Positions 1 to 64,000 of a DNA stretch of 64,000 bases are shown one piece after another. A program made the position numbers and the translations under genes. Each line of letters opens with the position of its first letter. The stretch's first letter is position 1. A model generated the notes under the pieces. The model was not told the DNA's origin and searched no databases. It saw only the letters and a program-made list of their open reading frames with translations. The DNA lies in NCBI RefSeq assembly GCF_024400215.1, contig NZ_CP053748.1, positions 5,518,001-5,582,000 on the forward strand. The letters run 5' to 3'. Source of the DNA: Massilia sp. erpn. Its GTDB lineage: Bacteria > Pseudomonadota > Gammaproteobacteria > Burkholderiales > Burkholderiaceae_D.

Positions 1-1
1 G

Positions 2-145
2 CAATGGCTGCGCCATAAAACCGTCAAAACCTCCTTCCAGCTGATGTTCTGGGCCACCGTGCTGCTGAATATGGCCGCTTTCGCCGCCTATGCCCGCCTA
101 CAGGCCGGAGGGGTAAGTCTCGGGCGTCTCCTCGCGCTGCAATAA
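2..145 (+). CDS. DUF1294 family membrane protein, 3' end only
   Basis: The frame from base 2 is open to a TAA at 143-145 and encodes 47 residues that start QWLRHKTVKTSFQ and continue FWATVLLNMAAFAAY. The RHKT-x3-SFQ-x2-FW pattern is the usual C-terminal end of small DUF1294 membrane proteins, which often follow a cold-shock domain. The start lies before the window. The gene converges on the erythromycin-esterase-like gene, and the two 3' ends overlap by 48 bases (98-145). The family call rests on a short stretch, so it is moderate; function is unknown. Confidence 0.55.
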   Translation, partial: QWLRHKTVKTSFQLMFWATVLLNMAAFAAYARLQAGGVSLGRLLALQ

Positions 146-1441
146 GGCGGCTGGCTCCAGCGGCGGCAGCGCCGTGCTGTGATCGATATGGATCAGGGCA
201 TCGAACTGGCGCGCTGGATCGGCATAAAAATAGTGGCTCTGGCGCTCGGTTTCCGGCCGGTAGATCACGCCGATGGCGCGCTGCAACCAGCGCCCCGGCA
301 GCCGTTCCAGCGCGCTGCCATGGCCGCGTATCGGCAGCAGGAAATTGCCCTTGCCCGTGGCATGCAGCAGATGTTCGATACTGCCCGGCAGCGAAGGCAC
401 GATATGCTTCAGCTGCGCCGGGCCCTCCCATTCCGAGGCCGCCGTCACCGCCCCGGTGTGGGTGGTAAAGCCCAGCAGGAAGGAATCTTCGCGCCGGTAG
501 CGCTCGCGCACCAGCTGGCCCAGATTCAACTGCCCCAGCCAGCCCGGTTCGGTGGCGCGCGCATCGCCCAGATGCGAGTTGTGCGCCCACACCACCAGCC
601 GCGCCGGTTTGCCATTGCGCTGGGCCAGATGTTCGCGCAGCGCCTCCAGCGTGTCCGCCATATGCGTGTCGCGCACATTCCACGACGCTTCCCGGCCCAG
701 GAACATGGCGCGGTAATAGGCTTCGGCATTGCGCGCCACGCGCGCGTTCTGGTGGGCGTAAAACAATTCGTCCGGCACGCCGCCGGCCGGCGCCGCCGAC
801 AACTGCAGCGCCGCCTGCCGGCTCAGCTCATTCAGCTGCTGCTGCAGCTCCTGCGCGCAGTTTTCGCGCAGGCCGTAGGCGGCGGCATAGCCATACAGCT
901 GGGGATCGCCGCCCACATGGTCCATGCAGGCATAGCGCAGGCGCGCCCGCTGCGCCGCGTCCGGATCGGCCTGCTCCAGGTAAGCCAGCACCGCCCGCAT
1001 CGAGGCATGCAGGCTATACAGGTCCAGGCCATAGAAGCCCGCGCGGCGCGCCGGACTGACGGCATGGGTGTTGTGCACGCGCAGCCAGGTAACCAGCTGC
1101 AGCACTTCCTCGTTGCGCCACATCCATTGCGGGAAGCGCTTGAAATTGGACAGCGCCTGCTCGGCACTCAGATCGCCGCCGCCATGCTGCACGAAGCGGC
1201 TCACGCGCAGCGCGTCCGGCCAGTCAGCTTCAACGGCGATGGCGTTGAAGCCCTTTTCCACAATCAGGCGGCGGCTGATCTCCGCGCGCAGCCGGTAGAA
1301 TTCGCGGCTGCCGTGCGTCGCTTCGCCCAACAGCACCAGCGCGGCATCGCCGATGCAGTCGAGCAGATAATCGAAATCGTCGCTGTGGGCGATGGCCCTG
1401 GCCTCGCCGGCCAGCGCCTCAATACAGGCTTGCTCGTTCAT
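98..1441 (-). CDS. Erythromycin esterase family protein
   Basis: The 447-residue protein has the family's N-terminal signature near residue 40 (LGEATHGSREFYRLRAEI), with the conserved Glu and His, then the GFNAIAVEADWPDA stretch and WAHNSHLGDARA near residue 285. Known members hydrolyse the lactone of macrolides (EreA/EreB), but most environmental homologues have unknown substrates. No signal peptide is visible, so it is probably cytosolic. It starts with ATG at 1441, with GGAGGTG just upstream (plus-strand CACCTCC). It is divergent from the DMT permease. Macrolide resistance should not be assumed. Confidence 0.85.
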   Translation of the reverse strand: MNEQACIEALAGEARAIAHSDDFDYLLDCIGDAALVLLGEATHGSREFYRLRAEISRRLIVEKGFNAIAVEADWPDALRVSRFVQHGGGDLSAEQALSNFKRFPQWMWRNEEVLQLVTWLRVHNTHAVSPARRAGFYGLDLYSLHASMRAVLAYLEQADPDAAQRARLRYACMDHVGGDPQLYGYAAAYGLRENCAQELQQQLNELSRQAALQLSAAPAGGVPDELFYAHQNARVARNAEAYYRAMFLGREASWNVRDTHMADTLEALREHLAQRNGKPARLVVWAHNSHLGDARATEPGWLGQLNLGQLVRERYRREDSFLLGFTTHTGAVTAASEWEGPAQLKHIVPSLPGSIEHLLHATGKGNFLLPIRGHGSALERLPGRWLQRAIGVIYRPETERQSHYFYADPARQFDALIHIDHSTALPPLEPAALLQREETPETYPSGL

Positions 1442-1535
1442 GGCTCACCTCCTTGCTGCAAGTTCCAACTGCACGATAGTCCAAGCTGTGAGAAACTGTC
1501 GCAGCCTTAAAATCAGGAAAGAAACAGGAAGAAGC

Positions 1536-2492
1536 ATGTGGAATGGGGTTCTCTGCGGCCTGCTGGCCGGCGCCATGTGGGGCATGGTCTTTATCGTGCC
1601 GGAGCTGCTGGCCGCGTTCTCGCCGCTGGAACTGGCCGTGGGCCGCTATGTGGCCTATGGCGTCATCGCGCTCGGCCTGATGGCGCCGCGCCTGTCCGGC
1701 CTGCTGCGCCGGCTGGAGCGCAGCGATTGCAGCGCGCTGCTGCGCCATGCGCTATCCGGCAATATCATTTATTACATGCTGGTCGCGCTGGGCGTGAAGC
1801 TGGCCGGCGTGGCGCCGACCTCGCTCATCGTCGGCGTGCTGCCGATCTCCGTCACCCTGATGGGACGCAAGGACCACGGCGCCCTGCCCCTGCGCCAACT
1901 GGCCCTGCCACTGCTGGTGGCGGCGGCCGGCATTGCCTGCATCAATATCGATGTGTTCGCGCACGCCCAGAGCACGGGGGGCCAGCTGGGCCGCACCATC
2001 ATCGGCCTGCTGTGCGCCACCGGCGCCCTGCTGTGCTGGAGCTGGTACACGCTGGACAATACGCGCTATCTGAAACGCCACCACCATTTCAGCAGCGCCG
2101 AATGGTCGGCCCTGTATGGCCTGGCGACCGGCCTGATCGCCTTGCTGATCGGCGCCGTGGCCTTCGCCATCTGGCGCCAGGACGTCACGGGCGCGGCCGG
2201 CGCGGCCAGTGGGCGCGACTGGACGCTGTTCTGGATCTGCAATAGCCTGCTGGCTCTGGGCGCCTCCGTCATCGGCAACCATTTATGGAATGTGGCCAGC
2301 CGCCGCGTGCCGGTCACGCTGTCGGGCCAGCTGATCCTGTTCGAAACCCTGTTTGCCCTGCTGTACGGCTTTATCTACAAGCAGCAATTCCCGCGCCCGC
2401 TGGAAATCGCCGCCATCGTACTGCTGGTCGCGGGCGTGCTGTGGTCGGTCCATGCCCACGCCCAGGAAGAAAAAGCCGTCAGTCCGGCCTGA
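1536..2492 (+). CDS. DMT/EamA family permease
   Basis: The 318-residue protein is almost entirely hydrophobic, with about ten predicted membrane segments in two halves, as expected for two EamA repeats. It starts MWNGVLCGLLAGAMWGMVF, typical of the first helix of DMT exporters. I chose the ATG at 1536 because AGGAAGAAG lies just upstream; the longer open frame from 1392 runs back over the divergent gene's promoter region and is soluble in character. Inner-membrane exporter of an unknown small metabolite or drug. Confidence 0.85.
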   Translation: MWNGVLCGLLAGAMWGMVFIVPELLAAFSPLELAVGRYVAYGVIALGLMAPRLSGLLRRLERSDCSALLRHALSGNIIYYMLVALGVKLAGVAPTSLIVGVLPISVTLMGRKDHGALPLRQLALPLLVAAAGIACINIDVFAHAQSTGGQLGRTIIGLLCATGALLCWSWYTLDNTRYLKRHHHFSSAEWSALYGLATGLIALLIGAVAFAIWRQDVTGAAGAASGRDWTLFWICNSLLALGASVIGNHLWNVASRRVPVTLSGQLILFETLFALLYGFIYKQQFPRPLEIAAIVLLVAGVLWSVHAHAQEEKAVSPA

Positions 2493-2498
2493 AAACAG

Positions 2499-2523
2499 TT
2501 CGGCCCGCGCAAGGCGGGCCGAA
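2499..2523. terminator. Hairpin between DMT permease and hns-like gene
   Basis: TTCGGCCCGC and GCGGGCCGAA form a 10-bp stem around GCAAG, seven bases after the permease stop and between two convergent genes. No long T-run follows, so intrinsic termination is possible but not certain. Confidence 0.5.
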
Positions 2524-2564
2524 TCCTGTATTGCCGCGCCCAGCCGGGCCGGCTTTCCTGAGGA

Positions 2565-2858
2565 TTACTTGATCAGGAACTGGTTTTTGTCTTTGCCTTC
2601 CAGCCACTTTGGTGCGCGGCCGCGGCCGGTCCAGGTCTGGCCGGTGACATCGTCGCGGTATTTCATCGGCACCGGAGCGCGTGGCTTTACCGGTTTATTG
2701 CTGCGTGCTGCTGGGCCCAGGTCGGCCAGGGTCAGGCCATATTCACGCATGAGGCTGGCGATTTTTTCTTTAGCCTGGGTCAGTTCGTTTTTGCGCGCGT
2801 TATCGGCCAGATTTTGCAGCTCGGCGATCTTTGCCTGATATTCCTGGTAGGTGGTCAT
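2565..2858 (-). CDS. H-NS family nucleoid-associated protein
   Basis: The 97-residue protein has an N-terminal coiled-coil oligomerisation region (residues 5-45, many Lys/Glu/Ala/Leu) and a C-terminal DNA-binding core near residues 68-88 with [20 protein letters not shown], the signature of the betaproteobacterial H-NS group (Bv3F/BpH3 type). Such proteins bind AT-rich DNA and silence acquired genes. AAAGGAA precedes the ATG. The 275-bp region upstream (2859-3133) is AT-rich, fitting autoregulation. It may silence the low-GC patches seen elsewhere in the window (inference). Confidence 0.9.
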
Positions 2859-3133
2859 CTCGGTTCCTTTTATGGGTTACGGGGCGAATTTCGTGATCCG
2901 GGCTTGCTTTAAACGGCAACAAAAACCCTTGTGTGACAATCGGTGAGAATTCTAAGCGAAATTTACCACAAGTGCGACAGGATATTCTAGTTATATGTGT
3001 AATAAATCTGGCGCTGGAATGCAAGGTGATTTGATTCCACAACACTTTACGATGAATATATGCGACAAAAACACAGCGGGCGGCGGAAAAACCCGCCGCC
3101 CGCCAGGAAGAATAATTCAGAAATGAAAGGTGC
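2859..3133. promoter_or_regulatory. AT-rich intergenic region upstream of the hns-like gene
   Basis: The region holds the leader and presumably the promoter of the H-NS-like gene (minus strand) and, at its far end, the terminator of the TonB receptor. It is far richer in A+T than its surroundings. I see no small gene in it and no unambiguous -35/-10 pair. Confidence 0.4.
3076..3103 (-). terminator. Rho-independent terminator of the FecA-like gene
   Basis: An 11-bp perfect GC stem (GCGGGCGGCGG with CCGCCGCCCGC) lies 30 bases past the receptor stop codon and is followed on the minus strand by TGTGTTTTTGT. Confidence 0.75.
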
Positions 3134-5212
3134 TTAGAAAGCGGCGCGCAGTTGTACAAATACCATGCGCGAGGCGCCGGGCAGCTTGCCCAGATTGGTA
3201 TCCGTGGTGCGCGTGAATGTGCGCTTGTTGCCGAGATTATTCACGCCCAGCTGCACCTCATAGCCTTTATAGCCCGGCACCAGCCAGCTGACATTCGCAT
3301 TCCACAGGCGGTAGCCTGGAATCAAGCCGAGCGCCCCATTGGCGCTTTCGGCCACGGTATTGGCATCGTCGGCATATTGTTTCGACTGGTGCGTGGTATT
3401 CAGGTCAAAGCGCCAGGCGCCGCGCTGGTAGAGCAGGCCCGCGGTATCGGTATGGCGCGAATAGAATGGCACGTCATTGCCGGAATATACCCCTTGTTTC
3501 TGCGTGGCCTTGGTATACGCATACGTGGCATAGGCGCTCAGGCCCGCCAGGGCGCCGCTGCGCTCGAAAGCATAGTCGGCGCGGGTTTCAATGCCGCGAT
3601 GGCTGGTTTTACCCAGGTTTTTATAGTAAACCGGCGGCGTATTGACATATACGATCTGGTTCGAGAAATTCAGATTGAAGGCGGTGGCTTCCAGTTTCCA
3701 TTGCTTTCCGGCATAACGGGCACCCAGCTCGGCCGTTTTCGCGGTTTCCGGTTTCAGGCTGTCGGCCGAATTTTGCAGATTCAGCTGCAAATGCTGGATG
3801 CTGCCAAACGAGGTGTTGTAATTGGCAAACAGCGTCAATTCATGGTTCAGCAAATAGGCCAGGTTCAGCGAAGGCAAGACCTTGGTATTTTTGATCTCTT
3901 CCTGGAACACTGCCAGGCGATTATCGCGGCCCATTTCAATGTTCTCGTAGCGCAGGCCCGGCGTCACGCGCCATTTGCCGTATGCGATCTGATCGTCGAT
4001 ATACAGGGCATGGGCATCGGTGGTATTGGCCGAGGAGCGCGCCAGGCTCGCCGCGCCATTGCTGATGCGGGTATTGATATTCTTTTCGTCGGCGCGTTCG
4101 CGCAGGAGGCGGTAACCGACGGTGACGTCGTTGCGCAGCGCGCCCAGTTCAAAGCGCTGGGTATAGCGCGGCTCGATGCCGAGCACGCGGTAATTACGCG
4201 GTTGATTGCTGACCGAGGTAGCAACGCCGTCAATGCCATTGGCCAGGCTGCTCTGGCGCGCGCTGTCGTTGTAATATGCGCGGATTTCCAATTCCTGGGT
4301 GGCCGACAGGGTATGCAAATAGCCGATATCGACGCTGCTGCGGTGGCCGCTCCAGAAATCGGATTGGCGGTAAGACTTGGAACGGTCGGCATTGTATTGC
4401 GCCACCGTCAAACCGCCTGGAATGCTGGAGCGCGCGCTGTAATACGCCAGCTTGGCCGTCAGCTCGGCGTTCGCGCCCAGCGGATAGCTGAATTTCAGCG
4501 CCACGTCGTCCACCTTGTCAGTGCTGTGCTCGCGGTAGCCCGAGCCGTCGACGCCCGAATACAAGAGGGCCACGCCCAGGCCGCCGTCGGCGCGGCCGCC
4601 GATAAAGGCGTTGTACAGGGTGCTGGAATGGCCGCCCTCGAATTTGTTATAGCGCACCGAGGCGTCGCCGACGAAATCGGCATTCGGGATGGGCCGCGTC
4701 TTGAAGTTGATGATGCCGCCCACGTTCTGCGGGCCGTAGCGCACCGCGCCGCCACCGCGCACCACGTCGACCGACTCGATATTGGCCAGCGACACGGGGG
4801 CGAAAGACAGCTGGGGCTGGCCATACGGCGCCACCGACAGCGGAATGCCGTCCAGCAGCACGGTGGAACGCGGCGAATAGCGTCCTTCCAGGCCGCGTAC
4901 ACCGATATTCAGCGAAATGGCGCTGCCGCCGCTGGACGAGTTGTCCGTCACCTGCACGCCGGGAATGGCGCGCATCACGTCGCTGATACTTGTGGCACCG
5001 GAGGCCTGGATAGCGTCGCGCTTGACCACCGTGCGCGCGCCGGCAAAGTTCTTCACGCTCTGCTGGCCGGAACCGAGCCAGTTGCCCACCACTTGCACGG
5101 TTTCCATGGCCGCTTCGCCCTGGGGCGCGTTTTGCGCGGTGGCGCTGTGGGAGATGAGGAGCAGGCAGGCGGCGCCAATGGCGCTCAGGCGGAGGGAGGG
5201 AACGTTGGACAT
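3134..5212 (-). CDS. fecA: FecA-like TonB-dependent siderophore/ferric citrate receptor
   Basis: From the ATG at 5212 the protein has 692 residues. It begins with a signal peptide (MSNVPSLRLSAIGAACLLLISHSATAQ), then a plug domain with the FecA-like stretches APYGQPQLSFAPVSLANIES and VVRGGGAVRYGPQNVGGIINF, then a 22-strand barrel ending in Phe. It lacks the N-terminal STN signalling domain of true FecA transducers, and no fecIR pair is nearby, so control is probably Fur only. I prefer 5212 to an upstream in-frame ATG at 5275 because a -35/-10 pair and Fur box lie between the two. Ferric citrate is the best guess; a related chelate is possible. Confidence 0.85.
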   Translation of the reverse strand: MSNVPSLRLSAIGAACLLLISHSATAQNAPQGEAAMETVQVVGNWLGSGQQSVKNFAGARTVVKRDAIQASGATSISDVMRAIPGVQVTDNSSSGGSAISLNIGVRGLEGRYSPRSTVLLDGIPLSVAPYGQPQLSFAPVSLANIESVDVVRGGGAVRYGPQNVGGIINFKTRPIPNADFVGDASVRYNKFEGGHSSTLYNAFIGGRADGGLGVALLYSGVDGSGYREHSTDKVDDVALKFSYPLGANAELTAKLAYYSARSSIPGGLTVAQYNADRSKSYRQSDFWSGHRSSVDIGYLHTLSATQELEIRAYYNDSARQSSLANGIDGVATSVSNQPRNYRVLGIEPRYTQRFELGALRNDVTVGYRLLRERADEKNINTRISNGAASLARSSANTTDAHALYIDDQIAYGKWRVTPGLRYENIEMGRDNRLAVFQEEIKNTKVLPSLNLAYLLNHELTLFANYNTSFGSIQHLQLNLQNSADSLKPETAKTAELGARYAGKQWKLEATAFNLNFSNQIVYVNTPPVYYKNLGKTSHRGIETRADYAFERSGALAGLSAYATYAYTKATQKQGVYSGNDVPFYSRHTDTAGLLYQRGAWRFDLNTTHQSKQYADDANTVAESANGALGLIPGYRLWNANVSWLVPGYKGYEVQLGVNNLGNKRTFTRTTDTNLGKLPGASRMVFVQLRAAF

Positions 5213-5240
5213 GGCGGCAGCAGCGGAGTAAAAAGCAGGC

Positions 5241-5269
5241 AGTGTAGCAATAATGCGAATAATTCTCAA
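5241..5269 (-). promoter_or_regulatory. Promoter with Fur box for the FecA-like gene
   Basis: On the minus strand TTGAGA (5264-5269) and TACACT (5241-5246) are separated by exactly 17 bases. The Fur-box-like sequence TGAGAATTATTCGCA (5254-5268) covers the -35 and spacer, so iron-loaded Fur would block polymerase. The match to the 7-1-7 consensus TGATAATNATTATCA is good. Confidence 0.8.
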
Positions 5270-5328
5270 TTGCATATTGCTAGTTGCTCACCCCTGCCCT
5301 GCCATGGCGCGCAGCGCGCCGGCCAGCC

Positions 5329-7578
5329 TTAAAACTTCATTTCCAGGGTCAGGCGCACCGCGGCGCTGCCCGCCATGATGCTGCGCTGGCGCATGACCCC
5401 GTGCTGGTCGCTGAAAGTGCTCTCGCTCATATAATCCTGGTCCAGGATATTCGACAACGCCAGGCGCAGCTGCTGCTTGGGATTGAACTTCCACAGCGCG
5501 TACACATCGAGCTCGCGGCGCGCCGTCTGGTACGCGCTCTGGGTCTCGGTGATGCGTACCGGGCCGCCGGCACGGAAGCTGAAGCTGCCGCCCGTGCTGA
5601 AGCTGCCATCCTGGGTCTTGTAATCCATGCCCAGCGTGGCCGACAGCGGCACCTGCTGGTCGAGACGGTTGTGCGGCCCCGGCACAGCCTTCACGCGCGA
5701 CCAGTTGCGGCTGACGCTGGCGCGCAGGTCGAGCTGGGGCGCATCTTTCATCACGGCTTTCAGCGGGAACTTGGCTTCCAGCTCCAGGCTGCGCACGATG
5801 GCGCTGCCGTCGTTGACCGGCATCGAGACCCAGCGCTCGCCTTCCAGCACCAGGCCCTGGCGGGTATAGCCATTGATATGACGCAGCGAAGCGGCAGCGC
5901 TGAGCAGCGCACTCTCGGCCCAGTAATGTTCGAAGGAGAAATCGAGGCCGGTCGCCAGTTCCGGCTTCAGGTCCGGATTGCCGTGGTAGTCGGGCGAGGT
6001 CTGCTTATTGTCGGTCGAGGTGAAGCGGCGCGGCGACAACATGGAAGTCGGCGGCGCCTTGTAGGTGCGGGTCAGCGCCAGACGCAGCTGGTCCTGGGTA
6101 TTCGGCAGCTTCCACAGGGTTTGCAGCAACGGGCTGAAGACGCTGGTGCGCGATTTCACATCATCGATGCCGCTGCCGCTGACGCTGGTCTGCACGCCCT
6201 CCCAGCGCAGGCCCACATACACCGACCATTGCGGCGTGACATTCCACTCGTCCTGGGCGAAAGCGGCCAGGCGCGTGACTTCGGCACGGAAGCCTTCATC
6301 GCCATTGATCGGGGCCGGCACCGGAATGCTGCTGTCCACCGGGCGCAGCGGCCGCAGATCGGCGTCGCGCTGCTGGCGCTCATCGTTGCGGCGGCTGATA
6401 CCGCCATCCCAGCCCATGGACAGGGCGTGGCCGGGTATCAGCGGCGTGGAATACTTGCCCGTGCTGCTGAAGCCATGTTCGCGCGACTCGCGTTCCACGC
6501 GGCGCGCCAGCTGCTGCACCGGGCCGTTCGCGCCGAACTGGCTGAGCTTGCTTTCATTCCAGTTGCCGTTATAGCCCAGCTTGGCGTCCAGTTTGGCGCC
6601 CTCGGCCAGCTTGTGCACCCAGTTCACATCGCTGCGCAAGAACACATTGCGGCCGTCGCCGCTGCTGAGCATGCGCGGCGACAGGCTGCTGCGTCCGATT
6701 TTTGCGCTCTCGTCGGCATCGCCGGTGTTGCGGAAACGGTTGCCGCTGATGAAGCTCTGCCAGGTCACGCTGTCGCCATTGGCCAGCGTCCAGTTCAGGC
6801 GCGGGCCGAGGTTGAAGCTTTCCGAGCGGCCGATATCGAGCTGCTTGCTGTACACCTCGCGGATCACGCTGCCGTCGGGCGCGGTGTCGAGCGCCTCCGA
6901 CGGCGACTGACGGTGGTAGTTATAACGGCCCATATTGCCGTTCAGGGAATAGGAGAAATTGCCGTCGCGGTCGGACATGCTCAGATTGAACCAGGGCGAG
7001 GAAAAGTCCTCCCCCTTGCCCTGGCTGAACTTGAATTCACGCGCCGCCGTCTTGACCGCCTTCTTCAACACGATATTGATGGTGCCGGCGATCGACTGGG
7101 TACTGAATTCGGCGCTGGCCGCGCGCAGGATTTCGATGCGCTCGATAGAATCCGGCGTCAGCGAATCGATGGAAAAACCGGCCGGCGCCTTCTCGCCGTT
7201 CAGCAGGATCTGGGTATAGCCATTGCCCAGGCCGCGCATGCGGATGTCGGCCCCGCCGCGCCCACCGCCGCCGACCGTGATGCCGGGCAAGCGTTTCAGC
7301 ACATCGTTGATCGAGGTGTCGCCATAGCGCAGGATTTCCTCGTTGCTCACGATGATCTTGCTGGCTGTATCGTCGCGGCGCGGGTCGTAGGCGGCGGCCG
7401 AAGCCTTGATCTCGACCTGCTGGATCTTCTTGCCGTCGGTAGTCCGCGCCGGCGCCTGCTTGGCCTCCTGCTGCGGCGCATCCGCGGTGGATAGTGGCTT
7501 CTCCTCGGCATGGGCGTGGCAAGCGGCTAAAATGGCGGCGGACAGCGTAAGGCGGACAGGCAAGCGATGGCGGAGCAT
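5329..7578 (-). CDS. TonB-dependent receptor, substrate unknown
   Basis: The 749-residue protein has a signal peptide (ends CHAHA), a plug domain near residues 60-170 (NDVLKRLPGITV, then IRMRGLGNGYTQILLNGE and SIAGTINIVLKK), and a barrel ending LTLEMKF with the terminal Phe. It imports a large ligand across the outer membrane with TonB energy. There is no STN domain. It follows the FecA-like gene on the same strand but has its own upstream region next to the divergent psd gene, with a possible weak Fur-type palindrome. Substrate cannot be told from sequence. Confidence 0.88.
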   Translation of the reverse strand: MLRHRLPVRLTLSAAILAACHAHAEEKPLSTADAPQQEAKQAPARTTDGKKIQQVEIKASAAAYDPRRDDTASKIIVSNEEILRYGDTSINDVLKRLPGITVGGGGRGGADIRMRGLGNGYTQILLNGEKAPAGFSIDSLTPDSIERIEILRAASAEFSTQSIAGTINIVLKKAVKTAAREFKFSQGKGEDFSSPWFNLSMSDRDGNFSYSLNGNMGRYNYHRQSPSEALDTAPDGSVIREVYSKQLDIGRSESFNLGPRLNWTLANGDSVTWQSFISGNRFRNTGDADESAKIGRSSLSPRMLSSGDGRNVFLRSDVNWVHKLAEGAKLDAKLGYNGNWNESKLSQFGANGPVQQLARRVERESREHGFSSTGKYSTPLIPGHALSMGWDGGISRRNDERQQRDADLRPLRPVDSSIPVPAPINGDEGFRAEVTRLAAFAQDEWNVTPQWSVYVGLRWEGVQTSVSGSGIDDVKSRTSVFSPLLQTLWKLPNTQDQLRLALTRTYKAPPTSMLSPRRFTSTDNKQTSPDYHGNPDLKPELATGLDFSFEHYWAESALLSAAASLRHINGYTRQGLVLEGERWVSMPVNDGSAIVRSLELEAKFPLKAVMKDAPQLDLRASVSRNWSRVKAVPGPHNRLDQQVPLSATLGMDYKTQDGSFSTGGSFSFRAGGPVRITETQSAYQTARRELDVYALWKFNPKQQLRLALSNILDQDYMSESTFSDQHGVMRQRSIMAGSAAVRLTLEMKF

Positions 7579-7644
7579 GTTGGCTTTTGCAAAATTATTA
7601 AAAGAGCGCTATTGTCCATCAAATTTCTCCAAATTTGTGTGGCT

Positions 7645-7663
7645 ATAAAGAAATATTTCTCAT
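7645..7663 (-). promoter_or_regulatory. Possible Fur-type palindrome upstream of the second TonB receptor
   Basis: AGAAATATTTCT (7649-7660) is a perfect 12-bp palindrome inside ATAAAGAAATATTTCTCAT. It resembles a weak Fur box and lies about 70-85 bases upstream of the receptor start, in the region shared with psd. The match is weaker than at 5254-5268. Confidence 0.35.
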
Positions 7664-7695
7664 CGATTTGACGCCTTTGGCGCCGAACACGCCGC

Positions 7696-7701
7696 TATAA
7701 T
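7696..7701 (+). promoter_or_regulatory. -10 element for psd
   Basis: A perfect TATAAT lies 31 bases before the GTG start of psd. The -35 is poor: TTGACG at 7668-7673 gives a 22-base spacer, too long for a standard site. Confidence 0.45.
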
Positions 7702-7731
7702 GCGGCATCGTAAACAAGGAAGATTTGTACC

Positions 7732-8577
7732 GTGTCCGACCGACTTGCCGTATTGCCGCAATATCTGCTGCCCAAGACCGCCCTCACCAACTTCGCTGGC
7801 CGCGTGGCCGGCGCCAAGGGTGGCGCCATGACCACCCGCCTGATCCGCTGGTTCGTGGGTAAATACGATGTAAATATGGCCGAGGCGGCCAATCCGGATA
7901 TCGCCAGCTACCACAGCTTCAACGATTTCTTCACGCGCGCGCTGAAGCCGGGCGTCCGTCCACTGGCCGAGGCCGACCTGGTGTGCCCGGTCGATGGCCG
8001 CATTAGCCAGTTCGGCGCCATCGAGGACGACCAGATCTTCCAGGCCAAGGGCCACAAATTCAGCACCACGGCCCTGGTCGGTGGCGACCGCGCGCTGGCG
8101 GCCCATTTCCAGCACGGCAGCTTCGCCAACCTCTACCTGAGTCCGCGCGACTACCACCGCATCCACATGCCTTGCGACGGCAAGCTGACGCGCATGATCT
8201 ATGTGCCAGGCGAGCTGTTCTCGGTGAATCCGACCACGGCGCGCGGTATTCCCGGCCTATTCGCCCGCAACGAGCGCGTGGTGTGCGTGTTCGAAACGGC
8301 GTTCGGGCCCTTCGTCATGACCCTGGTGGGCGCCACCATCGTCGGCAGCATGGCCACCGTCTGGCATGGCGTGGTCAATCCGCCGCGCCAGCCCGATGTG
8401 TGCGAATGGACTTATGCCGACCAGAATATCGTACTGAAAAAGGGCGAGGAACTGGGCCGCTTCCTGCTCGGCTCCACCGTGGTGATGCTGTTCCCGAAAG
8501 ACACCCTGCATTTCAACGCGCAATGGCAGCCGGCCGGGCCGGTGCGCCTGGGCGAGTGCATGGCAAATCTGAAGTAA
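7732..8577 (+). CDS. psd: Phosphatidylserine decarboxylase proenzyme
   Basis: The 281-residue protein belongs to the short PSD-B type. It makes phosphatidylethanolamine from phosphatidylserine at the inner membrane. The GRISQFG region near residue 89, the AHFQHGSFANLYLSPRDYHR region near residue 122 and the LGST autocleavage motif (LLGSTVVM, near residue 250) are all present; cleavage between Gly and Ser would give the pyruvoyl alpha subunit. It starts with GTG at 7732, with AAGGAAG about nine bases before. It is divergent from the second TonB receptor and stands alone. Confidence 0.97.
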   Translation: MSDRLAVLPQYLLPKTALTNFAGRVAGAKGGAMTTRLIRWFVGKYDVNMAEAANPDIASYHSFNDFFTRALKPGVRPLAEADLVCPVDGRISQFGAIEDDQIFQAKGHKFSTTALVGGDRALAAHFQHGSFANLYLSPRDYHRIHMPCDGKLTRMIYVPGELFSVNPTTARGIPGLFARNERVVCVFETAFGPFVMTLVGATIVGSMATVWHGVVNPPRQPDVCEWTYADQNIVLKKGEELGRFLLGSTVVMLFPKDTLHFNAQWQPAGPVRLGECMANLK

Positions 8578-8651
8578 GCGCACTCTTGCGCAATATCAGC
8601 GGCCGGCACCGGGGCTTTCGCCTAAACTGGGAAATACCCCCGGAGGCCGGC

Positions 8652-8972
8652 ATGACGATTTCTGATAAAGAGTATTTCGACGCAAAATTTGAGGCCGTGG
8701 ACGCCAAGCTGGTTGCCATCGATGCCAAGTTCGACGCCAAGTTCGATCAGCAGCGCGCGGAACTGCACGCCATGATCGCGCAAACCGTCAAATGGGTAGC
8801 GGCCGTCTCGGCGTCGAGCCTGGTGATTTTCATCACCGTGATCGCCTTCCTATTCAATGTCACCACGCCGAAAGCGGCCATGCCCACCGCAGCAACGCTG
8901 CCCGCCCCCACGCCTGTCGTGATCGTGGTGCCGGGCAGCGGCGGCGAACCCGTCAAGGTGCTGCCGCGCTAA
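8652..8972 (+). CDS. Small coiled-coil, single-pass membrane protein
   Basis: The 106-residue protein starts at the ATG at 8652, where GGAGG lies five bases upstream. Residues 8-35 repeat a DAKF/DAKL heptad-like unit (FDAKFEAVDAKLVAIDAKFDAKF), so a coiled coil is likely. A membrane segment follows (residues 46-67, WVAAVSASSLVIFITVIAFLF), then a Pro/Ala-rich tail. The layout resembles the protein at 62213-62632, but the two are not close in sequence. Function is unknown; an anchored scaffold or structural protein is possible. Confidence 0.65.
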   Translation: MTISDKEYFDAKFEAVDAKLVAIDAKFDAKFDQQRAELHAMIAQTVKWVAAVSASSLVIFITVIAFLFNVTTPKAAMPTAATLPAPTPVVIVVPGSGGEPVKVLPR

Positions 8973-8979
8973 GCCGGCC

Positions 8980-9888
8980 TCAGGTCGGAATCATCTCGCC
9001 ACGGTAGTGGCACTCCAGCATATCGAGGAAGGCGCGGGTCTTGGCCGGCATCAGGCGCCGGCCCGGGAACACCGCCCAGCCCGTCACCGAAGGAAAAGCC
9101 CATTCGGGCAGCACGCGCACCAGTTCCCCCGTCTTCACCAAGGCCGAAGCAAAGCGATCGGTGCAGGTGGCAATGCCCAGGCCGGCGCTGGCCAGCTTGG
9201 TCAGCAGCTCGGGGGAGTTGCCCGTCATGCGCGTCGGCACATCGCGCTCCCAGCTGGTTTTGCCGCGCAGCAGCGTCCAATGCGCCAAACCGTTATGGGC
9301 ACGCGGCAGGCTCAGCAGCGCGTGGCGGAACAGCTCGTCCGGATGCTCGGGCAAGCCGTGCACGGCCGTGTACGCAGGCGCGGCATACAGCCCCCAGGTA
9401 CTGAGCACCACTGGCCGCGCCGCCAGGGTCGCATCATCAGGCAGCGTGCCCATGCGCAGGGCCAGGTCGAAGCCCTCAGCCACCAGGTCCACGCGGCGCG
9501 GCGACAGGTCGAACTCCAGCGAAATGCCGGGATAGCGCGCCATAAAGCCCGGCAGCATATCGCTCATATGCACATTGGCAAAGTCGGCCGGCATCGACAC
9601 GCGCAGCAAGCCGCTGGGCGCCTGCTGGCGGTGCTGCGCCAGCGCGCCGGCCGCCTCGGTCTCCTCCACCACCTTGCGCGCATGCGCCAGCAGGCTGACG
9701 CCGAACTCAGTCAGCACCAGGCGCCGCGTGGTGCGCTGCAACAGACGCTCGCCGAGCCGGGCTTCCAGTTGCGACAGGCGGCGCGATACCGTCGATTTCG
9801 GCAACTGCACGCGCTGCGCCGCCTCGCTGAAGCTGCCGCACTCGACGATGCGGGCAAACAGCAGCAAATCACTGGGATCCAGATCCAT
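8980..9888 (-). CDS. LysR family transcriptional regulator next to azoR-pirin
   Basis: The 302-residue protein has the LysR winged HTH at residues 5-64 (FSEAAQRVQLPKSTVSRRLSQLEARLG) and a periplasmic-binding-type effector domain from about residue 92. It is divergent from azoR and its pirin partner across 138 bp, the standard LysR layout. It probably controls azoR-pirin in response to an electrophile or quinone (inference from context). Confidence 0.92.
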   Translation of the reverse strand: MDLDPSDLLLFARIVECGSFSEAAQRVQLPKSTVSRRLSQLEARLGERLLQRTTRRLVLTEFGVSLLAHARKVVEETEAAGALAQHRQQAPSGLLRVSMPADFANVHMSDMLPGFMARYPGISLEFDLSPRRVDLVAEGFDLALRMGTLPDDATLAARPVVLSTWGLYAAPAYTAVHGLPEHPDELFRHALLSLPRAHNGLAHWTLLRGKTSWERDVPTRMTGNSPELLTKLASAGLGIATCTDRFASALVKTGELVRVLPEWAFPSVTGWAVFPGRRLMPAKTRAFLDMLECHYRGEMIPT

Positions 9889-10026
9889 ACCAAGCTCCGT
9901 TTACAACGATTGTTCCACTGATGGACTAATGTTATCCATTTTACCGGCTTTTTCTTCGATTTTGGAATTGTTAAAGTTCACCCATCGCAGCAAACGCTGC
10001 AAAACGAAATCGAAAAGGAGCAACAC

Positions 10027-10626
10027 ATGAACATCCTGCAAATCAACTCCAGCGCCCGCAGCAACGGTTCCGAATCCACCCGCGTCGCCGACGCCATCGT
10101 CGCCCGCCTGCGCGCCAGCAACCCGGATGCCAGCCTGAGCCGCCGTGACCTGGCCGCCCAGCCCCATCCCGTGCTGGACGAAACCACGCTGCAGGCACTG
10201 TTCACCCCGGCCGACCAGCGCAACGCCGAGCAAGCCGCTCGTGTCGCCCTGGACGATGCCCTGATCGCCCAGGCGCAAGCGGCCGACGTGATCGTGATCG
10301 GCGCCCCGATGTACAACTTCGGCATCACCGTGCAGCTGAAAAGCTGGTTCGACGCGATTGCCCGCGCCGGCGTCACCTTCAAATACACGGAAAACGGCCC
10401 GGTCGGCCTGCTGAAAGGCAAAAAAGTGTATGTGGCGATTTCGCGCGGCGGCTTCCACAAGGACGGCCCGACCGATGCCCAGCTGCCGCAGCTGAAAGCC
10501 TTCTTCAGCTTCGTCGGCCTCGACGATGTGCAATTCGTCTTCGCCGAAGGCATGGGCATGGGCCCGGACTCGGTGGCCCGCGCCCGCGCCTCGGCCGACG
10601 AACAAGTGAACGCAGTTCTGGTTTAA
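10027..10626 (+). CDS. azoR: FMN-dependent NADH:quinone oxidoreductase / azoreductase
   Basis: The 199-residue protein is the usual AzoR/AcpD length. It has a flavodoxin-like fold with N-terminal [11 protein letters not shown] (FMN phosphate binding), [19 protein letters not shown] near residue 97 (flavin binding) and SRGGF near residue 139. These enzymes reduce quinones and azo dyes by two electrons and protect against thiol stress. AAAGGAG lies seven bases before the ATG. The pirin gene follows after 28 bp, so the two are likely one operon under the divergent LysR regulator. Confidence 0.95.
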
Positions 10627-10654
10627 TCAAGCAGTCCAGCAAAAGGAGAATGGC

Positions 10655-11563
10655 ATGGAAACCACTATCAACACCGTTGCCAGCGAGCGCGTGCAGCAGG
10701 CGCGCAGTGTGGAGCGCATCGTCCACGGTCAGGCCGTGATGGATGGCGCCGGCGTCAAGATCAACCGCGTGCTGACCCAGGCACTGCAGCGCCGCCTCGA
10801 TCCCTTCCTGATGCTGGACAATTTCGGTTCGGACGAAGCCAACGACTACATCGCCGGCTTCCCGTCCCACCCGCACCGCGGCTTCGAAACCGTAACCTAT
10901 ATGCTGAGCGGGCGCATGCGCCACCGCGACAGCGCCGGCAACGAAGGCCTGCTCAGCAACGGCGGCGTGCAATGGATGACGGCCGGGCGCGGCGTGATCC
11001 ACTCCGAAATGCCGGAACAGGAAGAAGGCTTGATGGAAGGCTTCCAGCTGTGGCTCAACCTGCCGGCCAAGGACAAGATGCGCGTGCCCTGGTACAAGGA
11101 CTTCGCCGCCGCGGACATTCCGCAGCTGCGCACGGAGGCTGGCGCCACGCTACGCGTAATCGCCGGCAGCAGCCACGGCACGGCCGGCGCAGTGCAGCGC
11201 GAAGGCACGGAACCGCTGTATCTGGACGTGGAACTGCCGGCCGGCGCCAGCTTCAGCCAGCAGATCCCGGCCGGCCACAACGCCTTCCTCTACGTCTACC
11301 GCGGCAGCGTCAGCATTGGCGGCAAGGCCGTGGCGCGCGGCGCGATGGCCATCTTCGCCAACGCCGCCGAGGCCGACGGCGTGACGGTCGATGCCAGTGA
11401 AGCAGCCCGCTTCATCCTGATCGCCGGCCGCCCGCTGAACGAGCCGATCGCGCAATACGGTCCCTTCGTGATGAACACGCAGGCCGAGATCTTCCAGGCC
11501 GTCGCCGACTTCCGCGCCGGCCTGATCGGCGAAACGGCGCCCCCCAGCCCCGCCGCCGTTTGA
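10655..11563 (+). CDS. Pirin family protein (bicupin)
   Basis: The 302-residue protein has two cupin domains. The N-terminal one holds the metal site: HPHRGFE near residue 70 (first two His) and HSEMPE near residue 115 (His and Glu). Some bacterial pirins are quercetin dioxygenases and others bind metabolic enzymes. AAAGGAG precedes the ATG, and azoR lies just upstream. The stop codon TGA (11561-11563) lies within the first box of repeat copy 1, so the repeat abuts or supplies the end of the gene. Confidence 0.92.
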   Translation: METTINTVASERVQQARSVERIVHGQAVMDGAGVKINRVLTQALQRRLDPFLMLDNFGSDEANDYIAGFPSHPHRGFETVTYMLSGRMRHRDSAGNEGLLSNGGVQWMTAGRGVIHSEMPEQEEGLMEGFQLWLNLPAKDKMRVPWYKDFAAADIPQLRTEAGATLRVIAGSSHGTAGAVQREGTEPLYLDVELPAGASFSQQIPAGHNAFLYVYRGSVSIGGKAVARGAMAIFANAAEADGVTVDASEAARFILIAGRPLNEPIAQYGPFVMNTQAEIFQAVADFRAGLIGETAPPSPAAV

Positions 11564-11686
11564 TCTGCCGCAAACAATGTCCACCCTGGTGTCAGGCACT
11601 AGAGTAGGACATTCTTTGATCTAGATCAGAAAATGTCCGACCTTGGTGCCTGACACCAGGGTTGGACATTCTTTGATTTGGCGCAA
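11560..11686. repeat. Interspersed repeat, copy 1: two hairpins with three FNR-like boxes
   Basis: Two imperfect palindromes of about 39 bp (11576-11613 and 11632-11670) each run from AATGTCC to GGACATT with the core TGTCAGGCAC or its complement. They are framed by three TTGAT-N4 boxes: TTGATCTGCCGCAA (11560-11573), TTGATCTAGATCAG (11616-11629) and TTGATTTGGCGCAA (11673-11686), spaced 56-57 bp. Copy 2 is at 34356-34483. No coding capacity. Confidence 0.85.
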
Positions 11687-11717
11687 AGGACTTGCGATGG
11701 GAGGCGGCGGGCTCGGC

Positions 11718-11723
11718 TACAAT
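11718..11723 (+). promoter_or_regulatory. -10 element, near-leaderless gene
   Basis: TACAAT lies only six bases before the ATG at 11730, so the transcript would be leaderless or nearly so. A candidate -35 (TTGCGA, 11692-11697) is 20 bases upstream, longer than ideal. Confidence 0.4.
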
Positions 11724-11729
11724 GCGGGG

Positions 11730-12197
11730 ATGCCTATTCCTTTTTCTGACTTACTCGGACGCTTGAGCCGGGCGCTGGGGTTTGAGACGGCGGAGAGTTT
11801 TCCGCCCGGCCATCCGCATGCGCGCACGCGCTGGAATGGCGCGTATTTCGATATCGCGTCGGATGTGAAGCCGGACGATATCGAGCGCCGCATCTGCGCG
11901 GCGATCACAAATACGCCGCTGGTGTTCGCGCATATCGTGAATCCGACGCCGGCAATGCAGCGCGCGCTGTTCGGCGTGATCGAACAGCGTCTGCGCCATC
12001 GCCATGAGCGCGAAGCGGCGCAATGCGCGGCGCTGCTGATCGCGGCTTACCGCAGCCCGGATGTGCCGGAGGCTATGCCCGGCCTGCGCCAGCTGATCGA
12101 CAGCACCAGCGAGGCCGAGGCGCCAGCCCGCATCCGCGCCGTGCTGGCTTTCCTGAGCGATGTGCAGTCGCCTTTCGACGTCATCGAGATGCCTTAA
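11730..12197 (+). CDS. Uncharacterised 155-residue protein
   Basis: I do not recognise this protein. It is soluble with no signal peptide or membrane segment. The sequence (MPIPFSDLLGRLSRALGFE, then DVKPDDIERRICAAI and a helical C-terminal half) reads like a real, conserved small cytosolic protein. I chose ATG 11730, just after a TACAAT -10 box; an upstream in-frame ATG at 11697 would overlap the promoter. It converges on the next gene with a 4-base overlap (12194-12197). Confidence 0.65.
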   Translation: MPIPFSDLLGRLSRALGFETAESFPPGHPHARTRWNGAYFDIASDVKPDDIERRICAAITNTPLVFAHIVNPTPAMQRALFGVIEQRLRHRHEREAAQCAALLIAAYRSPDVPEAMPGLRQLIDSTSEAEAPARIRAVLAFLSDVQSPFDVIEMP

Positions 12198-13417
12198 GCC
12201 TGCATTTCCGGCTGCTCCATGGCGGCCGCTAGTCCGGACTCGGGCAAAAATCCGCTGACGCGCATGCGCGGCGGATAGCCTACCCCCTCTTCCGGCCGCG
12301 CCATCTCCCCGGCCGCTTCCATCACCTGCGGCCAGCGCTGCCAGCGCACCCGGCCCGTATCGCTGTCCACCAGCGCCACCCAATCGGTGCAGGGCAATAG
12401 CGACAGCACGTCCCGCGTCCATACGGAGTATGAGAAAACCTGCCCGCTCGCCTCATCCTGCTGCAAGGAATAGCTGGCCACAAAGATATCTTCCTGCGCG
12501 GCCTGATAGCGCTGCTCAAGCTCTTGCTGCTGATCGGCGTAATCGCGCGCCAGGCTAATCCGCTCCACCGCGCGCAAAGCCGCCGCCACCGCCGTATCGT
12601 CCGGCTGGTATGGCACGGCGCGGCCATCCAGATAGCGGTACATCATTGCCGACAAAGGCCGCCCGCTCCCTTCCATCTCCGTTCGCGCCAGCGCGACCAT
12701 GGCCAGCTGCACGGCTGGCGCATGCAGGGGCGCCAGCAAATACAGGCCGCGTTCCGGCACCATGACGACCTGCTCCACGCCATCGCCGGCCCGGTACGCC
12801 ATATCCGGCAGCAGGATGCGCGAACTGTCGTAAGCGTCACCCCAAGCGCCGGCAACCACGCCCGTATTCAGCCGCGCAAAACTGTCCGGGCTGCGCTCGC
12901 GCAGATTGTCCAGCGCCACGGCCAGCGCCTCTTCAAAGGACACGCCCCAGTCCTGCAATACCTTCTCGCCGATCATGCTGATCGAATGCTCGCTGTCGAT
13001 GGCCAGCAGCAGGATCGCATCCGGCCCGAATTCACGCCAGGCCATGTGCAAAACCGGACTGTCCGGCAGTCGGGCGGCGCTGGCATGATCCAGGTAGATC
13101 CTGGGTTTAATCACGGGCATCAGGCTGGTCCGGGCCTGGCTAAAGTCGCCCGGCGCGCTCTCAGTCTCTCCAAAAAAGGCGGTATAGCGCCGCAAAACCT
13201 CACGCTGCTCCTCTTGCGGACTCGCATGGAAATCGCGGTAGGCATTGTGCAGATTCATGATCGTGCCCCTGCCAACGACGATGCGGAAGCTGTCGGCTTC
13301 ATAGTGCATCGGATCGTTAATGCCTTGCTCCCGAATCCAGGCCATCAGCATGTGTGCAAAGTCGGCCTGGCTGTCGCCGGGTTGTTTTTTACGCCGGAAG
13401 AAATCAAGCAGTCCCAT
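12194..13417 (-). CDS. DUF1444-like (YtpQ-type) uncharacterised protein
   Basis: The 407-residue soluble protein begins MGLLDFFRRKKQ. In the middle, KPRIYLDHA is followed by WGVSFEEALAVALDNLRERS near residue 158, which resembles the DUF1444 (YtpQ) family of unknown function. There is no signal peptide or membrane segment. Its C-terminal 120 residues (Trp-rich, TRDVLSLLPCTDWVALVD) have no family I can name. It stands alone on the minus strand. The DUF1444 link is moderate. Confidence 0.7.
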   Translation of the reverse strand: MGLLDFFRRKKQPGDSQADFAHMLMAWIREQGINDPMHYEADSFRIVVGRGTIMNLHNAYRDFHASPQEEQREVLRRYTAFFGETESAPGDFSQARTSLMPVIKPRIYLDHASAARLPDSPVLHMAWREFGPDAILLLAIDSEHSISMIGEKVLQDWGVSFEEALAVALDNLRERSPDSFARLNTGVVAGAWGDAYDSSRILLPDMAYRAGDGVEQVVMVPERGLYLLAPLHAPAVQLAMVALARTEMEGSGRPLSAMMYRYLDGRAVPYQPDDTAVAAALRAVERISLARDYADQQQELEQRYQAAQEDIFVASYSLQQDEASGQVFSYSVWTRDVLSLLPCTDWVALVDSDTGRVRWQRWPQVMEAAGEMARPEEGVGYPPRMRVSGFLPESGLAAAMEQPEMQA

Positions 13418-13559
13418 GGCGCATCAAGTCCGATCGCCAGGGTTAGCGCCATGAGCCGGCGAGGGCCGCCGCGGAAACTGATTCAGCTGCATACCACCTC
13501 CACGCTATTGAAGATGGCATAGCATAGCAATAAACGCGGCAGCCGGCAGCCACTCCTTT

Positions 13560-15092
13560 TCAGATGCAGGCGCCGTAGCGGCCACTGGCCACCGCCGGCA
13601 CCTGTTCCAGCCAGCGCTGCTCCGGCTGCGGCGCACGCGGTTGCGGCACTTCGGGCAGCTGGTAGCTGCGGATATGGCGCTCGACAATGGGCAGTTCGCC
13701 CACCTCGCTCAGGCGGCTGTAGTCGCCCAGCGCCGCAACCGCATCCTGCTCTCCGCGGCTCTCTGCATACTGGGCCAGTGCCAGCATACGCAGGCTGTCG
13801 ACGTTTTGCAGCACACCGCCCGGCGTATTGCGCTTGGCCGTCTGCGCCGGTCCGCCCGCGATACCGCGCCCGTCCTCGCCGGGAATGCGCGGGGCGCTGC
13901 GCGTGAGGGAGCTGGTCTGGCCCACGGCGCGGCTATACCAGGCGGCAGCCTGGGCGAAATCCTGCGTCACGCCATGGCCGGTTTCGTAGCAGTAGGCGAG
14001 GCTGATCTGGCCGGCCAGATCGCCCTGCTCCGCCGCGCGCCGGTACCAGTAGACGGCCAGCTCGCGGTCAGCCTCGCTTTGCACATATTCCATCAGCATA
14101 TCGCCCAGGCGCACCTGGGCGCGCGTGAAGCCTTGGGCGGCGGCACGTTCCAGCCAGTGGCGCGCCTGCTTGCGGTCGGCTGCCACGCCCAGTCCGCGCT
14201 CATAGGCGACGGACAGGTTTTGCTGGGCCCAGGCATTGCCTTGGGTGGCAGCCTTGCGGTACCAGTCGACGGCGATGGCCGGATTCTGTTCCAGGCCTTG
14301 TCCGCGCCAGTACATATAGCCCAGATTATTCTGCGCCACGTCATAGCCCTGCAGGGCGGCCAGCAGATACATGCGGGCGGCTTCGTCGAAGTCCTTGGGC
14401 ACGCCGTCGCCGCGCTGGTACATCAGGCCCAGGGCGTTCTGTGCCTGGGCGTTGCCATCGTCGGCTGCCGCCTGGTACCAGCGCAGGGCTTCCACCTTAT
14501 CCTTGGGCAGCAGCACGCCGTTGAAGTAGCAGTTGCCCAGCCAGAGCTGCGCTTCGGCGCTGCCGCTTTGCGCCGCCTGGCGATACCAGCGCAGCGCATC
14601 GTCGGGATTGGGCGCCACGCCACGCCCCTGTTCCAGCAGCCGCGCCAGCAGCAGCTGTGCGGCGGCGCCGCCCTGTTCGGCCACGCTGCGCGCCTGCAGG
14701 TATTCGCGCACCAGCGCCGGATCGGACACCAGATCGGTCGGTGTATGCACGTAGCGGAATTGCAGCCAGGCGGCAACGGGTTTGCCATTCACCGCGGCGG
14801 GCTGGAAACGGCAGGCACGGCCAGCGGCCAGCGCTGCCTGATCGAAGGCGGTCGAGCCGCTCGATTGCAGCAGGCGGGCGGCCAGCAACTTGCCGTCCAC
14901 GCCAACTTGGTATGCCAGGGTCGCCGCCGTCTGCATTTCGACGTCACCCACGAGCTGGGGCCACTCCGGTTTGAAGCAGTGGGCGAAGTCGATGATGGCG
15001 GGGGTAGTTGCGCTGAGGGCTGGAGTTTGCTGGGCAGAGACGGCAGCCGCCATGGCACAGAGAACTGGCAAAAGCGAAAGCTTGTTCTTCAT
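13560..15092 (-). CDS. Secreted TonB-C plus Sel1-repeat protein
   Basis: From the ATG at 15092 the protein has 510 residues. It has a signal peptide (MKNKLSLLPVLCAMAAAVSA), a TonB C-terminal-type domain near residues 35-115 (TLAYQVGVDGKLLAARLLQSSG, then ACRFQPAAVNGKPV), then about seven Sel1 repeats near residues 145-400 (AxxWYRxAAxxGxAxAQxxLGxxYxxGxGV). Sel1 repeats bind partner proteins, so this is probably a periplasmic scaffold. The last 100 residues are Pro/Arg-rich. An open frame continues upstream of 15092 but lacks a signal peptide. Confidence 0.85.
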   Translation of the reverse strand: MKNKLSLLPVLCAMAAAVSAQQTPALSATTPAIIDFAHCFKPEWPQLVGDVEMQTAATLAYQVGVDGKLLAARLLQSSGSTAFDQAALAAGRACRFQPAAVNGKPVAAWLQFRYVHTPTDLVSDPALVREYLQARSVAEQGGAAAQLLLARLLEQGRGVAPNPDDALRWYRQAAQSGSAEAQLWLGNCYFNGVLLPKDKVEALRWYQAAADDGNAQAQNALGLMYQRGDGVPKDFDEAARMYLLAALQGYDVAQNNLGYMYWRGQGLEQNPAIAVDWYRKAATQGNAWAQQNLSVAYERGLGVAADRKQARHWLERAAAQGFTRAQVRLGDMLMEYVQSEADRELAVYWYRRAAEQGDLAGQISLAYCYETGHGVTQDFAQAAAWYSRAVGQTSSLTRSAPRIPGEDGRGIAGGPAQTAKRNTPGGVLQNVDSLRMLALAQYAESRGEQDAVAALGDYSRLSEVGELPIVERHIRSYQLPEVPQPRAPQPEQRWLEQVPAVASGRYGACI

Positions 15093-15208
15093 GAGAGTAA
15101 GCCTGATAAACAGTCGAGGTAAAACCGTTTTTGCATCATGAACGCCAATGCAATCCTTCACTATAGGCCATATCAGCTTTGAAAACTTACACGGATTATC
15201 ACTATGTG

Positions 15209-16354
15209 TCAGACTTGCCACTCGGCGGCAGGCGCCGGACGCGCCGCGCGCGCGCCGGCCTCATTGCTGGGCACATAGCGCTCGCGCAGTTTCATAAAGG
15301 GCGTCTCGACCAGCAGGTAAAGCAGCCAGCCGGCCAAGCCGCTGGCAAGCAGCATGATAGCGATGCCGCCCGCCGATTCCGGCCCCATGCCGTGCTTGAG
15401 CAGTTCCGGCTTGAGCAGAATGCAGAGCTGCTTATGCGTGAGGTAGATGGCGTAGGACCAGATGGCGATGGCAGAGGCGCCCGGCACGCGCAGGCGGCAC
15501 AACCAGGAGGCCGGGCTCAGGGCCGACAGCAGCAGCAAGGAGAAGCCCAGTCCCAGCAGCGGATAGCCGGCCACGGTGATGGCCTGGCCATAGTGGTCAT
15601 CATGGAATTCGTTCAGCGCCAGCACGCTAATGAGCAGGCCCGCCGCCAGTGTCCAATTGCCATAGGCCGTACAGCGCTCCCACAGCGGCCGGTGGAAATT
15701 CTTCAGCAGCGCCAGCGCCACGCCCGCCACCAGCTCGTCGAAACGGCACAGGGTCGAGTAGTAGATACTGGTATAGAAGGCGGCGCTGCCGTCGGGCGGC
15801 GGCTGCACCTGCTGCCACAGCCAACTGCGCATCAGCATGCCGGCCGCGAAGCTGGCGAGAATGGCGATCCAGGCCCAGGCCAGCGAACGGCGCCAGCTGG
15901 CGATCAGCAAGGCCAGTGCGGGCAGCAGCATATAGAACTGCTCTTCCACGCACAGCGACCAGGCATGGGAAAACAGGGTGCCGGGGATCAGCTGGAAATT
16001 CAGGGTGAAGCTGAAATACTTCCACCACGGCGCCGGCTGCGCGGCGCCGGCGAAATACGGCCAGAAGGCATACAGGGCCAGCACCACATAGTAATTGGGC
16101 AGGGTGCGCAGCAGGCGGCGCGCATAGAAGTTCTTGAGCGAGAAGCCGCCCCGGCGCAGGCTGCCGAAAATCTGGTTGCCGATCAGGTAGCCCGACAGCG
16201 CGAAGAACAGGTCGACCCCGGCCCAGCCTATTTCGCTGAAAAAGCCGAAAGTGGGTTTGTGGCTGACGAAGATCATGTAATGGTTCATGAACACCAGCAC
16301 GATGGCGAGGGCGCGCAGGGTATCCAGACCGTGGATGCGGGGGCTTGGCTTCAT
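15209..16354 (-). CDS. OafA-type membrane acyltransferase
   Basis: The 381-residue protein belongs to the acyltransferase-3 family: about ten membrane helices, an N-terminal GLDTLRALAIVLVFMNHY motif with the catalytic His near residue 25, WAGVDLFFALSGYLIG near residue 45, and SLCVEEQFYMLLP near residue 133. Members move O-acetyl or similar groups onto surface polysaccharides, lipids or antibiotics. It is divergent from the aspartoacylase-like gene, with no polysaccharide cluster beside it, so the target is unknown. Confidence 0.9.
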   Translation of the reverse strand: MKPSPRIHGLDTLRALAIVLVFMNHYMIFVSHKPTFGFFSEIGWAGVDLFFALSGYLIGNQIFGSLRRGGFSLKNFYARRLLRTLPNYYVVLALYAFWPYFAGAAQPAPWWKYFSFTLNFQLIPGTLFSHAWSLCVEEQFYMLLPALALLIASWRRSLAWAWIAILASFAAGMLMRSWLWQQVQPPPDGSAAFYTSIYYSTLCRFDELVAGVALALLKNFHRPLWERCTAYGNWTLAAGLLISVLALNEFHDDHYGQAITVAGYPLLGLGFSLLLLSALSPASWLCRLRVPGASAIAIWSYAIYLTHKQLCILLKPELLKHGMGPESAGGIAIMLLASGLAGWLLYLLVETPFMKLRERYVPSNEAGARAARPAPAAEWQV

Positions 16355-16436
16355 CCCGGCATTTTACCCGCCGCGCCGGCGGCGCCGGCAAATCCCGCTA
16401 GAATAGCTGCCACTTGCATAATCTTGGGGAACCGGC

Positions 16437-17396
16437 ATGACTTCGGCAGACGCGCTGCAATTCAAATCCATCAATTACACCGGCCAGGGGCCGGGGCCGC
16501 GCCTGATCATCACCGGCGCCGTGCATGGCAACGAGGTGTGCGGCACCCAGGCCATCCTGCGCGTGCTGCAGGAACTCGACGCAGGCCGCCTGCGCATCCG
16601 CAACGGCAGCGTGACCTTTGTCCCCATCGTCAATCCGCTCGCCTACGCCAAGGGCGAGCGCGCGGGCGAACGCAATCTGAACCGCAACCTCTTCCCCAAG
16701 GAGCAGCCGCAGGATTTCGAGGACCGCATCGGCAACTGGCTCTGTCCCCTGCTGGCCAGCCACGATGTGCTGCTCGACCTGCACTCCTTCAATGCCGCCA
16801 GCCAGCCCTTTGTGATGGTTGGACCGCGCAATAACGAGGGACCGCTGGAACCCTTCCGCCACGAGGACAAGGAACGCGCATTGGCACGCCGCCTGGGCGT
16901 CAAGCGCTTTGTCGACGGCTGGCTGCGCACTTACGGCGCCGGCGTGCAGCGCCGCCTGCGCGGCAGCAGCGAGCTGCAAACCGTGCTGCGCTACGGCATG
17001 GGCACCACCGAATACATGCGCAGCACCGGCGGCTATGCGCTCACGCTGGAATGCGGCCAGCACGCCGATCCGCAGGCGCAGCACGTCGCCTACCGCGCCA
17101 TCCTGAACACCCTCGCCTTCCTCGGCCTGATCGAGGCGGAGGCACCGCTGCCGGTCGATCCGGCCGTGGTGGAGGCGCTCAGCATGGCCGAGGTGTACGA
17201 CAAGCTGCACGCGGACGACCGCTTCAGCCGCAACTGGTCCAGTTTCGACCGCGTGGCCCAGGGCCAAGAGATCGGCCGCCGCGCCGACGGCACGCCGGTG
17301 CTGGCCGAGTACGACGCCCTCATCCTCTTCCCCGACAGCGGCGCGGCCGCCAACAGCGAGTGGTATTACCTGGCCAAGGTGAATCAAGGCTTTTAA
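16437..17396 (+). CDS. Succinylglutamate desuccinylase/aspartoacylase family hydrolase
   Basis: The 319-residue protein belongs to the M14 zinc amidohydrolases. Zinc ligands are in GAVHGNEVCGTQ (His, Glu, near residues 27-30) and LLDLHSFN (His near residue 118); the substrate-binding ERNLNRNLF motif is at residue 78. A catalytic Glu in LTLECGQH is near residue 205. The family removes N-acyl groups from amino acids or related amides; the exact substrate is not clear. The solute-binding gene follows on the same strand. Confidence 0.88.
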   Translation: MTSADALQFKSINYTGQGPGPRLIITGAVHGNEVCGTQAILRVLQELDAGRLRIRNGSVTFVPIVNPLAYAKGERAGERNLNRNLFPKEQPQDFEDRIGNWLCPLLASHDVLLDLHSFNAASQPFVMVGPRNNEGPLEPFRHEDKERALARRLGVKRFVDGWLRTYGAGVQRRLRGSSELQTVLRYGMGTTEYMRSTGGYALTLECGQHADPQAQHVAYRAILNTLAFLGLIEAEAPLPVDPAVVEALSMAEVYDKLHADDRFSRNWSSFDRVAQGQEIGRRADGTPVLAEYDALILFPDSGAAANSEWYYLAKVNQGF

Positions 17397-17476
17397 ATCG
17401 AAAGTATGTGGTTTGTGCGCACACAAGCTGGCAGCGGATATTAGGTAAGAATAAAATCTCCTTACAAGGAGACAAC

Positions 17477-18256
17477 ATGAAAACGCCGCTGCTACTCTCG
17501 TGCGCCGCTGCCGTCCTGGCCGGCCCGCCCCATGCCGCGGCCGAGCCGGAACCGCAATACACCTTGCGCATCGTGGCGCAGGAAAGCGTGCCGCCCAAAT
17601 GGCTGCCGCGCGAAGGCAGCCTTCCGGCCGGAGTCTGCCCCGACATCCTGGCCGCCATCGAAAAAATCCAGCCGCGCCTGCGCTTCTCCGGCATGGAGGA
17701 CGCGCGCTCCGTGCCAGTGATCGAACAAGGTCTGGAAAGCGGCGGCGTGGGCGCCGCCTGCGCCCTGCTCGACACGCCGCGCCGGCGCCAGATCGCCAGC
17801 GCGGCCGGCAAATCCCTGTACACCGTGCGCCACCGGCTGGCCGCCGCCGCCAGCGACAAGGTCAATATCGAAACGCTGGAAGAGCTGGTGCGCCTGCGGC
17901 CCCTGATTAACACGCCGCGCGGCGCCGCCTACTCCGACCAGTTGCGCATTCTCGGCCTCGAAGTCGACGACAGCACCGGCGACAACCTGACCAATCTGCG
18001 CAAGATCGCCGCCGGCCATGGCCGTTTCATCTACATGAACGAACTGACACTGGCCTGGCTGATCCGCGAGCACAATCTGCAAAACAAGGTGCGCCTGCTG
18101 CCGAATATCCTGAAGGAAGAGCCGATCTACTTCTGGATCAGCAAAAAAGCCGATCCAGCGGCCACGCGCCTGGCCGACCAGGCTTTGCACCGCCTGCACA
18201 GCAGCGGCGAGCTGGCGCGCATCTACCAGCGCTGGTCCAGCCAGCGCCAGCCTTGA
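17477..18256 (+). CDS. Periplasmic amino-acid-type solute-binding protein
   Basis: The 259-residue protein starts at 17477 with AAGGAGA upstream and has a signal peptide ending AAA. The rest fits the short SBP_bac_3-like proteins common in betaproteobacteria: PAGVCPDILAAIEK, a central LINTPRGAAYSDQL switch, and a C-terminal GELARIYQRW. No ABC permease or ATPase genes lie nearby, so it may be an orphan sensor or scavenging protein. Ligand unknown. Confidence 0.8.
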   Translation: MKTPLLLSCAAAVLAGPPHAAAEPEPQYTLRIVAQESVPPKWLPREGSLPAGVCPDILAAIEKIQPRLRFSGMEDARSVPVIEQGLESGGVGAACALLDTPRRRQIASAAGKSLYTVRHRLAAAASDKVNIETLEELVRLRPLINTPRGAAYSDQLRILGLEVDDSTGDNLTNLRKIAAGHGRFIYMNELTLAWLIREHNLQNKVRLLPNILKEEPIYFWISKKADPAATRLADQALHRLHSSGELARIYQRWSSQRQP

Positions 18257-18343
18257 AGCTTCCGGCACCTCACTCCGCACAAGGCGCGCCTTGATTAAGA
18301 TGGTAGCGGTTCAATCTCACCCGCCTACCCGAAGCGCGCTCAC

Positions 18344-18763
18344 ATGACTATCTGGTATCGATTCTGGGTTTATCTCCTGCCCCTTCCCATGTGGCTAGCA
18401 GAATTCTTGATGCGCACCATCATGAACGATTCTTATGCCAATGACTTCTTCCCCTCCAGTTTGGCCGCTACCGCACTGGGTCTGGTAATACCGGTGTTAG
18501 CTCCCAAACCAGTTCTGGGTTCTGCACATATTCCGCTCCCCAGCAAGCTACTGCTAGCGAAGCGTGGAGACGAACCAGTACGGCAAGCCGGGATGGTATT
18601 CCTCTTCCTAGGTACGCCGTTATGGCTGCTGACGGTATACCTCAGCATAGGCGGAAAGTGGCCCGAGGACTGGCCCGGTTCCCTGTTGGATCAGAAGTTC
18701 TGGATAGGGGCTATACTGTATTTGCTAGCCTTTGGCCTTAATGAATGGAAGGTGCATGCGTGA
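18344..18763 (+). CDS. Small multi-pass membrane protein of unknown function
   Basis: The 139-residue protein has about four membrane segments (near residues 6-24, 39-54, 83-103, 118-133). I do not recognise a family. Base composition is visibly lower in GC than the neighbours, with codons such as CTA, AGA and AAA, suggesting recent transfer. Its stop codon overlaps the start of the next gene (TGATG at 18761-18765), so the two are translationally coupled. Confidence 0.6.
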   Translation: MTIWYRFWVYLLPLPMWLAEFLMRTIMNDSYANDFFPSSLAATALGLVIPVLAPKPVLGSAHIPLPSKLLLAKRGDEPVRQAGMVFLFLGTPLWLLTVYLSIGGKWPEDWPGSLLDQKFWIGAILYLLAFGLNEWKVHA

Positions 18764-18993
18764 TGGAACTGAAATCATTCGCAATTGTTGCCACGCTACC
18801 GCTCGTCATGGCCCTTATCAGCTTCGTGATCAAACTGATTATGGAAAGACCCGGAGCTACCGATGTCTACACGCTTTCGGACGAACAGGGCCGCAAAGTT
18901 GACGTAGTGCTGCCACGACATACCCCCTCCGAGGAGCGCATTGCCATCCTCAATGCAAAAGCGCAAGAACTGCTGCAGAAAAATTTTAGCTGA
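18763..18993 (+). CDS. Small single-pass membrane protein coupled to the previous gene
   Basis: The 76-residue protein has an N-terminal membrane segment (residues 6-25, AIVATLPLVMALISFVIKLI), then a soluble tail (DVYTLSDEQGRKVDVVLPRH). The ATG at 18763 overlaps the upstream stop. GC is low, as in its partner. The pair could be a small membrane complex; no homologue is recognised. Confidence 0.55.
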   Translation: MELKSFAIVATLPLVMALISFVIKLIMERPGATDVYTLSDEQGRKVDVVLPRHTPSEERIAILNAKAQELLQKNFS

Positions 18994-19000
18994 CAGACGC

Positions 19001-19414
19001 TCAGCGCTCCGGCCGGCCCAGCGCGCCTTTTGCGGCGGCATTCAGGATACGGCGGAAGGTGGGACATTCCAGGTGGCTGGCAGCGCGGCAGGCGGCGGCG
19101 TGGCGCAGGCCGTCGCGCATGGCACTCAGCTTGCGGATGGTACGCTCCAGCTCATCGGCTTTGGTCAGCAGCAGCGCGCGGTCCATGTGCAGGCTGCCGT
19201 CGCCGGCGAACATCTGCCCGATCTCATCCAGCGTGAAGCCGGCGCTGCGTCCAAGGGCGATCAGGGCCAGGCGCTCCAGCACCGAGGGATCGAACAGGCG
19301 GCGCAGGCCGCGCCGGCCGGAGGCGGCGATCAAGCCTTTTTCTTCGTAATAGCGCAGCGCCGACGGCGCCAGGCCGGCGCGCCGCGCCACTTCCGCTATA
19401 TCCAGTTTTTCCAT
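19001..19414 (-). CDS. MerR family transcriptional regulator
   Basis: The 137-residue protein has the MerR DNA-binding domain (residues 2-70, DIAEVARRAGLAPSALRYYEEKGLI), a dimer helix, and a C-terminal region with a Cys-x7-Cys pair (CRAASHLEC). The pattern is not the four-Cys [2Fe-2S] motif of SoxR, despite an operator that looks like a SoxR box. ATG 19414 is preferred to an upstream TTG at 19426, which would run into the operator. It is divergent from the methyltransferase and probably controls it. Confidence 0.88.
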   Translation of the reverse strand: MEKLDIAEVARRAGLAPSALRYYEEKGLIAASGRRGLRRLFDPSVLERLALIALGRSAGFTLDEIGQMFAGDGSLHMDRALLLTKADELERTIRKLSAMRDGLRHAAACRAASHLECPTFRRILNAAAKGALGRPER

Positions 19415-19416
19415 GC

Positions 19417-19447
19417 TTGACTTCAAGTGAACTTGAAGTTGCAGAAT
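19417..19447 (+). promoter_or_regulatory. MerR-type promoter with 19-bp spacer and operator
   Basis: TTGACT (19417-19422) and CAGAAT (19442-19447) are separated by 19 bases, the over-long spacing that MerR regulators correct by twisting DNA. The spacer is filled by the perfect 8-2-8 palindrome CTTCAAGTGAACTTGAAG (19421-19438). It points to the methyltransferase gene. Confidence 0.8.
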
Positions 19448-19473
19448 AACAGAATCAAACCAAGGAGACTGTC

Positions 19474-20325
19474 ATGACGCAAATTCATCAAGTAAATCAG
19501 GACCAGGTGCAGCTGTGGAACGGCCATACCGGCCATGCCTGGGTCGAAATGCAAAGAGTGCTGGACCAGTTGTTCGCGCCCCTGGAACGGCGGCTGATGG
19601 AAGAGGCGGCGGCGCTGCACCCTGAAACGGTGCTCGACGTGGGCTGCGGCACCGGCGCCGTGACGCTGGCCCTGGCGCACCGCCTGGGCGGACAGGCGCA
19701 ATGCACGGGCGCCGATATTTCCCAGCCCATGATCGAGGCGGCACAGGCCCGCGCTGCGCGTGCGGGCACGCCGGCCAGCTTTGTCCTGGCCGATGCACAG
19801 ACCCATGATTTCGGCAAAGCCCGTTTCGATCTGATCGTGTCGCGCCTGGGCGTGATGTTCTTCGACGATCCGGTGCGCGCCTTCGGCAATCTGCGCCAGG
19901 CTGCGGCCAAGGGCGCGGCACTGCGCTTTATCGCCTGGCGCGGCCCCGAGGAAAATCCCTTCATGACGGCCGGCGAGCGCGCCGTGGCCCACCTGCTGCC
20001 GGCCCTGGCGCCGCGCCCGGCGGACAAGCCGGGCCAGTTCGGTCTCGCCAGCCGGGAGCGTACGATCAACCTGCTACAACAAAGCGGTTGGCAGGATGTC
20101 GAGGTCGCGCCGCTGGATCTGGCCTGCGCCATACCGGAAGCGGACCTGGTGCCGTATCTGAGCATGCTCGGTCCGGTCGGCCCGATCCTGCCCAATGAAA
20201 GCGCGGCGCGCCGCCAGGAAATCATCGGCCTGATGCGGGCCGCCTGCGAACCCTATATGCAGGACGGCGAGCTGCGCATCAACGCGGCCTGCTGGCTGGC
20301 CAGCGCCCGCAATCCGGGCGCCTAA
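19474..20325 (+). CDS. Class I SAM-dependent methyltransferase
   Basis: The 283-residue protein has motif I VLDVGCGTGAVTLALA near residue 53, the acidic SAM ribose site GADIS near residue 79, and a post-motif LIVSRLGVMFF near residue 120. AAGGAGA lies just before the ATG. Related proteins methylate small molecules (UbiE/menaquinone-like or antibiotic type). Being under a MerR regulator suggests a detoxification or drug-modification role, but the substrate is unknown. Confidence 0.85.
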   Translation: MTQIHQVNQDQVQLWNGHTGHAWVEMQRVLDQLFAPLERRLMEEAAALHPETVLDVGCGTGAVTLALAHRLGGQAQCTGADISQPMIEAAQARAARAGTPASFVLADAQTHDFGKARFDLIVSRLGVMFFDDPVRAFGNLRQAAAKGAALRFIAWRGPEENPFMTAGERAVAHLLPALAPRPADKPGQFGLASRERTINLLQQSGWQDVEVAPLDLACAIPEADLVPYLSMLGPVGPILPNESAARRQEIIGLMRAACEPYMQDGELRINAACWLASARNPGA

Positions 20326-20349
20326 AGCCCTCCTCCGCGCTGGCCGCCC

Positions 20350-20670
20350 TCAGTGCGTGGCCAGCAGCTTCAAGCCGGCGATGCCCAGCACGATCAGGGC
20401 GATGCAGCCGACGCGGGCCGCGGTGACCGGCTCGTTCAAGACCATGATGCCGAAGATGACGGTGCCGACGGTGCCGATGCCGGTCCATACCGCGTAGGCG
20501 GTACCCAGGGGCAGCTGGCGCAATGCGAGGCCGAGCAGGCCGACGCTGGCGGCCATGGCGCCCACAGTGAGCACGGTCGGTATAGGTTTGGTGAATCCGG
20601 CGGTATACTTGAGGCCTACTGCCCAAGCGACTTCCAACAAGCCAGCCAGAAAAAGAATAAACCAGGACAT
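20350..20670 (-). CDS. sugE: SugE/Gdx guanidinium exporter (SMR family)
   Basis: The 106-residue, four-helix protein starts [20 protein letters not shown], the SugE/Gdx signature with the catalytic Glu in helix 1 (GLLEVAWA, Glu13), followed by KYTAGFTK. This branch exports guanidinium in exchange for protons, unlike the drug-exporting EmrE branch. The guanidine-II riboswitch in its leader strongly supports that role. I chose ATG 20670, after GGGAGAG; the longer open frame runs through the riboswitch. Confidence 0.93.
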
Positions 20671-20690
20671 GATATCTCTCCCAAAGTCAT

Positions 20691-20739
20691 GGCAGGGCCG
20701 TCCCTGCCTGGCTCCCTTGCTGCGACGGGGTCGTCCCCG
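20691..20739 (-). ncRNA. Guanidine-II (mini-ykkC) riboswitch
   Basis: On the minus strand two hairpins carry the diagnostic ACGR tetraloops: CGGGG-ACGA-CCCCG (20726-20739) and GGCAGGG-ACGG-CCCTGCC (20691-20708), joined by a 17-base linker. The second hairpin ends 7 bases before the SD GGGAGAG (20677-20683). Guanidinium binding to this RNA turns on downstream gdx genes. The TATACT at 20756-20761 would start transcription just upstream. Confidence 0.9.
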
Positions 20740-20755
20740 CGGGAGAAGCGCCAGC

Positions 20756-20761
20756 AGTATA
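20756..20761 (-). promoter_or_regulatory. -10 element for the riboswitch-sugE transcript
   Basis: TATACT on the minus strand lies about 17 bases before the first riboswitch hairpin. No convincing -35 is visible. Confidence 0.45.
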
Positions 20762-20804
20762 CCACCTCCGTTCCAGGCATGTTTTGGAACGGCTTCAGCA
20801 ACCC

Positions 20805-20856
20805 TTGAAATTATATCGTAGAATGACGATATACGAATCGGAAGTATCCGATACTT
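20805..20856 (+). promoter_or_regulatory. Promoter and dyad operators for the arsR-OYE operon
   Basis: Two exact inverted repeats lie before arsR: ATATCGT-N6-ACGATAT (20813-20832) and the 7-1-7 palindrome AAGTATCCGATACTT (20842-20856). A tentative promoter is TTGAAA (20805-20810), 17 bases, GATATA (20828-20833). The second palindrome would sit at the transcription start, fitting ArsR autorepression. Confidence 0.55.
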
Positions 20857-20876
20857 GTATCGCAAAAACCCGAAAT

Positions 20877-21173
20877 ATGGACATCGACGCAATCCACAAA
20901 GCCCTGGCCAATCCGGTCCGGCGCCAGATCCTGGCCTGGTTGAAAGAGCCGCAGCAGTACTTTGGCGAGCAGCACCATCCGCTCGACATGGGTGTCTGCG
21001 CCGGCCAGATCGACAAGCGCGCAGGCCTGTCGCAATCGACCGTGTCGGCCCACCTGACCACCCTGCAGAACGCAGGATTGGTGACGGTGCAGCGCATCGG
21101 GCAGTGGAACTTCTTCAAACGCGACGAAACCACGATTCAGGCTTTTCTCGACCATATGAACAAGGGGCTGTAG
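20877..21173 (+). CDS. ArsR family transcriptional regulator
   Basis: The 98-residue protein has the ArsR winged [17 protein letters not shown] near residue 9, then [21 protein letters not shown] near residue 50 as recognition helix and wing. A single Cys (GVCAGQI, near residue 42) in the alpha-3 region could be a thiol or electrophile sensor. The start at 20877 is preferred to an in-frame ATG at 20784, which would cover the operators. It lies 27 bp before the OYE gene, an obvious operon. Confidence 0.88.
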
Positions 21174-21200
21174 CCGGCCCATACACTGCAAGGACAAAAC

Positions 21201-22256
21201 ATGAGCATCCTCTTCGAGCCGTTTACCGTAGGCGACCTGACCCTGAGCAACCGCATCGTCATGGCGCCCCTGACCCGTTCGCGCGCCGTCGGCGCCGGCC
21301 GCGTGCCGAATGCGCTGATGGCCGAGTACTACGCCCAGCGCGCCAGCGCCGGCCTGATTCTGAGCGAGGCCACCGCCGTGACCCCGCAGGGCGTGGGCTA
21401 TGAAAACACGCCGGGCATCTGGTCCGACGAGCAGGTGGAAGGCTGGAAGCCGGTCACCGCGGCGGTGCACGCCAAGGGCGGCAAGATCTTTATGCAGCTG
21501 TGGCATGTGGGCCGCATTTCCGATCCCAGCCTGCTCGATGGCCAGGCACCGGTGGGGCCGAGCGCTCTGGCGGCCAAGGGCAATGTCAGCCTGCTGCGTC
21601 CCGTGCGTCCCTACTCGGTGCCGCGCGCACTGGAAACGGAGGAAGTGCGCCAGGTCGTCGCGGCCTACCGCAAGGGCGCCGAGAATGCCAAGAAAGCCGG
21701 TTTCGACGGCGTGGAAATCCATGGCGCGAATGGCTATCTGCTCGACCAGTTCCTGCAGGACAGCACCAATCTGCGCACCGATATCTACGGCGGCTCGCTG
21801 GAAAACCGCGCCCGCCTGATGCTGGAAGTGACGGAGGCCTGCATCGAGGTCTTCGGCGCCGGCCGCGTCGGCATGCATCTGGCGCCGCGCCGCGATATTC
21901 ACGATATGGGCGACTCCGATCCTGCCGCCACCTTCGGCTATGTGGCGCGCGAGCTGGGCCAGCGCAAGATCGCCTTTATCTGCGCGCGCGAAGCGGTGGG
22001 TGCGGACAGCCTGGGTCCACTGCTGAAGAAGGAATTCGGCGGCGTGTATATCGCCAATGAAAAATTCGACCGCGCCGCTGCCGAGCAGTTGATCGCTTCC
22101 GGTCAAGCCGACGCCGTGGCATGGGGCAAGGACTTCATTGCCAATCCCGACCTGCCGCGCCGCCTGCAACTGAATGCGCCGCTCAACCCCCAGCGTCCGG
22201 AACTGTTCTACGCGCCGGTCGCCGAAGGCTATACGGACTACCCTGCCCTGGCCTGA
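21201..22256 (+). CDS. nemA: Old yellow enzyme / N-ethylmaleimide reductase-like alkene reductase
   Basis: The 351-residue protein is a full-length OYE: SNRIVMAPLTRSRA at residue 14 (FMN binding), LWHVGR near residue 99, HGANGYLLDQFLQ near residue 175 (substrate His/Asn pair), DIYGGSLENRARL near residue 195, then a C-terminal NPQRPELFYAPVAEGYTDYP like NemA. It reduces activated C=C bonds and nitro groups with NADPH and FMN. The upstream ArsR regulator is probably its electrophile sensor, a NemR-like role by a different family. Confidence 0.93.
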   Translation: MSILFEPFTVGDLTLSNRIVMAPLTRSRAVGAGRVPNALMAEYYAQRASAGLILSEATAVTPQGVGYENTPGIWSDEQVEGWKPVTAAVHAKGGKIFMQLWHVGRISDPSLLDGQAPVGPSALAAKGNVSLLRPVRPYSVPRALETEEVRQVVAAYRKGAENAKKAGFDGVEIHGANGYLLDQFLQDSTNLRTDIYGGSLENRARLMLEVTEACIEVFGAGRVGMHLAPRRDIHDMGDSDPAATFGYVARELGQRKIAFICAREAVGADSLGPLLKKEFGGVYIANEKFDRAAAEQLIASGQADAVAWGKDFIANPDLPRRLQLNAPLNPQRPELFYAPVAEGYTDYPALA

Positions 22257-22284
22257 TTGGCCAAGGCAGGAACGCGCTTCCGCC

Positions 22285-23244
22285 TCAGCGCGGAATCGTG
22301 TAGTTCACTGGAATGAACTGGTAGCCTTTGCCGTTGCCACGCAGATGGCCCACGCCCGGAAACGGCAGGTGGGCCGCACCGATCAGATAACCCTGTTTGG
22401 CCGCGGCGGCAAAAGCAGCCTTGCGTTCGGCCAGCGCGGCTTTGCTGTCGGTATCGAAGGCGATCACCACGTCCGGTTCGGCGATCTGCACCGCCTGCAC
22501 GTGCAGCAGATCGCCGATCAGGGCCAGCTTCTGCCCCTTGCTCTCCACCACATAGGTCGTATGGCCTGGCGTGTGGCCGAAGCTGGACGCGGCTTTCACG
22601 CCCGGCACCAGATCGGTATTGCCTTCAAACGGCAGCAGCTTGCCCGCATTCGCATAAGGCGCCAGCACTTTCATCGCGCCGGCAAAGAAACCTTTGGCCT
22701 CGGCCGGCGCTTTCTCCATCTGCACCTTGCTCAGCCAGAAGTCGGCATCGCGCTTGTCCATGCGCACCACGGCGTTCGGGAAGGCCGGCTGCTCGGCCGC
22801 CATCACGCCGCCCACATGGTCGGGATGCAGGTGGGTGATGTAGATCTCGTCGACCTGCTCCGGCTTGTAGCCGGCTGCTTTCAGATTCTCCAGCATCTTG
22901 CCCAGCGTCGGGCCAAACAGGGCGCCGGCGCCGGTATCGACCAGCACCAGCTTGCTGCCGGTATTGATCAGGAAGCTGTTGAACGAGGTTTCCAGCGGCG
23001 AGTGCAGGAAGGACTTGGCCAACGTTTTTTCAGTCTTGCCCGGTTTGTCCTTCAACAGCTGGTGCACCGGCAGATCGACGGTGCCGTCGCTCAGCACCGT
23101 CACCTCGAAGTCGCCCAGCATCATGCGGTAATAGCCGGGCGCCTGGGTCTTGACCATGGGTGCGGCGGCGAAAGCGGTACTGGCGGCAAGTGCCAAGGCG
23201 CCCAGCACGGCGGCGCGGCTGGAGGGGAACTTGAAAGCGGTCAT
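22285..23244 (-). CDS. Secreted MBL-fold metallo-hydrolase
   Basis: From ATG 23244 (AAGGAA upstream) the protein has 319 residues with a signal peptide ending STAFA. The metallo-beta-lactamase fold metal motif THLHPDHVGG is near residue 128, with GHTPGHTTYV near residue 219 and a C-terminal GAAHLPFPGVGHL. The group includes lactonases and MBL-fold proteins of unknown use; a true carbapenemase is unlikely. It stands alone. Confidence 0.88.
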   Translation of the reverse strand: MTAFKFPSSRAAVLGALALAASTAFAAAPMVKTQAPGYYRMMLGDFEVTVLSDGTVDLPVHQLLKDKPGKTEKTLAKSFLHSPLETSFNSFLINTGSKLVLVDTGAGALFGPTLGKMLENLKAAGYKPEQVDEIYITHLHPDHVGGVMAAEQPAFPNAVVRMDKRDADFWLSKVQMEKAPAEAKGFFAGAMKVLAPYANAGKLLPFEGNTDLVPGVKAASSFGHTPGHTTYVVESKGQKLALIGDLLHVQAVQIAEPDVVIAFDTDSKAALAERKAAFAAAAKQGYLIGAAHLPFPGVGHLRGNGKGYQFIPVNYTIPR

Positions 23245-23317
23245 GGTTTTCCTTCTTATTGGAGAGTTGCCAGGACCGCTAAGATAGCGCAAAAATCAAT
23301 ACCGCGTGGACTCCCTT

Positions 23318-24679
23318 TCAGAAATTCATCGGCACGCGTATCGACAGCGAAACATCGGGCGTGTCGCGCGTCAACCCGGCGCCGACCGAGATATTCACCG
23401 AGCGTTTTTCGTTGAAGCGGTAGGTAAAGCCCATCAGCAGCGTACCCAGCTGGGTGCGCACCGACCCCGGCACCGCCTGCCCATTCTGCCTGGTACGCGC
23501 CACCGACTGGTGGTCGTAGCCCAGGCTGAGCGAGGCCTTTTCGTTGAGCGCCAGGCCGATGCCGAAATTCGCGCCGATCACGGCGCCCGGCGCCACCGTG
23601 CCCAGTTCCTCACTCTCGCCATTGAGAATCCGGCGCGTCACGTTCTTGCGCTTGAAGTTGTGCAGATAACTGACACTGCCAAAGAAGATGGCCGGGTCCG
23701 AGGGAAAGAGCCAGGTCAGGCTGGGCTGGACGGCGTAGAAGCCGGAGCCGGTGGGCAGGGTCAGCGGCAGGCCGGTGCCGCTGGCACTCTGCCCCACGCA
23801 GCGCTGGCTGCAATCGGTCACGACTTCGAAAGGATCGCGCCCGGTGCGGCTCTTGATGCGCAAGCCGGCCACATAAAACGGCTTGTCCGCGCCGCCGTCG
23901 TTGAGCTGGCGGCGCAACGCCAGCTCCACATCGCCGATGGCGCGGCCGCTGGTTTCAAACACGCGTTCAACCGAGGAGCCGGTGAAGATTTCGCGGCTGA
24001 CGGTGGAATCGGAACGGTAGACATACGGCACGCGCATTTCAATCTCGGTGCGGCTATTGATGCCGTAGCGTCCCGTCAGCGCGGCGGTGAAGGTGTTGCG
24101 CTTGATCTCGCGCACATCGACCAGGCCAATCAGGATGGCGGGAATAATCGTATAGCCGACCAGGGCCACGCGGTTGCTGGACGAATAGCCGAACTGCACC
24201 GAAGGTTCCAGCACATAATGGCCTTTCGGCGTCAACACGCCCGGCGCCTCGAAAATGGGCGCCACCTCGGGCGGACGCGAATCGCGTTCCGGCGCCTTGC
24301 CCACCGCGCCCCCTTCCTGCGCCACCTCGCGCCGCGCATTGGGCGCTGCCGCCGTCGCCGGCACCGGGCCGCCTTGAACGGGAGCCTGTGCCGGCGCCGC
24401 CTGCCCGGCCGAACCGGCTTGCAGATACGGGGCACCCGCGCCGCGCCGGCTTTCCAGTTCGGCCGCCGACACTGCCGGCCGCGCAGCTTGCAGCTGCTCC
24501 ATCTCCGTCTTCAAGGCCTTCAGCAAGGCCCGCTGTTCGGCCAGCTGCTGCTTGACGGCTGCCAGTTCCGCCGCCAGGTCGGTCATGCTGCGTTCTTCTT
24601 GCTGGCCCTGGGCCAGGGCACTGCACAACAGGAGCGAGAGGCCGGCCGATCCGGCGCGCAGGGTGTGGGCAAGCTGCAT
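23318..24679 (-). CDS. FapF-like outer-membrane export barrel with coiled-coil plug
   Basis: The 453-residue protein has a signal peptide (ends ALAQG), a heptad coiled coil at residues 32-68 (LAAELAAVKQQLAEQRALLK), a Pro/Ala/Gln-rich linker to about residue 135, then a beta-barrel with alternating strands ending SLSIRVPMNF with terminal Phe. This plan (coiled coil, plug linker, barrel) is that of FapF, the outer-membrane pore of the Fap amyloid system. AAGGAGGAAGC precedes ATG. It is the last gene of the operon, as FapF is. Sequence identity to FapF cannot be judged here. Confidence 0.75.
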   Translation of the reverse strand: MQLAHTLRAGSAGLSLLLCSALAQGQQEERSMTDLAAELAAVKQQLAEQRALLKALKTEMEQLQAARPAVSAAELESRRGAGAPYLQAGSAGQAAPAQAPVQGGPVPATAAAPNARREVAQEGGAVGKAPERDSRPPEVAPIFEAPGVLTPKGHYVLEPSVQFGYSSSNRVALVGYTIIPAILIGLVDVREIKRNTFTAALTGRYGINSRTEIEMRVPYVYRSDSTVSREIFTGSSVERVFETSGRAIGDVELALRRQLNDGGADKPFYVAGLRIKSRTGRDPFEVVTDCSQRCVGQSASGTGLPLTLPTGSGFYAVQPSLTWLFPSDPAIFFGSVSYLHNFKRKNVTRRILNGESEELGTVAPGAVIGANFGIGLALNEKASLSLGYDHQSVARTRQNGQAVPGSVRTQLGTLLMGFTYRFNEKRSVNISVGAGLTRDTPDVSLSIRVPMNF

Positions 24680-24706
24680 GCTTCCTCCTTCCGAAGAGTG
24701 TGGGAC

Positions 24707-25195
24707 TTAGCGCGGCGTCAGCGCGCCAGCCAGCGCCTGCCGCATGCTGCTTTCCAAATTAATGCCTTTCAGGATTTCCAGGCTATTGACGGCGGTGTTG
24801 ATGGTGGTCTGGCTGCGTATCAGCTGGTCATTGGCGCTGTTCTGAATCAGCAACGCCGAGACGGCGGCCGAGCTCATGGCCGCCGGCGCGATATTGCCGT
24901 CGCCGTTCTGTACCAACAAAGGATTCAAGGCGCTGCGCGCCATCTCCGCTTCGGCGGCGCTCATGCGCGCCACGTCGGCGATATTGAACTGGCTGCTCGA
25001 CACCACGGCGCCATTGATCGACACCATGCGCTCGATGCCGAGCGAGACCACCAGGCCGCTGCCATTATCGAAGCCGCCGCGCGCCGCGTCGAGCGCGCTG
25101 TCGGGGAGCGCCACCCAGTCGCCATCCAGGCCATCGGCACAGGCCAGCCACGTCACGCCGCACAGCAAGGCGGCGCTCCAGCGAAGAATGCGCAT
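24707..25195 (-). CDS. Small secreted protein with RGG motif (FapE position)
   Basis: The 162-residue protein starts at 25195 (AAGGAG upstream) with a signal peptide ending ACADG. The motif LPDSALDAARGG (residues 30-41) is followed by a strand-rich segment (SLGIERMVSINGAVVSSSQFNI) and Q/N-rich pieces (LLVQNGDGN, LLIQNSAND). It lies between the C39 peptidase and the barrel, the place of FapE in Pseudomonas. I infer an amyloid or minor subunit processed after RGG; no homologue is recognised with certainty. Confidence 0.7.
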   Translation of the reverse strand: MRILRWSAALLCGVTWLACADGLDGDWVALPDSALDAARGGFDNGSGLVVSLGIERMVSINGAVVSSSQFNIADVARMSAAEAEMARSALNPLLVQNGDGNIAPAAMSSAAVSALLIQNSANDQLIRSQTTINTAVNSLEILKGINLESSMRQALAGALTPR

Positions 25196-25205
25196 CACTC
25201 GCTCC

Positions 25206-25892
25206 TTAGAATTCGCCTCTTCCCAGCTTGGGCAACGTGATGCGGGCCAGACCATCGCGCTCGATGACGTCAGCCGGCATGGCCTGCGGCGCCACGCGCC
25301 AATCGGCCAGCTCATTGAAGCGCGGCTTGCCCGGCCGGTCGTGGATCACAAACAGCAGATGGTTCTGCCATACGGCTTCGAAAGCGGCGCGGCCCATGGC
25401 ACGCGTGCCGCCGGCAGGATCGCCCAGCAGCACACGTTCGCCCTGCAGGCCTTTGACCACGACGAAATGATGGTAACCCTTCTCCGCAATCAGCACAATC
25501 GCGGGAAAGCCCGCCTTGTGCAGCTTTTCCAACGGCAGTTCAAAGCCATCGGCGATAAAGCCACGCGCGGCCAGGAAGCGCTTCATATCCAGCAGGGAGA
25601 AACCCTCGCGCCGGATCTTTTCCTGGTCACCGTTCTGGAACATCTCCTGGAAGGCTTGCTGCTCGCTCACCGGATAATCGTAGTGGTAGCTTAACAACGT
25701 CGCCACGGCCGCCGAGCCGCAGCTGAAGTCGAACTGCTGGCGCACGGTGGCGCGGTAGCGCAGTTCCTTGATGCTGGTGACCTTGAGGTGGAAAGGTGCG
25801 CCGCCGACGCTTTGCACGTCGGCGGCCAAACCCGATGCCGAACAAGCCAGCAGCAGGATGCTACCCACACAGCGATGGAGCTGCGTTTTCAT
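25206..25892 (-). CDS. Periplasmic C39 family cysteine peptidase (FapD-like)
   Basis: The 228-residue protein has a signal peptide and a C39 fold: catalytic Cys58 in QFDFSCGSAAVATLL (oxyanion Gln at 52/53), His141 or 142 in EKGYHHFVVVKG, Asp158 in LLGDPAGG. C39 peptidases cut after double glycine. FapD of the Fap system is the closest known role. Its ATG overlaps the upstream gene's TGA (ATGA, 25889-25892), and ten bases separate it from the next gene. Unlike bacteriocin exporters there is no ABC transporter part, so it must act in the periplasm. Confidence 0.88.
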   Translation of the reverse strand: MKTQLHRCVGSILLLACSASGLAADVQSVGGAPFHLKVTSIKELRYRATVRQQFDFSCGSAAVATLLSYHYDYPVSEQQAFQEMFQNGDQEKIRREGFSLLDMKRFLAARGFIADGFELPLEKLHKAGFPAIVLIAEKGYHHFVVVKGLQGERVLLGDPAGGTRAMGRAAFEAVWQNHLLFVIHDRPGKPRFNELADWRVAPQAMPADVIERDGLARITLPKLGRGEF

Positions 25893-26350
25893 TTGAGCTG
25901 CACATTCACGATGGTGGCGTTCTGGATCAGCACATTGGCGCCGGAATTCTGGATCACCATCGGCAGCCCGGACGCATTTGCGAACGAGCCTTCGGTGATG
26001 GTATTCGATCCGGTCAGGACCTGCACCGCCTTGTTATTGCTGACCGCTCCACTCAGTTTCATCTCGCTCCAGGGCGTATCGCTGCCGCCGCGTAGCTGCG
26101 ACAGCTGTTCTTCCCCGAGCGGCGCCGGCAGGATGCCGCTTTCATCCCGCGCTAACCGCACGCCACTTCCATTCAGCGCGGCGGCGGCGAAGGCCGCCAC
26201 CACCGGCAAAATGGGCTTGTCTGCCGCTTCGGCAGGTGCCGGCACTACCGCCGCCGGCTCGCAAAGGGGGCTGACCGCCTGCTGCGCCTGGAGATCCAGG
26301 CTCAGCAGGCAAAGCGTCAGGGCCAGTCCCTGCATGGTATCGATCCGCAT
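25889..26350 (-). CDS. Small secreted Q/N-rich protein with RGG motif (FapA/B-like place)
   Basis: The 153-residue protein starts at ATG 26350 (GGAGG six bases before). It has a signal peptide (LTLCLLSLDLQAQ), a Pro/Ala-rich pro-region, the motif PLGEEQLSQLRGG (residues 77-89), and a 64-residue tail rich in Asn, Gln, Val and Ile (VSNNKAVQVLTGSNTI, IQNSGANVLIQNATIVNVQ) with strand-like alternation typical of amyloid subunits. It overlaps the peptidase gene by four bases. I infer a nucleator or subunit matured after RGG. Confidence 0.7.
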   Translation of the reverse strand: MRIDTMQGLALTLCLLSLDLQAQQAVSPLCEPAAVVPAPAEAADKPILPVVAAFAAAALNGSGVRLARDESGILPAPLGEEQLSQLRGGSDTPWSEMKLSGAVSNNKAVQVLTGSNTITEGSFANASGLPMVIQNSGANVLIQNATIVNVQLK

Positions 26351-26434
26351 CACAGCCTCCAAGGCCTTGTGAGCAAAGCTGTTTTCCGCATGCCGGCGGC
26401 GTGGCGTGAACTTGCCGGCGCCGCCGGTCCTGGC

Positions 26435-28393
26435 TTATTTACCCACTTGCAAATTAGCCTGCACGTTCACGCTTTGCTGCACCAGCGAGGAGAAGCCGTT
26501 GTTCTGGCTCACCACCATGATGCCCGCAGCCGACTGGCCGACAGTGTTCATGGTGTTCGACATATTGAAGTCGCCGGCATTCACGGAGATCGTGCCTCCC
26601 GCGCCGCCTGCGCCACCCATGCCATTGCCTGCTGCGGCATTGCCCGCCGTGGCCGTGCCGCCAGCGCCGCCGGCGCCGCCGTTGTTGCCGCCACCGCCAG
26701 CACCGCCAGCACCGCCGCTATTGCCGCCGCCACCGGCGCCGCCAGCACCGCCGCTATTGCCGCCGCCGCCGGCACCGCCCGAACCACCGGTATTGCTGCC
26801 GCCGGCCGCGCCGTTGCCGCCGTTGCCGGCCATGGAGTTACCGTTGGTGGCGCTGCCCGAATTCGCTGCGCCGCCGTTCGAGCTGCCGCCTGCCGCACCG
26901 GAACCTGCGGTATTGGAAGCTGCTCCGCTGCTGCCGCCGCCACCGCCGCTGGCGCCTGCCGCACCGGCACCACCTGAGCTGCTGCCGCTGCCGCCGCCGG
27001 CGCCTGCGCCGCCGCTGCCTGCCGTTGCTGCCGCGCCTGCGCCGCCGCTATTGCTGGCCGCTGCGCCGCCACCGCCTGCGCCGGTTGTATTGGTGCCGCC
27101 GGCCGCTCCCGCACCGCCGGTATTCGAGGCACTGGCGCCCGCGCCGCCGCCGCCAGCCGTACCGCCAGCCGCGCCGGCGCCGCCACCACCCGAGGTATTC
27201 GGACCAGAGGTTGCGGAATTGGTGCTGGCGCTGGCTGCGCCGCCCGTACCCGTGCCACCGCTGCCGGTCGCGTTCTGGTCATTGCCTACGAAGGGATTGG
27301 CCGGATCGCTGGTCGTGCCGATATTGGCGTTCACGCCCAGGCCTGCGCCGACTTTCGCTGCACCGCCGCTGGCCGTCTGGGTGGCGATGCCGTCGCCGCC
27401 GCTGGCTTTGCCGCCGGATGCGCCGCTGCCGCCATAGCCGCCAGCGCCGCCCATGCCACCGGCGCCGCCGGAAGCCTTGCCGGTGCTGCCGCCGCTGCCG
27501 CCGTTCGAGCCGTCGGCATAGCCGGAAGCGCCACCGCTGCCGCCTTTGGCGTTACCGGTCATGCCGCCGTCGCCGCCAGCGGCCTTGCCGCCCGCGCCGC
27601 CATAACCGCCGGCGCCACCGGTGCTGCCGCCAGCTTTGCCGCCGGCGCCGCCGGCGCCGCCCGCGCCGCCCATGCCGCCATCGCCGGTGCTGGCATTTTT
27701 CGCCGCACCGCCGTCGCCGCCGCTGCCTGCCTTGGCCATGCCGCCGCTGGCGTCACCGGTCGATGCGCTGCCGTTTTTGGAATTGCCGCCGGAAGCGCCA
27801 TCGCCGCCGTTCGCACCTTTGGCCCAGGCGCCGTCGCCGCCACTGCCGCCTTTGGCCAGGGCGCCGTCGCCGCCGCTGCCGCCTTTGGCCGATGCGCCAT
27901 CGCCACCGCTGCCGCCTTTGGCCGATGCGCCATCGCCGCCGCTGCCGCCTTTGGCATTGCCGCCCGTGGCATCGCCACCGTAGCCGCCCTTGGCGCTGCC
28001 GCCATTGGCATCGCCTTTATTGGTGGCGATATTGCCGATCTGCGAAATGGTGTTGCCGCTGACCGAGCCACTCAGCTTGCTGATGGCGCTGGCCGAGGAC
28101 TTGTTGAAGGAATTGGTCATGTTCGAAGTGGCCGTGGCGCCGTTATTGGCCGCCGCGGCAGCGTCGGCGGAAGCCTTGGCCGTACCATCGCTGTTGTTGT
28201 TGTTCTTGTTGTGGGTGCTGGAATCGGTACTCGAATCGTTATCGTGGTTGGTACTGCTATCCTGAATGATTTTGGCCTTCGCTGCCGCATTGATGCCGTC
28301 ACCCGACTGATCGACCGCCGGGTCCGCAGCTTGTGCAAATGCGCCGGTACTGAACAGCAGCGCAATGGCAGTAGCAAGTATGCTTTTTTTCAT
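26435..28393 (-). CDS. Large Gly/Ala/Ser-rich secreted repeat protein (candidate amyloid/matrix subunit)
   Basis: From ATG 28393 the protein has 652 residues and a signal peptide (MKKSILATAIALLFSTGAFA). After an Asn/Ser/Asp-rich region (23-130), residues 130-600 are GGX-type repeats, including five 11-residue copies of KGGSGGDGAxA (148-202) and three 12-residue GGAGGAGGGGNS units (about 543-578). The last 50 residues are non-repetitive (SVNAGDFNMSN, then GIMVVSQNNGFSSLVQQSV) and resemble Fap subunit ends. I see no Cys, Arg or Glu. It is the first gene after a sigma-54 promoter. I infer an exported matrix or amyloid protein. Confidence 0.75.
   Translation of the reverse strand: MKKSILATAIALLFSTGAFAQAADPAVDQSGDGINAAAKAKIIQDSSTNHDNDSSTDSSTHNKNNNNSDGTAKASADAAAAANNGATATSNMTNSFNKSSASAISKLSGSVSGNTISQIGNIATNKGDANGGSAKGGYGGDATGGNAKGGSGGDGASAKGGSGGDGASAKGGSGGDGALAKGGSGGDGAWAKGANGGDGASGGNSKNGSASTGDASGGMAKAGSGGDGGAAKNASTGDGGMGGAGGAGGAGGKAGGSTGGAGGYGGAGGKAAGGDGGMTGNAKGGSGGASGYADGSNGGSGGSTGKASGGAGGMGGAGGYGGSGASGGKASGGDGIATQTASGGAAKVGAGLGVNANIGTTSDPANPFVGNDQNATGSGGTGTGGAASASTNSATSGPNTSGGGGAGAAGGTAGGGGAGASASNTGGAGAAGGTNTTGAGGGGAAASNSGGAGAAATAGSGGAGAGGGSGSSSGGAGAAGASGGGGGSSGAASNTAGSGAAGGSSNGGAANSGSATNGNSMAGNGGNGAAGGSNTGGSGGAGGGGNSGGAGGAGGGGNSGGAGGAGGGGNNGGAGGAGGTATAGNAAAGNGMGGAGGAGGTISVNAGDFNMSNTMNTVGQSAAGIMVVSQNNGFSSLVQQSVNVQANLQVGK
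26661..26768 (-). repeat. Three 36-bp tandem repeats in the Gly-rich gene
   Basis: Three near-identical 36-bp units (26661-26696, 26697-26732, 26733-26768) encode GGAGGAGGGGN-type dodecapeptides. Recombination here would change the protein in 12-residue steps without frameshift. Confidence 0.75.
27788..27952 (-). repeat. Five 33-bp tandem repeats in the Gly-rich gene
   Basis: Five 33-bp units encode KGGSGGDGAxA with x = Ser, Ser, Leu, Trp, Ser; the last unit (27788-27820) diverges to KGANGGDGASG. Length change by slippage would keep the frame. Confidence 0.8.
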
Positions 28394-28466
28394 TTTCCGT
28401 GCCTCACCAAAGTTTGGTTGAACGAGTGTCCACCGGGAATGCTCACTCCGGGCAGCCAAGACCTAC

Positions 28467-28481
28467 GCAAGCTTGATGCCA
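28467..28481 (-). promoter_or_regulatory. Sigma-54 (-24/-12) promoter of the Fap-like operon
   Basis: On the minus strand TGGCATCAAGCTTGC matches TGGCAC-N5-TTGC with the exact GG-to-GC spacing; only the final C of the -24 box differs. It lies 74 bases before the ATG of the Gly-rich gene and downstream of the sigma-54 activator gene. Confidence 0.75.
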
Positions 28482-28573
28482 GCCCGGCGCCAAAGCGCTA
28501 AGTGGCTGAATCGGCGGGCCTTTTGCCGCAGGGGGAAAAACGCGACCTCAGCGCTACGGTCACAGCGTTGTTA

Positions 28574-28604
28574 CAAAAAGGCAGCGGCGCCATCTGGCGC
28601 CGCT
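28574..28604 (-). terminator. Rho-independent terminator of the sigma-54 activator gene
   Basis: A 10-bp perfect stem (AGCGGCGCCA, loop of 2, TGGCGCCGCT at 28583-28604) is followed on the minus strand by GCCTTTTTGT. It lies about 50 bases after the activator stop. Confidence 0.8.
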
Positions 28605-28620
28605 GAGTTTCCCTGCCGAG

Positions 28621-28644
28621 CGTCACAGTAACAAGGCTGTGACG
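28621..28644. promoter_or_regulatory. Candidate enhancer dyad for the sigma-54 activator
   Basis: CGTCACAG-N8-CTGTGACG is a perfect 8-bp-arm dyad 140 to 180 bases upstream of the sigma-54 promoter. A related half-site GTCACAG recurs at 28559-28565, 78 bases upstream of the promoter. The placing suits an enhancer for the VpsR-type activator. A second hairpin of the terminator is the alternative. Confidence 0.5.
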
Positions 28645-28652
28645 CGGCTGTT

Positions 28653-30014
<1,362 letters not shown>

Positions 30015-30232
30015 TTTAAGGCTTCATCTTAGAGTTCTTATAAGGGGTGGCAATGAACCTGGGCCGCCCTGAGTGGTGTGGCGAATCGGACAAATCAGCC
30101 AGCTTCTTGGCTGAAAGCTTGCTGGCCCCGCAGCGCAACGGATAGAATGCGTCCGGATTTTTCAGCAAGTGAAATGCCGTCTTGTCAATACTGCCTAAAC
30201 TGCATGGAACAAGATGCGATATGGAGAAAGTT

Positions 30233-30853
30233 ATGAATAACTATAGGCTACAGCCTGAGAAACTGCCAACTTGGAAGCAACGAGTGTCGCTGCGCGTACT
30301 CATGTTCTTCGGCTGGCAGCTGCTATTCCGCCCGCTGCCCGGCCCGCGCGGCATCGCCGTGATTTACCCGCACACCTCGAACTGGGACTTTTTCGTGGGC
30401 CTGTTCGGCAAGTGGGCGCTCGACCTGCCGTTCCGCTGGCTGGCCAAGGACTCGCTGTTCCGCATTCCTGTCCTGGGCAGCTGGTTCCGCGCCCTGGGCG
30501 GCGAGCCGGTCGACCGCAGCGCGCCGAACGGCATGATCAAAAGCCAGGCGGCGCGCATGAACGCGGCCGACTGGTACTGGGTCGGCATCACGCCGGAAGG
30601 CACGCGCGGCTACCGCCCGCACTGGAAGAGCGGTTTCTACCACCTGGCGCTGGAAGCGAAGGTGCCGCTTTGCCTGGTCTATATGGATTATCCGAACAAG
30701 ACTTTGAGTCTGGTCGACCATGTGTACCTGACGGGCGACAAGGAACAGGATATGGCGGCCATCCGCGCCGGCTTTGAAGGCCATCTGGGCCTGCACCCGA
30801 AAGACATGGCGCCCATCCTGCTGGGTGAGCGACACGACAAACCGCGCCACTAA
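30233..30853 (+). CDS. PlsC-family 1-acyl-glycerol-3-phosphate acyltransferase-like protein
   Basis: The 206-residue protein has acyltransferase block I as HTSNWDFF (His-x4-Asp, near residue 45), block III-like GEPVDRS near residue 92, and PEGTR near residue 122. The short length and missing membrane helices match the PlsC-like acyltransferases of unknown acceptor. ATG 30233 follows GGAGAAAG; in-frame upstream starts at 30182 (TTG) and 30221 are less likely. It could acylate a lipid or an ornithine-type lipid. Confidence 0.85.
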   Translation: MNNYRLQPEKLPTWKQRVSLRVLMFFGWQLLFRPLPGPRGIAVIYPHTSNWDFFVGLFGKWALDLPFRWLAKDSLFRIPVLGSWFRALGGEPVDRSAPNGMIKSQAARMNAADWYWVGITPEGTRGYRPHWKSGFYHLALEAKVPLCLVYMDYPNKTLSLVDHVYLTGDKEQDMAAIRAGFEGHLGLHPKDMAPILLGERHDKPRH

Positions 30854-30868
30854 AGGCGGGCCTGAAAG

Positions 30869-30898
30869 AAAAGCGGCGCAGAATCCTGCGCCGCTTTT
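30869..30898. terminator. Bidirectional rho-independent terminator
   Basis: AAAAGCGGCGCAG-AATC-CTGCGCCGCTTTT is a 13-bp perfect stem ending in TTTT on both strands, between two convergent genes. Confidence 0.9.
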
Positions 30899-30902
30899 GC
30901 GT

Positions 30903-32657
30903 TTACTGCGCCTGCTTGGGGTAAGGACTCTTGCCGCCTTCGGCGATGAAGCTGTCGATGCGCGCCTGCAGCACCGGCAGCGGCACCGAACCCAGATGCA
31001 GCACCGTGTCGTGGAAGGCGCGGATATCGAACTGCTTGCCCAGCGCCGCCTCGGCCTTTTTGCGCGCTTCGATGATCGCCATCTCGCCCAGATAGTAGGA
31101 CAGCGCCTGGCCTGGCCAGGAGATATAGCGGTCCACTTCCGTTTCCACCTCGTGCGACGAGAGAGCCGTGTTCTGCATCAGGTAGTCCTGCGCCTGCTGG
31201 CGCGTCCAGCCCTTGGCGTGGATGCCGGTATCGACCACCAGGCGCGAAGCGCGCCAGGCCTGGTAGCTGAGCATGCCGAAGACTTCATACGGGGTTTCGT
31301 AAATACCCATTTCCGTGCCCAGACGTTCCGAGTACAGCGCCCAGCCCTCGCCGTAAGCCGAGATATAGGCTTTGCGGAAATCCGGGCGCCCCCCCTGCTC
31401 CAGCGCCAGCGGCATCTGGAAGGCATGGCCGGGCGCCGATTCGTGCAGGGTCAGCGCCGGCAGGCTGTAAAGCGCGCGCGAAGGCAGGTTATAGGTATTC
31501 ACCAGATACACGCCGGGACCGCCGCGGCCCGAGGTGTAGTAAGGCGCCTGCTCCGGCGGCACCGGGATGATGGCGAAGCGGCGGCGCGGCAGATGGCCGA
31601 AATACTGGTCAGCCTTGGCGTCGAATTTCTTGGCGATCCAGGCCGCGCGCATCAGCAGCTCCTCCGGCGTCTTGGCGTAGAAGCGCGGATCGCTGCGCAG
31701 GAATTGCAGGAAGGCCGGCAGCTCGCCCTTGAAATCGACCTGCTTCATCACTTCCTGCATCTCGGCGCGGATCTTGGCCATTTCCGCCAGGCCGATCTGG
31801 TGGATCTGCTCGGCGCTCAGCGCGGTGGTGGTGTATTCGACGATCTTCGACTGGTAATAGGCCGGGCCATCCGGCAGGCTGTGCGCGGCCAGCGCCTCGG
31901 TTGCCTGCGGCACGTATTCCTTGCGCATGAAATCCAGCAGCTCGGCGTGGGCCGGCACCACCGCTTCGCGGATGGCTTGCAGGCCGGCCGCGCGCAGGCT
32001 GGCCTGCTCCTCGGCCGAAATAACGGCCGGCATGTCCTTGAACGGCTGGTAGAACGCCACCTCCTCCAGCTTGGCTTCAGTGACGGCGGTAAGCGACGCG
32101 TCGCGGCCCTGCAGGGTTACGCGCGGCGGGGTGAAGCCGCGTTTCAGGCCGGCCCGCATATTCGCCATCTCCTCGCGGAAGTAGCGCGGCACATCGTTCA
32201 GCTGGGCCACGTAGTTGCGGTAATCCTCGGCCGTGCGGAAGCTCTTGCGCGCCTCGCCCGCCAGATTCGACCAGAACGAGGAATCGGCATTCAGCGGCTT
32301 CTCGTATTCGCGGAAGCGCTGGTTGGCCAGCAGGGCGGCGATCTGGGCGCGGTAGACGGCGTAGTTGATGCGTTCAGCGGCGGACAGCTTGGCGGCGGGA
32401 ATGGCGTCCAGGCCTTTCAGCACGCCCTCCCAGTATTGCTGGCGCATCTGCTGGGTGGCGGGATCGACGCGCGGCAGGCGCGGGCTGATGCCGTTGTCGT
32501 CGTCCTCCTCGTCCTCCAGCTGCTGGTTCTGGCGCCACTTCCATTCCTGCGTATAGAGCGCCTTGAAGCGGGCGTCGGCATTGAGCGGGGCGCTCGCCAC
32601 GCTGGAAGTGCTGGCGGCCAGCAGGATGCAGGCAAGCGCTGCGCTGAAATCTCTCAT
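30903..32657 (-). CDS. DUF885 family secreted metallopeptidase-like protein
   Basis: The 584-residue protein has a signal peptide (ends SSVASA) and is a full DUF885 protein. The putative zinc motif HESAPGHAFQ is near residue 408, with a downstream GEGWALYSERLG near residue 433 carrying the third ligand Glu. Family members are distant M32/M2-like zinc peptidases of unclear substrate. Its start overlaps the stop of the SulP gene by four bases (32654-32657), so the two are coupled. Confidence 0.88.
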   Translation of the reverse strand: MRDFSAALACILLAASTSSVASAPLNADARFKALYTQEWKWRQNQQLEDEEDDDNGISPRLPRVDPATQQMRQQYWEGVLKGLDAIPAAKLSAAERINYAVYRAQIAALLANQRFREYEKPLNADSSFWSNLAGEARKSFRTAEDYRNYVAQLNDVPRYFREEMANMRAGLKRGFTPPRVTLQGRDASLTAVTEAKLEEVAFYQPFKDMPAVISAEEQASLRAAGLQAIREAVVPAHAELLDFMRKEYVPQATEALAAHSLPDGPAYYQSKIVEYTTTALSAEQIHQIGLAEMAKIRAEMQEVMKQVDFKGELPAFLQFLRSDPRFYAKTPEELLMRAAWIAKKFDAKADQYFGHLPRRRFAIIPVPPEQAPYYTSGRGGPGVYLVNTYNLPSRALYSLPALTLHESAPGHAFQMPLALEQGGRPDFRKAYISAYGEGWALYSERLGTEMGIYETPYEVFGMLSYQAWRASRLVVDTGIHAKGWTRQQAQDYLMQNTALSSHEVETEVDRYISWPGQALSYYLGEMAIIEARKKAEAALGKQFDIRAFHDTVLHLGSVPLPVLQARIDSFIAEGGKSPYPKQAQ

Positions 32658-34300
32658 ACGTCTCCCTTATTGTTTTGCAGATGGTCGCAAGCCATGGCCG
32701 TGCTGAGGAACACCTTGCCGTTCAACAGATCGAGCAGCTGGCTGTCTCTTAAGCGGTCCATCACCGGACCTTTCACTTCCGCCAGATGCAGGCCGATGCC
32801 GCGCCGCTTCAGGCTTTGATTCAACTCCAGCAGGCCAAACAAGGCCGTGGTATCGATCGAACTCACGGCCGACATCACCAGCACCAGCGCGCGCGCCGTG
32901 GGGTGCGCGGCCAGCTCCTCCTCCACGCGATAAGTGACCGCCTCCACATTGCCGAAGAAGAGATTGGCGTCGATGCGCAGCACCAGCATGCCGGGCTGGG
33001 TCTCGGCCGAATAGCGCTCGATATTGCGGAAATGTTCGCTGCCCGCGATGCGTCCCAGCACTGCGATATGTGGCCGGCTGGCGCGCCAGATCAGGGCCGC
33101 CATCGACAGCATCACGCCCACCACCACGCCCGCCTCCACGCCCAGCAGCAGCACGCCGACGCCCGTCACCAGCCAGGCCAGCGCGTCGACGCGGTCGTAG
33201 CGCCACGCGGTGCGCAGGGTGTCCAGTTCCAGCATGCCCAGCACCGCGACGATGATGGTGGCGGCCAGCACCGGCAGCGGCAGCAGCGCCAGCCAGCCGG
33301 TGGGCGCGATCAGGGCCAGCGCCAGCAGGCCGGCGGTGAGGATGCTGGCCAGCGGCGTATTCGCCCCGGCCGCGAAATTGACGGCCGAACGCGAAATGCT
33401 GCCCGTGACCGGGAAGCCGCCCGACAGCATGCTGGCCGCATTCGCCGCGCCCAGGCCGAGCAGCTCCTGGTTGCTCACCAGCTTCTCGTTGCGCTTCAAA
33501 GCCAGCGTCTGCGCCGCCGACATACTGATAAGGAAAATGATAAAGCCGATCAGAAGGCCCGGCTTCAGCAAGGCGCCCCAATGCGCGAAGGAGGTCGCCA
33601 GATTCAATTGCGGCAGGCCGGCCGGCACGCTGCCCGTGGTCGCAATGCCATGCGCGCGCAGATCGAAGAGCGCCACCAGGACAATCGACACGATCACCAG
33701 CAGCATGGGCGCCAGCTTGGAAGCCGTATCCGCCATGCTGGCCCGCATGCCGCAGGCACGCAGCAGCGCCGCACCCCAGCGCCGCGCCAGCATCAGAAAC
33801 AATAGGGAAGCCAGTCCCATGACAGCGCTAGGCCCGTGAAAATGCGGGAAGTCCGCCCCCAGCAGCGGATGCACCTGTCCCATCGCAATGACGATGGCCG
33901 AACCCACGGTGAAGCCGCTCATCACCGGCCGCGAGAAGAAATTGGCCAGGAAGCCCAGACGCAGCAAGCCGCACAAAATCAGCACCGCCCCGGCCACCAG
34001 CGCCAGCTGCGCCGCCAACACCGCATACAAGGCCGAACCGGCCGCTGCCAAAGGCGCGATGGCCGCCGCTGTCATCAGCGACACGATCGCCATCGGCCCC
34101 ACCGACTGCGTCATGCTGCTGCCGAAAAGCGCATACACGACAGGCGGCAGAATGCTCGCATAAATACCCGCCACTGGCGGCAAGCCCGCCACCAGCGCAT
34201 AAGCCATCCCCTGCGGGATCATCATCATCGCCACCACCAGGCCAGCGCTGACATCCCCCGCCAGCGCCGCGCGCCGATAGCCTCTCACCCAACCCAGCAT
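32654..34300 (-). CDS. SulP family anion transporter with STAS domain
   Basis: The 548-residue protein has 10-14 membrane helices with the SulP signature VVAMMMIPQGMAYALVAGLPPVAGIYASI at the start and a C-terminal STAS domain from about residue 430 (MLVLRIDANLFFGNVEAV, then SSIDTTALFGL). It imports sulfate, bicarbonate, dicarboxylates or similar with protons or sodium. ATG 34300 is preferred to an upstream TTG at 34306. A DUF885 peptidase gene is coupled behind it, an unusual pair. Confidence 0.92.
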   Translation of the reverse strand: MLGWVRGYRRAALAGDVSAGLVVAMMMIPQGMAYALVAGLPPVAGIYASILPPVVYALFGSSMTQSVGPMAIVSLMTAAAIAPLAAAGSALYAVLAAQLALVAGAVLILCGLLRLGFLANFFSRPVMSGFTVGSAIVIAMGQVHPLLGADFPHFHGPSAVMGLASLLFLMLARRWGAALLRACGMRASMADTASKLAPMLLVIVSIVLVALFDLRAHGIATTGSVPAGLPQLNLATSFAHWGALLKPGLLIGFIIFLISMSAAQTLALKRNEKLVSNQELLGLGAANAASMLSGGFPVTGSISRSAVNFAAGANTPLASILTAGLLALALIAPTGWLALLPLPVLAATIIVAVLGMLELDTLRTAWRYDRVDALAWLVTGVGVLLLGVEAGVVVGVMLSMAALIWRASRPHIAVLGRIAGSEHFRNIERYSAETQPGMLVLRIDANLFFGNVEAVTYRVEEELAAHPTARALVLVMSAVSSIDTTALFGLLELNQSLKRRGIGLHLAEVKGPVMDRLRDSQLLDLLNGKVFLSTAMACDHLQNNKGDV

Positions 34301-34355
34301 GCGCAACCACCACCCAAATTAACAAAGCGCAAGCCTACCACGATCCCCGCCATAT

Positions 34356-34483
34356 TTGATATCGATCAAATAATGTCCCACCCTGGTGTCAGGCACCAGC
34401 ACCGGACATTCTTTGATCTGGATCAGCAAATGTCCGACCTTGGTGCCTGACACCAGGGTCGGACATTGTTTGATTTAGCGCAA
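34356..34483. repeat. Interspersed repeat, copy 2: two hairpins with three FNR-like boxes
   Basis: Same design as copy 1 at 11560: palindromes AATGTCC to GGACATT at 34372-34410 and 34429-34467, framed by TTGATATCGATCAA (34356-34369, an exact FNR consensus), TTGATCTGGATCAG (34413-34426) and TTGATTTAGCGCAA (34470-34483), each 57 bp apart. The hairpins are more symmetrical here (CTGGTGTCAGGCACCAG). Confidence 0.87.
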
Positions 34484-34497
34484 AGGCGGGGGCGGAC

Positions 34498-35988
34498 TTA
34501 GCTGGCCATGGCGAGTTCGACGCAGTTGCGGCCGGCGCGTTTGGCGCGGTGCAGGGCGGCGTCCAGCCTGTCGAGGGCGGATTGGCCGCCTTCTTCCGGC
34601 GCGACCTGGGCAACCGCCAGGCTGATGGTGACGGTGTCGCAGCCGGGCAGTTCGGTGCCGGCAATGGTTTCGCGCAGCTTTTCGGCGAGCTTGAGGGCGT
34701 CGATGGCGACGGTGTGGGTGGCTAAGATGAGGAATTCTTCGCCCCGCATGCGGGCCAGCACGTCGGAGCTGCGCAGCCGGGTGCGCACGGTTTGCGCGAC
34801 CACGCGCAGGGCTTGGTCGCCTATCGGGTAGCCGTAGATATCGTTCACCGAGCGGAAGTTGTCGATGTCGAAGGAGATCAGGGCCAGCGGCAGCCCGTAT
34901 CGGCGGGCGCGGCGGATTTCCTGGTCGAGCAGGGTCTCGCCCTGGCGCCGGTTGCTGGCGCCGGTCAGGGCGTCGTTGATGGCGATCTGGGTCAGCTTGC
35001 CGGCCAGGGCGTCGTTTTGCTGGCGCAGCTCGCTCATGGCGAGGCCGAAGGCGATGAACTGCGCCAAGCTGGCGAAGCAGGCGAATTGTTCGCGCGAGAA
35101 TTGGATCAGGCGGTCGAACATCAGACATACGGAGCCGAGCACCGGGCCTTCCGGTTCGCTGCGCAGCGGCAGGGCCAGCACCATGCGCACGTCGCGGTCA
35201 TGCAGGCTGACGGCCAGCTCCGGATCGCCGGCTTTTTCGGGCGCGTCGAGCAGGACCAGCTCTCCGGTGCTGACGGCCAGCAGCGGCGGGAAGACCTGCT
35301 TCAGCGGCGATTCGAGCAGACGGTTGTGGCGCTGCATCAGGCGCGCCAGGTCGAGATGGTTGCGCGCTTCCTGCGCCACCAGCTGCAGATTGCCGTGCTC
35401 TTTCATGTGCAGCAGCGCGGTGTGGCGCACGCCGGGGAAGCTGCACAGGGCCAGGCAGATGTGCGCCGCCATCGTGCTCACATCCTCGGCACCGGTCAGG
35501 GCGCGCTGCAGGCTGCGCTGGATGGTGAGCAGGTCGCGCAGCTCGCGCTCCTTGTCCAGCAGCTGTTGCTGCAGCTGGGCTTGTGGATCGAGCGGCGGGG
35601 TCAGGGTCTGTTCGATGGTCTGCGCCAGCTCCTCGTTGAGGATGGGACAAATGCGGTATTGCAGCGGTCCGCTGGCCATCAGTTCGGGAATCCAGGCGGT
35701 ATTGGTGTAGGGGCAAAGCAGCAGCACCGGCTCGCCCGCGCGGCCGCGCACCAGCCCCGCGATGGCGGCCAGGTCGTGGCTGTTGGCGCTGTCGTAGCCA
35801 TTCAAATCGATGATCATGAGATCGATGCGGTGGCGTTCCAGCTGTTCGCGCGCCGCATGCACGCTGTCGGCCAAAGTCAGGCGGTCGAACTGCTCGCCGC
35901 AGCAGCTCTGGAAATCGGCCCGCCGTTCGCCGGACGGATTCAGGAACAGGCCAAATCGGGTGGGGCGTCCCGGCGCATCTGCAACCAT
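34498..35988 (-). CDS. GAF-GGDEF diguanylate cyclase with RGEEF active site
   Basis: The 496-residue soluble protein has a receiver-like N-terminal domain (residues 8-125, IDLMIIDLNGYD), a coiled-coil link, a GAF domain (about 160-320), and a GGDEF domain (about 335-492). The active-site motif is RGEEF (415-419) in place of GGEEF; the inhibitory site RSSD (406-409) is intact. The first Gly is the most variable position of the motif, so it may still make cyclic di-GMP. Its C-terminal end faces repeat copy 2. It could feed the VpsR activator (inference). Confidence 0.9.
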   Translation of the reverse strand: MVADAPGRPTRFGLFLNPSGERRADFQSCCGEQFDRLTLADSVHAAREQLERHRIDLMIIDLNGYDSANSHDLAAIAGLVRGRAGEPVLLLCPYTNTAWIPELMASGPLQYRICPILNEELAQTIEQTLTPPLDPQAQLQQQLLDKERELRDLLTIQRSLQRALTGAEDVSTMAAHICLALCSFPGVRHTALLHMKEHGNLQLVAQEARNHLDLARLMQRHNRLLESPLKQVFPPLLAVSTGELVLLDAPEKAGDPELAVSLHDRDVRMVLALPLRSEPEGPVLGSVCLMFDRLIQFSREQFACFASLAQFIAFGLAMSELRQQNDALAGKLTQIAINDALTGASNRRQGETLLDQEIRRARRYGLPLALISFDIDNFRSVNDIYGYPIGDQALRVVAQTVRTRLRSSDVLARMRGEEFLILATHTVAIDALKLAEKLRETIAGTELPGCDTVTISLAVAQVAPEEGGQSALDRLDAALHRAKRAGRNCVELAMAS

Positions 35989-36178
35989 TTTTGTCTCCCT
36001 GCGACTATGTACTTTTTGCTATTGTTCGCTTGCCTTGGTGTGGCTTATTAAGTGTGCCACAAAGTTCACGAACAACAATATTATTTGTGTCAACTACATC
36101 GGTTTTATGTGCGTGTGCGCACCGTCTGCAACGCTCGGCCTGCCAATACTGGGGTCTTGTGCGAGCAAGGAGAGCACC

Positions 36179-37168
36179 ATGGCCACCAATACACAGCCGC
36201 CGGCCACACCAGCCGGCAATCAGCAGCGCGACATCCAGCAGCAGCAGGATGCGCGCGATCATGCCGGGAACGGCCCACAGCAGCAGCGCGGGCCAATGCA
36301 AGCCGGCCATCACGACTTTCCTGTGCCGCCGCTGCCGCAACAGCATCTGGAAAAACCCGGCATCGAGGCCGGGATGTCGCTCAAGCCGCAGTTCCAGGCA
36401 CCCGCCTACTGCGGCAGCGGCAAGCTGCATGGCATGGCGGCCATCATCACCGGCGGAGATTCCGGCATCGGCCGCGCGGTGGCGGTGCTGTATGCACGTG
36501 AGGGTGCCGACGTGGCCCTGGTCTATCTGGCGGAAGAGCAGGAAGATGCGGAGGCCACGCGCCACAGCGTGGAGGCGGAAGGCCAGCGCTGCCTGCTGTT
36601 GCCGGGCGATGTGCGCGAGATGGCGTTCTGCCGCCAGGCTGTGGAGAGCACGCTGCGGGAATTCGGCCGGCTCGATATCCTGGTCAATAACGCGGCATTC
36701 CAGGAGCATGCGGCCAGGCTGGAAGAGCTGTCCGAAGAGCGCTTCGACCTGACCATGAAAACCAATATCTATGGCTACTTCCACATGGCCAAGGCCGCCC
36801 TGCCCCATCTGAAGCGCGGCAGTGCCATCATCAATACCGGTTCGGTGGTGGGCTTGCGCGGCTCGCGCCATCTGCTCGACTATTCAGCCACCAAGGGCGC
36901 GATCCACGCCTTCACCATGTCGCTCGCCGCCAATCTGATGGAGCAAGGCGTCCGCGTGAACGCCGTGGCGCCCGGCCCCGTGTGGACGCCGCTCAATCCG
37001 GCCGACCAGACCGGGGAGAAGATCGCGCAGTTCGGCGCGGACACCGATATGCGCCGCCCGGCTCAGCCGGAAGAGCTGTCGCCGGCCTATGTATTCCTCG
37101 CCGCGCCCTGCTGTTCCAGCTATATCAGCGGCATCGTGCTGCCGGTGACGGGCAGCGTGGGCGGGTAA
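36179..37168 (+). CDS. SDR family oxidoreductase (YghA/GsiB-neighbour type)
   Basis: The 329-residue protein starts at 36179 with AAGGAGA upstream. The first 70 residues are Gln/Pro-rich. A Rossmann domain follows with TGGDSGIGRA near residue 91, NNAA near residue 175, and the catalytic YSATKGA near residue 238. The long N-terminal arm is typical of the YghA-like SDRs linked to stress. It ends 4 bp before ku, so the two are one transcript and part of a stress/DNA repair group. Confidence 0.9.
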   Translation: MATNTQPPATPAGNQQRDIQQQQDARDHAGNGPQQQRGPMQAGHHDFPVPPLPQQHLEKPGIEAGMSLKPQFQAPAYCGSGKLHGMAAIITGGDSGIGRAVAVLYAREGADVALVYLAEEQEDAEATRHSVEAEGQRCLLLPGDVREMAFCRQAVESTLREFGRLDILVNNAAFQEHAARLEELSEERFDLTMKTNIYGYFHMAKAALPHLKRGSAIINTGSVVGLRGSRHLLDYSATKGAIHAFTMSLAANLMEQGVRVNAVAPGPVWTPLNPADQTGEKIAQFGADTDMRRPAQPEELSPAYVFLAAPCCSSYISGIVLPVTGSVGG

Positions 37169-37172
37169 GGCT

Positions 37173-38126
37173 ATGGCGCGCGCACTGTGGAAAGGGGCCA
37201 TCAGCTTTGGCCTGGTGCATATCCCGGTCGAGATGCACACGGCCGTGCGCGAACACGACCTCGATCTGAGCATGCTGGACAAGCGCGATTTTTCCCCGGT
37301 CGGCTTCAAGCGCTATAACAAGGGCAATGGCAAGGAAGTCAGCTGGGAAAACATCGTCAAGGGCTACGAATACCAGGACGGCGAGTATGTGGTGCTGTCG
37401 GAGGAAGACCTGCGCCAGGCCAATGTGAAGGCTACGCAGACCATCGATATCCTGGCCTTCGTCGATTCCAGTGAGGTGCCGCTGATTTACTACGACACGC
37501 CCTACTATCTCGCGCCGGGACGCGGCGGCGACAAGGTCTACGCCCTGCTGCGCGAAACCCTGCGCAAGGCCGGCAGGATCGCCATCGCCACGGTGGTGAT
37601 CCGCGTGCGCCAGCATCTATGCGCCCTGGTGGCGGCGGGCGACAGCATCATCATGAATACCTTGCGCTATGCCGAGGAGATCCGGGATGCAGAGGATCTG
37701 AAGCTGCCCGCCGGCGGCATGAAGGCGGCCGGCATCAGCGACAAGGAATTGAAAATGGCCCTGTCGCTGGTGGAGGGCATGAGCGAGCCATGGGCGCCGG
37801 AACAGTATCACGATACCTACAAGGCGGACGTCCTGGCTCTGGTGAAGAAGAAGGTCAAGGCCAGGCAGACCAGGACCATCACCATGCCGTCCAAGGAAGG
37901 CGCCGCAGCGCCTGCCGGCAATGTGATCGATCTGGTGGCCCTGCTCAAACAAAGCCTGGGCACGAAAGGCGGCAAGGCCGCCAGCGCGCAGGAAGGCGAC
38001 GACGAGGAGGAAGCCGCGCCGCCCGTCAGTCCTCGCCGCCCGCGGCAAAGCGCTCAGCCAGAAAGTCGAGCAAGGCGCGCACGGACGGAATCAGCCCCCG
38101 CCGAGAAGGAAAGGCGGCATAAATGA
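37173..38126 (+). CDS. ku: Ku protein of bacterial non-homologous end joining
   Basis: The 317-residue protein begins MARALWKGAISFGLVHIPVEMH, the bacterial Ku signature, with the ring domain to about residue 260. The rest is a basic tail (RRPRQSAQPESRARRARTES), common in Ku for DNA threading and ligase contact. Ku dimers bind DNA ends and recruit LigD, which is encoded 1.6 kb away on the other strand. The last 101 bases overlap the 3' end of the convergent LysR gene. Confidence 0.96.
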   Translation: MARALWKGAISFGLVHIPVEMHTAVREHDLDLSMLDKRDFSPVGFKRYNKGNGKEVSWENIVKGYEYQDGEYVVLSEEDLRQANVKATQTIDILAFVDSSEVPLIYYDTPYYLAPGRGGDKVYALLRETLRKAGRIAIATVVIRVRQHLCALVAAGDSIIMNTLRYAEEIRDAEDLKLPAGGMKAAGISDKELKMALSLVEGMSEPWAPEQYHDTYKADVLALVKKKVKARQTRTITMPSKEGAAAPAGNVIDLVALLKQSLGTKGGKAASAQEGDDEEEAAPPVSPRRPRQSAQPESRARRARTESAPAEKERRHK

Positions 38127-38937
38127 TTTCGCGGCTCGGCGCCCAATCGGGCAAGAGCCGCACCAGGCGCCCGGCATCCAGCTCGGAACGCACCATCATC
38201 AAAGGCAGATGCACCACGCCGACGCCGGCCACGGCCAGATGGCGCAAGGTCGTCATATCGGTCGTCACGAATTTCGGGCTATGGCGCTGGACCGCCTGGG
38301 CGCCGCCCGGTCCCTGCAGATTCCATACATGGCCATCCATCGGCACGCCGTTGGCCAAGCTGGGCCAGTCCGCCAGGTCGGCCGGCGCGGCGGGCAGGCC
38401 GAAGCGCTCCACCAGCTGCGGGCTGGCCACCAGGATTTGCGGCGCGTAAGCCAGGGTGCGCATGGTCAGGCCGCTGGTATCGTTGAGCGGCAGCGGGCGC
38501 ACGCGCAAGGCCAGATCCAGCCCTTCGCCGATCACGTCGGCCACGCGGTTCATGCCGTGCAGCTGGATGCTCACGCCGGGATACAGGACCGCGAATTCGG
38601 CCAGCATCCGGTCCACCTTCGCATGCAGCAGGCCGATGGGACAGGACAGCCTGACCGTGCCGCAAGGCTGAGCGTGGCTTGCCTCGATCAGCGCCTGCGC
38701 CGAATCGGCTTCCACCAGCATGGCTTTGCAGCGGCAGTAGTAAGCTTGTCCCAGTTCGGTCACGGCGAAGCTGCGCGTGGAACGCTGCAGGAGCCGCACA
38801 TTCAGGCGCTCTTCCAGCAGCGCGATGCGCCGGCTCAGTTTCGATTTCGGAATGCCCAGTACCCGGCCCGCCGGAGCGAAACCGCCGTTGTCCACCACCT
38901 GCACGAAGTAGTACAGGTCATTCAAATCTTGCTGCAT
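38026..38937 (-). CDS. LysR family regulator next to the isochorismatase-like gene
   Basis: The 303-residue protein starts at ATG 38937 with the LysR HTH (NGGFAPAGRVLGIPKSKLSRRIALLEERL) and an effector domain. Divergent from the isochorismatase-like hydrolase across 131 bp, which it probably regulates. Its 3' end overlaps ku by 101 bases in antisense. A longer frame to 39054 exists but runs over the promoter region. Confidence 0.9.
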   Translation of the reverse strand: MQQDLNDLYYFVQVVDNGGFAPAGRVLGIPKSKLSRRIALLEERLNVRLLQRSTRSFAVTELGQAYYCRCKAMLVEADSAQALIEASHAQPCGTVRLSCPIGLLHAKVDRMLAEFAVLYPGVSIQLHGMNRVADVIGEGLDLALRVRPLPLNDTSGLTMRTLAYAPQILVASPQLVERFGLPAAPADLADWPSLANGVPMDGHVWNLQGPGGAQAVQRHSPKFVTTDMTTLRHLAVAGVGVVHLPLMMVRSELDAGRLVRLLPDWAPSREIIYAAFPSRRGLIPSVRALLDFLAERFAAGGED

Positions 38938-39068
38938 GCGGCTTATCGTTCTAACAATGGAACACTGAAACCAAATTTTACTATCTACCGGCGACTTTCT
39001 CCCAGCCTTATTCTGTTCTGCATCGGAGCGCAGCCAGGTGGCTGCGCACGTCATACCTGGAGAATAAT

Positions 39069-39695
39069 ATGAGCAAACCCTATATCCGCCTGGACAAAAA
39101 CGACGCCGCCGTCCTGCTGGTCGACCATCAGGCTGGCCTGCTGTCGCTGGTGCGCGACATCGGCCCGGACAAATTCAAGAACAATGTGCTGGCCCTGGCC
39201 GATATGGCCAAGTATTTCAAGCTGCCGACGATCCTGACCACCAGTTTCGAAAACGGCCCGAACGGCCCGCTGATGCCGGAACTGAAAGCGATGTTCCCGG
39301 AGGCGCCGTATATCGCGCGTCCCGGCAATATCAACGCCTGGGATAACGAAGATTTCGTGAAGGCCGTCAAAGCCACCGGCAAGAAGCAGCTGATCATCGC
39401 CGGCGTGGTGACCGAAGTCTGCGTGGCCTTCCCTGTGCTGTCCGCGCTGGAAGCGGGCTTTGAGGTCTTCGTCATCACCGACGCCTCAGGCACCTTCGAC
39501 GAGATCACCCGTCAGGCGGCATGGGACCGCATGAGCCGCGCCGGCGCGCAGCTCATGAGCTGGTTCGGCGCGGCCGGTGAACTGCACCGCGACTGGCGCA
39601 ACGATATCGAAGGCCTGGGCGCCCTGTTCGCGGCCCATATCCCGGATTACCGCAACCTGATGACCAGCTACAGCGCGCAGACGGCTAAGGCTTAA
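39069..39695 (+). CDS. Isochorismatase-family cysteine hydrolase (YcaC-like)
   Basis: The 208-residue protein has the family triad: Asp19 in AAVLLVDHQAGLL, a Lys in the central sheet, and Cys in AGVVTEVCVAFPVLSA near residue 117. The YcaC-like size and the SYSAQTAKA tail fit that branch, whose substrates are mostly unknown. AGGAGAAT lies eight bases before the start. The end overlaps the 3' end of ligD by 11 bases on the other strand. Confidence 0.92.
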   Translation: MSKPYIRLDKNDAAVLLVDHQAGLLSLVRDIGPDKFKNNVLALADMAKYFKLPTILTTSFENGPNGPLMPELKAMFPEAPYIARPGNINAWDNEDFVKAVKATGKKQLIIAGVVTEVCVAFPVLSALEAGFEVFVITDASGTFDEITRQAAWDRMSRAGAQLMSWFGAAGELHRDWRNDIEGLGALFAAHIPDYRNLMTSYSAQTAKA

Positions 39696-42183
39696 AACCC
39701 AGCGCTTTCATGGCCGGGGCGACGCCGCGCGCGCCCGCGCCATACCCGGACCAGGGCATGTTGCCCTGGTCCAGCCGCGTGTGGACGGTATCGATAGTCC
39801 ACTGGTCGGCACCGCGCAATGCCGCCAGCTCGTCCCAGCCGCAAGGCACGGAAATGCCCAGGCCCGGACGGCTGCGCGCGGACCAGGCGCACACCGTGGT
39901 GGCGCCGCGACCATTGCGCAGATAGTCGATGAAGATTTTGCCGACCCGGTTTTTCGGCCCGCTCTTGAAGGCGAAACGGTCAGGCAGCGTCTGCGCCATA
40001 TGCTCGACGATGGCTTTGCTGAAGGCCTTGACCGTGTCCCAGTCATAATGCGGCTTGATCGGCACGACCGCATGCAACCCCTTGCCGCCGCTGGTTTTGA
40101 GGAAGGTCTGCAGGCCCAGCTCATCCAGGAAGGCGTGCAGCAGCTGCGCCGCTTCCTGCATCTGCGGCCATACCACGCCCTCCCCTGGATCGAGGTCGAA
40201 CACCATGCGGTTGGGCTTTTCATAGTTCCGGCCCAGCGCATTCTGGGTATGGAATTCAACCACATTCCACTGCGCCGATTCCAGCAGTCCCTGCACGGTG
40301 GCGACTTCCAGCATCGGTGCATGCTCCGGGTCCAGCTCCTGCGGCAGCGATTTGACGCCGGCCAGCTTGCCGCTTTCGGCATGCTTCTGGAAGAACAGCT
40401 CCCCGCCCACGCCGGCCGGCGCGCGCACCAGGGCCACCGGACGGCCTTTCAGATGTTCCAGCATCAGCGGCGCCACCAGGGCGTAGTAGCGTACCAGGTC
40501 GATCTTGCTGCTGCCGCTGACGGCGTCGATCACGCGCTCGGGATTGCTGATCTTGAGCGATGCGGGCAGCTTGCTATGCACCGGCGCGGATGTGCCGCCC
40601 TCCCCTTGCCCGGCTTTCGCCTTGATCTGCGGCTTGTCGGACACGATATCCTCAATATGCGCCGGGCGCTCGCGCCGGATGGCGCGGGCCTTCTTGTCGC
40701 CGCGCAGTCCCTGGAATACAGCGTGGCGCACCGATCCGCTGCGCGTCCACTCGCCAAAGCTGACCTCGGCCACCAGCGTGGGCTTGACCCAATGCGCTTT
40801 CTTTCCGATGCTGCGGCTGGCGGCGAAGGGGCTATCGGCGACATGCAGCTTTTTCAGCCTCGCCGTCAGTTCGCGCAGCGAGTTTTCGTTGAAGCCGCTG
40901 CCCACATTACCGGCATAATGCAGCTTGCCTTCCTCATCGAAATAGCCGAGCAGCAGCGAACCGATGCCGGTGCGCGCGCCGCGCGGATCGGTATAGCCGC
41001 CGATCACGAATTCCTGGCGTTGCCCGCATTTGAGCTTGATCCAGTCGGCCGACCGGCGCGACACATAGGGCGCGTCGCGCCGCTTGCCGATCACGCCTTC
41101 CAGCCCCAGCCTGCAAGCCGCACTCACAATATCGTCGGCTTTGGCGTCGAGTATGGTACTCAGGCGCACCTTGTCCGAGCGGCTCTTTTCCAGCACGGTT
41201 TGCAGCAGCTCTCGGCGTTGTTCAAACGGCAGATGGCGCAGGTCGTAGCCATTCAGATACGGGACATCGAACAGGAAGTAGACGATACTTTCCACGCGTT
41301 CGCCATCGAAAGCCTGTTGCAGCAGGCCGAAATCGGGCAAGCCGTTTTCGCTGTGGACGACGATTTCCCCGTCATACCAGCCTGCCGGCAGTTGCATCGA
41401 CGCCAGCTCCGCGCGCAACGGCTCCAGCTTATGCGTCCAGTCATTGCCGTTGCGGGTCATCAGCCGGATCTTGTTTCCATCGATGCGGGCCAGCAGGCGG
41501 TAGCCGTCATACTTGATTTCGAACAGCCACTGTTCCGGTTCGGCAGGCGGCGCATCCACCAGCGTCGCCAGTTGCGGACTCAGCTCGGCGGGCAGCGCGG
41601 CGGCGCGGGGTGGCGCCTTCTCATCGGTGGATGCCGGCATGTCCAGGTCTTTGACGCTGTCCGGCATTTCATCAACCACGCTGAATTCCGCGGCCGGCCG
41701 CGCATACTCATCGCTTTCCTTGATGAGCAGCCAGGGTTCCTGCTTTTCCCCGCGTCCCTTCATGCGCACCAGCACCCAGCGCCCATGCATCTTATGGCCG
41801 CGCAGCTCGAACTTCAGATTGCCCTGGCGGTAGCCCTGGCGCGGATCGCCAAGCGGATGCCAGCTGCCCTTGTCCCAGATAATGACCTTGCCCGCGCCAT
41901 ATTGTTTGGGCGGGATGGTACCTTCGAAATCGTTGTAGGAAAGCGGATGGTCTTCCACATGCACGGCCATGCGCTTGTCGTGCGTGTCGTAGCTGGGGCC
42001 TTTGGGAACAGCCCAGCTTTTCATGGCGCCGTCCAGCTCCAGGCGGAAGTCGTAATGCAGGCGGCTGGCCCAGTGCTTCTGGATGACGAAGCTCAGCACC
42101 TCCCCCTGCACGCCGCCTTCGGCCGGTTCCGGCGTGATGGAGAAATCGCGCTTGGCTTGATAGGTCTTGAGGGCGTCCTTCAT
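39685..42183 (-). CDS. ligD: DNA ligase D (phosphoesterase-ligase-polymerase)
   Basis: From ATG 42183 the protein has 832 residues in the Pseudomonas order. The 3'-phosphoesterase domain is residues 10-160 (RLHYDFRLEL, His43 and Asp45). The ATP-dependent ligase has the nucleotidyl Lys224 in EIKYDGYR and an OB domain to about 510. The primase-like polymerase is residues 540-830, with the metal-binding DLD in VFDLDPGEG. It repairs double-strand breaks with Ku. Upstream residues in the open frame (to 42303) have no known motif, so the start is at 42183. Confidence 0.96.
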   Translation of the reverse strand: MKDALKTYQAKRDFSITPEPAEGGVQGEVLSFVIQKHWASRLHYDFRLELDGAMKSWAVPKGPSYDTHDKRMAVHVEDHPLSYNDFEGTIPPKQYGAGKVIIWDKGSWHPLGDPRQGYRQGNLKFELRGHKMHGRWVLVRMKGRGEKQEPWLLIKESDEYARPAAEFSVVDEMPDSVKDLDMPASTDEKAPPRAAALPAELSPQLATLVDAPPAEPEQWLFEIKYDGYRLLARIDGNKIRLMTRNGNDWTHKLEPLRAELASMQLPAGWYDGEIVVHSENGLPDFGLLQQAFDGERVESIVYFLFDVPYLNGYDLRHLPFEQRRELLQTVLEKSRSDKVRLSTILDAKADDIVSAACRLGLEGVIGKRRDAPYVSRRSADWIKLKCGQRQEFVIGGYTDPRGARTGIGSLLLGYFDEEGKLHYAGNVGSGFNENSLRELTARLKKLHVADSPFAASRSIGKKAHWVKPTLVAEVSFGEWTRSGSVRHAVFQGLRGDKKARAIRRERPAHIEDIVSDKPQIKAKAGQGEGGTSAPVHSKLPASLKISNPERVIDAVSGSSKIDLVRYYALVAPLMLEHLKGRPVALVRAPAGVGGELFFQKHAESGKLAGVKSLPQELDPEHAPMLEVATVQGLLESAQWNVVEFHTQNALGRNYEKPNRMVFDLDPGEGVVWPQMQEAAQLLHAFLDELGLQTFLKTSGGKGLHAVVPIKPHYDWDTVKAFSKAIVEHMAQTLPDRFAFKSGPKNRVGKIFIDYLRNGRGATTVCAWSARSRPGLGISVPCGWDELAALRGADQWTIDTVHTRLDQGNMPWSGYGAGARGVAPAMKALGFKP

Positions 42184-42371
42184 GCTGGCACTGTAGCGGC
42201 GTCCCACGCGCGGCACGGTACGCCAGCTAACACACGGCGGACAAATGTAAGCAGATTGGCGGACTTGTAAGCGCTTGTAAAAGCCGTCAACTGACTCAGC
42301 CAAGGCCGCGTTTTCAGCTCAAGGGCACACACTGGTGCACCGGATAGATAAACCCCAACATGGAGCTTCAA

Positions 42372-42728
42372 ATGAAAAAAGTCATCGCAACCCTGATCGC
42401 TGGTCTGTTCGCTTCCGCTGCTTTCGCACAAGCTCCGGCGCCTGCCGCTTCCACCCCGGCCGCACCTGCCGCCAAGGCTGAAGTCAAGGCCGAACCGAAA
42501 GCCGAAGGCCACGTCAAGCACGCCAAGGCGCACAAAACCGAAAAAGGCGAGAAAGCCGCCGCCGAATCGAAAGACCTGAAAACCGAGGTGAAAGCCGATG
42601 CGAAAGTAGCCAAGACCGAAGCCAAAGCTGATGCCAAGGTAGCAAAAGCCGAAACCAAGGCCGATGCCAAAGCTGCCAAACCTGAAGCCAAGGCCGAGCA
42701 GAAGCCAGCCGCCGCTCCTGCCAAATAA
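42372..42728 (+). CDS. Secreted Lys/Ala-rich repeat protein
   Basis: The 118-residue protein starts at ATG 42372 (GGAG six bases upstream) with a signal peptide (MKKVIATLIAGLFASAAFA). The mature part is Ala/Lys/Glu-rich with KADAKVAKTEAKADAKVAKAE-type units, histone H1-like in composition and probably helical. It may bind polyanions in the periplasm. The next plus-strand gene is a shorter paralogue. A strong terminator follows. Confidence 0.7.
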   Translation: MKKVIATLIAGLFASAAFAQAPAPAASTPAAPAAKAEVKAEPKAEGHVKHAKAHKTEKGEKAAAESKDLKTEVKADAKVAKTEAKADAKVAKAETKADAKAAKPEAKAEQKPAAAPAK

Positions 42729-42749
42729 TTCCGCCCCGCTTCTCTCCTG

Positions 42750-42776
42750 AAAGCCCGCGCCGCGGCGCGGGCTTTT
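42750..42776 (+). terminator. Rho-independent terminator after the first Lys/Ala-rich gene
   Basis: AAAGCCCGCGC-CGCG-GCGCGGGCTTT (42750-42774) is an 11-bp perfect stem followed by TTTT. Confidence 0.88.
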
Positions 42777-42921
42777 CCACAAGAGCCGGCACGCCGCGAA
42801 CGCGTTGTGTATCAAGCGAAAATAATGCACTTGGCTGTCAACCGCCATGCAAGCGGCTGCGTTTTTTAAGCCGTGAGACACAACAGTGCATCACTAACAT
42901 AACCTTATATAGGACTACGCC

Positions 42922-43107
42922 ATGAAGAAAGCTATCGCAACCCTGATCGCATCCCTGTTCGCTACCGCCGCTTTCGCACAGGCTCCTGCTCCAGCAGCCG
43001 CCACGGCTCCTGAAGCGCAAGCTGCAGCAGCTCCTCACGCTGCCAAGCACACCAAGGCTAAACACCACAAGCATGCCAAGAAAAGCAAGGCCAAAGCAGC
43101 CAAATAA
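42922..43107 (+). CDS. Secreted 61-residue Lys/His/Ala-rich protein, paralogue
   Basis: The 61-residue protein has nearly the same signal peptide as the gene at 42372 (MKKAIATLIASLFATAAFA), then an Ala/Pro-rich linker and a basic tail with several His (KHTKAKHHKHAKKSK). It is separated from its larger paralogue by a terminator, so it has its own promoter. The His/Lys cluster could bind metal or nucleic acid; this is a guess. Confidence 0.65.
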   Translation: MKKAIATLIASLFATAAFAQAPAPAAATAPEAQAAAAPHAAKHTKAKHHKHAKKSKAKAAK

Positions 43108-43140
43108 TCAAAAATAAAAATACGCTTGTGAAAACAAAAA

Positions 43141-43165
43141 AACCCGCGAAGCACTTCGCGGGTTT
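43141..43165. terminator. Bidirectional rho-independent terminator
   Basis: AACCCGCGAAG-CAC-TTCGCGGGTT is flanked by A-runs upstream and TTTTT downstream, between a plus-strand and a minus-strand gene. Confidence 0.92.
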
Positions 43166-43182
43166 TTGCTTATTCGGGCTGC

Positions 43183-43659
43183 TTATTTGACCGGCTTGTA
43201 GACGCCGCTGGCGAAATACAGATCCCCGACCCTCTCCACATAAGTGCTCTTCGGTTCGATCTTGCCGCTCACGGTGTTCGGCCAGCGGTAGTCAACCCAG
43301 CCCTTGCCGTCCTTGCTGTTGGCGACATCGCGGAATTTCTGCATGAAGCCCACGCCATCGACATCGCGCAAATCGTAAAGCCGCTTGCCGACCAGCTTCG
43401 CATTGCCGCCGTGCGCAATCACCGGCCCTTCGTCGAGCGGCATGATGAAGACGTATAAATCCTTCTCGCGCAGCAGCGGCGTGCGCAAATTGACTTCGGC
43501 CGCGACCTTGTCGCGCCCATGCTGCTTGTAATACGCGATGGCTTTTTTCACCAGGGCCACCGCCTCATCGGCCGTGCCGCGTTCATGGTCCTGCGCGCCG
43601 GCCAACATGGTGACGCTGGCAAGCACCATGGCCAGCATCCAGGGCATTAATCTTTTCAT
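43183..43659 (-). CDS. Secreted single-Cache domain protein
   Basis: The 158-residue protein starts at ATG 43659 (AGGAGAGAG upstream) with a signal peptide (ends MLAGA). The rest is a single Cache_2 domain: AVALVKKAIAYYKQHG near residue 36, then YVFIMPLDEGPVIAHGGNAKLVGK near residue 70, and KGWVDYRWPNT near residue 120. Free-standing Cache proteins bind small acids in the periplasm; there is no kinase or receptor part here. Confidence 0.8.
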   Translation of the reverse strand: MKRLMPWMLAMVLASVTMLAGAQDHERGTADEAVALVKKAIAYYKQHGRDKVAAEVNLRTPLLREKDLYVFIMPLDEGPVIAHGGNAKLVGKRLYDLRDVDGVGFMQKFRDVANSKDGKGWVDYRWPNTVSGKIEPKSTYVERVGDLYFASGVYKPVK

Positions 43660-43784
43660 ACGCTCTCTCCTGCCAGACCATCCTAGCCCGGCACGGGCTG
43701 AATGTGCAAGGGGGATGGGAACTACTGTTTCACATAAGCAACACATACCGCGATGACTGGAACGGCTGCGCCATGGATAAAAAA

Positions 43785-43853
43785 ACGGCGGCCTGGGGAG
43801 GCCGCCGTAAAGGGCAAATCAATTCCGGTAAGCGGCGGCCCGGAAGCCGCCGC
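43785..43853 (-). terminator. Terminator of the RND pump operon (two hairpins)
   Basis: ACGGCGGCCT-GGGG-AGGCCGCCGT (43785-43808) is a 10-bp stem followed on the minus strand by a T-run (plus-strand A-run 43779-43784). A further 8-bp stem (43832-43853) sits between it and the gene. Confidence 0.85.
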
Positions 43854-43877
43854 CTTCATCTACTTCAACGGCCTACT

Positions 43878-45368
43878 TCAATTGCTCGCCTGCGCATTGC
43901 TGACTGGCTTGTCCCAGCCGCCGCCCAGGGCACGCACCAGGGCCACCGTGGTGACGGCGCGGTTGCCACGCAACTGCACGGCGCTACGCTCCACGGCTGC
44001 CAGATTGCGCTGCGCGTCCAGCAGGTCCAGATAGCTGGAACGGCCGGCGTCGTACAGCTTCTGCGCCAGGTCGGCGGAACGGCGCGCCGAGACCACCGCC
44101 TCGTCCAGCTGGGCGGTCTGGCCGGACAGGATGCGCAGGCCTGCCAGATTGTCTTCCACCTCGGAGAAGGCGGTCAGCACGCTCTGGCGGTAGCTGGCGA
44201 CCGATTCTTCCAGCGCCGCCTCGCTGCGCACCACGTTATTGCGGTTGCGGCCACCGTCGATCAGCGGCATGGACATCAGCGCGCCCAGAACCCAGGAGCG
44301 GGTGCTCCACTTGAACACGTCGGAGAAGTGGTCCGCCACGCCGCCACCACTGGCGCTGATATTCAGCGCCGGGAACATGGCGCTGCGCGCCACGCCGATG
44401 CGGGCGTTTGCCGCCTCCATCGCGCGCTGGGCCGCGACGATGTCGGGGCGGCGCTCCAGCAGTGAGGACGGCAGGCCAGCCGGGATGGCCGGCAGCCTGA
44501 CCGAATCTTGCAGCGGGTTGACGCTGGCCGAATACGCAGCCGCCGGCTTGCCCAGCAGGACCGCCAGGGCATGCTCGGTGGTCACGCGCTGGCGTTGCAG
44601 GCCGATCGCTTCGGCGCGCGTGGTGGCCAGCTCGGTCTTCGCGCGCGACAGGTCGAACTCGCCGATATCGCCCAGGTCGAAGCGGCGCTGGTTCACCTTC
44701 ACGCTCTCTTCGCGCAGGCGCACGGTCTGTTCCACGGTCGCCAGCTCGGCGTCGGTGGCGCGCAGACGGAAATAGGTCTGCGCCACGTCGGCTTGCAGCG
44801 CCAGCAGCACGGAGCGGTAATTCGCTTCCACGCCGGCGGCATCGTTGCGCGCCGCCGATACATTGGCCGAAACGCGGCCGAACAGGTCGACCTCGTAGCT
44901 GGCGGTCAGCTTGGCCGAATAGCTGGTCTGCAGCGGCATATCGCTGCCTTGCGGACGGCCCGCCTCCAGCGCCGATGGACGGCTGCGCTGCGCGCCCACA
45001 TTCACGCCAACTTGCGGAATGCGGTCGGCTTCGGCCACGCCGGCGATGGCGCGCGCCTGCTTGACGCGGGCGGCCGCCACGGCCAGGTTGGCATTGGCCT
45101 TGGTGGCTTCGGCGATCAGCTCATTCAGGGCCGTATCGTTGAAAGCCAGCCACCATTCGCCGCGCGCCTGCTGCTCGGCGGGCTGCGCCTGCTTCCAGCG
45201 CGTGCCGTCGGCCGCGGTTTTCACTTCGTTGGCCGCCGGAGTCTGCGACTCCTTGAAGGCGGCTGGCGTGTCGATCTGCGGCTGCTTGAACTCAGGCGTC
45301 GCGCAAGCCGACAGCAGCAGCGCGGCCATCAACGGCGCCACGCCTTTTGCAATCATGTGCAATTTCAT
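43878..45368 (-). CDS. RND efflux outer-membrane channel (OprM/OprN family lipoprotein)
   Basis: The 496-residue protein has a lipoprotein signal (LLLSACATPEFKQP, acylated Cys22) and two OEP repeats of long helices and strands (residues 80-270, 290-480), as in NodT/OprM factors. It forms the outer-membrane exit duct of the pump. Its ATG overlaps the permease stop (TAATG). It is the last gene of the operon. Confidence 0.94.
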   Translation of the reverse strand: MKLHMIAKGVAPLMAALLLSACATPEFKQPQIDTPAAFKESQTPAANEVKTAADGTRWKQAQPAEQQARGEWWLAFNDTALNELIAEATKANANLAVAAARVKQARAIAGVAEADRIPQVGVNVGAQRSRPSALEAGRPQGSDMPLQTSYSAKLTASYEVDLFGRVSANVSAARNDAAGVEANYRSVLLALQADVAQTYFRLRATDAELATVEQTVRLREESVKVNQRRFDLGDIGEFDLSRAKTELATTRAEAIGLQRQRVTTEHALAVLLGKPAAAYSASVNPLQDSVRLPAIPAGLPSSLLERRPDIVAAQRAMEAANARIGVARSAMFPALNISASGGGVADHFSDVFKWSTRSWVLGALMSMPLIDGGRNRNNVVRSEAALEESVASYRQSVLTAFSEVEDNLAGLRILSGQTAQLDEAVVSARRSADLAQKLYDAGRSSYLDLLDAQRNLAAVERSAVQLRGNRAVTTVALVRALGGGWDKPVSNAQASN

Positions 45369-48300
45369 TAGTGAGTTCCTTCCAGTTTGACGGCGGCGGT
45401 TTCGGCCGCCGGCGATTTTTTCTCCAGGCGCTTGGCCAGGGTACGCAGCAGGACATAGAACACAGGCGTCAGGAACAGACCGAAGAAGGTCACGCCCAGC
45501 ATGCCGGCGAACACCGCCACACCCATGGCGTGGCGCATTTCGGCGCCGGCGCCGACCGAGAACACCAGCGGCACCACGCCCATGATGAAGGCGATCGACG
45601 TCATCAGAATCGGACGCAGACGCAGACGGCAGGCTTCCAGCGCGGCTTGCACCACGGTGCGGCCATGCTCTTCCAGCTCGCGGGCGAATTCCACGATCAG
45701 AATCGCATTCTTCGACGCCAAGCCCACCAGCACGAACAGCGCGATCTGGGTGAACACATTATTGTCGCCGCCGGTCAGCTTGACGCCCACCAGGGCGCAC
45801 AGAATGGACATCGGCACGATCAGGATCACCGCCAGCGGCAGGGTCCAGCTCTCGTACTGCGCGGCCAGCACCAGGAACACCAGCAGCACGCACAGCGGGA
45901 ACACATACTTCATCGTGTTGCCGGACAGGATGTCCTGGTAGGTCAGCTCGGTCCATTCGTAAGAGATGCCTTTCGGCAGGGTCTCTTTGGCGATCTGCTC
46001 CAGCACGGCCTGGGCCTGGCCAGACGACATGCCCAGACCTGGCGCGCCGTTCATATCGGCCGCGACGTAGTTGTTATAACGCTGCACGCGATCCGGACCA
46101 TAGCTGTCCTTGACGCGCATCAGCGAGGACAGGGGAATCATCTCGCCCTTGTCGTTGCGCACCTTCAGCAGCGCGATCTGGTCGGCCTGGGAGCGGTAAG
46201 GCGCATCGGCCTGCACGCGCACCTGGTAGGTACGGCCAAACTGGTTGAAGTCGTTGACGTACATCGAACCCAGGTTGATCTGCAAGGTCTGGTAGATGGT
46301 CGCCAGCGGCACGCCCAGCTGCTTGGCCTTGGCGCGGTCCACATCGGCGAACAGCTGCGGCACATTGATCTGGAAGCTGGAGAATACGCCTTGCAGGCGC
46401 GGATCCTGCCAACCCTTCATCTGCATCGCCTGCACCGCCTTATACAGCTCGTCGAAGCCCAGGTTGTCGCGGTCCTCGATCATCATCTTGAAGCCGCCGA
46501 TGGTGCCCAGGCCACTGACAGGCGGCGGCGGGAATACCATCACGAAGGCATCCTGCACGGCGCCCATGCGCTTGTTGATCTCGGCCGCGATGGCATCGCC
46601 CGACTCGCTCTTCAACTTGCGCTGATCGAATGGTTTCAGCGTGACGAAGACGATACCGGCGTTCGGCGCATTGGTGAAGCCGTTGATCGACAGACCAGGG
46701 AAGGCCACCGATGCTTCCACGCCAGGGATATCCTTGGCGAGGTCGGACATCTTGCGGATCACAGCCTCGGTGCGTTCCAGCGAGGCCGCGTCAGGCAGCT
46801 GGGCGAAGCCCACCAGGTACTGCTTGTCCTGCGCAGGTACGAAGCCGGCCGGTACCACCTTGAACATGAAGGCTGCCGCGACAGCCAGCACCAGGTACAC
46901 CAGCACCGAAGCCGATTTGCGTTTCAGCACGCCCTGCACGCCGGTTTCGTAGCTGTGCGAGGAACGGTTGAAGAAGCGGTTGAACCAGGCGAAGAAGCGG
47001 CCGAAGATCTTGTTCATGAAGCGGGTCAGCGCATCCGGCGGCGCGCCGTGCGCTTTCAGCAGCGTTGCCGACAGGGCCGGCGCCAGCGTCAGGGAGCTGA
47101 AGGCCGAGATCACGGTCGAGATGGCGATGGTCAGCGCGAACTGGCGGTAGAACTGGCCGGACAGGCCGGACACGAAGGCGATCGGCACGAACACGGCGCA
47201 CAGCACCAGGGCGATGGCGATAATCGGACCGCTCACCTCTTTCATGGCCTGGATCGTCGCATCGCGCGGCGACAGGCCGTTCTCGATATTACGCTCCACG
47301 TTCTCCACCACCACGATGGCATCGTCGACCACGATACCGATGGCCAGCACCAGGCCGAACAGCGACAGCGTGTTGATCGAGAAGCCGCAGGCGATCATCA
47401 CCGCGAAAGTACCGACGATGGATACCGGCACGGCCAGCAGCGGAATCACCGATGCGCGCCAGGTCTGCAGGAAGATGATCACCACGATCACCACCAGGGC
47501 GATGGCTTCGAGCAGGGTGTGGATCACGGCCTTGATCGATTCGCGCACGAACTGGGTGGGGTCGTACACGATGTCGAATTTCACGCCTTCAGGGAAGTCC
47601 TTGGACAGTTCCTGCATTTTGGCGCGCACGTCGGCCGACAGCTGCAATGCGTTGGCGTTCGGTGCTTCAAAGATGCCGATTGCCACGGCTGATTTGTTGT
47701 TCAGCAGTGAGCGCAGGGCGTAATTGTTGGAGCCCAGCTCGATGCGGGCCACATCCTTCAGGCGCGTCAGCGCGCCGTCGGCATTGGTCTTGACGATGAT
47801 CTCGCCAAATTCCTCGACGGAGCTGAGACGGCCCTGGGTGTTCACGGTCAGCTGGAACTCGCTGCCCTTGGCAGGCGCCTGGCCCACGACACCGGCGGCC
47901 ACCTGCACGTTCTGCTCGCGGATGGCGTTGACCACATCGCCCGCGGTCATGCCGCGGCCGGCCACTTTCTGCGGGTCGAGCCAGATGCGCATGGCGTAGT
48001 CGCCCGAACCGAAGAAGTTCACCTCGCCCATGCCCTGGATACGGGCCAGCTGGTCCTTCACATTCAACACGCCGTAGTTGCGCAGGTACAGGTCGTCGTA
48101 ACGGCCGTCCGGCGATACCAGGTGGACCACCATGGTCAGGTTGGGCGAGCTTTTCACGGTGGTCACACCGATCTGGCGCACCTCTTCCGGCAGGCGCGGC
48201 AGCGCGCGCTGCACCCGGTTCTGCACCGCGGTTTCAGCCTGCTCCACATTGGTGCCGATCTTGAACGTCACGGTCAGCATCAGCGCGCCGTCCGAGGTGT

Positions 48301-48550
48301 TCTGCGAAGTCATATACAGCATATGCTCGACGCCGTTGATCTGCTCTTCCAGCGGCGCGGCCACGGTTTCGGCGATCACCTTGGGGTTGGCGCCGGGATA
48401 CTGAGCGCGCACCACCACCGAAGGCGGCACCACGTCAGGATATTCGGAGATGGGCAGCTTGAAGATCGAGATCAGCCCGGCCACGAATATGATGATGGAA
48501 AGGACAGCCGCGAAAATCGGCTTGTCCACGAAGAAGCGGGAAAAATTCAT
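45368..48550 (-). CDS. RND efflux permease, MexF-like (HAE1 family)
   Basis: The 1060-residue protein is a typical hydrophobe/amphiphile pump: MNFSRFFVDKPIFAAVLSIIIF at the start, LPISEYPDVVPPSVVVRAQYPGA near residue 32, and proton-relay Asp pair in GIVVDDAIVVVENVERN near residue 405. The sequence is close in many stretches to MexF. It exports drugs or solvents from the inner membrane and periplasm using proton flow. It starts five bases after the adaptor gene. Confidence 0.97.
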   Translation of the reverse strand: MNFSRFFVDKPIFAAVLSIIIFVAGLISIFKLPISEYPDVVPPSVVVRAQYPGANPKVIAETVAAPLEEQINGVEHMLYMTSQNTSDGALMLTVTFKIGTNVEQAETAVQNRVQRALPRLPEEVRQIGVTTVKSSPNLTMVVHLVSPDGRYDDLYLRNYGVLNVKDQLARIQGMGEVNFFGSGDYAMRIWLDPQKVAGRGMTAGDVVNAIREQNVQVAAGVVGQAPAKGSEFQLTVNTQGRLSSVEEFGEIIVKTNADGALTRLKDVARIELGSNNYALRSLLNNKSAVAIGIFEAPNANALQLSADVRAKMQELSKDFPEGVKFDIVYDPTQFVRESIKAVIHTLLEAIALVVIVVIIFLQTWRASVIPLLAVPVSIVGTFAVMIACGFSINTLSLFGLVLAIGIVVDDAIVVVENVERNIENGLSPRDATIQAMKEVSGPIIAIALVLCAVFVPIAFVSGLSGQFYRQFALTIAISTVISAFSSLTLAPALSATLLKAHGAPPDALTRFMNKIFGRFFAWFNRFFNRSSHSYETGVQGVLKRKSASVLVYLVLAVAAAFMFKVVPAGFVPAQDKQYLVGFAQLPDAASLERTEAVIRKMSDLAKDIPGVEASVAFPGLSINGFTNAPNAGIVFVTLKPFDQRKLKSESGDAIAAEINKRMGAVQDAFVMVFPPPPVSGLGTIGGFKMMIEDRDNLGFDELYKAVQAMQMKGWQDPRLQGVFSSFQINVPQLFADVDRAKAKQLGVPLATIYQTLQINLGSMYVNDFNQFGRTYQVRVQADAPYRSQADQIALLKVRNDKGEMIPLSSLMRVKDSYGPDRVQRYNNYVAADMNGAPGLGMSSGQAQAVLEQIAKETLPKGISYEWTELTYQDILSGNTMKYVFPLCVLLVFLVLAAQYESWTLPLAVILIVPMSILCALVGVKLTGGDNNVFTQIALFVLVGLASKNAILIVEFARELEEHGRTVVQAALEACRLRLRPILMTSIAFIMGVVPLVFSVGAGAEMRHAMGVAVFAGMLGVTFFGLFLTPVFYVLLRTLAKRLEKKSPAAETAAVKLEGTH

Positions 48551-48555
48551 CTTTA

Positions 48556-49797
48556 TTATTCCTTGGAAGTGCCGGACTTGGCGTCAGCGGCGGCTACTTT
48601 GGCGTCTTTCTTTTTGTCTTCCGGTTTGGCGGCCGGAGCCAGCGGGTCGTAGTCCATCGACACGATCTGCGGCGTGACCGGCGCGCCGGGACGCACGCGC
48701 TGCAGGCCGTTGACGACGATCTTCTCGCCGGCTTTCAAGCCTTCGCGCACGATGCGGAAACCTTCGATGGTCGGGCCCAGCTTCACCGCGCGGTACTCGG
48801 CCTTGTTGTCGGCACCGACCACGTAGACGAATTTGCGGTTCTGGTCCGTGCCCACGGCGCGATCGTTGATCAGCAGCGTTTCGTTCTGCGCCTTGCCGCT
48901 GCTCAGCTGCACGCGGGCGTACAGGCCGGGCACCAGAATATGGTCGGCGTTGGCGAAGGTGGCGCGCATGCGCACGCTGCCGGTCTGGGTGTCGAGCTGG
49001 TTGTCCACGAATTCCAGCTTGCCCTCATGCGGGAAGCCGGTTTCGTTGGCCAGGCCCACTTTCACCGTCACGGCCTCGCCCTTCTGCACCTGGCTGCCCA
49101 CGCGCAGGAAGGTGTCTTCGTCGCCGTCGAAGCTGGCGTAGATGCGGTCGGTGGAGACCACGGAGGTCAGCACGGCCGACGCATCGACCAGATTGCCCAG
49201 CGTGATTTCCGCTTTCGAGACGCGGCCATTGATCGGCGCCACCACCTGGGTGTAGGTCAGGTTCAGTTTCGCGGCTTCATAAGCGGCTTGCGCGGCGCGG
49301 GCATTGGCGTCCAGCTCTTTCTGGCTGGAGGCGCGTTCGTCGAATTCGCGCTGGGCGATGGCTTTGTCGGCCAGCAGCTTTTCAGCGCGGTTCAGTTCCA
49401 GGCGGGCCAGGTCGGCACGCGCTCGGGCCGAGTGGGCCGCCGCTTCGGCGCGGTTGGCTTCCGCCGCGTAAGGACGCGGATCGATCACGAACAGCACATC
49501 GCCTTTTTTCACTTCGCTGCCCGGCTTGAAGTTGACGGCGGTGATAAAGCCGCTCACGCGGGAACGGATCTCGACGCGTTCGATCGCCTCCAGGCGGCCG
49601 GAGAATTCCTGGGTTTCCGACACGGTTTTCTGGATCACGGCCGCTGCCGAAATGGGCGGGCCGCCTGCGGCAGGGGCTTCCGCGGTCTTACCGGTGGCGT
49701 CTTCGCAGCCGGCCAGGGTGGCTGCCGCCAGACCTGCCACTGCCAGGGCGGCGACCAGCGGTCGCGCCAAAGCCGTCAATTGATTCTTGCTTTTCAT
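48556..49797 (-). CDS. RND efflux periplasmic adaptor (MexE-like lipoprotein)
   Basis: The 413-residue protein has a lipobox (LAAATLAGCED, Cys31), a lipoyl/coiled-coil hairpin (residues 70-200), a beta-barrel domain, and a Lys/Ala-rich tail. It links the permease to the outer-membrane channel. AAGGGG lies seven bases before ATG. First gene of the operon behind the promoter at 49938-49966. Confidence 0.95.
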   Translation of the reverse strand: MKSKNQLTALARPLVAALAVAGLAAATLAGCEDATGKTAEAPAAGGPPISAAAVIQKTVSETQEFSGRLEAIERVEIRSRVSGFITAVNFKPGSEVKKGDVLFVIDPRPYAAEANRAEAAAHSARARADLARLELNRAEKLLADKAIAQREFDERASSQKELDANARAAQAAYEAAKLNLTYTQVVAPINGRVSKAEITLGNLVDASAVLTSVVSTDRIYASFDGDEDTFLRVGSQVQKGEAVTVKVGLANETGFPHEGKLEFVDNQLDTQTGSVRMRATFANADHILVPGLYARVQLSSGKAQNETLLINDRAVGTDQNRKFVYVVGADNKAEYRAVKLGPTIEGFRIVREGLKAGEKIVVNGLQRVRPGAPVTPQIVSMDYDPLAPAAKPEDKKKDAKVAAADAKSGTSKE

Positions 49798-49884
49798 GGT
49801 TTACCCCTTTTGGTATGAAAATTATGGTGACGCAGGTACATCCCAGCCCGCATCGCAAAACTGAAGGAAAATACTCGCCCAGCC

Positions 49885-49898
49885 GTGTCGATTGACAC
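49885..49898. promoter_or_regulatory. Small dyad in the RND operon leader
   Basis: GTGTC-GATT-GACAC lies in the leader between the promoter and the adaptor gene, a possible regulator site. Confidence 0.35.
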
Positions 49899-49930
49899 AG
49901 TTTTTCTTGTGAAGCTAATGGAAATGAGTC

Positions 49931-49967
49931 GTTTACAACTATACTGCTGCCAGCACAATATGTAAAC
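49931..49967 (-). promoter_or_regulatory. RND operon promoter inside a 7-bp-arm dyad
   Basis: On the minus strand TTTACA (49961-49966), 17 bases, TATAGT (49938-49943) form a near-consensus promoter. It is bracketed by exact inverted arms GTTTACA (49931-49937) and TGTAAAC (49961-49967), one covering the -35 and the other just after the -10, a repressor layout. Confidence 0.75.
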
Positions 49968-49987
49968 TATTTTGTTTATTTAAACCA

Positions 49988-50848
49988 TTAAGCGGATGGG
50001 GTTTCCATCCCATCCAGGCTCGCCATAAAACCGGCGATTTCGCTGAGTGCAAATACCTTGCATGCACATTCGTTACGGGCGCCCGGTTCTTCCAAGCGGG
50101 AGGGGGGCAAGCGTCGCACGGTGGTCTTGATACCGCAGGAAATCAGCTTGGCGCCATATTGTTCGGCCTCGTCCCGCAAGGGATCGTCTTCCGCCGACAG
50201 GATCAGGGCCGGCGGCAGGTTCTTCAGCCGGCTCGATTGCAGCGGCGAAGCGTAAGGGTGGGTGCGGTCGGCCGCATTCGGCAGATAACCGCGGTACGCG
50301 GCGGCGCAGGTGTCGACCACGGACGCCTTGTCCGGACAGGTCGGCATCTCGCGCATGGAGCAGGTGCTCAGTCCCGGGTCGAGCATGGGCATGATCAGAA
50401 TCTGGCCCGCCAGTGCCGGGCCGCCCCGGTCGCGCGCCATCAGGGCGCACACGGCGGCCAGATTGGCCCCTGCTTCGATGCCGGCTGCCAGCAGCTTCTT
50501 GCCGCTCCAGTTCAGCTTCGTCTTGTTCTTCTTGGCCCATTGCAGCACGGCGTGGGCATCTTCCACGGCGGCCGGGAACGGACTCACGGTCGCCAGCGTA
50601 TAGTTCGAGGCCAGCACCACATGGCCGGGATTGCAGTTGACCAGGGCGCGCAGGAAGCCATCGGCCTCCTCCAGATCGCCGCCGACGAAGCCGCCGGCAT
50701 GGAAGAACACGACCAGGGTGTCGCGCCGGGGACCGGGCGCGCCCGCCGCATACAGGCGGGCGGCCAGGGGGCCATGGGCGCCGCCGACTTCCAGGTCGCG
50801 GGTCTTGACGTTCAATTCTTCCACTGGCTGCTGCACGATCGCGTTCAT
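49988..50848 (-). CDS. Alpha/beta-hydrolase (HSL family) lacking catalytic Ser and His
   Basis: The 286-residue protein starts at ATG 50848. It aligns by eye with hormone-sensitive-lipase-type hydrolases: oxyanion HAGG near residue 50, FPAAVEDAHAVLQW near residue 91, DPLRDEAEQYG near residue 222. The nucleophile motif is GIEAGANLA (residues 123-131), where Ser is replaced by Glu125; the His loop, normally HGF, reads LPPSRLEEP. Only Asp222 remains, so it is probably not an active esterase. It overlaps the small protein before it by four bases. A longer frame to 51109 exists and is not used. Confidence 0.82.
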   Translation of the reverse strand: MNAIVQQPVEELNVKTRDLEVGGAHGPLAARLYAAGAPGPRRDTLVVFFHAGGFVGGDLEEADGFLRALVNCNPGHVVLASNYTLATVSPFPAAVEDAHAVLQWAKKNKTKLNWSGKKLLAAGIEAGANLAAVCALMARDRGGPALAGQILIMPMLDPGLSTCSMREMPTCPDKASVVDTCAAAYRGYLPNAADRTHPYASPLQSSRLKNLPPALILSAEDDPLRDEAEQYGAKLISCGIKTTVRRLPPSRLEEPGARNECACKVFALSEIAGFMASLDGMETPSA

Positions 50849-51054
50849 TGCTGGACTGGCTCCACATCGGCCGCCGACAAGGTTTGCAGCGCCGCGTCGT
50901 CGGCGCAGGCCAGCAGCGCATGATTCAGGGCGTCGAAGCCGCGCGCCTCGATGCGGGCGGCGTGCGAGTACTGATCGGTGTAGACCATGCCCGCCAGCGC
51001 TGCGGAGCTGAGCACCAGCGCGATCGTTGCCATGATTCCGTTCAGATTTCTCAT
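50845..51054 (-). CDS. Small single-pass membrane protein coupled to the hydrolase
   Basis: The 69-residue protein starts at ATG 51054, with GGGAGG five bases before. It has an N-terminal membrane or signal segment (IMATIALVLSSAALAGMVY) and an acidic helical tail ending EPVQQ. Stop and hydrolase start overlap (ATGA). Possibly exported or an anchored partner of the hydrolase. Unknown family. Confidence 0.65.
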   Translation of the reverse strand: MRNLNGIMATIALVLSSAALAGMVYTDQYSHAARIEARGFDALNHALLACADDAALQTLSAADVEPVQQ

Positions 51055-51156
51055 CATCACCTCCCGTTTTTGCTTCAATAAATTCAATAATCTTTGTGCG
51101 ATGCGTCAACTATAGACTTGATCTACAATCTGATAAATATTGCAAAGACGAATTGA

Positions 51157-51176
51157 TTGTTCAGATTTTTGAACAA
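51157..51176. promoter_or_regulatory. Inverted repeat between divergent LysR and hydrolase genes
   Basis: TTGTTCA-N6-TGAACAA is an exact 7-bp-arm dyad ending 11 bases before the LysR start. It is a likely autoregulatory LysR site, which may also control the divergent membrane protein/hydrolase pair. Confidence 0.65.
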
Positions 51177-51187
51177 TGGAGCGAAAG

Positions 51188-52141
51188 ATGAATAAACTTC
51201 AAGCCATGGAAGTTTTTGTCCAGGTGGTCGACGCGGGCGGCTTCACCAGAGCGGCGGAAAACATGCAAATTCCGAAGGCAACGGTGTCCACTTTGATCCA
51301 GGGACTGGAAACGGCGCTCTCGGTCAAGCTGCTGCACCGCACCACGCGGCAGATCAACGTCACGGCCGACGGCGCCGCCTATTACGAGCGCTGCCTGCGC
51401 ATTCTGTCCGACGTGCGTGAAGCCGAGGAATCGCTGTCTCGCACCCGGCTCAGTCCCAGCGGCCGGCTGCGCGTCGACGCGCCCACCGGCCTGGCCAGCG
51501 ACGTGCTGATGCCCGCCCTGCCCGCCTTTTTCGACCGCTACCCTGACATCGTGCTGGAACTGGGTTGCAGCGACCGTCCGGTCGACCTGATCGAGGAAGG
51601 CGTGGACTGCGCGGTGCGCGGCGGCGCGCTGGACGACTCCACCCTGATCGCGCGCCGCATCGGCGTGATCAACTTCGTCACCTGCGCCGCCCCGGCCTAC
51701 CTGGCGCGCTTCGGCACGCCCCAGCACCCGCGCGAGCTGGAACGTCACCGCTGCGTGAATTATTTTTCTTCCAAGACCGGTAAAACCTTCGACTGGAATT
51801 TCACGCGCGACGGCGAGCGCGTTCAGTTGCCGATGCCGGGCCTGATCGCGCTCAACGATTCCAACGCCTATGTGCAGGCCGGCCTGGCCGGTCTGGGCGT
51901 AGTGCAGATGACCGATTTCGCCCTGCTGCCGATGATACGCGACGGCCGCATGGTGCCGATCCTGAGCGAATGGGCCACCGACCCGCTGCCGATCCATGTG
52001 GTATATCCGCAAAACCGCCATCTGTCCGCCAAGGTGCGAGTCTTTGTAGAATGGGTGTCGGATCTGTTTGCCAGCCATCCGGGCATGCGCGTCAAGGCGC
52101 CGGCCGGACAGCCCATACCGTCTTTGGAGAATGCCGCATGA
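51188..52141 (+). CDS. LysR family transcriptional regulator
   Basis: The 317-residue protein starts at ATG 51188, seven bases after GGAG; the earlier ATG at 51176 would overlap the dyad. HTH near residues 3-60 (FTRAAENMQIPKATVSTLIQGLETAL), effector domain after residue 90. Its stop overlaps the start of the dehydrogenase (ATGA, 52138-52141). It is divergent from the pseudo-hydrolase pair. Confidence 0.92.
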   Translation: MNKLQAMEVFVQVVDAGGFTRAAENMQIPKATVSTLIQGLETALSVKLLHRTTRQINVTADGAAYYERCLRILSDVREAEESLSRTRLSPSGRLRVDAPTGLASDVLMPALPAFFDRYPDIVLELGCSDRPVDLIEEGVDCAVRGGALDDSTLIARRIGVINFVTCAAPAYLARFGTPQHPRELERHRCVNYFSSKTGKTFDWNFTRDGERVQLPMPGLIALNDSNAYVQAGLAGLGVVQMTDFALLPMIRDGRMVPILSEWATDPLPIHVVYPQNRHLSAKVRVFVEWVSDLFASHPGMRVKAPAGQPIPSLENAA

Positions 52142-53082
52142 AAATCGTCTTCCTCGACCGCGACAGCCTGATCGCCGATCTGCGCCGGCCCGCCTTTGCC
52201 CACGACTGGCAGGACTATCCGGTCACGGCGCCCGCCGACCTGACTGCGCGACTGCAGGGCGCCGCCATCGCCGTGACGAACAAGGTGCCGCTGCGCGCCG
52301 AGACCCTGGCCCAGCTGCCGCAGCTGAAGATGATCGCGGTGGCCGCCACCGGCACCGACAATGTGGACCTGGCGGCGGCGCGCGAGCGCGGCATCGTGGT
52401 CTCGAATATCCGCAACTATGCCACGGCTGCCCTGCCCGAACATACTTTCGCCCTGATACTGGCGCTGCGCCGCAATCTGCTGGCCTACCGCGCCGATATC
52501 GAGGCGGGACTGTGGCAGCGCTCGGAGCGCTTCTGCCTGTTCCACCATCCCATCCGCGACTTGCACGGCAGCCGTCTCGGCCTGCTCGGCTACGGCGCGC
52601 TGGGGCGGGGCGTGGCGCAGCTGGGCAAGGCTTTCGGCATGGAAGTGCTGGTGCATACGCGCTCGCCGATCGAGGACGAGAGCGTGCGCAGCGTGGGTTG
52701 GGACGAGCTGCTGGCAACTTCCGACGTGCTGAGCCTGCACGCGCCGCTGACGGAGCAGACGCGCAATATCATCGGCGCGGCCGAACTGGCGCGCATGCGG
52801 CGCGACGCGCTGCTGATCAACACTGCGCGCGGCGGCCTGGTGGACGAGATGGCACTGGCCCAGGCCTTGCGCGGCGGCGTGATCGCCGGCGCCGGTTTCG
52901 ACGTGCTGTCCAAGGAACCGCCGCTGCCCGACAATCCCCTGCTCAATCTGCGCCTGCCCAATTTCCTGCTCACGCCGCACTCGGCCTGGGCCAGCGGCCA
53001 GGCCATGCAGGCGCTGGCCGACCAGCTGATCGCCAATATCGAAGCATATGCCGCCGGCCGGCCAGCCAATGTAGTCGCCTGA
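52138..53082 (+). CDS. D-2-hydroxyacid dehydrogenase (hydroxypyruvate/glyoxylate reductase-like)
   Basis: The 314-residue protein is of normal length. NAD-binding GYGALGRG near residue 150, NTARGGLVDE near residue 231 (Arg), SKEPP near residue 260 (Glu) and TPHSAW near residue 279 (His) give the complete catalytic set. The family reduces glyoxylate or hydroxypyruvate with NADH or NADPH. Translationally coupled to the LysR gene; the sensor kinase follows 4 bp later. Confidence 0.92.
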   Translation: MKIVFLDRDSLIADLRRPAFAHDWQDYPVTAPADLTARLQGAAIAVTNKVPLRAETLAQLPQLKMIAVAATGTDNVDLAAARERGIVVSNIRNYATAALPEHTFALILALRRNLLAYRADIEAGLWQRSERFCLFHHPIRDLHGSRLGLLGYGALGRGVAQLGKAFGMEVLVHTRSPIEDESVRSVGWDELLATSDVLSLHAPLTEQTRNIIGAAELARMRRDALLINTARGGLVDEMALAQALRGGVIAGAGFDVLSKEPPLPDNPLLNLRLPNFLLTPHSAWASGQAMQALADQLIANIEAYAAGRPANVVA

Positions 53083-53086
53083 GGCG

Positions 53087-55345
53087 ATGAACGCCGCGCG
53101 CTACCGTCCCGGTATCGGCAGCTATCTGGCCATGGCCTTCTGTGCCATGGCGGTGCTGCTCTCCGTGATCCTGTCGCAGGTGCTGGGCCTGATCGCCGGC
53201 GGCCAGGTCAAGGCCGATATCGGCGGCGCGCTGGCTGAACTGGCGCTGCAAACCTCAGACAAGCTGGATCGCGGCATGTTTGAGCGCTACCGCGAAATCG
53301 AACTGATGTCGCGCCGCCAGGACTTGCGCGCCCCCGAACTAGCCCCTGCCAACAAGCGCGCCATCCTCAACGAACGCCAGGCCACCTACCAGTACTACGC
53401 CTGGATAGGCATCACCGACGCCAGCGGCAAGGTACTGGCCGCCACGCACAGCTTGCTGGAAGGCGCGAATGTCGCGGCACAGCCCTGGTTTGACCAGGCC
53501 TTGCAAGGCACCCATGTGGGCGACGTGCACGAAGCGCAATTGCTGGCAAAGCTGCTGGCCGGCGGTGCCGGCACGGAACCGAAACGCTTTGTCGACGTGG
53601 CCTTCCCTTTGCTGGACAAGGATGGCAAAGTGCTGGGCGTGCTGGGTGCACACCTGTACTGGCAATGGGCGCGCGATGTGGAACAGTCGGTGGTTGCGCC
53701 AGTGCGGGCACGGCGCCATGTCGAGGCAATGATACTGGGCAGCGACGGCACCGTGCTGCTTGGCCCGCCCGCCTTGCAGGGCCGCCGCCTTGATATGGCA
53801 AGCCAGCGCGCAGCGCGCAGCCAGCGCAGCGGCCATGTGGAGGAAAACTGGCCGGATGGCGGCCGCTATCTGGTTGGCTACAGCGAGACGGCGGGCCACG
53901 CCCATTATCCGGGCCTGGGCTGGACGGTGCTGGTGCGCCAGGGACTGGATGACGCTTACCAGCCCCTGCACCAGATGCAGGCGCGCGTGTTGTGGGTGGG
54001 ACTGGCACTGGCCTTGCTGTTTTCCCTGCTGGGCTATCTGGCGGCGCTGCTGATCGCCCAGCCGCTCAGCTCTCTCGCCACGGCGGCCGAACGCATACGC
54101 CAGGGCGAGGCGCTGTCACTGCCGCCGGCCGGGCCATATAGCGAGGTACAAGCCTTGGTCCAGGCCTTGAACGCCCTGGTGGCCAACCTGATGCAGCGCA
54201 AGAGCGAATTGAATGAACTGAACCTGACGCTGGAGCGGCGCGTGGAGCAGCGCACGCGCGAGCTGGAACAGGCGCTGGCCCGCGTCAGCGCCAACGAACA
54301 GCGCATGCAGACCATTATCGAAAGCGCGCAGGATGCGTTTATCGCCGTCGATCCGCAAGGCCGCATCATCGACTGGAATTCAGCGGCGGAGCGCATGTTC
54401 GGCTGGCGCCGCAGCGAGGTGCTGGGCTTGTCCTATATCGAGGTGCTGGTGCCGCCGCGCTTTCGCGTGCGGCAGGAGGAGGCCATGCTCAGCTTCCGCA
54501 GCTCGGGCGAGGCCAATCTGCCCGAACACCGCCTGCAGCGCCTGGTCCTGCGCCGCAACGGCGAGGAGCTGGCGGTGGAAGTGACGGTGGCCCTGGCCGG
54601 CGCGCGCGACGAGAGCTTCTTCAGCGCCTTCCTGCACGATGTATCGGCACGGCGCAAGGTCGAGCAGATGAAGAGCGAATTCATTTCCACCGTCTCGCAT
54701 GAGCTGCGCACCCCCATGACCTCGATCCAGGCATCGCTGGCCATGCTGGCCGACGGCAGTGCGGGTGAGCTGTCGCCCGATACCCGGCACCTGCTCGATA
54801 TCGCGCAAAAAAGCAGCGAGCGCCTGGTGCGGCTGGTAAACGACGTGCTGGACATGGAGAAGATCGAGGCGGGCCGCATGGATTACCAGATGCGGCGCCA
54901 GCCCATTCTGCCTTTGCTGGAGCAGGCGCTGGACGCGGTGCGCGGCATGGCTTCGCAGCGCCCGGCAGGATTGCAGCTAGAGGCGGCCGTCGACGGCGTT
55001 GCGCTCAGCCTGGACCACGACCGCATCATCCAGGTGCTGGTCAATCTGCTGTCGAACGCCGTCAAGTTCTCGCCGCAGTTCAGCACCGTGACGCTGAACG
55101 CGGAACACAGCCTGGAGTGGCTCACCATCAGCATTGCCGACCAGGGAGAAGGCATTCCATCCGAATTCCAGGCCAGCGTGTTCGAGAAATTCGCCCAGGC
55201 CGATGGCTCGGATCGCCGCCGCAAGGGCGGCACGGGGCTGGGGCTGAGCATCTGCAAGAGCATCGTCGAAGCGCATGGCGGGCGCATAGGCTTCGACACC
55301 CATCCCGGCAAGGGCACGGTGTTCCGCGTCGAACTGCCGCTGTAA
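53087..55345 (+). CDS. Cache-HAMP-PAS sensor histidine kinase
   Basis: The 752-residue protein has a membrane segment at 13-37, a periplasmic double-Cache domain (about 45-290), a second membrane segment (about 303-325), HAMP, a coiled coil, a PAS domain (about 405-515), HisKA with phospho-acceptor His538 in STVSHELRTPM, and HATPase with GGTGLGLSICKSIVEAHGG at the end. It is 4 bp after the dehydrogenase, which suggests one transcript. No response regulator follows it, so its partner is elsewhere. Confidence 0.95.
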   Translation: MNAARYRPGIGSYLAMAFCAMAVLLSVILSQVLGLIAGGQVKADIGGALAELALQTSDKLDRGMFERYREIELMSRRQDLRAPELAPANKRAILNERQATYQYYAWIGITDASGKVLAATHSLLEGANVAAQPWFDQALQGTHVGDVHEAQLLAKLLAGGAGTEPKRFVDVAFPLLDKDGKVLGVLGAHLYWQWARDVEQSVVAPVRARRHVEAMILGSDGTVLLGPPALQGRRLDMASQRAARSQRSGHVEENWPDGGRYLVGYSETAGHAHYPGLGWTVLVRQGLDDAYQPLHQMQARVLWVGLALALLFSLLGYLAALLIAQPLSSLATAAERIRQGEALSLPPAGPYSEVQALVQALNALVANLMQRKSELNELNLTLERRVEQRTRELEQALARVSANEQRMQTIIESAQDAFIAVDPQGRIIDWNSAAERMFGWRRSEVLGLSYIEVLVPPRFRVRQEEAMLSFRSSGEANLPEHRLQRLVLRRNGEELAVEVTVALAGARDESFFSAFLHDVSARRKVEQMKSEFISTVSHELRTPMTSIQASLAMLADGSAGELSPDTRHLLDIAQKSSERLVRLVNDVLDMEKIEAGRMDYQMRRQPILPLLEQALDAVRGMASQRPAGLQLEAAVDGVALSLDHDRIIQVLVNLLSNAVKFSPQFSTVTLNAEHSLEWLTISIADQGEGIPSEFQASVFEKFAQADGSDRRRKGGTGLGLSICKSIVEAHGGRIGFDTHPGKGTVFRVELPL

Positions 55346-55351
55346 GCCTGA

Positions 55352-57055
55352 CTATTTCAATTCGTGCAGGGCAATGCCGTTAAAGGATGACCAGGCGGAG
55401 AAGTCGGCCTCCAGCGCGGGCAGCAGTCGCAGCAGCGCAGCCGGATCGGCGTGGAAGGTGGTGGCGCTGCCGTCCAGCACGCGCTCGCTCTGCAAGCGGA
55501 ACGACGCGCCATGCGGATTGGCTTGCACCGTTTTCAGCAAGACCAGCAGTGGTACGCCATCCAGCTGCACCAGCCAGGCTTCGCCGGCATCGGCACGCGC
55601 ATAACGGCGCTGCAATTCGGGCGGCAGGTAGCCGGCTTCGAGTGCGATCCGGACCTGCTTTTTATGCGCCACACCCCAGTCCAGGAAAGGCTGGGCGAAG
55701 CGGCGGATCTGGGCCGGGTCGGTGCGGTAATCCATCACCGCAACGCCGCTGGCATGTTCGGCCAATCCCTCCAGCAGCGCGCTCTTGCCGCTCCACCAGA
55801 ACGGCACGACAAACTCCAGCGCCAGGCCGCCCGCCTCGCGCCACAAGCCGCGCAGCAGCAGCAAATAGGCGCGATCCAGCTCGGCGGCGGCGCGTTCATA
55901 GCCGGGCAGCAGATAGTGCTCGATATCGAACTGCACGCCGTGCAAGCGCGCCGGGGCATCGGCCGCCACGTTGTAGGCGGCATACGCGCGCAGGCGCGCC
56001 GAGGTGGCTGGCTGCTCGTTTTCCAATACCATGCGCGGATCGCCATCGACCGGCCAGAGCGCGATGCCCTGCGCCGCCGCCCGGCGCGCGAAGGCGGCCA
56101 GACGTTCGGGCTGCGCCACCGCCATGCCGTCCGCCGCTGCCGTCAGCGGCACCGACAGGAACAAGGTGCGCAGGCCATGGCGCGCAGCCCATGCCAGCAC
56201 GCTATCGCCCTCCTCCATCCATTGCCTGGCCTGCCATACCCAGGCCGAGCGCCCCGCAGCTTTGCCGGACATGGGCTGCAAACTCAGACTGGCAAGCTCC
56301 AGCTGCGCCGCCTGCTCCGGGCAGGCAATGCTGAAGTGCTGCCATGACGCGCCGTCCAGCCGCGCCGGCAAGGCAAACGACGTCTCGTTTGCCAGGACGC
56401 CGATCACCGCCGCGTCTTCCCGCGCCGCGCGTGCGGCATCGGCAACGCCAAGCACGAAGGCCGCACCCATTGGGGATGGCTGCGAGACGGCGAAGCGCAA
56501 GCGCATCGCAGCCGCCGGCAAGTGCCATGGTCCCGCCAGCAGCAAGCCGGCTGGTTTGGCGCCGGCGCGGCAGTCGATCCGCAAGCGGCCGTCTTTCAGT
56601 TCTGCGGCGATACGCTCTTCCACGCCATACGGCCGCACCGTCAGCAGCGGCAGCAGATTTTCCTGCACCGGCATGGCTTGCCTGCCTTGGGGCGGCGCTT
56701 CCGCAGCGCTCTCCACGGCGGCGATGCGTTCGCCGCCTGCATCCATCTGCACCAGCAGCGTGCCTGCCAGCGAGGCCGCTTGGGCGGGCGTCAAGGCGTG
56801 GATTGCCGTGATCGCAGCAGGCGCCACCGGCAATGACAGGCTGCCACAGGACGGCAAGGCGGCGCTGGCGGCGCGCAATTGCACCTGCAACAGCCTGCCA
56901 TCGGGATGGGTCAGCACCCCATCTTGCGCGGCCGCGCCCTGCGGCGCCGGGCAAAGCTGCAAGACGCTTCCCGCAGCAGATGCAGCGCCGGCATAAGCTT
57001 CGGCAGGCATGCCGGCAGCGCTCAGAACGGATAGGATCGCCATCGCGCGCCGCAT
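55352..57055 (-). CDS. Large secreted protein of the exopolysaccharide-like cluster
   Basis: From ATG 57055 the protein has 567 residues with a signal peptide (MRRAMAILSVLSAAGMPAEAYA). The last 300 residues look like a glycoside-hydrolase-type TIM barrel (LRTLFLSVPLT, GVQFDIEHYLLPGYERAA, LALEFVVPFWW, GVAVMDYRTDP, KQVRIALEAGYLPPE). The Asp/Glu pairs FDIEHY and ALEAG sit on strand ends, as in catalytic sites. It starts two bases after the GT2 stop. I infer a periplasmic hydrolase or lyase acting on the polymer, but cannot name a family. An open frame runs further upstream, over the GT2 gene. Confidence 0.7.
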   Translation of the reverse strand: MRRAMAILSVLSAAGMPAEAYAGAASAAGSVLQLCPAPQGAAAQDGVLTHPDGRLLQVQLRAASAALPSCGSLSLPVAPAAITAIHALTPAQAASLAGTLLVQMDAGGERIAAVESAAEAPPQGRQAMPVQENLLPLLTVRPYGVEERIAAELKDGRLRIDCRAGAKPAGLLLAGPWHLPAAAMRLRFAVSQPSPMGAAFVLGVADAARAAREDAAVIGVLANETSFALPARLDGASWQHFSIACPEQAAQLELASLSLQPMSGKAAGRSAWVWQARQWMEEGDSVLAWAARHGLRTLFLSVPLTAAADGMAVAQPERLAAFARRAAAQGIALWPVDGDPRMVLENEQPATSARLRAYAAYNVAADAPARLHGVQFDIEHYLLPGYERAAAELDRAYLLLLRGLWREAGGLALEFVVPFWWSGKSALLEGLAEHASGVAVMDYRTDPAQIRRFAQPFLDWGVAHKKQVRIALEAGYLPPELQRRYARADAGEAWLVQLDGVPLLVLLKTVQANPHGASFRLQSERVLDGSATTFHADPAALLRLLPALEADFSAWSSFNGIALHELK

Positions 57056-57057
57056 CG

Positions 57058-58470
57058 TCAGACCTTGCGCTGCCAGCTGCCTTTGCGCGTCATCGCGCCC
57101 CAGCTGGCCTCCCCCTGCGTCGCCCAGCGGTATAGGCCGACCAGCCGCCACCAGGTATTCAGCTGGCGGTAGCCGAAATTCTCGGCGATGACGACCAGGG
57201 CCAGCACCAGCAACTGGCGCGGCTTGGGATAGATGTGGAAGGACATTTCCTCCAGCAGCAAGCCGGAGGCCGAGAGCAGGATGCCCAGACCGATCGCCAC
57301 GAACAGGAAGACGGCAAACGCCTCCCACGAGACCCAGCCGAAATACCAGGCAAACACCATGAAGATATAGCCGCCCAGCTCCACCAAGGGTCCCATCCAC
57401 TCGAACAGCAGCATGAAGGGGAAAGCCAGCCAGCCCGGCACGCCGCCGCGCCGGCTGAACATCAATCCCCAGTTGGCGCTCAGGCTTTCCGACAAGCCGC
57501 GCTGCCAGCGGATGCGCTGATTGCGCAGCGTCGCCTTGTCTTCCGGCGCTTCGGTCCAGCACACGGGATCGGGGATGAAGTCGATGCGGTAAGGCTGCTG
57601 CTTCTCGCGCAGCAGACGATGCATGCGCACCACCAGCTCCATATCCTCGCCGATGGTCTTGGGCTTGTAGCCGCCGGCCGCCAGCACCGCATCCTTGCGG
57701 AACAGGCCAAACGCACCCGAGATGATCAGCATGCCGTTGATCACCGACCAGCCCAGGCGCCCGAACAGGAAGGCGCGCAGATACTCCACCACCTGGAACA
57801 ACGCCCAGACATTGCGCGGCAAGCCGATCCGCGTCAGATAGCCGCCGCGCACCTCGCAGCCATTCGCCACGCGCACCGTGCCGCCCGTGGCCACCACGGT
57901 GGAATCGGTGAGGAAGGGCTTGACCAGCCGTTGCAGGCTGTCGCGCTGCAGGATGGAGTCGGCATCCACGCCGCAGAACAGCGGATAGCGCGAGGCATTG
58001 ATGCCAGCGTTCAGCGAATCGGCCTTGCCGCCATTGGTCTTGTCGATCACGCGCAGATTCGGATAGCGCGTGGAGCGGTAAAAACCACGCACCGGCTTGG
58101 TCTCGATCTGGATGCGGTAAGCCTCGGGAAAAGCCTGCAGGCCGAATTCCTGCTTCAGCACCTCCAGCGTGCCATCGGCCGAACCATCGTTGATGACGAT
58201 GATCTCCATTTCCGAGTAGGACAGCTGCAGCATCGAGCGCACCGAGGCGGCAATCGTCGCCTCCTCGTTAAAAGCCGGCACCAGTACGCTGATCGGCGGC
58301 TCCAGCGCCGAATACACCTGCGGCAGGTCGTCGAGAATGATTTCCTGGCTGCGCCGCCGCAGCGAGATCATGGACAGGAAATTCAGCAGCAGATAGCCGC
58401 CGTTCAGCAGCACGAAGTAGCACAGCACAAACACCGTGGTGAAATGGACGATCAGCTCATGCGTGTTCAC
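57058..58470 (-). CDS. Processive GT2 polysaccharide synthase (YaiP-like)
   Basis: The 470-residue protein starts with GTG at 58470. An N-terminal membrane helix is followed by the GT2 domain: VLVPAFNEE near residue 64, NDGSADGT near residue 94, DAD near residue 168, and QRIRWQRG near residue 320, then about four membrane segments. This is the synthase core that polymerises and exports a glycan. The HEAT gene's stop overlaps the start (GTGA). Confidence 0.92.
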   Translation of the reverse strand: MNTHELIVHFTTVFVLCYFVLLNGGYLLLNFLSMISLRRRSQEIILDDLPQVYSALEPPISVLVPAFNEEATIAASVRSMLQLSYSEMEIIVINDGSADGTLEVLKQEFGLQAFPEAYRIQIETKPVRGFYRSTRYPNLRVIDKTNGGKADSLNAGINASRYPLFCGVDADSILQRDSLQRLVKPFLTDSTVVATGGTVRVANGCEVRGGYLTRIGLPRNVWALFQVVEYLRAFLFGRLGWSVINGMLIISGAFGLFRKDAVLAAGGYKPKTIGEDMELVVRMHRLLREKQQPYRIDFIPDPVCWTEAPEDKATLRNQRIRWQRGLSESLSANWGLMFSRRGGVPGWLAFPFMLLFEWMGPLVELGGYIFMVFAWYFGWVSWEAFAVFLFVAIGLGILLSASGLLLEEMSFHIYPKPRQLLVLALVVIAENFGYRQLNTWWRLVGLYRWATQGEASWGAMTRKGSWQRKV

Positions 58471-59519
58471 GCTGCCTCCTGTTCCGCTCTGACCTGCTTC
58501 AGCATATCGAGCGCATAACGGTCCATGCCATCCTGCTGCAGGGCAGCCAGATCATCCGGTGTCAGAAACGGCAAGCCCAGCAAGGCTTGCGCGGCACGGT
58601 AGCGCACCCACCACTGCTGGTCGCCCAGCAGGCGGCGCAGACGTTCCACATCGCTATGGTCGCCCAGTTGGCCCAGCGTGCGCACCGCCTGCACGCGCAC
58701 GCGCCAGTCGCCGTGGCCGAGCTGGCGCCTGACTTCATCGAGCAGGTCCGGCGTGGCCGCCAGCCGCAAGGCGCAGGACACCACCTCGGCCACCGGATGG
58801 TTCAACAGACCGCGCAATTGCTGTGCCGGCAACGACAGGCGCAGCGCCGACAGCAAGCGCAGCGCATGCGGCAGCTGCGCCTGGTCCGTTCCCGCCACCG
58901 CTTCGGCCAGCACCGGTTCCCACTCGGCACGCGCATCCTTCAGGATATTCGCCAGTTGCGACATGGCCCAATCCTCGCGCTGCAGCAGCATGGGCGCCAC
59001 CTCGCGCGCAGCGCGTCCGGCGTCGGCCTGCACCAGCGCCCATAGCGCATGCACGGAGGCTGCGCTGTCGCGGCCATGCACCACGCCCAGCAGATCGCCC
59101 CAGGCGGCGGCATCGCGCAGATGACCGAGCGCCAGAATCGCCAGCAGGCGCTGGGCGCGGTTCCCCTTGCGCAGCAGCCGGCGCGCATAGGCATCGCAGC
59201 CGAGACGGTAAGCCACCTCATTCAAGCCGCCGCTCGCTTCGCCGCGCACCGACTGGTGCAAATGCACCCACAGCTTGAGGAAGAGCATGCGCTCCGCCGA
59301 TCGCAGGCCTGGCAGCGAAATCTCGCTGACGCCGACAATGGCGGCGTTCAAGGCCGGCCGCCAGCGCGCCGTCAACGCCTGTTCGCGCCGTTTCAGGCGG
59401 CGCGCCGCCAGGCGCAGGTACACGATCTGCACGGCGATCAGGAGCGTAAGCAGCAGCGCGCCGACACCGGTCCAGAAGGCGGCCAGCAGATAAAGATCAG
59501 AATGCAGCCTGGAGTCCAA
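58467..59519 (-). CDS. HEAT-repeat inner-membrane protein
   Basis: The 350-residue protein has one N-terminal membrane helix (residues 10-35) and helical HEAT repeats (about 130-335; for example HGDWRVRVQAVRTLGQLGDHSDVERL). The start codon appears to be TTG at 59519; no nearby ATG fits. It overlaps the beta-barrel gene by 23 bases and the GT2 gene by 4, so translation is coupled. A scaffold between synthase and export is likely. Confidence 0.85.
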   Translation of the reverse strand: MDSRLHSDLYLLAAFWTGVGALLLTLLIAVQIVYLRLAARRLKRREQALTARWRPALNAAIVGVSEISLPGLRSAERMLFLKLWVHLHQSVRGEASGGLNEVAYRLGCDAYARRLLRKGNRAQRLLAILALGHLRDAAAWGDLLGVVHGRDSAASVHALWALVQADAGRAAREVAPMLLQREDWAMSQLANILKDARAEWEPVLAEAVAGTDQAQLPHALRLLSALRLSLPAQQLRGLLNHPVAEVVSCALRLAATPDLLDEVRRQLGHGDWRVRVQAVRTLGQLGDHSDVERLRRLLGDQQWWVRYRAAQALLGLPFLTPDDLAALQQDGMDRYALDMLKQVRAEQEAA

Positions 59520-60261
59520 GACTGAACCCGTTGCGGATATAGAAATCGCCCTGGCGCGTGTGGCCCAGGCTGTAGTTCAGCGCCCAGTCCTTGCCCAGCC
59601 AATGGCGTCCGACCAGGGCTGCCGAGCGCAGGCTGCTCAACTGCACGCCGCCGCCGGTATTCGCCGCCTCCTTGCCGCCGGCGACGATGACGCCGACCGA
59701 ATCGCGGTCGCTGTAGTAATAGCTGGCGCGCAGTTCCAGTCCGTGCGCCGTGGTGCCGAAGGCGCGCGCCGGCCGCCAGGCCAGGCTGGTGCTGAAATCG
59801 GAAAAATAATGCTCGAGCATCAGCAAGCCCTGGTTCACGCGCACATCGTTATAGCGCGTACTGCGCGCCCCCCCATGCAGCAGCCAGCCGCGCGCAAATT
59901 CGTATTGCAGCGCACCGCCCAAGGCATTCTTCGCCAGCACGCGGTGGCTGCTGCTGGCGTTCGCCTCCAGTGACAGCACCAGCGCGGGACTCAATGGCGT
60001 CACCAGGCCGGCATTGACCTGGGTATCGTTGAGGCCAAAGCGGCGCGTACGGGTCAGGCCCAGGCCGACACTCTGGCGCGGCGCCAGGCCATAATCAAGT
60101 TGGAGGCTGGTCTCGCGCCAGTCCGGCGAGCCATTGCTCAAATGTTCCTTGCCGCCGGCCAGGCCGACGGTGCTGCGCGGCGTCTCGTCGGCTCGCGCGC
60201 TGAAGTGGGCGGCAAAGGCCAGGAGTGCACAGGCAAGCCGGGCCAGCGCCGCCCGCCTCAT
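59497..60261 (-). CDS. YaiO-family outer-membrane beta-barrel protein
   Basis: The 254-residue protein starts at ATG 60261 with a signal peptide (ends HFSARA). The rest is all short alternating strands with the family features: TVGLAGGKEHLS at the mature start, LQLDYGLAPRQSVGLGL, and a C-terminal FYIRNGFSLGLQAAF ending in Phe. YaiO is the outer-membrane part next to YaiP (GT2) in E. coli. The four-base overlap with the response regulator gene couples the two. Confidence 0.85.
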   Translation of the reverse strand: MRRAALARLACALLAFAAHFSARADETPRSTVGLAGGKEHLSNGSPDWRETSLQLDYGLAPRQSVGLGLTRTRRFGLNDTQVNAGLVTPLSPALVLSLEANASSSHRVLAKNALGGALQYEFARGWLLHGGARSTRYNDVRVNQGLLMLEHYFSDFSTSLAWRPARAFGTTAHGLELRASYYYSDRDSVGVIVAGGKEAANTGGGVQLSSLRSAALVGRHWLGKDWALNYSLGHTRQGDFYIRNGFSLGLQAAF

Positions 60262-60647
60262 TGCTGCTCCCGCAGATAGCGCCGCACGCGCGCCAGCAAT
60301 TCGTTCGGCTGAAAGGGCTTGACCACATAATCGTTGGCGCCTGCATCGAGGGCGCGCACGATATCCTGTTCGGTGTGTTTGGCGGTCAGCATCAGCACCG
60401 GCACATCCTTCCATTCGGGGCGGGCGCGGATCAGGCGCACCACTTCAAAGCCATCGATATAGGGCAGCATCACGTCCAGCAGCACAAGACTGGGCAGCTC
60501 GCTCGCCTCCTCAATGGCCTTGCGCGCCGCCAGGCCATCGGCCGCCAGCAGCGTGCGGTAGCCCTGCCGTTCCAGCATATAGATGAGGATCTGGCCGATA
60601 TGCTCGTCGTCTTCGATTACCAGAATCAGGGTTTGTTTGGCATCCAT
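60258..60647 (-). CDS. Single-domain response regulator
   Basis: The 129-residue receiver has the acidic pair EDDE near residue 12, the phospho-acceptor Asp in LVLLDVMLPYIDG near residue 58, Thr in LMLTAKH near residue 88, and Lys in DYVVKPFQPNELLARVRRYL near residue 110. There is no output domain, so it signals by protein contact. First gene of the operon; it probably switches the synthase cluster on or off. Confidence 0.95.
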   Translation of the reverse strand: MDAKQTLILVIEDDEHIGQILIYMLERQGYRTLLAADGLAARKAIEEASELPSLVLLDVMLPYIDGFEVVRLIRARPEWKDVPVLMLTAKHTEQDIVRALDAGANDYVVKPFQPNELLARVRRYLREQQ

Positions 60648-60718
60648 GACAAATCGTTGAGCTGGGATAAACCCATTCTACGGATATTTGCCGATGCACG
60701 CCAACGACTTAAGGAAGC

Positions 60719-60949
60719 TTACTCGCCCGCGAATTCGGCGGCCGCCTTGGCCGACCACAAGGCCTTGTCGTAGCTATCAAAAGGAATGTCATAACGTTCC
60801 GTCTCGCCGTCGTCGCCGACAAAGACAGTCCACCAGCCGGCGGCGTCGCGCACGATGGCAATATCGCCTGGATTGCATTGCGCAAGCACTTGCTCGCCCT
60901 GTTCCAGCGTAATGATACGGGTACCCCGGTGCTGTATTTCAGTGTTCAT
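60719..60949 (-). CDS. Uncharacterised 76-residue soluble protein
   Basis: The 76-residue protein (QHRGTRIITLEQGEQVLAQ at the start, GWWTVFVGDDGETERY in the middle, ALWSAKAAAEFAGE at the end) is a small mixed alpha/beta protein. I recognise no family. The reading frame shows normal codon use. Unknown role, upstream of the response regulator on the same strand. Confidence 0.65.
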   Translation of the reverse strand: MNTEIQHRGTRIITLEQGEQVLAQCNPGDIAIVRDAAGWWTVFVGDDGETERYDIPFDSYDKALWSAKAAAEFAGE

Positions 60950-60990
60950 GTCCGGCTCCGATCAGATGTGATGCCTGCATTGTACCGCTG

Positions 60991-62145
60991 TCACGGCGCC
61001 GCACGGCCATCACCGAGCAGGATTTTTCGGTCCACCTGGCGTACATCGCGCAAGCCGCAGAAAGCCATGGTCAGATCCAGCTCGTTGCGGATGATGTCGA
61101 GGCAGCGCGTCACGCCCTGCTCGCCCATCGCGCCCAGGCCATACAGGAAGGGGCGGCCGATATATACGCCTTGCGCGCCCAGGGCCAGCGCGCGGAGCAC
61201 GTCCTGGCCGGAGCGCACGCCGCCATCCATATGCACCTCGATCCGGCTGCCCACCGCCTCCACGATGGCAGGCAAGGCGCCAATCGAGGATTGCGCACCG
61301 TCCAGCTGGCGGCCGCCGTGGTTGGATACGATCAGCGCATCAGCCCCGGAAGCGGCGGCCAGGCGCGCGTCTTCCGCATCCATGATGCCTTTCAAAATCA
61401 GCTTGCCGCCCCAGCGCTGCTTGATCCACTCCACATCTTTCCACGATAGCGTCAGGTCGAACTGCTGGCTGGTCCACGCCGCCAGCGACGACATATCCGA
61501 CACCGAACCGGCATGGCCGACGATATTGCCGAAGTAGCGCCGCCTGGTGCCCAGCATGCCGAGGCACCAGCGCGGCTTGCCGGCCATATTCAGCAGATTG
61601 GCGATGGTGAGTTTGGGCGGAGCCGACAGGCCATTGCGCAAATCCTTGTGGCGCTGGCCCAGCACCTGCAAGTCCAGGGTCAGCACCAGGGCCGAGCAGC
61701 GCGCCGCCCTGGCGCGCTCGATCAGGCGTTCGATGAAGCCGCGGTCCTTCATCACATACAGCTGGAACCAGAACGGCTTGCTGGTGTGGGCCGCCACGTC
61801 CTCAATGGAACAGATGCTCATGGTGGAGAGCGTAAACGGCACGCCGAACCGCTCGGCGGCGCGGGCGGCCAGGATTTCGCCGTCGGCGTGCTGCATGCCG
61901 GTCAGGCCGGTGGGCGCCAGCGCCACCGGCATACTGACCGGCTGACCGATCATCTCCGATTGCAGCGAGCGGTTTTCCAGATTCACGGCCACGCGCTGGC
62001 GGAACTTGATCCCTTCGAAGTCGCTGCAGTTGGCGCGGTAGGTGGATTCGGTCCAGGAGCCGGAATCGGCATAATCATAAAACATGCGCGGAACGCGCTG
62101 TTGCGCCAGCCGGCGCAGGTCTTCGATACAGGTGATGAGGGACAT
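60991..62145 (-). CDS. FMN-dependent alpha-hydroxyacid dehydrogenase (LldD-like)
   Basis: The 384-residue protein starts at ATG 62145 (GGAG six bases before). It has the full family core: YDYADSGS near residue 29, APTGLTGM near residue 82, KGIMDAEDA near residue 254 (FMN Lys), SNHGGRQLDG near residue 274 (catalytic His and Arg) and MDGGVRSGQDVLRALALGA near residue 308. It oxidises L-lactate or a similar 2-hydroxyacid to the keto acid. L-lactate is likely but mandelate or glycolate is possible. Confidence 0.92.
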   Translation of the reverse strand: MSLITCIEDLRRLAQQRVPRMFYDYADSGSWTESTYRANCSDFEGIKFRQRVAVNLENRSLQSEMIGQPVSMPVALAPTGLTGMQHADGEILAARAAERFGVPFTLSTMSICSIEDVAAHTSKPFWFQLYVMKDRGFIERLIERARAARCSALVLTLDLQVLGQRHKDLRNGLSAPPKLTIANLLNMAGKPRWCLGMLGTRRRYFGNIVGHAGSVSDMSSLAAWTSQQFDLTLSWKDVEWIKQRWGGKLILKGIMDAEDARLAAASGADALIVSNHGGRQLDGAQSSIGALPAIVEAVGSRIEVHMDGGVRSGQDVLRALALGAQGVYIGRPFLYGLGAMGEQGVTRCLDIIRNELDLTMAFCGLRDVRQVDRKILLGDGRAAP

Positions 62146-62212
62146 GCTTGCTCCGCGTTTGTCTTGTTTCGACAAATCATCGGATATTTCGCAACAATTG
62201 CCAACTGCTATC

Positions 62213-62632
62213 TCAGAATAGCTGGCGCAACAGCAGCATATATAAGGGCAGGATGGCCGCGATATTGGCCGTCGTCGTGATCAGGGCAAGCTTGCGCATC
62301 TCCGCCTTGGTGGCCAGGTGCGGCAACTGGGCTTCGATCGCGGCCAGGCGCTGGCCATACTCCACGCGCATGGCCACGAACTCCGCGTAGAAACTGTCCA
62401 GGCGCGCTTCCAGCCGCGCAATATCGGCCTTGACCGCCGCTAGATCAGCCTTGGTGGCGTACTCCTTGCGTATTTCGGCCAGATCAGCCTTGGTGGCATA
62501 TTCCTTGCGCATCTCGGCCAGTTCGGCCTTGGTCGCGTACTCCTTGCGCATCTCGGCCAATTCGGCCATCACATCGTTCATCTGTTTCTCCAGAAAGGAG
62601 AGGCGGGCATTCTGGCTTTCATCATTGGGCAT
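62213..62632 (-). CDS. Coiled-coil, C-terminal membrane-anchor protein with tandem repeats
   Basis: The 139-residue protein starts at ATG 62632. Residues 22-70 carry three copies of a 13-residue unit (EMRKEYATKAELA, then variants), 39 bp each at DNA level, forming a coiled coil. A membrane segment closes the protein (residues 118-136, ITTTANIAAILPLYMLLL). Layout resembles the protein at 8652. Function is unknown. Confidence 0.7.
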   Translation of the reverse strand: MPNDESQNARLSFLEKQMNDVMAELAEMRKEYATKAELAEMRKEYATKADLAEIRKEYATKADLAAVKADIARLEARLDSFYAEFVAMRVEYGQRLAAIEAQLPHLATKAEMRKLALITTTANIAAILPLYMLLLRQLF

Positions 62633-62722
62633 GGCATCCTCACTGTCAAGCAAGCTCTGGGCCAATTGTGCCCGCCGCCGCCGGATGCAATGATGAGGCA
62701 GATCAGATGCCGCCAATAAAGG

Positions 62723-62728
62723 TATACT
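62723..62728 (+). promoter_or_regulatory. -10 element for the TtrS-like gene
   Basis: TATACT lies 10 bases before the ATG at 62739, giving a very short leader. No clear -35 is seen. Confidence 0.4.
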
Positions 62729-62738
62729 AACGCCACTT

Positions 62739-64000
62739 ATGCGATTCTTCCCGTCTTGTTGGCGGCGGCCCGTGGCGAGTCTGATCACGGCTGTCTGCCT
62801 TGTCCCAAGCGCGTTTGCGCGCGACGTCAGCATCGGCGTCTTTGCCTATCAGGGCGAATACGCGGCCGTTTCCGACTGGTCGCCGCTGATCTCCTACCTG
62901 AACCACAGCCTGCCCGAACACCGCTTCCAGATGCACAGCTACGACGCAGCGGGCATGCGCAAGGCGATTGGCGACGGCCAGGTCGACCTGGTGATCACCA
63001 ATCCCGGCTACTACGTCACGATGGAAGCCGAATTCGGCTTGAGCCGCATCGCCACGCTAGAGTCCATGCCCGGCGTGCGCGCCGGCCATGCCAGCGGCTC
63101 GGCCATCATCGTGCGCGCCAGCGATTCGCCGCTGCGCGAACTGACCGAACTCAGTGGCAAGCGCGTGGCCGCCGTGGCGCCGGAGGCTTTCGGCGGCTAT
63201 CTGGTGGCCGCGCGCGAGCTGCTGCGCTTTGGCATCGATATGGAGTCCGATCTGCAGGAGCTGCGCTTTGTCGGCCTGCCCATGATGAATGTGGTGCAGT
63301 CGGTACGCAGCGGCACGGTGGATGCGGGTATTGTGCGCAGCTGCTTCCTGGAACAGATGGAAGCGCGCGGACAGCTGCGCATGGCCGATTTCCGCGTGCT
63401 CTCGCCACGCCGCGAAAGCGGCCTGCCCTGCGCCGTCTCGACCGCCCTGTATCCCGACTGGCCGATCGCGGTCACGCGCCAGACCGACCCGGTGCTGGCC
63501 AAGGCCGTCGCCCAGGCGCTGCTGGCCATGCCCGCCAGCGCCAGCGGCATGAGCTGGTCGGTGCCGGCCGATTACCAGCCGGTGCATGAGCTGTACCGCG
63601 AGCTGCGCGCCGGCCCCTACGCCTATCTGCGCGAAATCACGCCGGGCGGCCTGGCGCGCCGTTTCTGGCCCTGGCTGCTGGGCCTGACCGCGCTGGTGGC
63701 CGCATGGATCGTGCATACCGTACGCGCCGAGCAGCTGGTGCATCGCCGCACCGCCGAGCTGCGCGAATCGCTGCGCGCGCGCCAGGCGGCCGAGGCGCGC
63801 ATGCGCGACAGCCAGGAACAGATGGAGCACCTGTCGCGGCTCTCCGTGCTGGGCGAACTGTCCGGCAACCTGGCGCACGAAATCAACCAGCCGCTGACCA
63901 CCATCGGCAACTACGCGCGCAGCGTGCTGCGGCGCCAGTCCGACAGCAAGCTGACGCCGGAGGCGATCACCGAAGCCTGTTCCGAAATCGTCAGCGAAGC
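62739..64000 (+). CDS. TtrS-like sensor histidine kinase, 5' part only
   Basis: The frame from ATG 62739 stays open to the window end (420 codons seen). It has a signal peptide (ends PSAFA), a PhnD/TtrS-type periplasmic binding domain (about residues 28-290, with DLVITNPGYYVTME and LSGKRVAAVAPEAFGGYL), one membrane segment (about 308-330) and HisKA with phospho-acceptor His380 in GNLAHEINQPLTTI. TtrS senses tetrathionate; this ligand is unproven here. The ATPase domain and partner regulator lie beyond the window. Confidence 0.88.
   Translation, partial: MRFFPSCWRRPVASLITAVCLVPSAFARDVSIGVFAYQGEYAAVSDWSPLISYLNHSLPEHRFQMHSYDAAGMRKAIGDGQVDLVITNPGYYVTMEAEFGLSRIATLESMPGVRAGHASGSAIIVRASDSPLRELTELSGKRVAAVAPEAFGGYLVAARELLRFGIDMESDLQELRFVGLPMMNVVQSVRSGTVDAGIVRSCFLEQMEARGQLRMADFRVLSPRRESGLPCAVSTALYPDWPIAVTRQTDPVLAKAVAQALLAMPASASGMSWSVPADYQPVHELYRELRAGPYAYLREITPGGLARRFWPWLLGLTALVAAWIVHTVRAEQLVHRRTAELRESLRARQAAEARMRDSQEQMEHLSRLSVLGELSGNLAHEINQPLTTIGNYARSVLRRQSDSKLTPEAITEACSEIVSE

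Follow-up and report, generated by a model that had tools for sequence, protein, structure and literature searches.

In Pseudomonas the fap genes run in the order A-B-C-D-E-F, with C adjoining D; fapA is frequently deleted, and FapC is known to vary in length (PMC3792158). Excerpts of two papers indicate that FapD, or its active-site Cys, is needed for Fap secretion, and both give the FapD substrate as undetermined (PMC5557850, PMC6173800); a docking paper, in the part available, has FapD modifying FapC (PMC10638192). According to the excerpted mass spectrometry data, FapE alone came without N-terminal peptides, and because FapA-D peptides were seen throughout in Pseudomonas, only FapE processing has precedent (PMC5557850). 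A C39 peptidase and a FapF-like channel are also found together in the Fil system (NCBIfam pilus_FilB, FilC, FilD) and in the Neisseria nap island, the latter with small GG-motif proteins (excerpt of PMC11798529). Among the literature matches listed, a set without subscription papers and preprints, there was neither a description of the operon reported below nor a proven FapD cut site.

The window analysed is a stretch of 64,000 nucleotides from Massilia sp. erpn, a bacterium of soil type (contig NZ_CP053748.1, positions 5,518,001 to 5,582,000). Five minus-strand ORFs lie at 23318-28393 (table 1), with gaps of 84, -4, 10 and 27 bases from the subunit gene to FapF, and the cluster with overlaps and short gaps described in the initial annotation agrees with them in coordinates and spacing. 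All five proteins have a signal-peptide-like start (judged by eye), and dN/dS against the nearest relative, calculated for each of these genes and for the adjacent activator gene, is 0.03-0.13. The five genes are confirmed as real, conserved and located as tabulated. The long Gly-rich secreted protein that had been announced corresponds to the first ORF, with its signal-like start. The two small secreted proteins are present as well, also with signal-like starts, but their supposed Q/N richness proved modest only (N+Q content 13% in smX and 11% in smE, or 18% and 14% after the RGG motif discussed below).

Table 1. Features of the operon and its upstream region (positions in the window)
Feature	Position	Strand	Description
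Subunit gene	26435..28393	-	652 aa, Gly-rich
smX	25889..26350	-	153 aa
FapD homologue	25206..25892	-	228 aa, C39; 4-base overlap with smX
smE	24707..25195	-	162 aa, FapE-like
FapF homologue	23318..24679	-	453 aa, barrel
Sigma54 -24/-12 promoter-like site	28466..28481	-	TGGCATCAAGCTTGCG; home-made score
Terminator-like hairpin, gap between activator gene and operon	28582..28605	-	10-pair stem, then CCTTTTTGTA
Sigma54 activator	28653..30014	-	VpsR domain, AAA+, Fis-type HTH (PF00158, PF20161, PF02954)

The last gene of the operon encodes, by sequence, a FapF homologue. A search of solved chains matched FapF (5o67) at E=1.5e-32 over query residues 133-452, so the comparison with FapF proposed in the initial annotation came out positive on sequence rather than fold; because this match already settles the identity of the barrel, it was left unmodelled. 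The FapF-type barrel, assigned by homology, follows a linker and an N-terminal coiled-coil-like region (by eye), in keeping with the coiled-coil plus barrel protein first described. The FapF model NF058560 matches at E=2e-47 (161.9 bits, below its cut-off of 700), against 1.6e-12 for FilC; the second PTG motif is kept, and the first reads RTG. The peptidase is, on the same kind of evidence, a FapD homologue with intact catalytic residues (Q52, C58, H142 and D158, common to FapD), and its signal-like start makes it a putatively periplasmic protein, as had been suggested. It matches NF058616 at E=3e-38 (131.3 bits, below the cut-off of 330), nearly equalled by FilB at 6.8e-37, as well as PDB 6mpz, a "Double Glycine Motif Protease domain" (6.8e-08), and is 36% identical to one canonical FapD over 168 residues.

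The small proteins were compared with Fap components mainly through profiles. smE resembles FapE in profile-profile comparison (P=91%; reversed 0.14%); the FapE model NF058559 gave no match in the window's own genome at E 0.001 and none to smE at E 1. smX contains one FapB-type repeat, a feature of the middle small protein that the initial annotation had overlooked. The smX model matches 10/11 FapB sequences (0/11 reversed) and 0/11 FapC, and the profile-profile comparison with FapB gives P=81% (reversed control 0.06%). Against solved structures, the smX profile returned only two matches, both at chance level (E 0.5).

The Gly-rich subunit consists of a signal-like start, an N/S-rich N-terminus (about 1-130), a GGX body (43% Gly over residues 131-590) and a C-terminal stretch, which a model built with this protein among others matches in a single copy at 583-652 (1.5e-31). 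This short C-terminus, to which the initial annotation had drawn attention, is the part common to the subunits of the branch that we call type B (see below): the model matches 25/27 of them, and the repeat-like stretch is kept while the bodies diverge, being either GGX-rich or N/S/T-rich. Its profile matches that of smX with P=96% (92% when compared the other way round), and the smX model matches 7/27 type B subunits, the window's own subunit not among them. Compared directly with FapB and FapC, the C-terminus gives P<1% (0/11 each at threshold), so that it is tied to FapB only via smX. That the subunits are not classic FapB or FapC was borne out: the three repeats are absent and no FapB/FapC NCBIfam model matches. 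A match of the subunit N-terminus to the FapC profile (P=85%, 23 columns) was set aside as probably signal peptide. AlphaFold2 models of the subunit (14 sequences, pLDDT 35, uninformative) and of smE (38 sequences, pLDDT 59) were too poor for a fold search, and therefore none was run. For the GGX body, a polyglycine-II bundle is neither supported nor excluded.

C39 double-glycine leaders have hydrophobic residues at -12, -7 and -4 and glycines at -2 and -1. Both small proteins carry such a leader, ending L83-x3-R87-G88-G89 in smX and L35-x3-R39-G40-G41 in smE. A leader motif written after seeing the smX, smE, FapE and control rows occurs in 29/32 smX rows (1.85 expected from shuffles), 30/32 smE rows (3.28 expected) and 12/12 FapE (0.99 expected), and among the controls in FapB 1/11, FapC 2/11 and type B subunits 1/26; FapA, considered as a possible further FapD substrate, has it in 3/8, one off-register. 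Applied unchanged to additional FapE matches, 15 of which come from genomes outside the first set, the motif is present in 16/16 (1.58 expected). Its position -4 is loose and its last residue varies between G, R and K. The smX and smE leaders end mostly in RGG, which is invariant in 38/38 smE rows, some type B smX having R as last residue; canonical FapE has a homologous leader ending G[R/K] in 28/28 places (27 distinct), in 26 of them RG[R/K]. FapE/smE and smX are accordingly the predicted FapD substrates, the exact cut position being uncertain. The leader spacing and the C39 family (PDB 6mpz) are shared with ABC-exporter leader peptides and their peptidases, whereas the FapD homologue stands alone as a protein and begins with a signal-like stretch, and therefore its cutting would be periplasmic.

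A sigma54-type site scoring at least 14 of 16 lies upstream of the subunit gene in 24/24 loci scored (21 distinct upstream sequences), against 15/277 other genes. The adjoining sigma54 activator, whose start may instead be 29957, likely regulates the operon. Terminator-like sites, including the hairpin of table 1, number 5 in the region against 8.6 expected from shuffles.

Relatives preserve the gene order, as the initial annotation had proposed looking for: smX-FapD-smE-FapF recurs in 19/19 same-genus neighbourhoods fetched, and in 20/20 fetched at order level smX-FapD-smE share a strand and FapF is close by, a regularity beyond chance. In 18/18 same-genus neighbourhoods reaching that far and in 20/20 at order level, smX has upstream of it a subunit bearing the C-terminal repeat (about 1.8 kb away in L113). 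Among other genomes of the phylum, smX adjoins FapD in 15/15 of those where the smX match is convincing. This arrangement, subunit-smX-FapD-smE with FapF nearby and usually the activator too, is that of type B, which in both the FapD and FapF trees forms a separate branch beside canonical Fap and Fil-like loci (support 98/93 and 98 against the canonical rows); the canonical FapF group itself has support of only 80. L100 (smX broken by an internal stop), L096 and L097 were assigned to none of the groups. L094 contributed no FapF to the trees, one of two G145 FapD copies was unused, the partial Fap F row L076 was left out, and A3 is without P0134 (126 aa) and P0121 (the window protein itself).

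Type B shares with the Fap system of Pseudomonas and relatives FapD, FapF, a FapE-like protein with a homologous leader, the FapB-type repeat and the order D-E-F, the only part of the gene order that agrees with Pseudomonas, which the initial annotation had misread as C-x-D-E-F. Most of the canonical loci examined likewise have a neighbouring sigma54 activator, and in the single case scanned (L074) it has a VpsR domain. In contrast, type B has the FapB-type repeat once, in a leader-bearing protein, its leaders end in RGG, and the subunit is GGX-rich with one C-terminal repeat. FapA found no match in NCBIfam or profile-profile comparison, FapB/FapC with (usually) three repeats are not present, and NCBIfam has no match for three of the five proteins, FapA/B/C/E models included. 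Going by these sequences, the locus is not Fap in the strict sense, and FapD and FapF fall outside the canonical branch. Neither is it curli, none of the five proteins matching curlin or CsgG in Pfam. Fil is distinguished by a FadL-type gene, not found among the five, for which FilB and FilC are not the best matches; a Fil-like locus of the same genome (L023) has a FadL-type FilD-like gene and no recognised smX, smE or repeat subunit.

Judged by sequence, the components are a FapF-type channel, a FapD-type C39 peptidase, a FapE-like protein, a small single-FapB-repeat protein and a long Gly-rich subunit, with a sigma54-type promoter and a VpsR-domain activator adjoining. The early guess of a divergent amyloid or matrix export system gains support, as to machinery, from the FapF match to solved structures, FapD, the FapE profile-profile match and the conserved order, and we consider that the locus probably encodes a fibre export system that is Fap-like but belongs to a branch of its own. 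A drifted ordinary Fap operon, in which smX would be FapB and the Gly-rich protein FapC, would account for the D-E-F order and the homologies, and FapC length does vary; yet the separation of type B in both trees, the presence in genome G145 of two canonical copies beside one type B locus, and the lack of FapA, three repeats and NCBIfam FapA/B/C/E matches make this quite unlikely. Alternatively, FapD and FapF might release smX and smE to act as signalling or bacteriocin-like peptides, with the Gly-rich protein as a bystander. The nap combination of peptidase, channel and GG-motif peptides is a precedent, and smX after RGG has only 65 residues. However, a repeat-bearing subunit is a constant neighbour of smX, the two share the repeat, and mature smX is FapB-like; the nap peptides, compared by description only, are cationic, class II microcin-like and tied to autolysis, with no long repeat-bearing subunit mentioned in the excerpt (PMC11798529). 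This alternative is unlikely.

The near-absence of the leader motif from the subunits could mean that the Gly-rich protein takes a different way out or remains in the periplasm as a gel, FapF exporting only smX and smE. FapB and FapC also mostly do without the leader, and FapC is nevertheless reported to exit via FapF (excerpt of PMC5557850); together with a C-terminal repeat kept though bodies differ, this renders the proposal very improbable. That the barrel imports hydrophobic substrates in the manner of COG4313 or phenol-degradation channels is scarcely credible: FapF is structurally related to a COG4313 channel (excerpt of PMC5557850) and Pfam Phenol_MetA_deg matches weakly (E=0.004, below cut-off), but the FapF match is far better, and the barrel is paired with a C39 peptidase in all same-genus and order-level neighbourhoods examined.

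For the Fap-like fibre export system we put forward that all five proteins would exit the cytoplasm via Sec, the subunit being kept unfolded in the periplasm. FapD would cut smX and smE at the RGG leader, as it may likewise cut canonical FapE at the homologous leader; the cut proteins could then traverse or open FapF and nucleate or cap the fibre. The exported subunit would enter the surface fibre via its single C-terminal repeat, and its GGX body would act as a spacer, flexible and silk-like. Whether a widespread second Fap-type kind exports fibres of chimeric make-up (chains of silk-like GGX, or N/S/T-rich ones, linked through one amyloid repeat, begun by a leader-activated single-repeat protein), and whether the FapD family, Pseudomonas included, acts on a C39-type FapE leader missed because its last glycine is R or K, is a joint proposal to which we give an even chance. 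With its perfect leaders, the homologous system opens the FapD-substrate question to a single cleavage assay. FapF-type channels seem to serve not only Q/N-rich three-repeat amyloids but also long GGX chains, with possible use in materials, and type B offers a candidate matrix fibre for environmental bacteria where no match to the curated Fap models exceeds the cut-offs.

The initial annotation had proposed a Fap-like amyloid export operon of five minus-strand genes, and the ORF coordinates (23318-28393) confirm all five at the positions and on the strand it gave. From the Gly-rich subunit through smX, the FapD homologue and smE to the FapF homologue, smX and smE being our working names for the small secreted partners beside FapD, the intergenic gaps measure 84, -4, 10 and 27 bases. 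The gap between subunit and smX (26351-26434) holds a GC-rich hairpin without a T run (z -1.7). Among relatives, z at this place is -1.8 to -4.0 in four of the six folded and about 0 in the other two, the stretches of four being only estimated; the hairpin might set a subunit excess. Downstream, an AidB-like gene lies next to these genes in 16/19 neighbourhoods from the same genus.

Features of the operon and its flanks in the window
Feature	Position	Strand	Placement
AidB-like, lactonase-type metallo-hydrolase gene, metallo-beta-lactamase fold	22285-23244		directly downstream of operon
FapF homologue	23318-24679	minus	
smE	24707-25195	minus	
FapD homologue	25206-25892	minus	
smX	25889-26350	minus	
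Subunit	26435-28393	minus	
Sigma54-type promoter site	28481-28466		operon side of terminator-like hairpin
Terminator-like hairpin	28605-28582		between activator gene and operon
Sigma54 activator gene with VpsR domain	28653-30014		beyond hairpin and promoter site

The barrel protein matches the solved FapF 5o67 (E=1.5e-32, residues 133-452) and the NCBIfam FapF model (2e-47, under the model cut-off). In the alignment to 5o67 it retains the second PTG motif of FapF (PMC5557850), the first reading RTG. For the peptidase, the NCBIfam models FapD (3e-38, under cut-off) and FilB (6.8e-37) nearly tie. It shares 36% identity over 168 residues with one canonical FapD, that is, of the Pseudomonas type, and matches 6mpz, 'Double Glycine Motif Protease domain', in the PDB (6.8e-08); its Q52, C58, H142 and D158 fall among columns common to canonical and type B FapD, type B being our working name for the separate branch with smX. 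Subunit and smX have no Pfam or NCBIfam match up to E 1; smE has no NCBIfam match up to E 1 and three sub-threshold Pfam matches (best 0.0046). As a positive control, the canonical locus L074 clears the NCBIfam cut-offs for FapA, B, C, D and E.

Of 60 genomes in the genus, 51 have a match to the FapF family, a count that includes the own genome as well as weak and Fil-like (NCBIfam pilus FilB/FilC/FilD type) matches. We sampled 19 neighbourhoods picked from the better matches, plus the own genome's second locus, and smX-FapD-smE-FapF was found in 19/19. Upstream of smX, the Gly-rich subunit could be called in 17 (four truncated by a contig end); in L037 it is intact though missed by the gene finder, and in L030 its position lies beyond the contig end.

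Beyond the genus, the smX profile (alignment A1), built from 17 of the 32 smX rows, has matches in 32/399 order and 17/398 phylum genomes, own genome included in each. With one weak match left uncounted (G381, 8.7e-4, in a 2677-residue frame), a FapD match lies within about 250 bases of smX in all 15 other phylum genomes, one of which (G388) belongs to another class. The 30 remaining order genomes comprise four from the earlier set (L086, L087, L088, L092), 20 added and six outside the sample. All 20 added neighbourhoods have smX, FapD and smE on the same strand with FapF nearby, and upstream of smX a subunit with the conserved repeat at its end; 14 of these subunits were found by profile, while six missed by it were recognised by eye (L115, L117, L118, L122, L123, L125). 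The subunit stands about 1.8 kb from smX in L113 and is a 114-residue form in L128; most bodies are rich in Gly, those of L118, L123, L126 and L127 being N/S/T-rich. An activator match is present in 17 of the 20, weak and distant in L114, with none in L116, L118 and L123. The C-terminal model matches 25/27 type B subunits of the earlier set, from most of which it was built. There are 1562 smX homologues; among the matches listed, names are 'hypothetical' or 'uncharacterized' protein, and all 120 of them lack a Pfam domain. Named carriers (33 loci; subunit found in 13) include Pseudoduganella, Massilia, Rhodoferax, Rhodanobacter, Dyella and Thauera, with a homologue at 96% identity in Massilia sp. 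MB5. One type B locus, L100 (G129, contig C10, 549297-549951), looks decayed, with a stop inside the smX match and no repeat subunit recognised. Another genome (L084 4988-10370) carries subunit-smX-FapD-smE in tandem copies, between which smX, FapD and smE look identical.

Could type B simply be a local form of canonical Fap? Loci were sorted by gene content before tree building into A (canonical), B (with smX) and C (Fil-like). Each group lies to one side of a branch in the FapD tree (68 rows: A 11, B 52, C 5), with support of 100/99, 98/93 and 100/99, respectively. The FapF tree (66 rows: A 10, B 52, C 4), made by a quick method and carrying a long-branch warning, gave 80, 98 and 100. Clustering of B alone is unsurprising, since many of its rows are close kin of the window; the telling result is that divergent B rows are separated from A with support. 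Moreover, genome G145 has both kinds, with two copies of canonical Fap beside a single type B locus (L076, L101), and thus B is not simply a local form of A. The own genome has a second FapD/FapF-like pair (L023 6812-10829; contig C1, ~377800-381800), followed by a FadL-type and a DUF2059 gene; FilB, FilC and FilD fit it best, below cut-offs, which marks it as Fil-like.

Both smX and smE carry hydrophobic residues at -12 and -7, often -4, ahead of a conserved R-G-G (invariant in 38/38 smE rows of alignment A3), the spacing of double-glycine leaders. A motif drawn up only after these leaders had been seen recovers 29/32 smX (1.85 expected from shuffled N-termini, as for the counts that follow), 30/32 smE (3.28) and 12/12 canonical FapE (0.99), against 3/8 FapA (0.64), 1/11 FapB (0.87), 2/11 FapC (0.39) and 1/26 type B subunits (0.96). 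Unchanged, it matched 16/16 further FapE (1.58 expected), of which 15 are new, L170 being from a genome already present in the first set. The FapE leader ends in R or K in 28/28, and ahead of the glycine stands R in 26, the other two having H and T; some type B smX leaders also end in R (e.g., L083, L084, L089, L101). A GG leader-like motif is perfect in one canonical FapA (L075 7166-7615; LGDADFARVSGG); in most others it is degenerate or absent. In passages of a 2017 paper, canonical C39 sequences are described as absent from Fap proteins and the FapD target as unclear, GG or GA motifs in FapE are suggested as possible cut sites, and N-terminal peptides are missing only for FapE, FapA-D being without sign of processing (PMC5557850). 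A 2018 review again gives the substrate as undetermined (PMC6173800), and a docking paper has FapC modified by FapD (PMC10638192). The putative FapE site near residue 40 is compatible with peptides absent from roughly the first 70 residues, without explaining the whole stretch.

The mature smX model matches canonical FapB in 10/11 (reversed 0/11), FapC in 0/11, smE in 2/32 (reversed 0) and type B subunits in 7/27 (reversed 0/27), the window's own subunit not among them; FapE gives 1/12, which is no signal, since reversed sequences also give 1/12. Profile-profile comparison gave 81% for smX-FapB, 96% (92% in the other direction) for smX-subunit C-terminus, 71-85% for smE-smX and 91% for smE-FapE, the last aligning mostly over signal, leader and first strand region; reversed controls were at most 2% for these four. 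Values were 1.3% for smX-FapC and 15% for smX-FapE, and the subunit C-terminus stayed below 1% with both FapB and FapC. Thus, the type B subunit connects to the Fap repeat through smX. Elsewhere in the own genome, nothing matches the subunit C-terminus up to E 10.

Under a home-made weighting applied to loci with a clean start, a sigma54-type site of at least 14 of 16 precedes 24/24 subunits (21 distinct upstream regions) versus 15/277 other genes. A VpsR-domain sigma54 activator (L074 1059-2393) also adjoins a canonical fap operon. In a literature search on the fap operon and sigma54/RpoN, 'fap operon' was absent among the matches listed. Against neighbourhood L025, dN/dS is 0.03-0.13 across six genes, the five of the operon and the activator; for the subunit against Massilia sp. 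BJB1822 (L129) it is 0.22 overall, 0.26 in the body and 0.09 in the C-terminus.

Since fapD and fapF pairs outside Fap have been reported before, in a passage of PMC6173800, and the low specificity of the FapD/FapF models was known in 2013, as part of PMC3792158 states, the existence of such Fap relatives is not new. Among the literature matches listed, we found no description of the conserved gene set of type B, of the design of its subunit or of the leader held in common with FapE. Strictly speaking, the operon falls outside Fap, and its export parts, judged by homology, would work like those of Fap.
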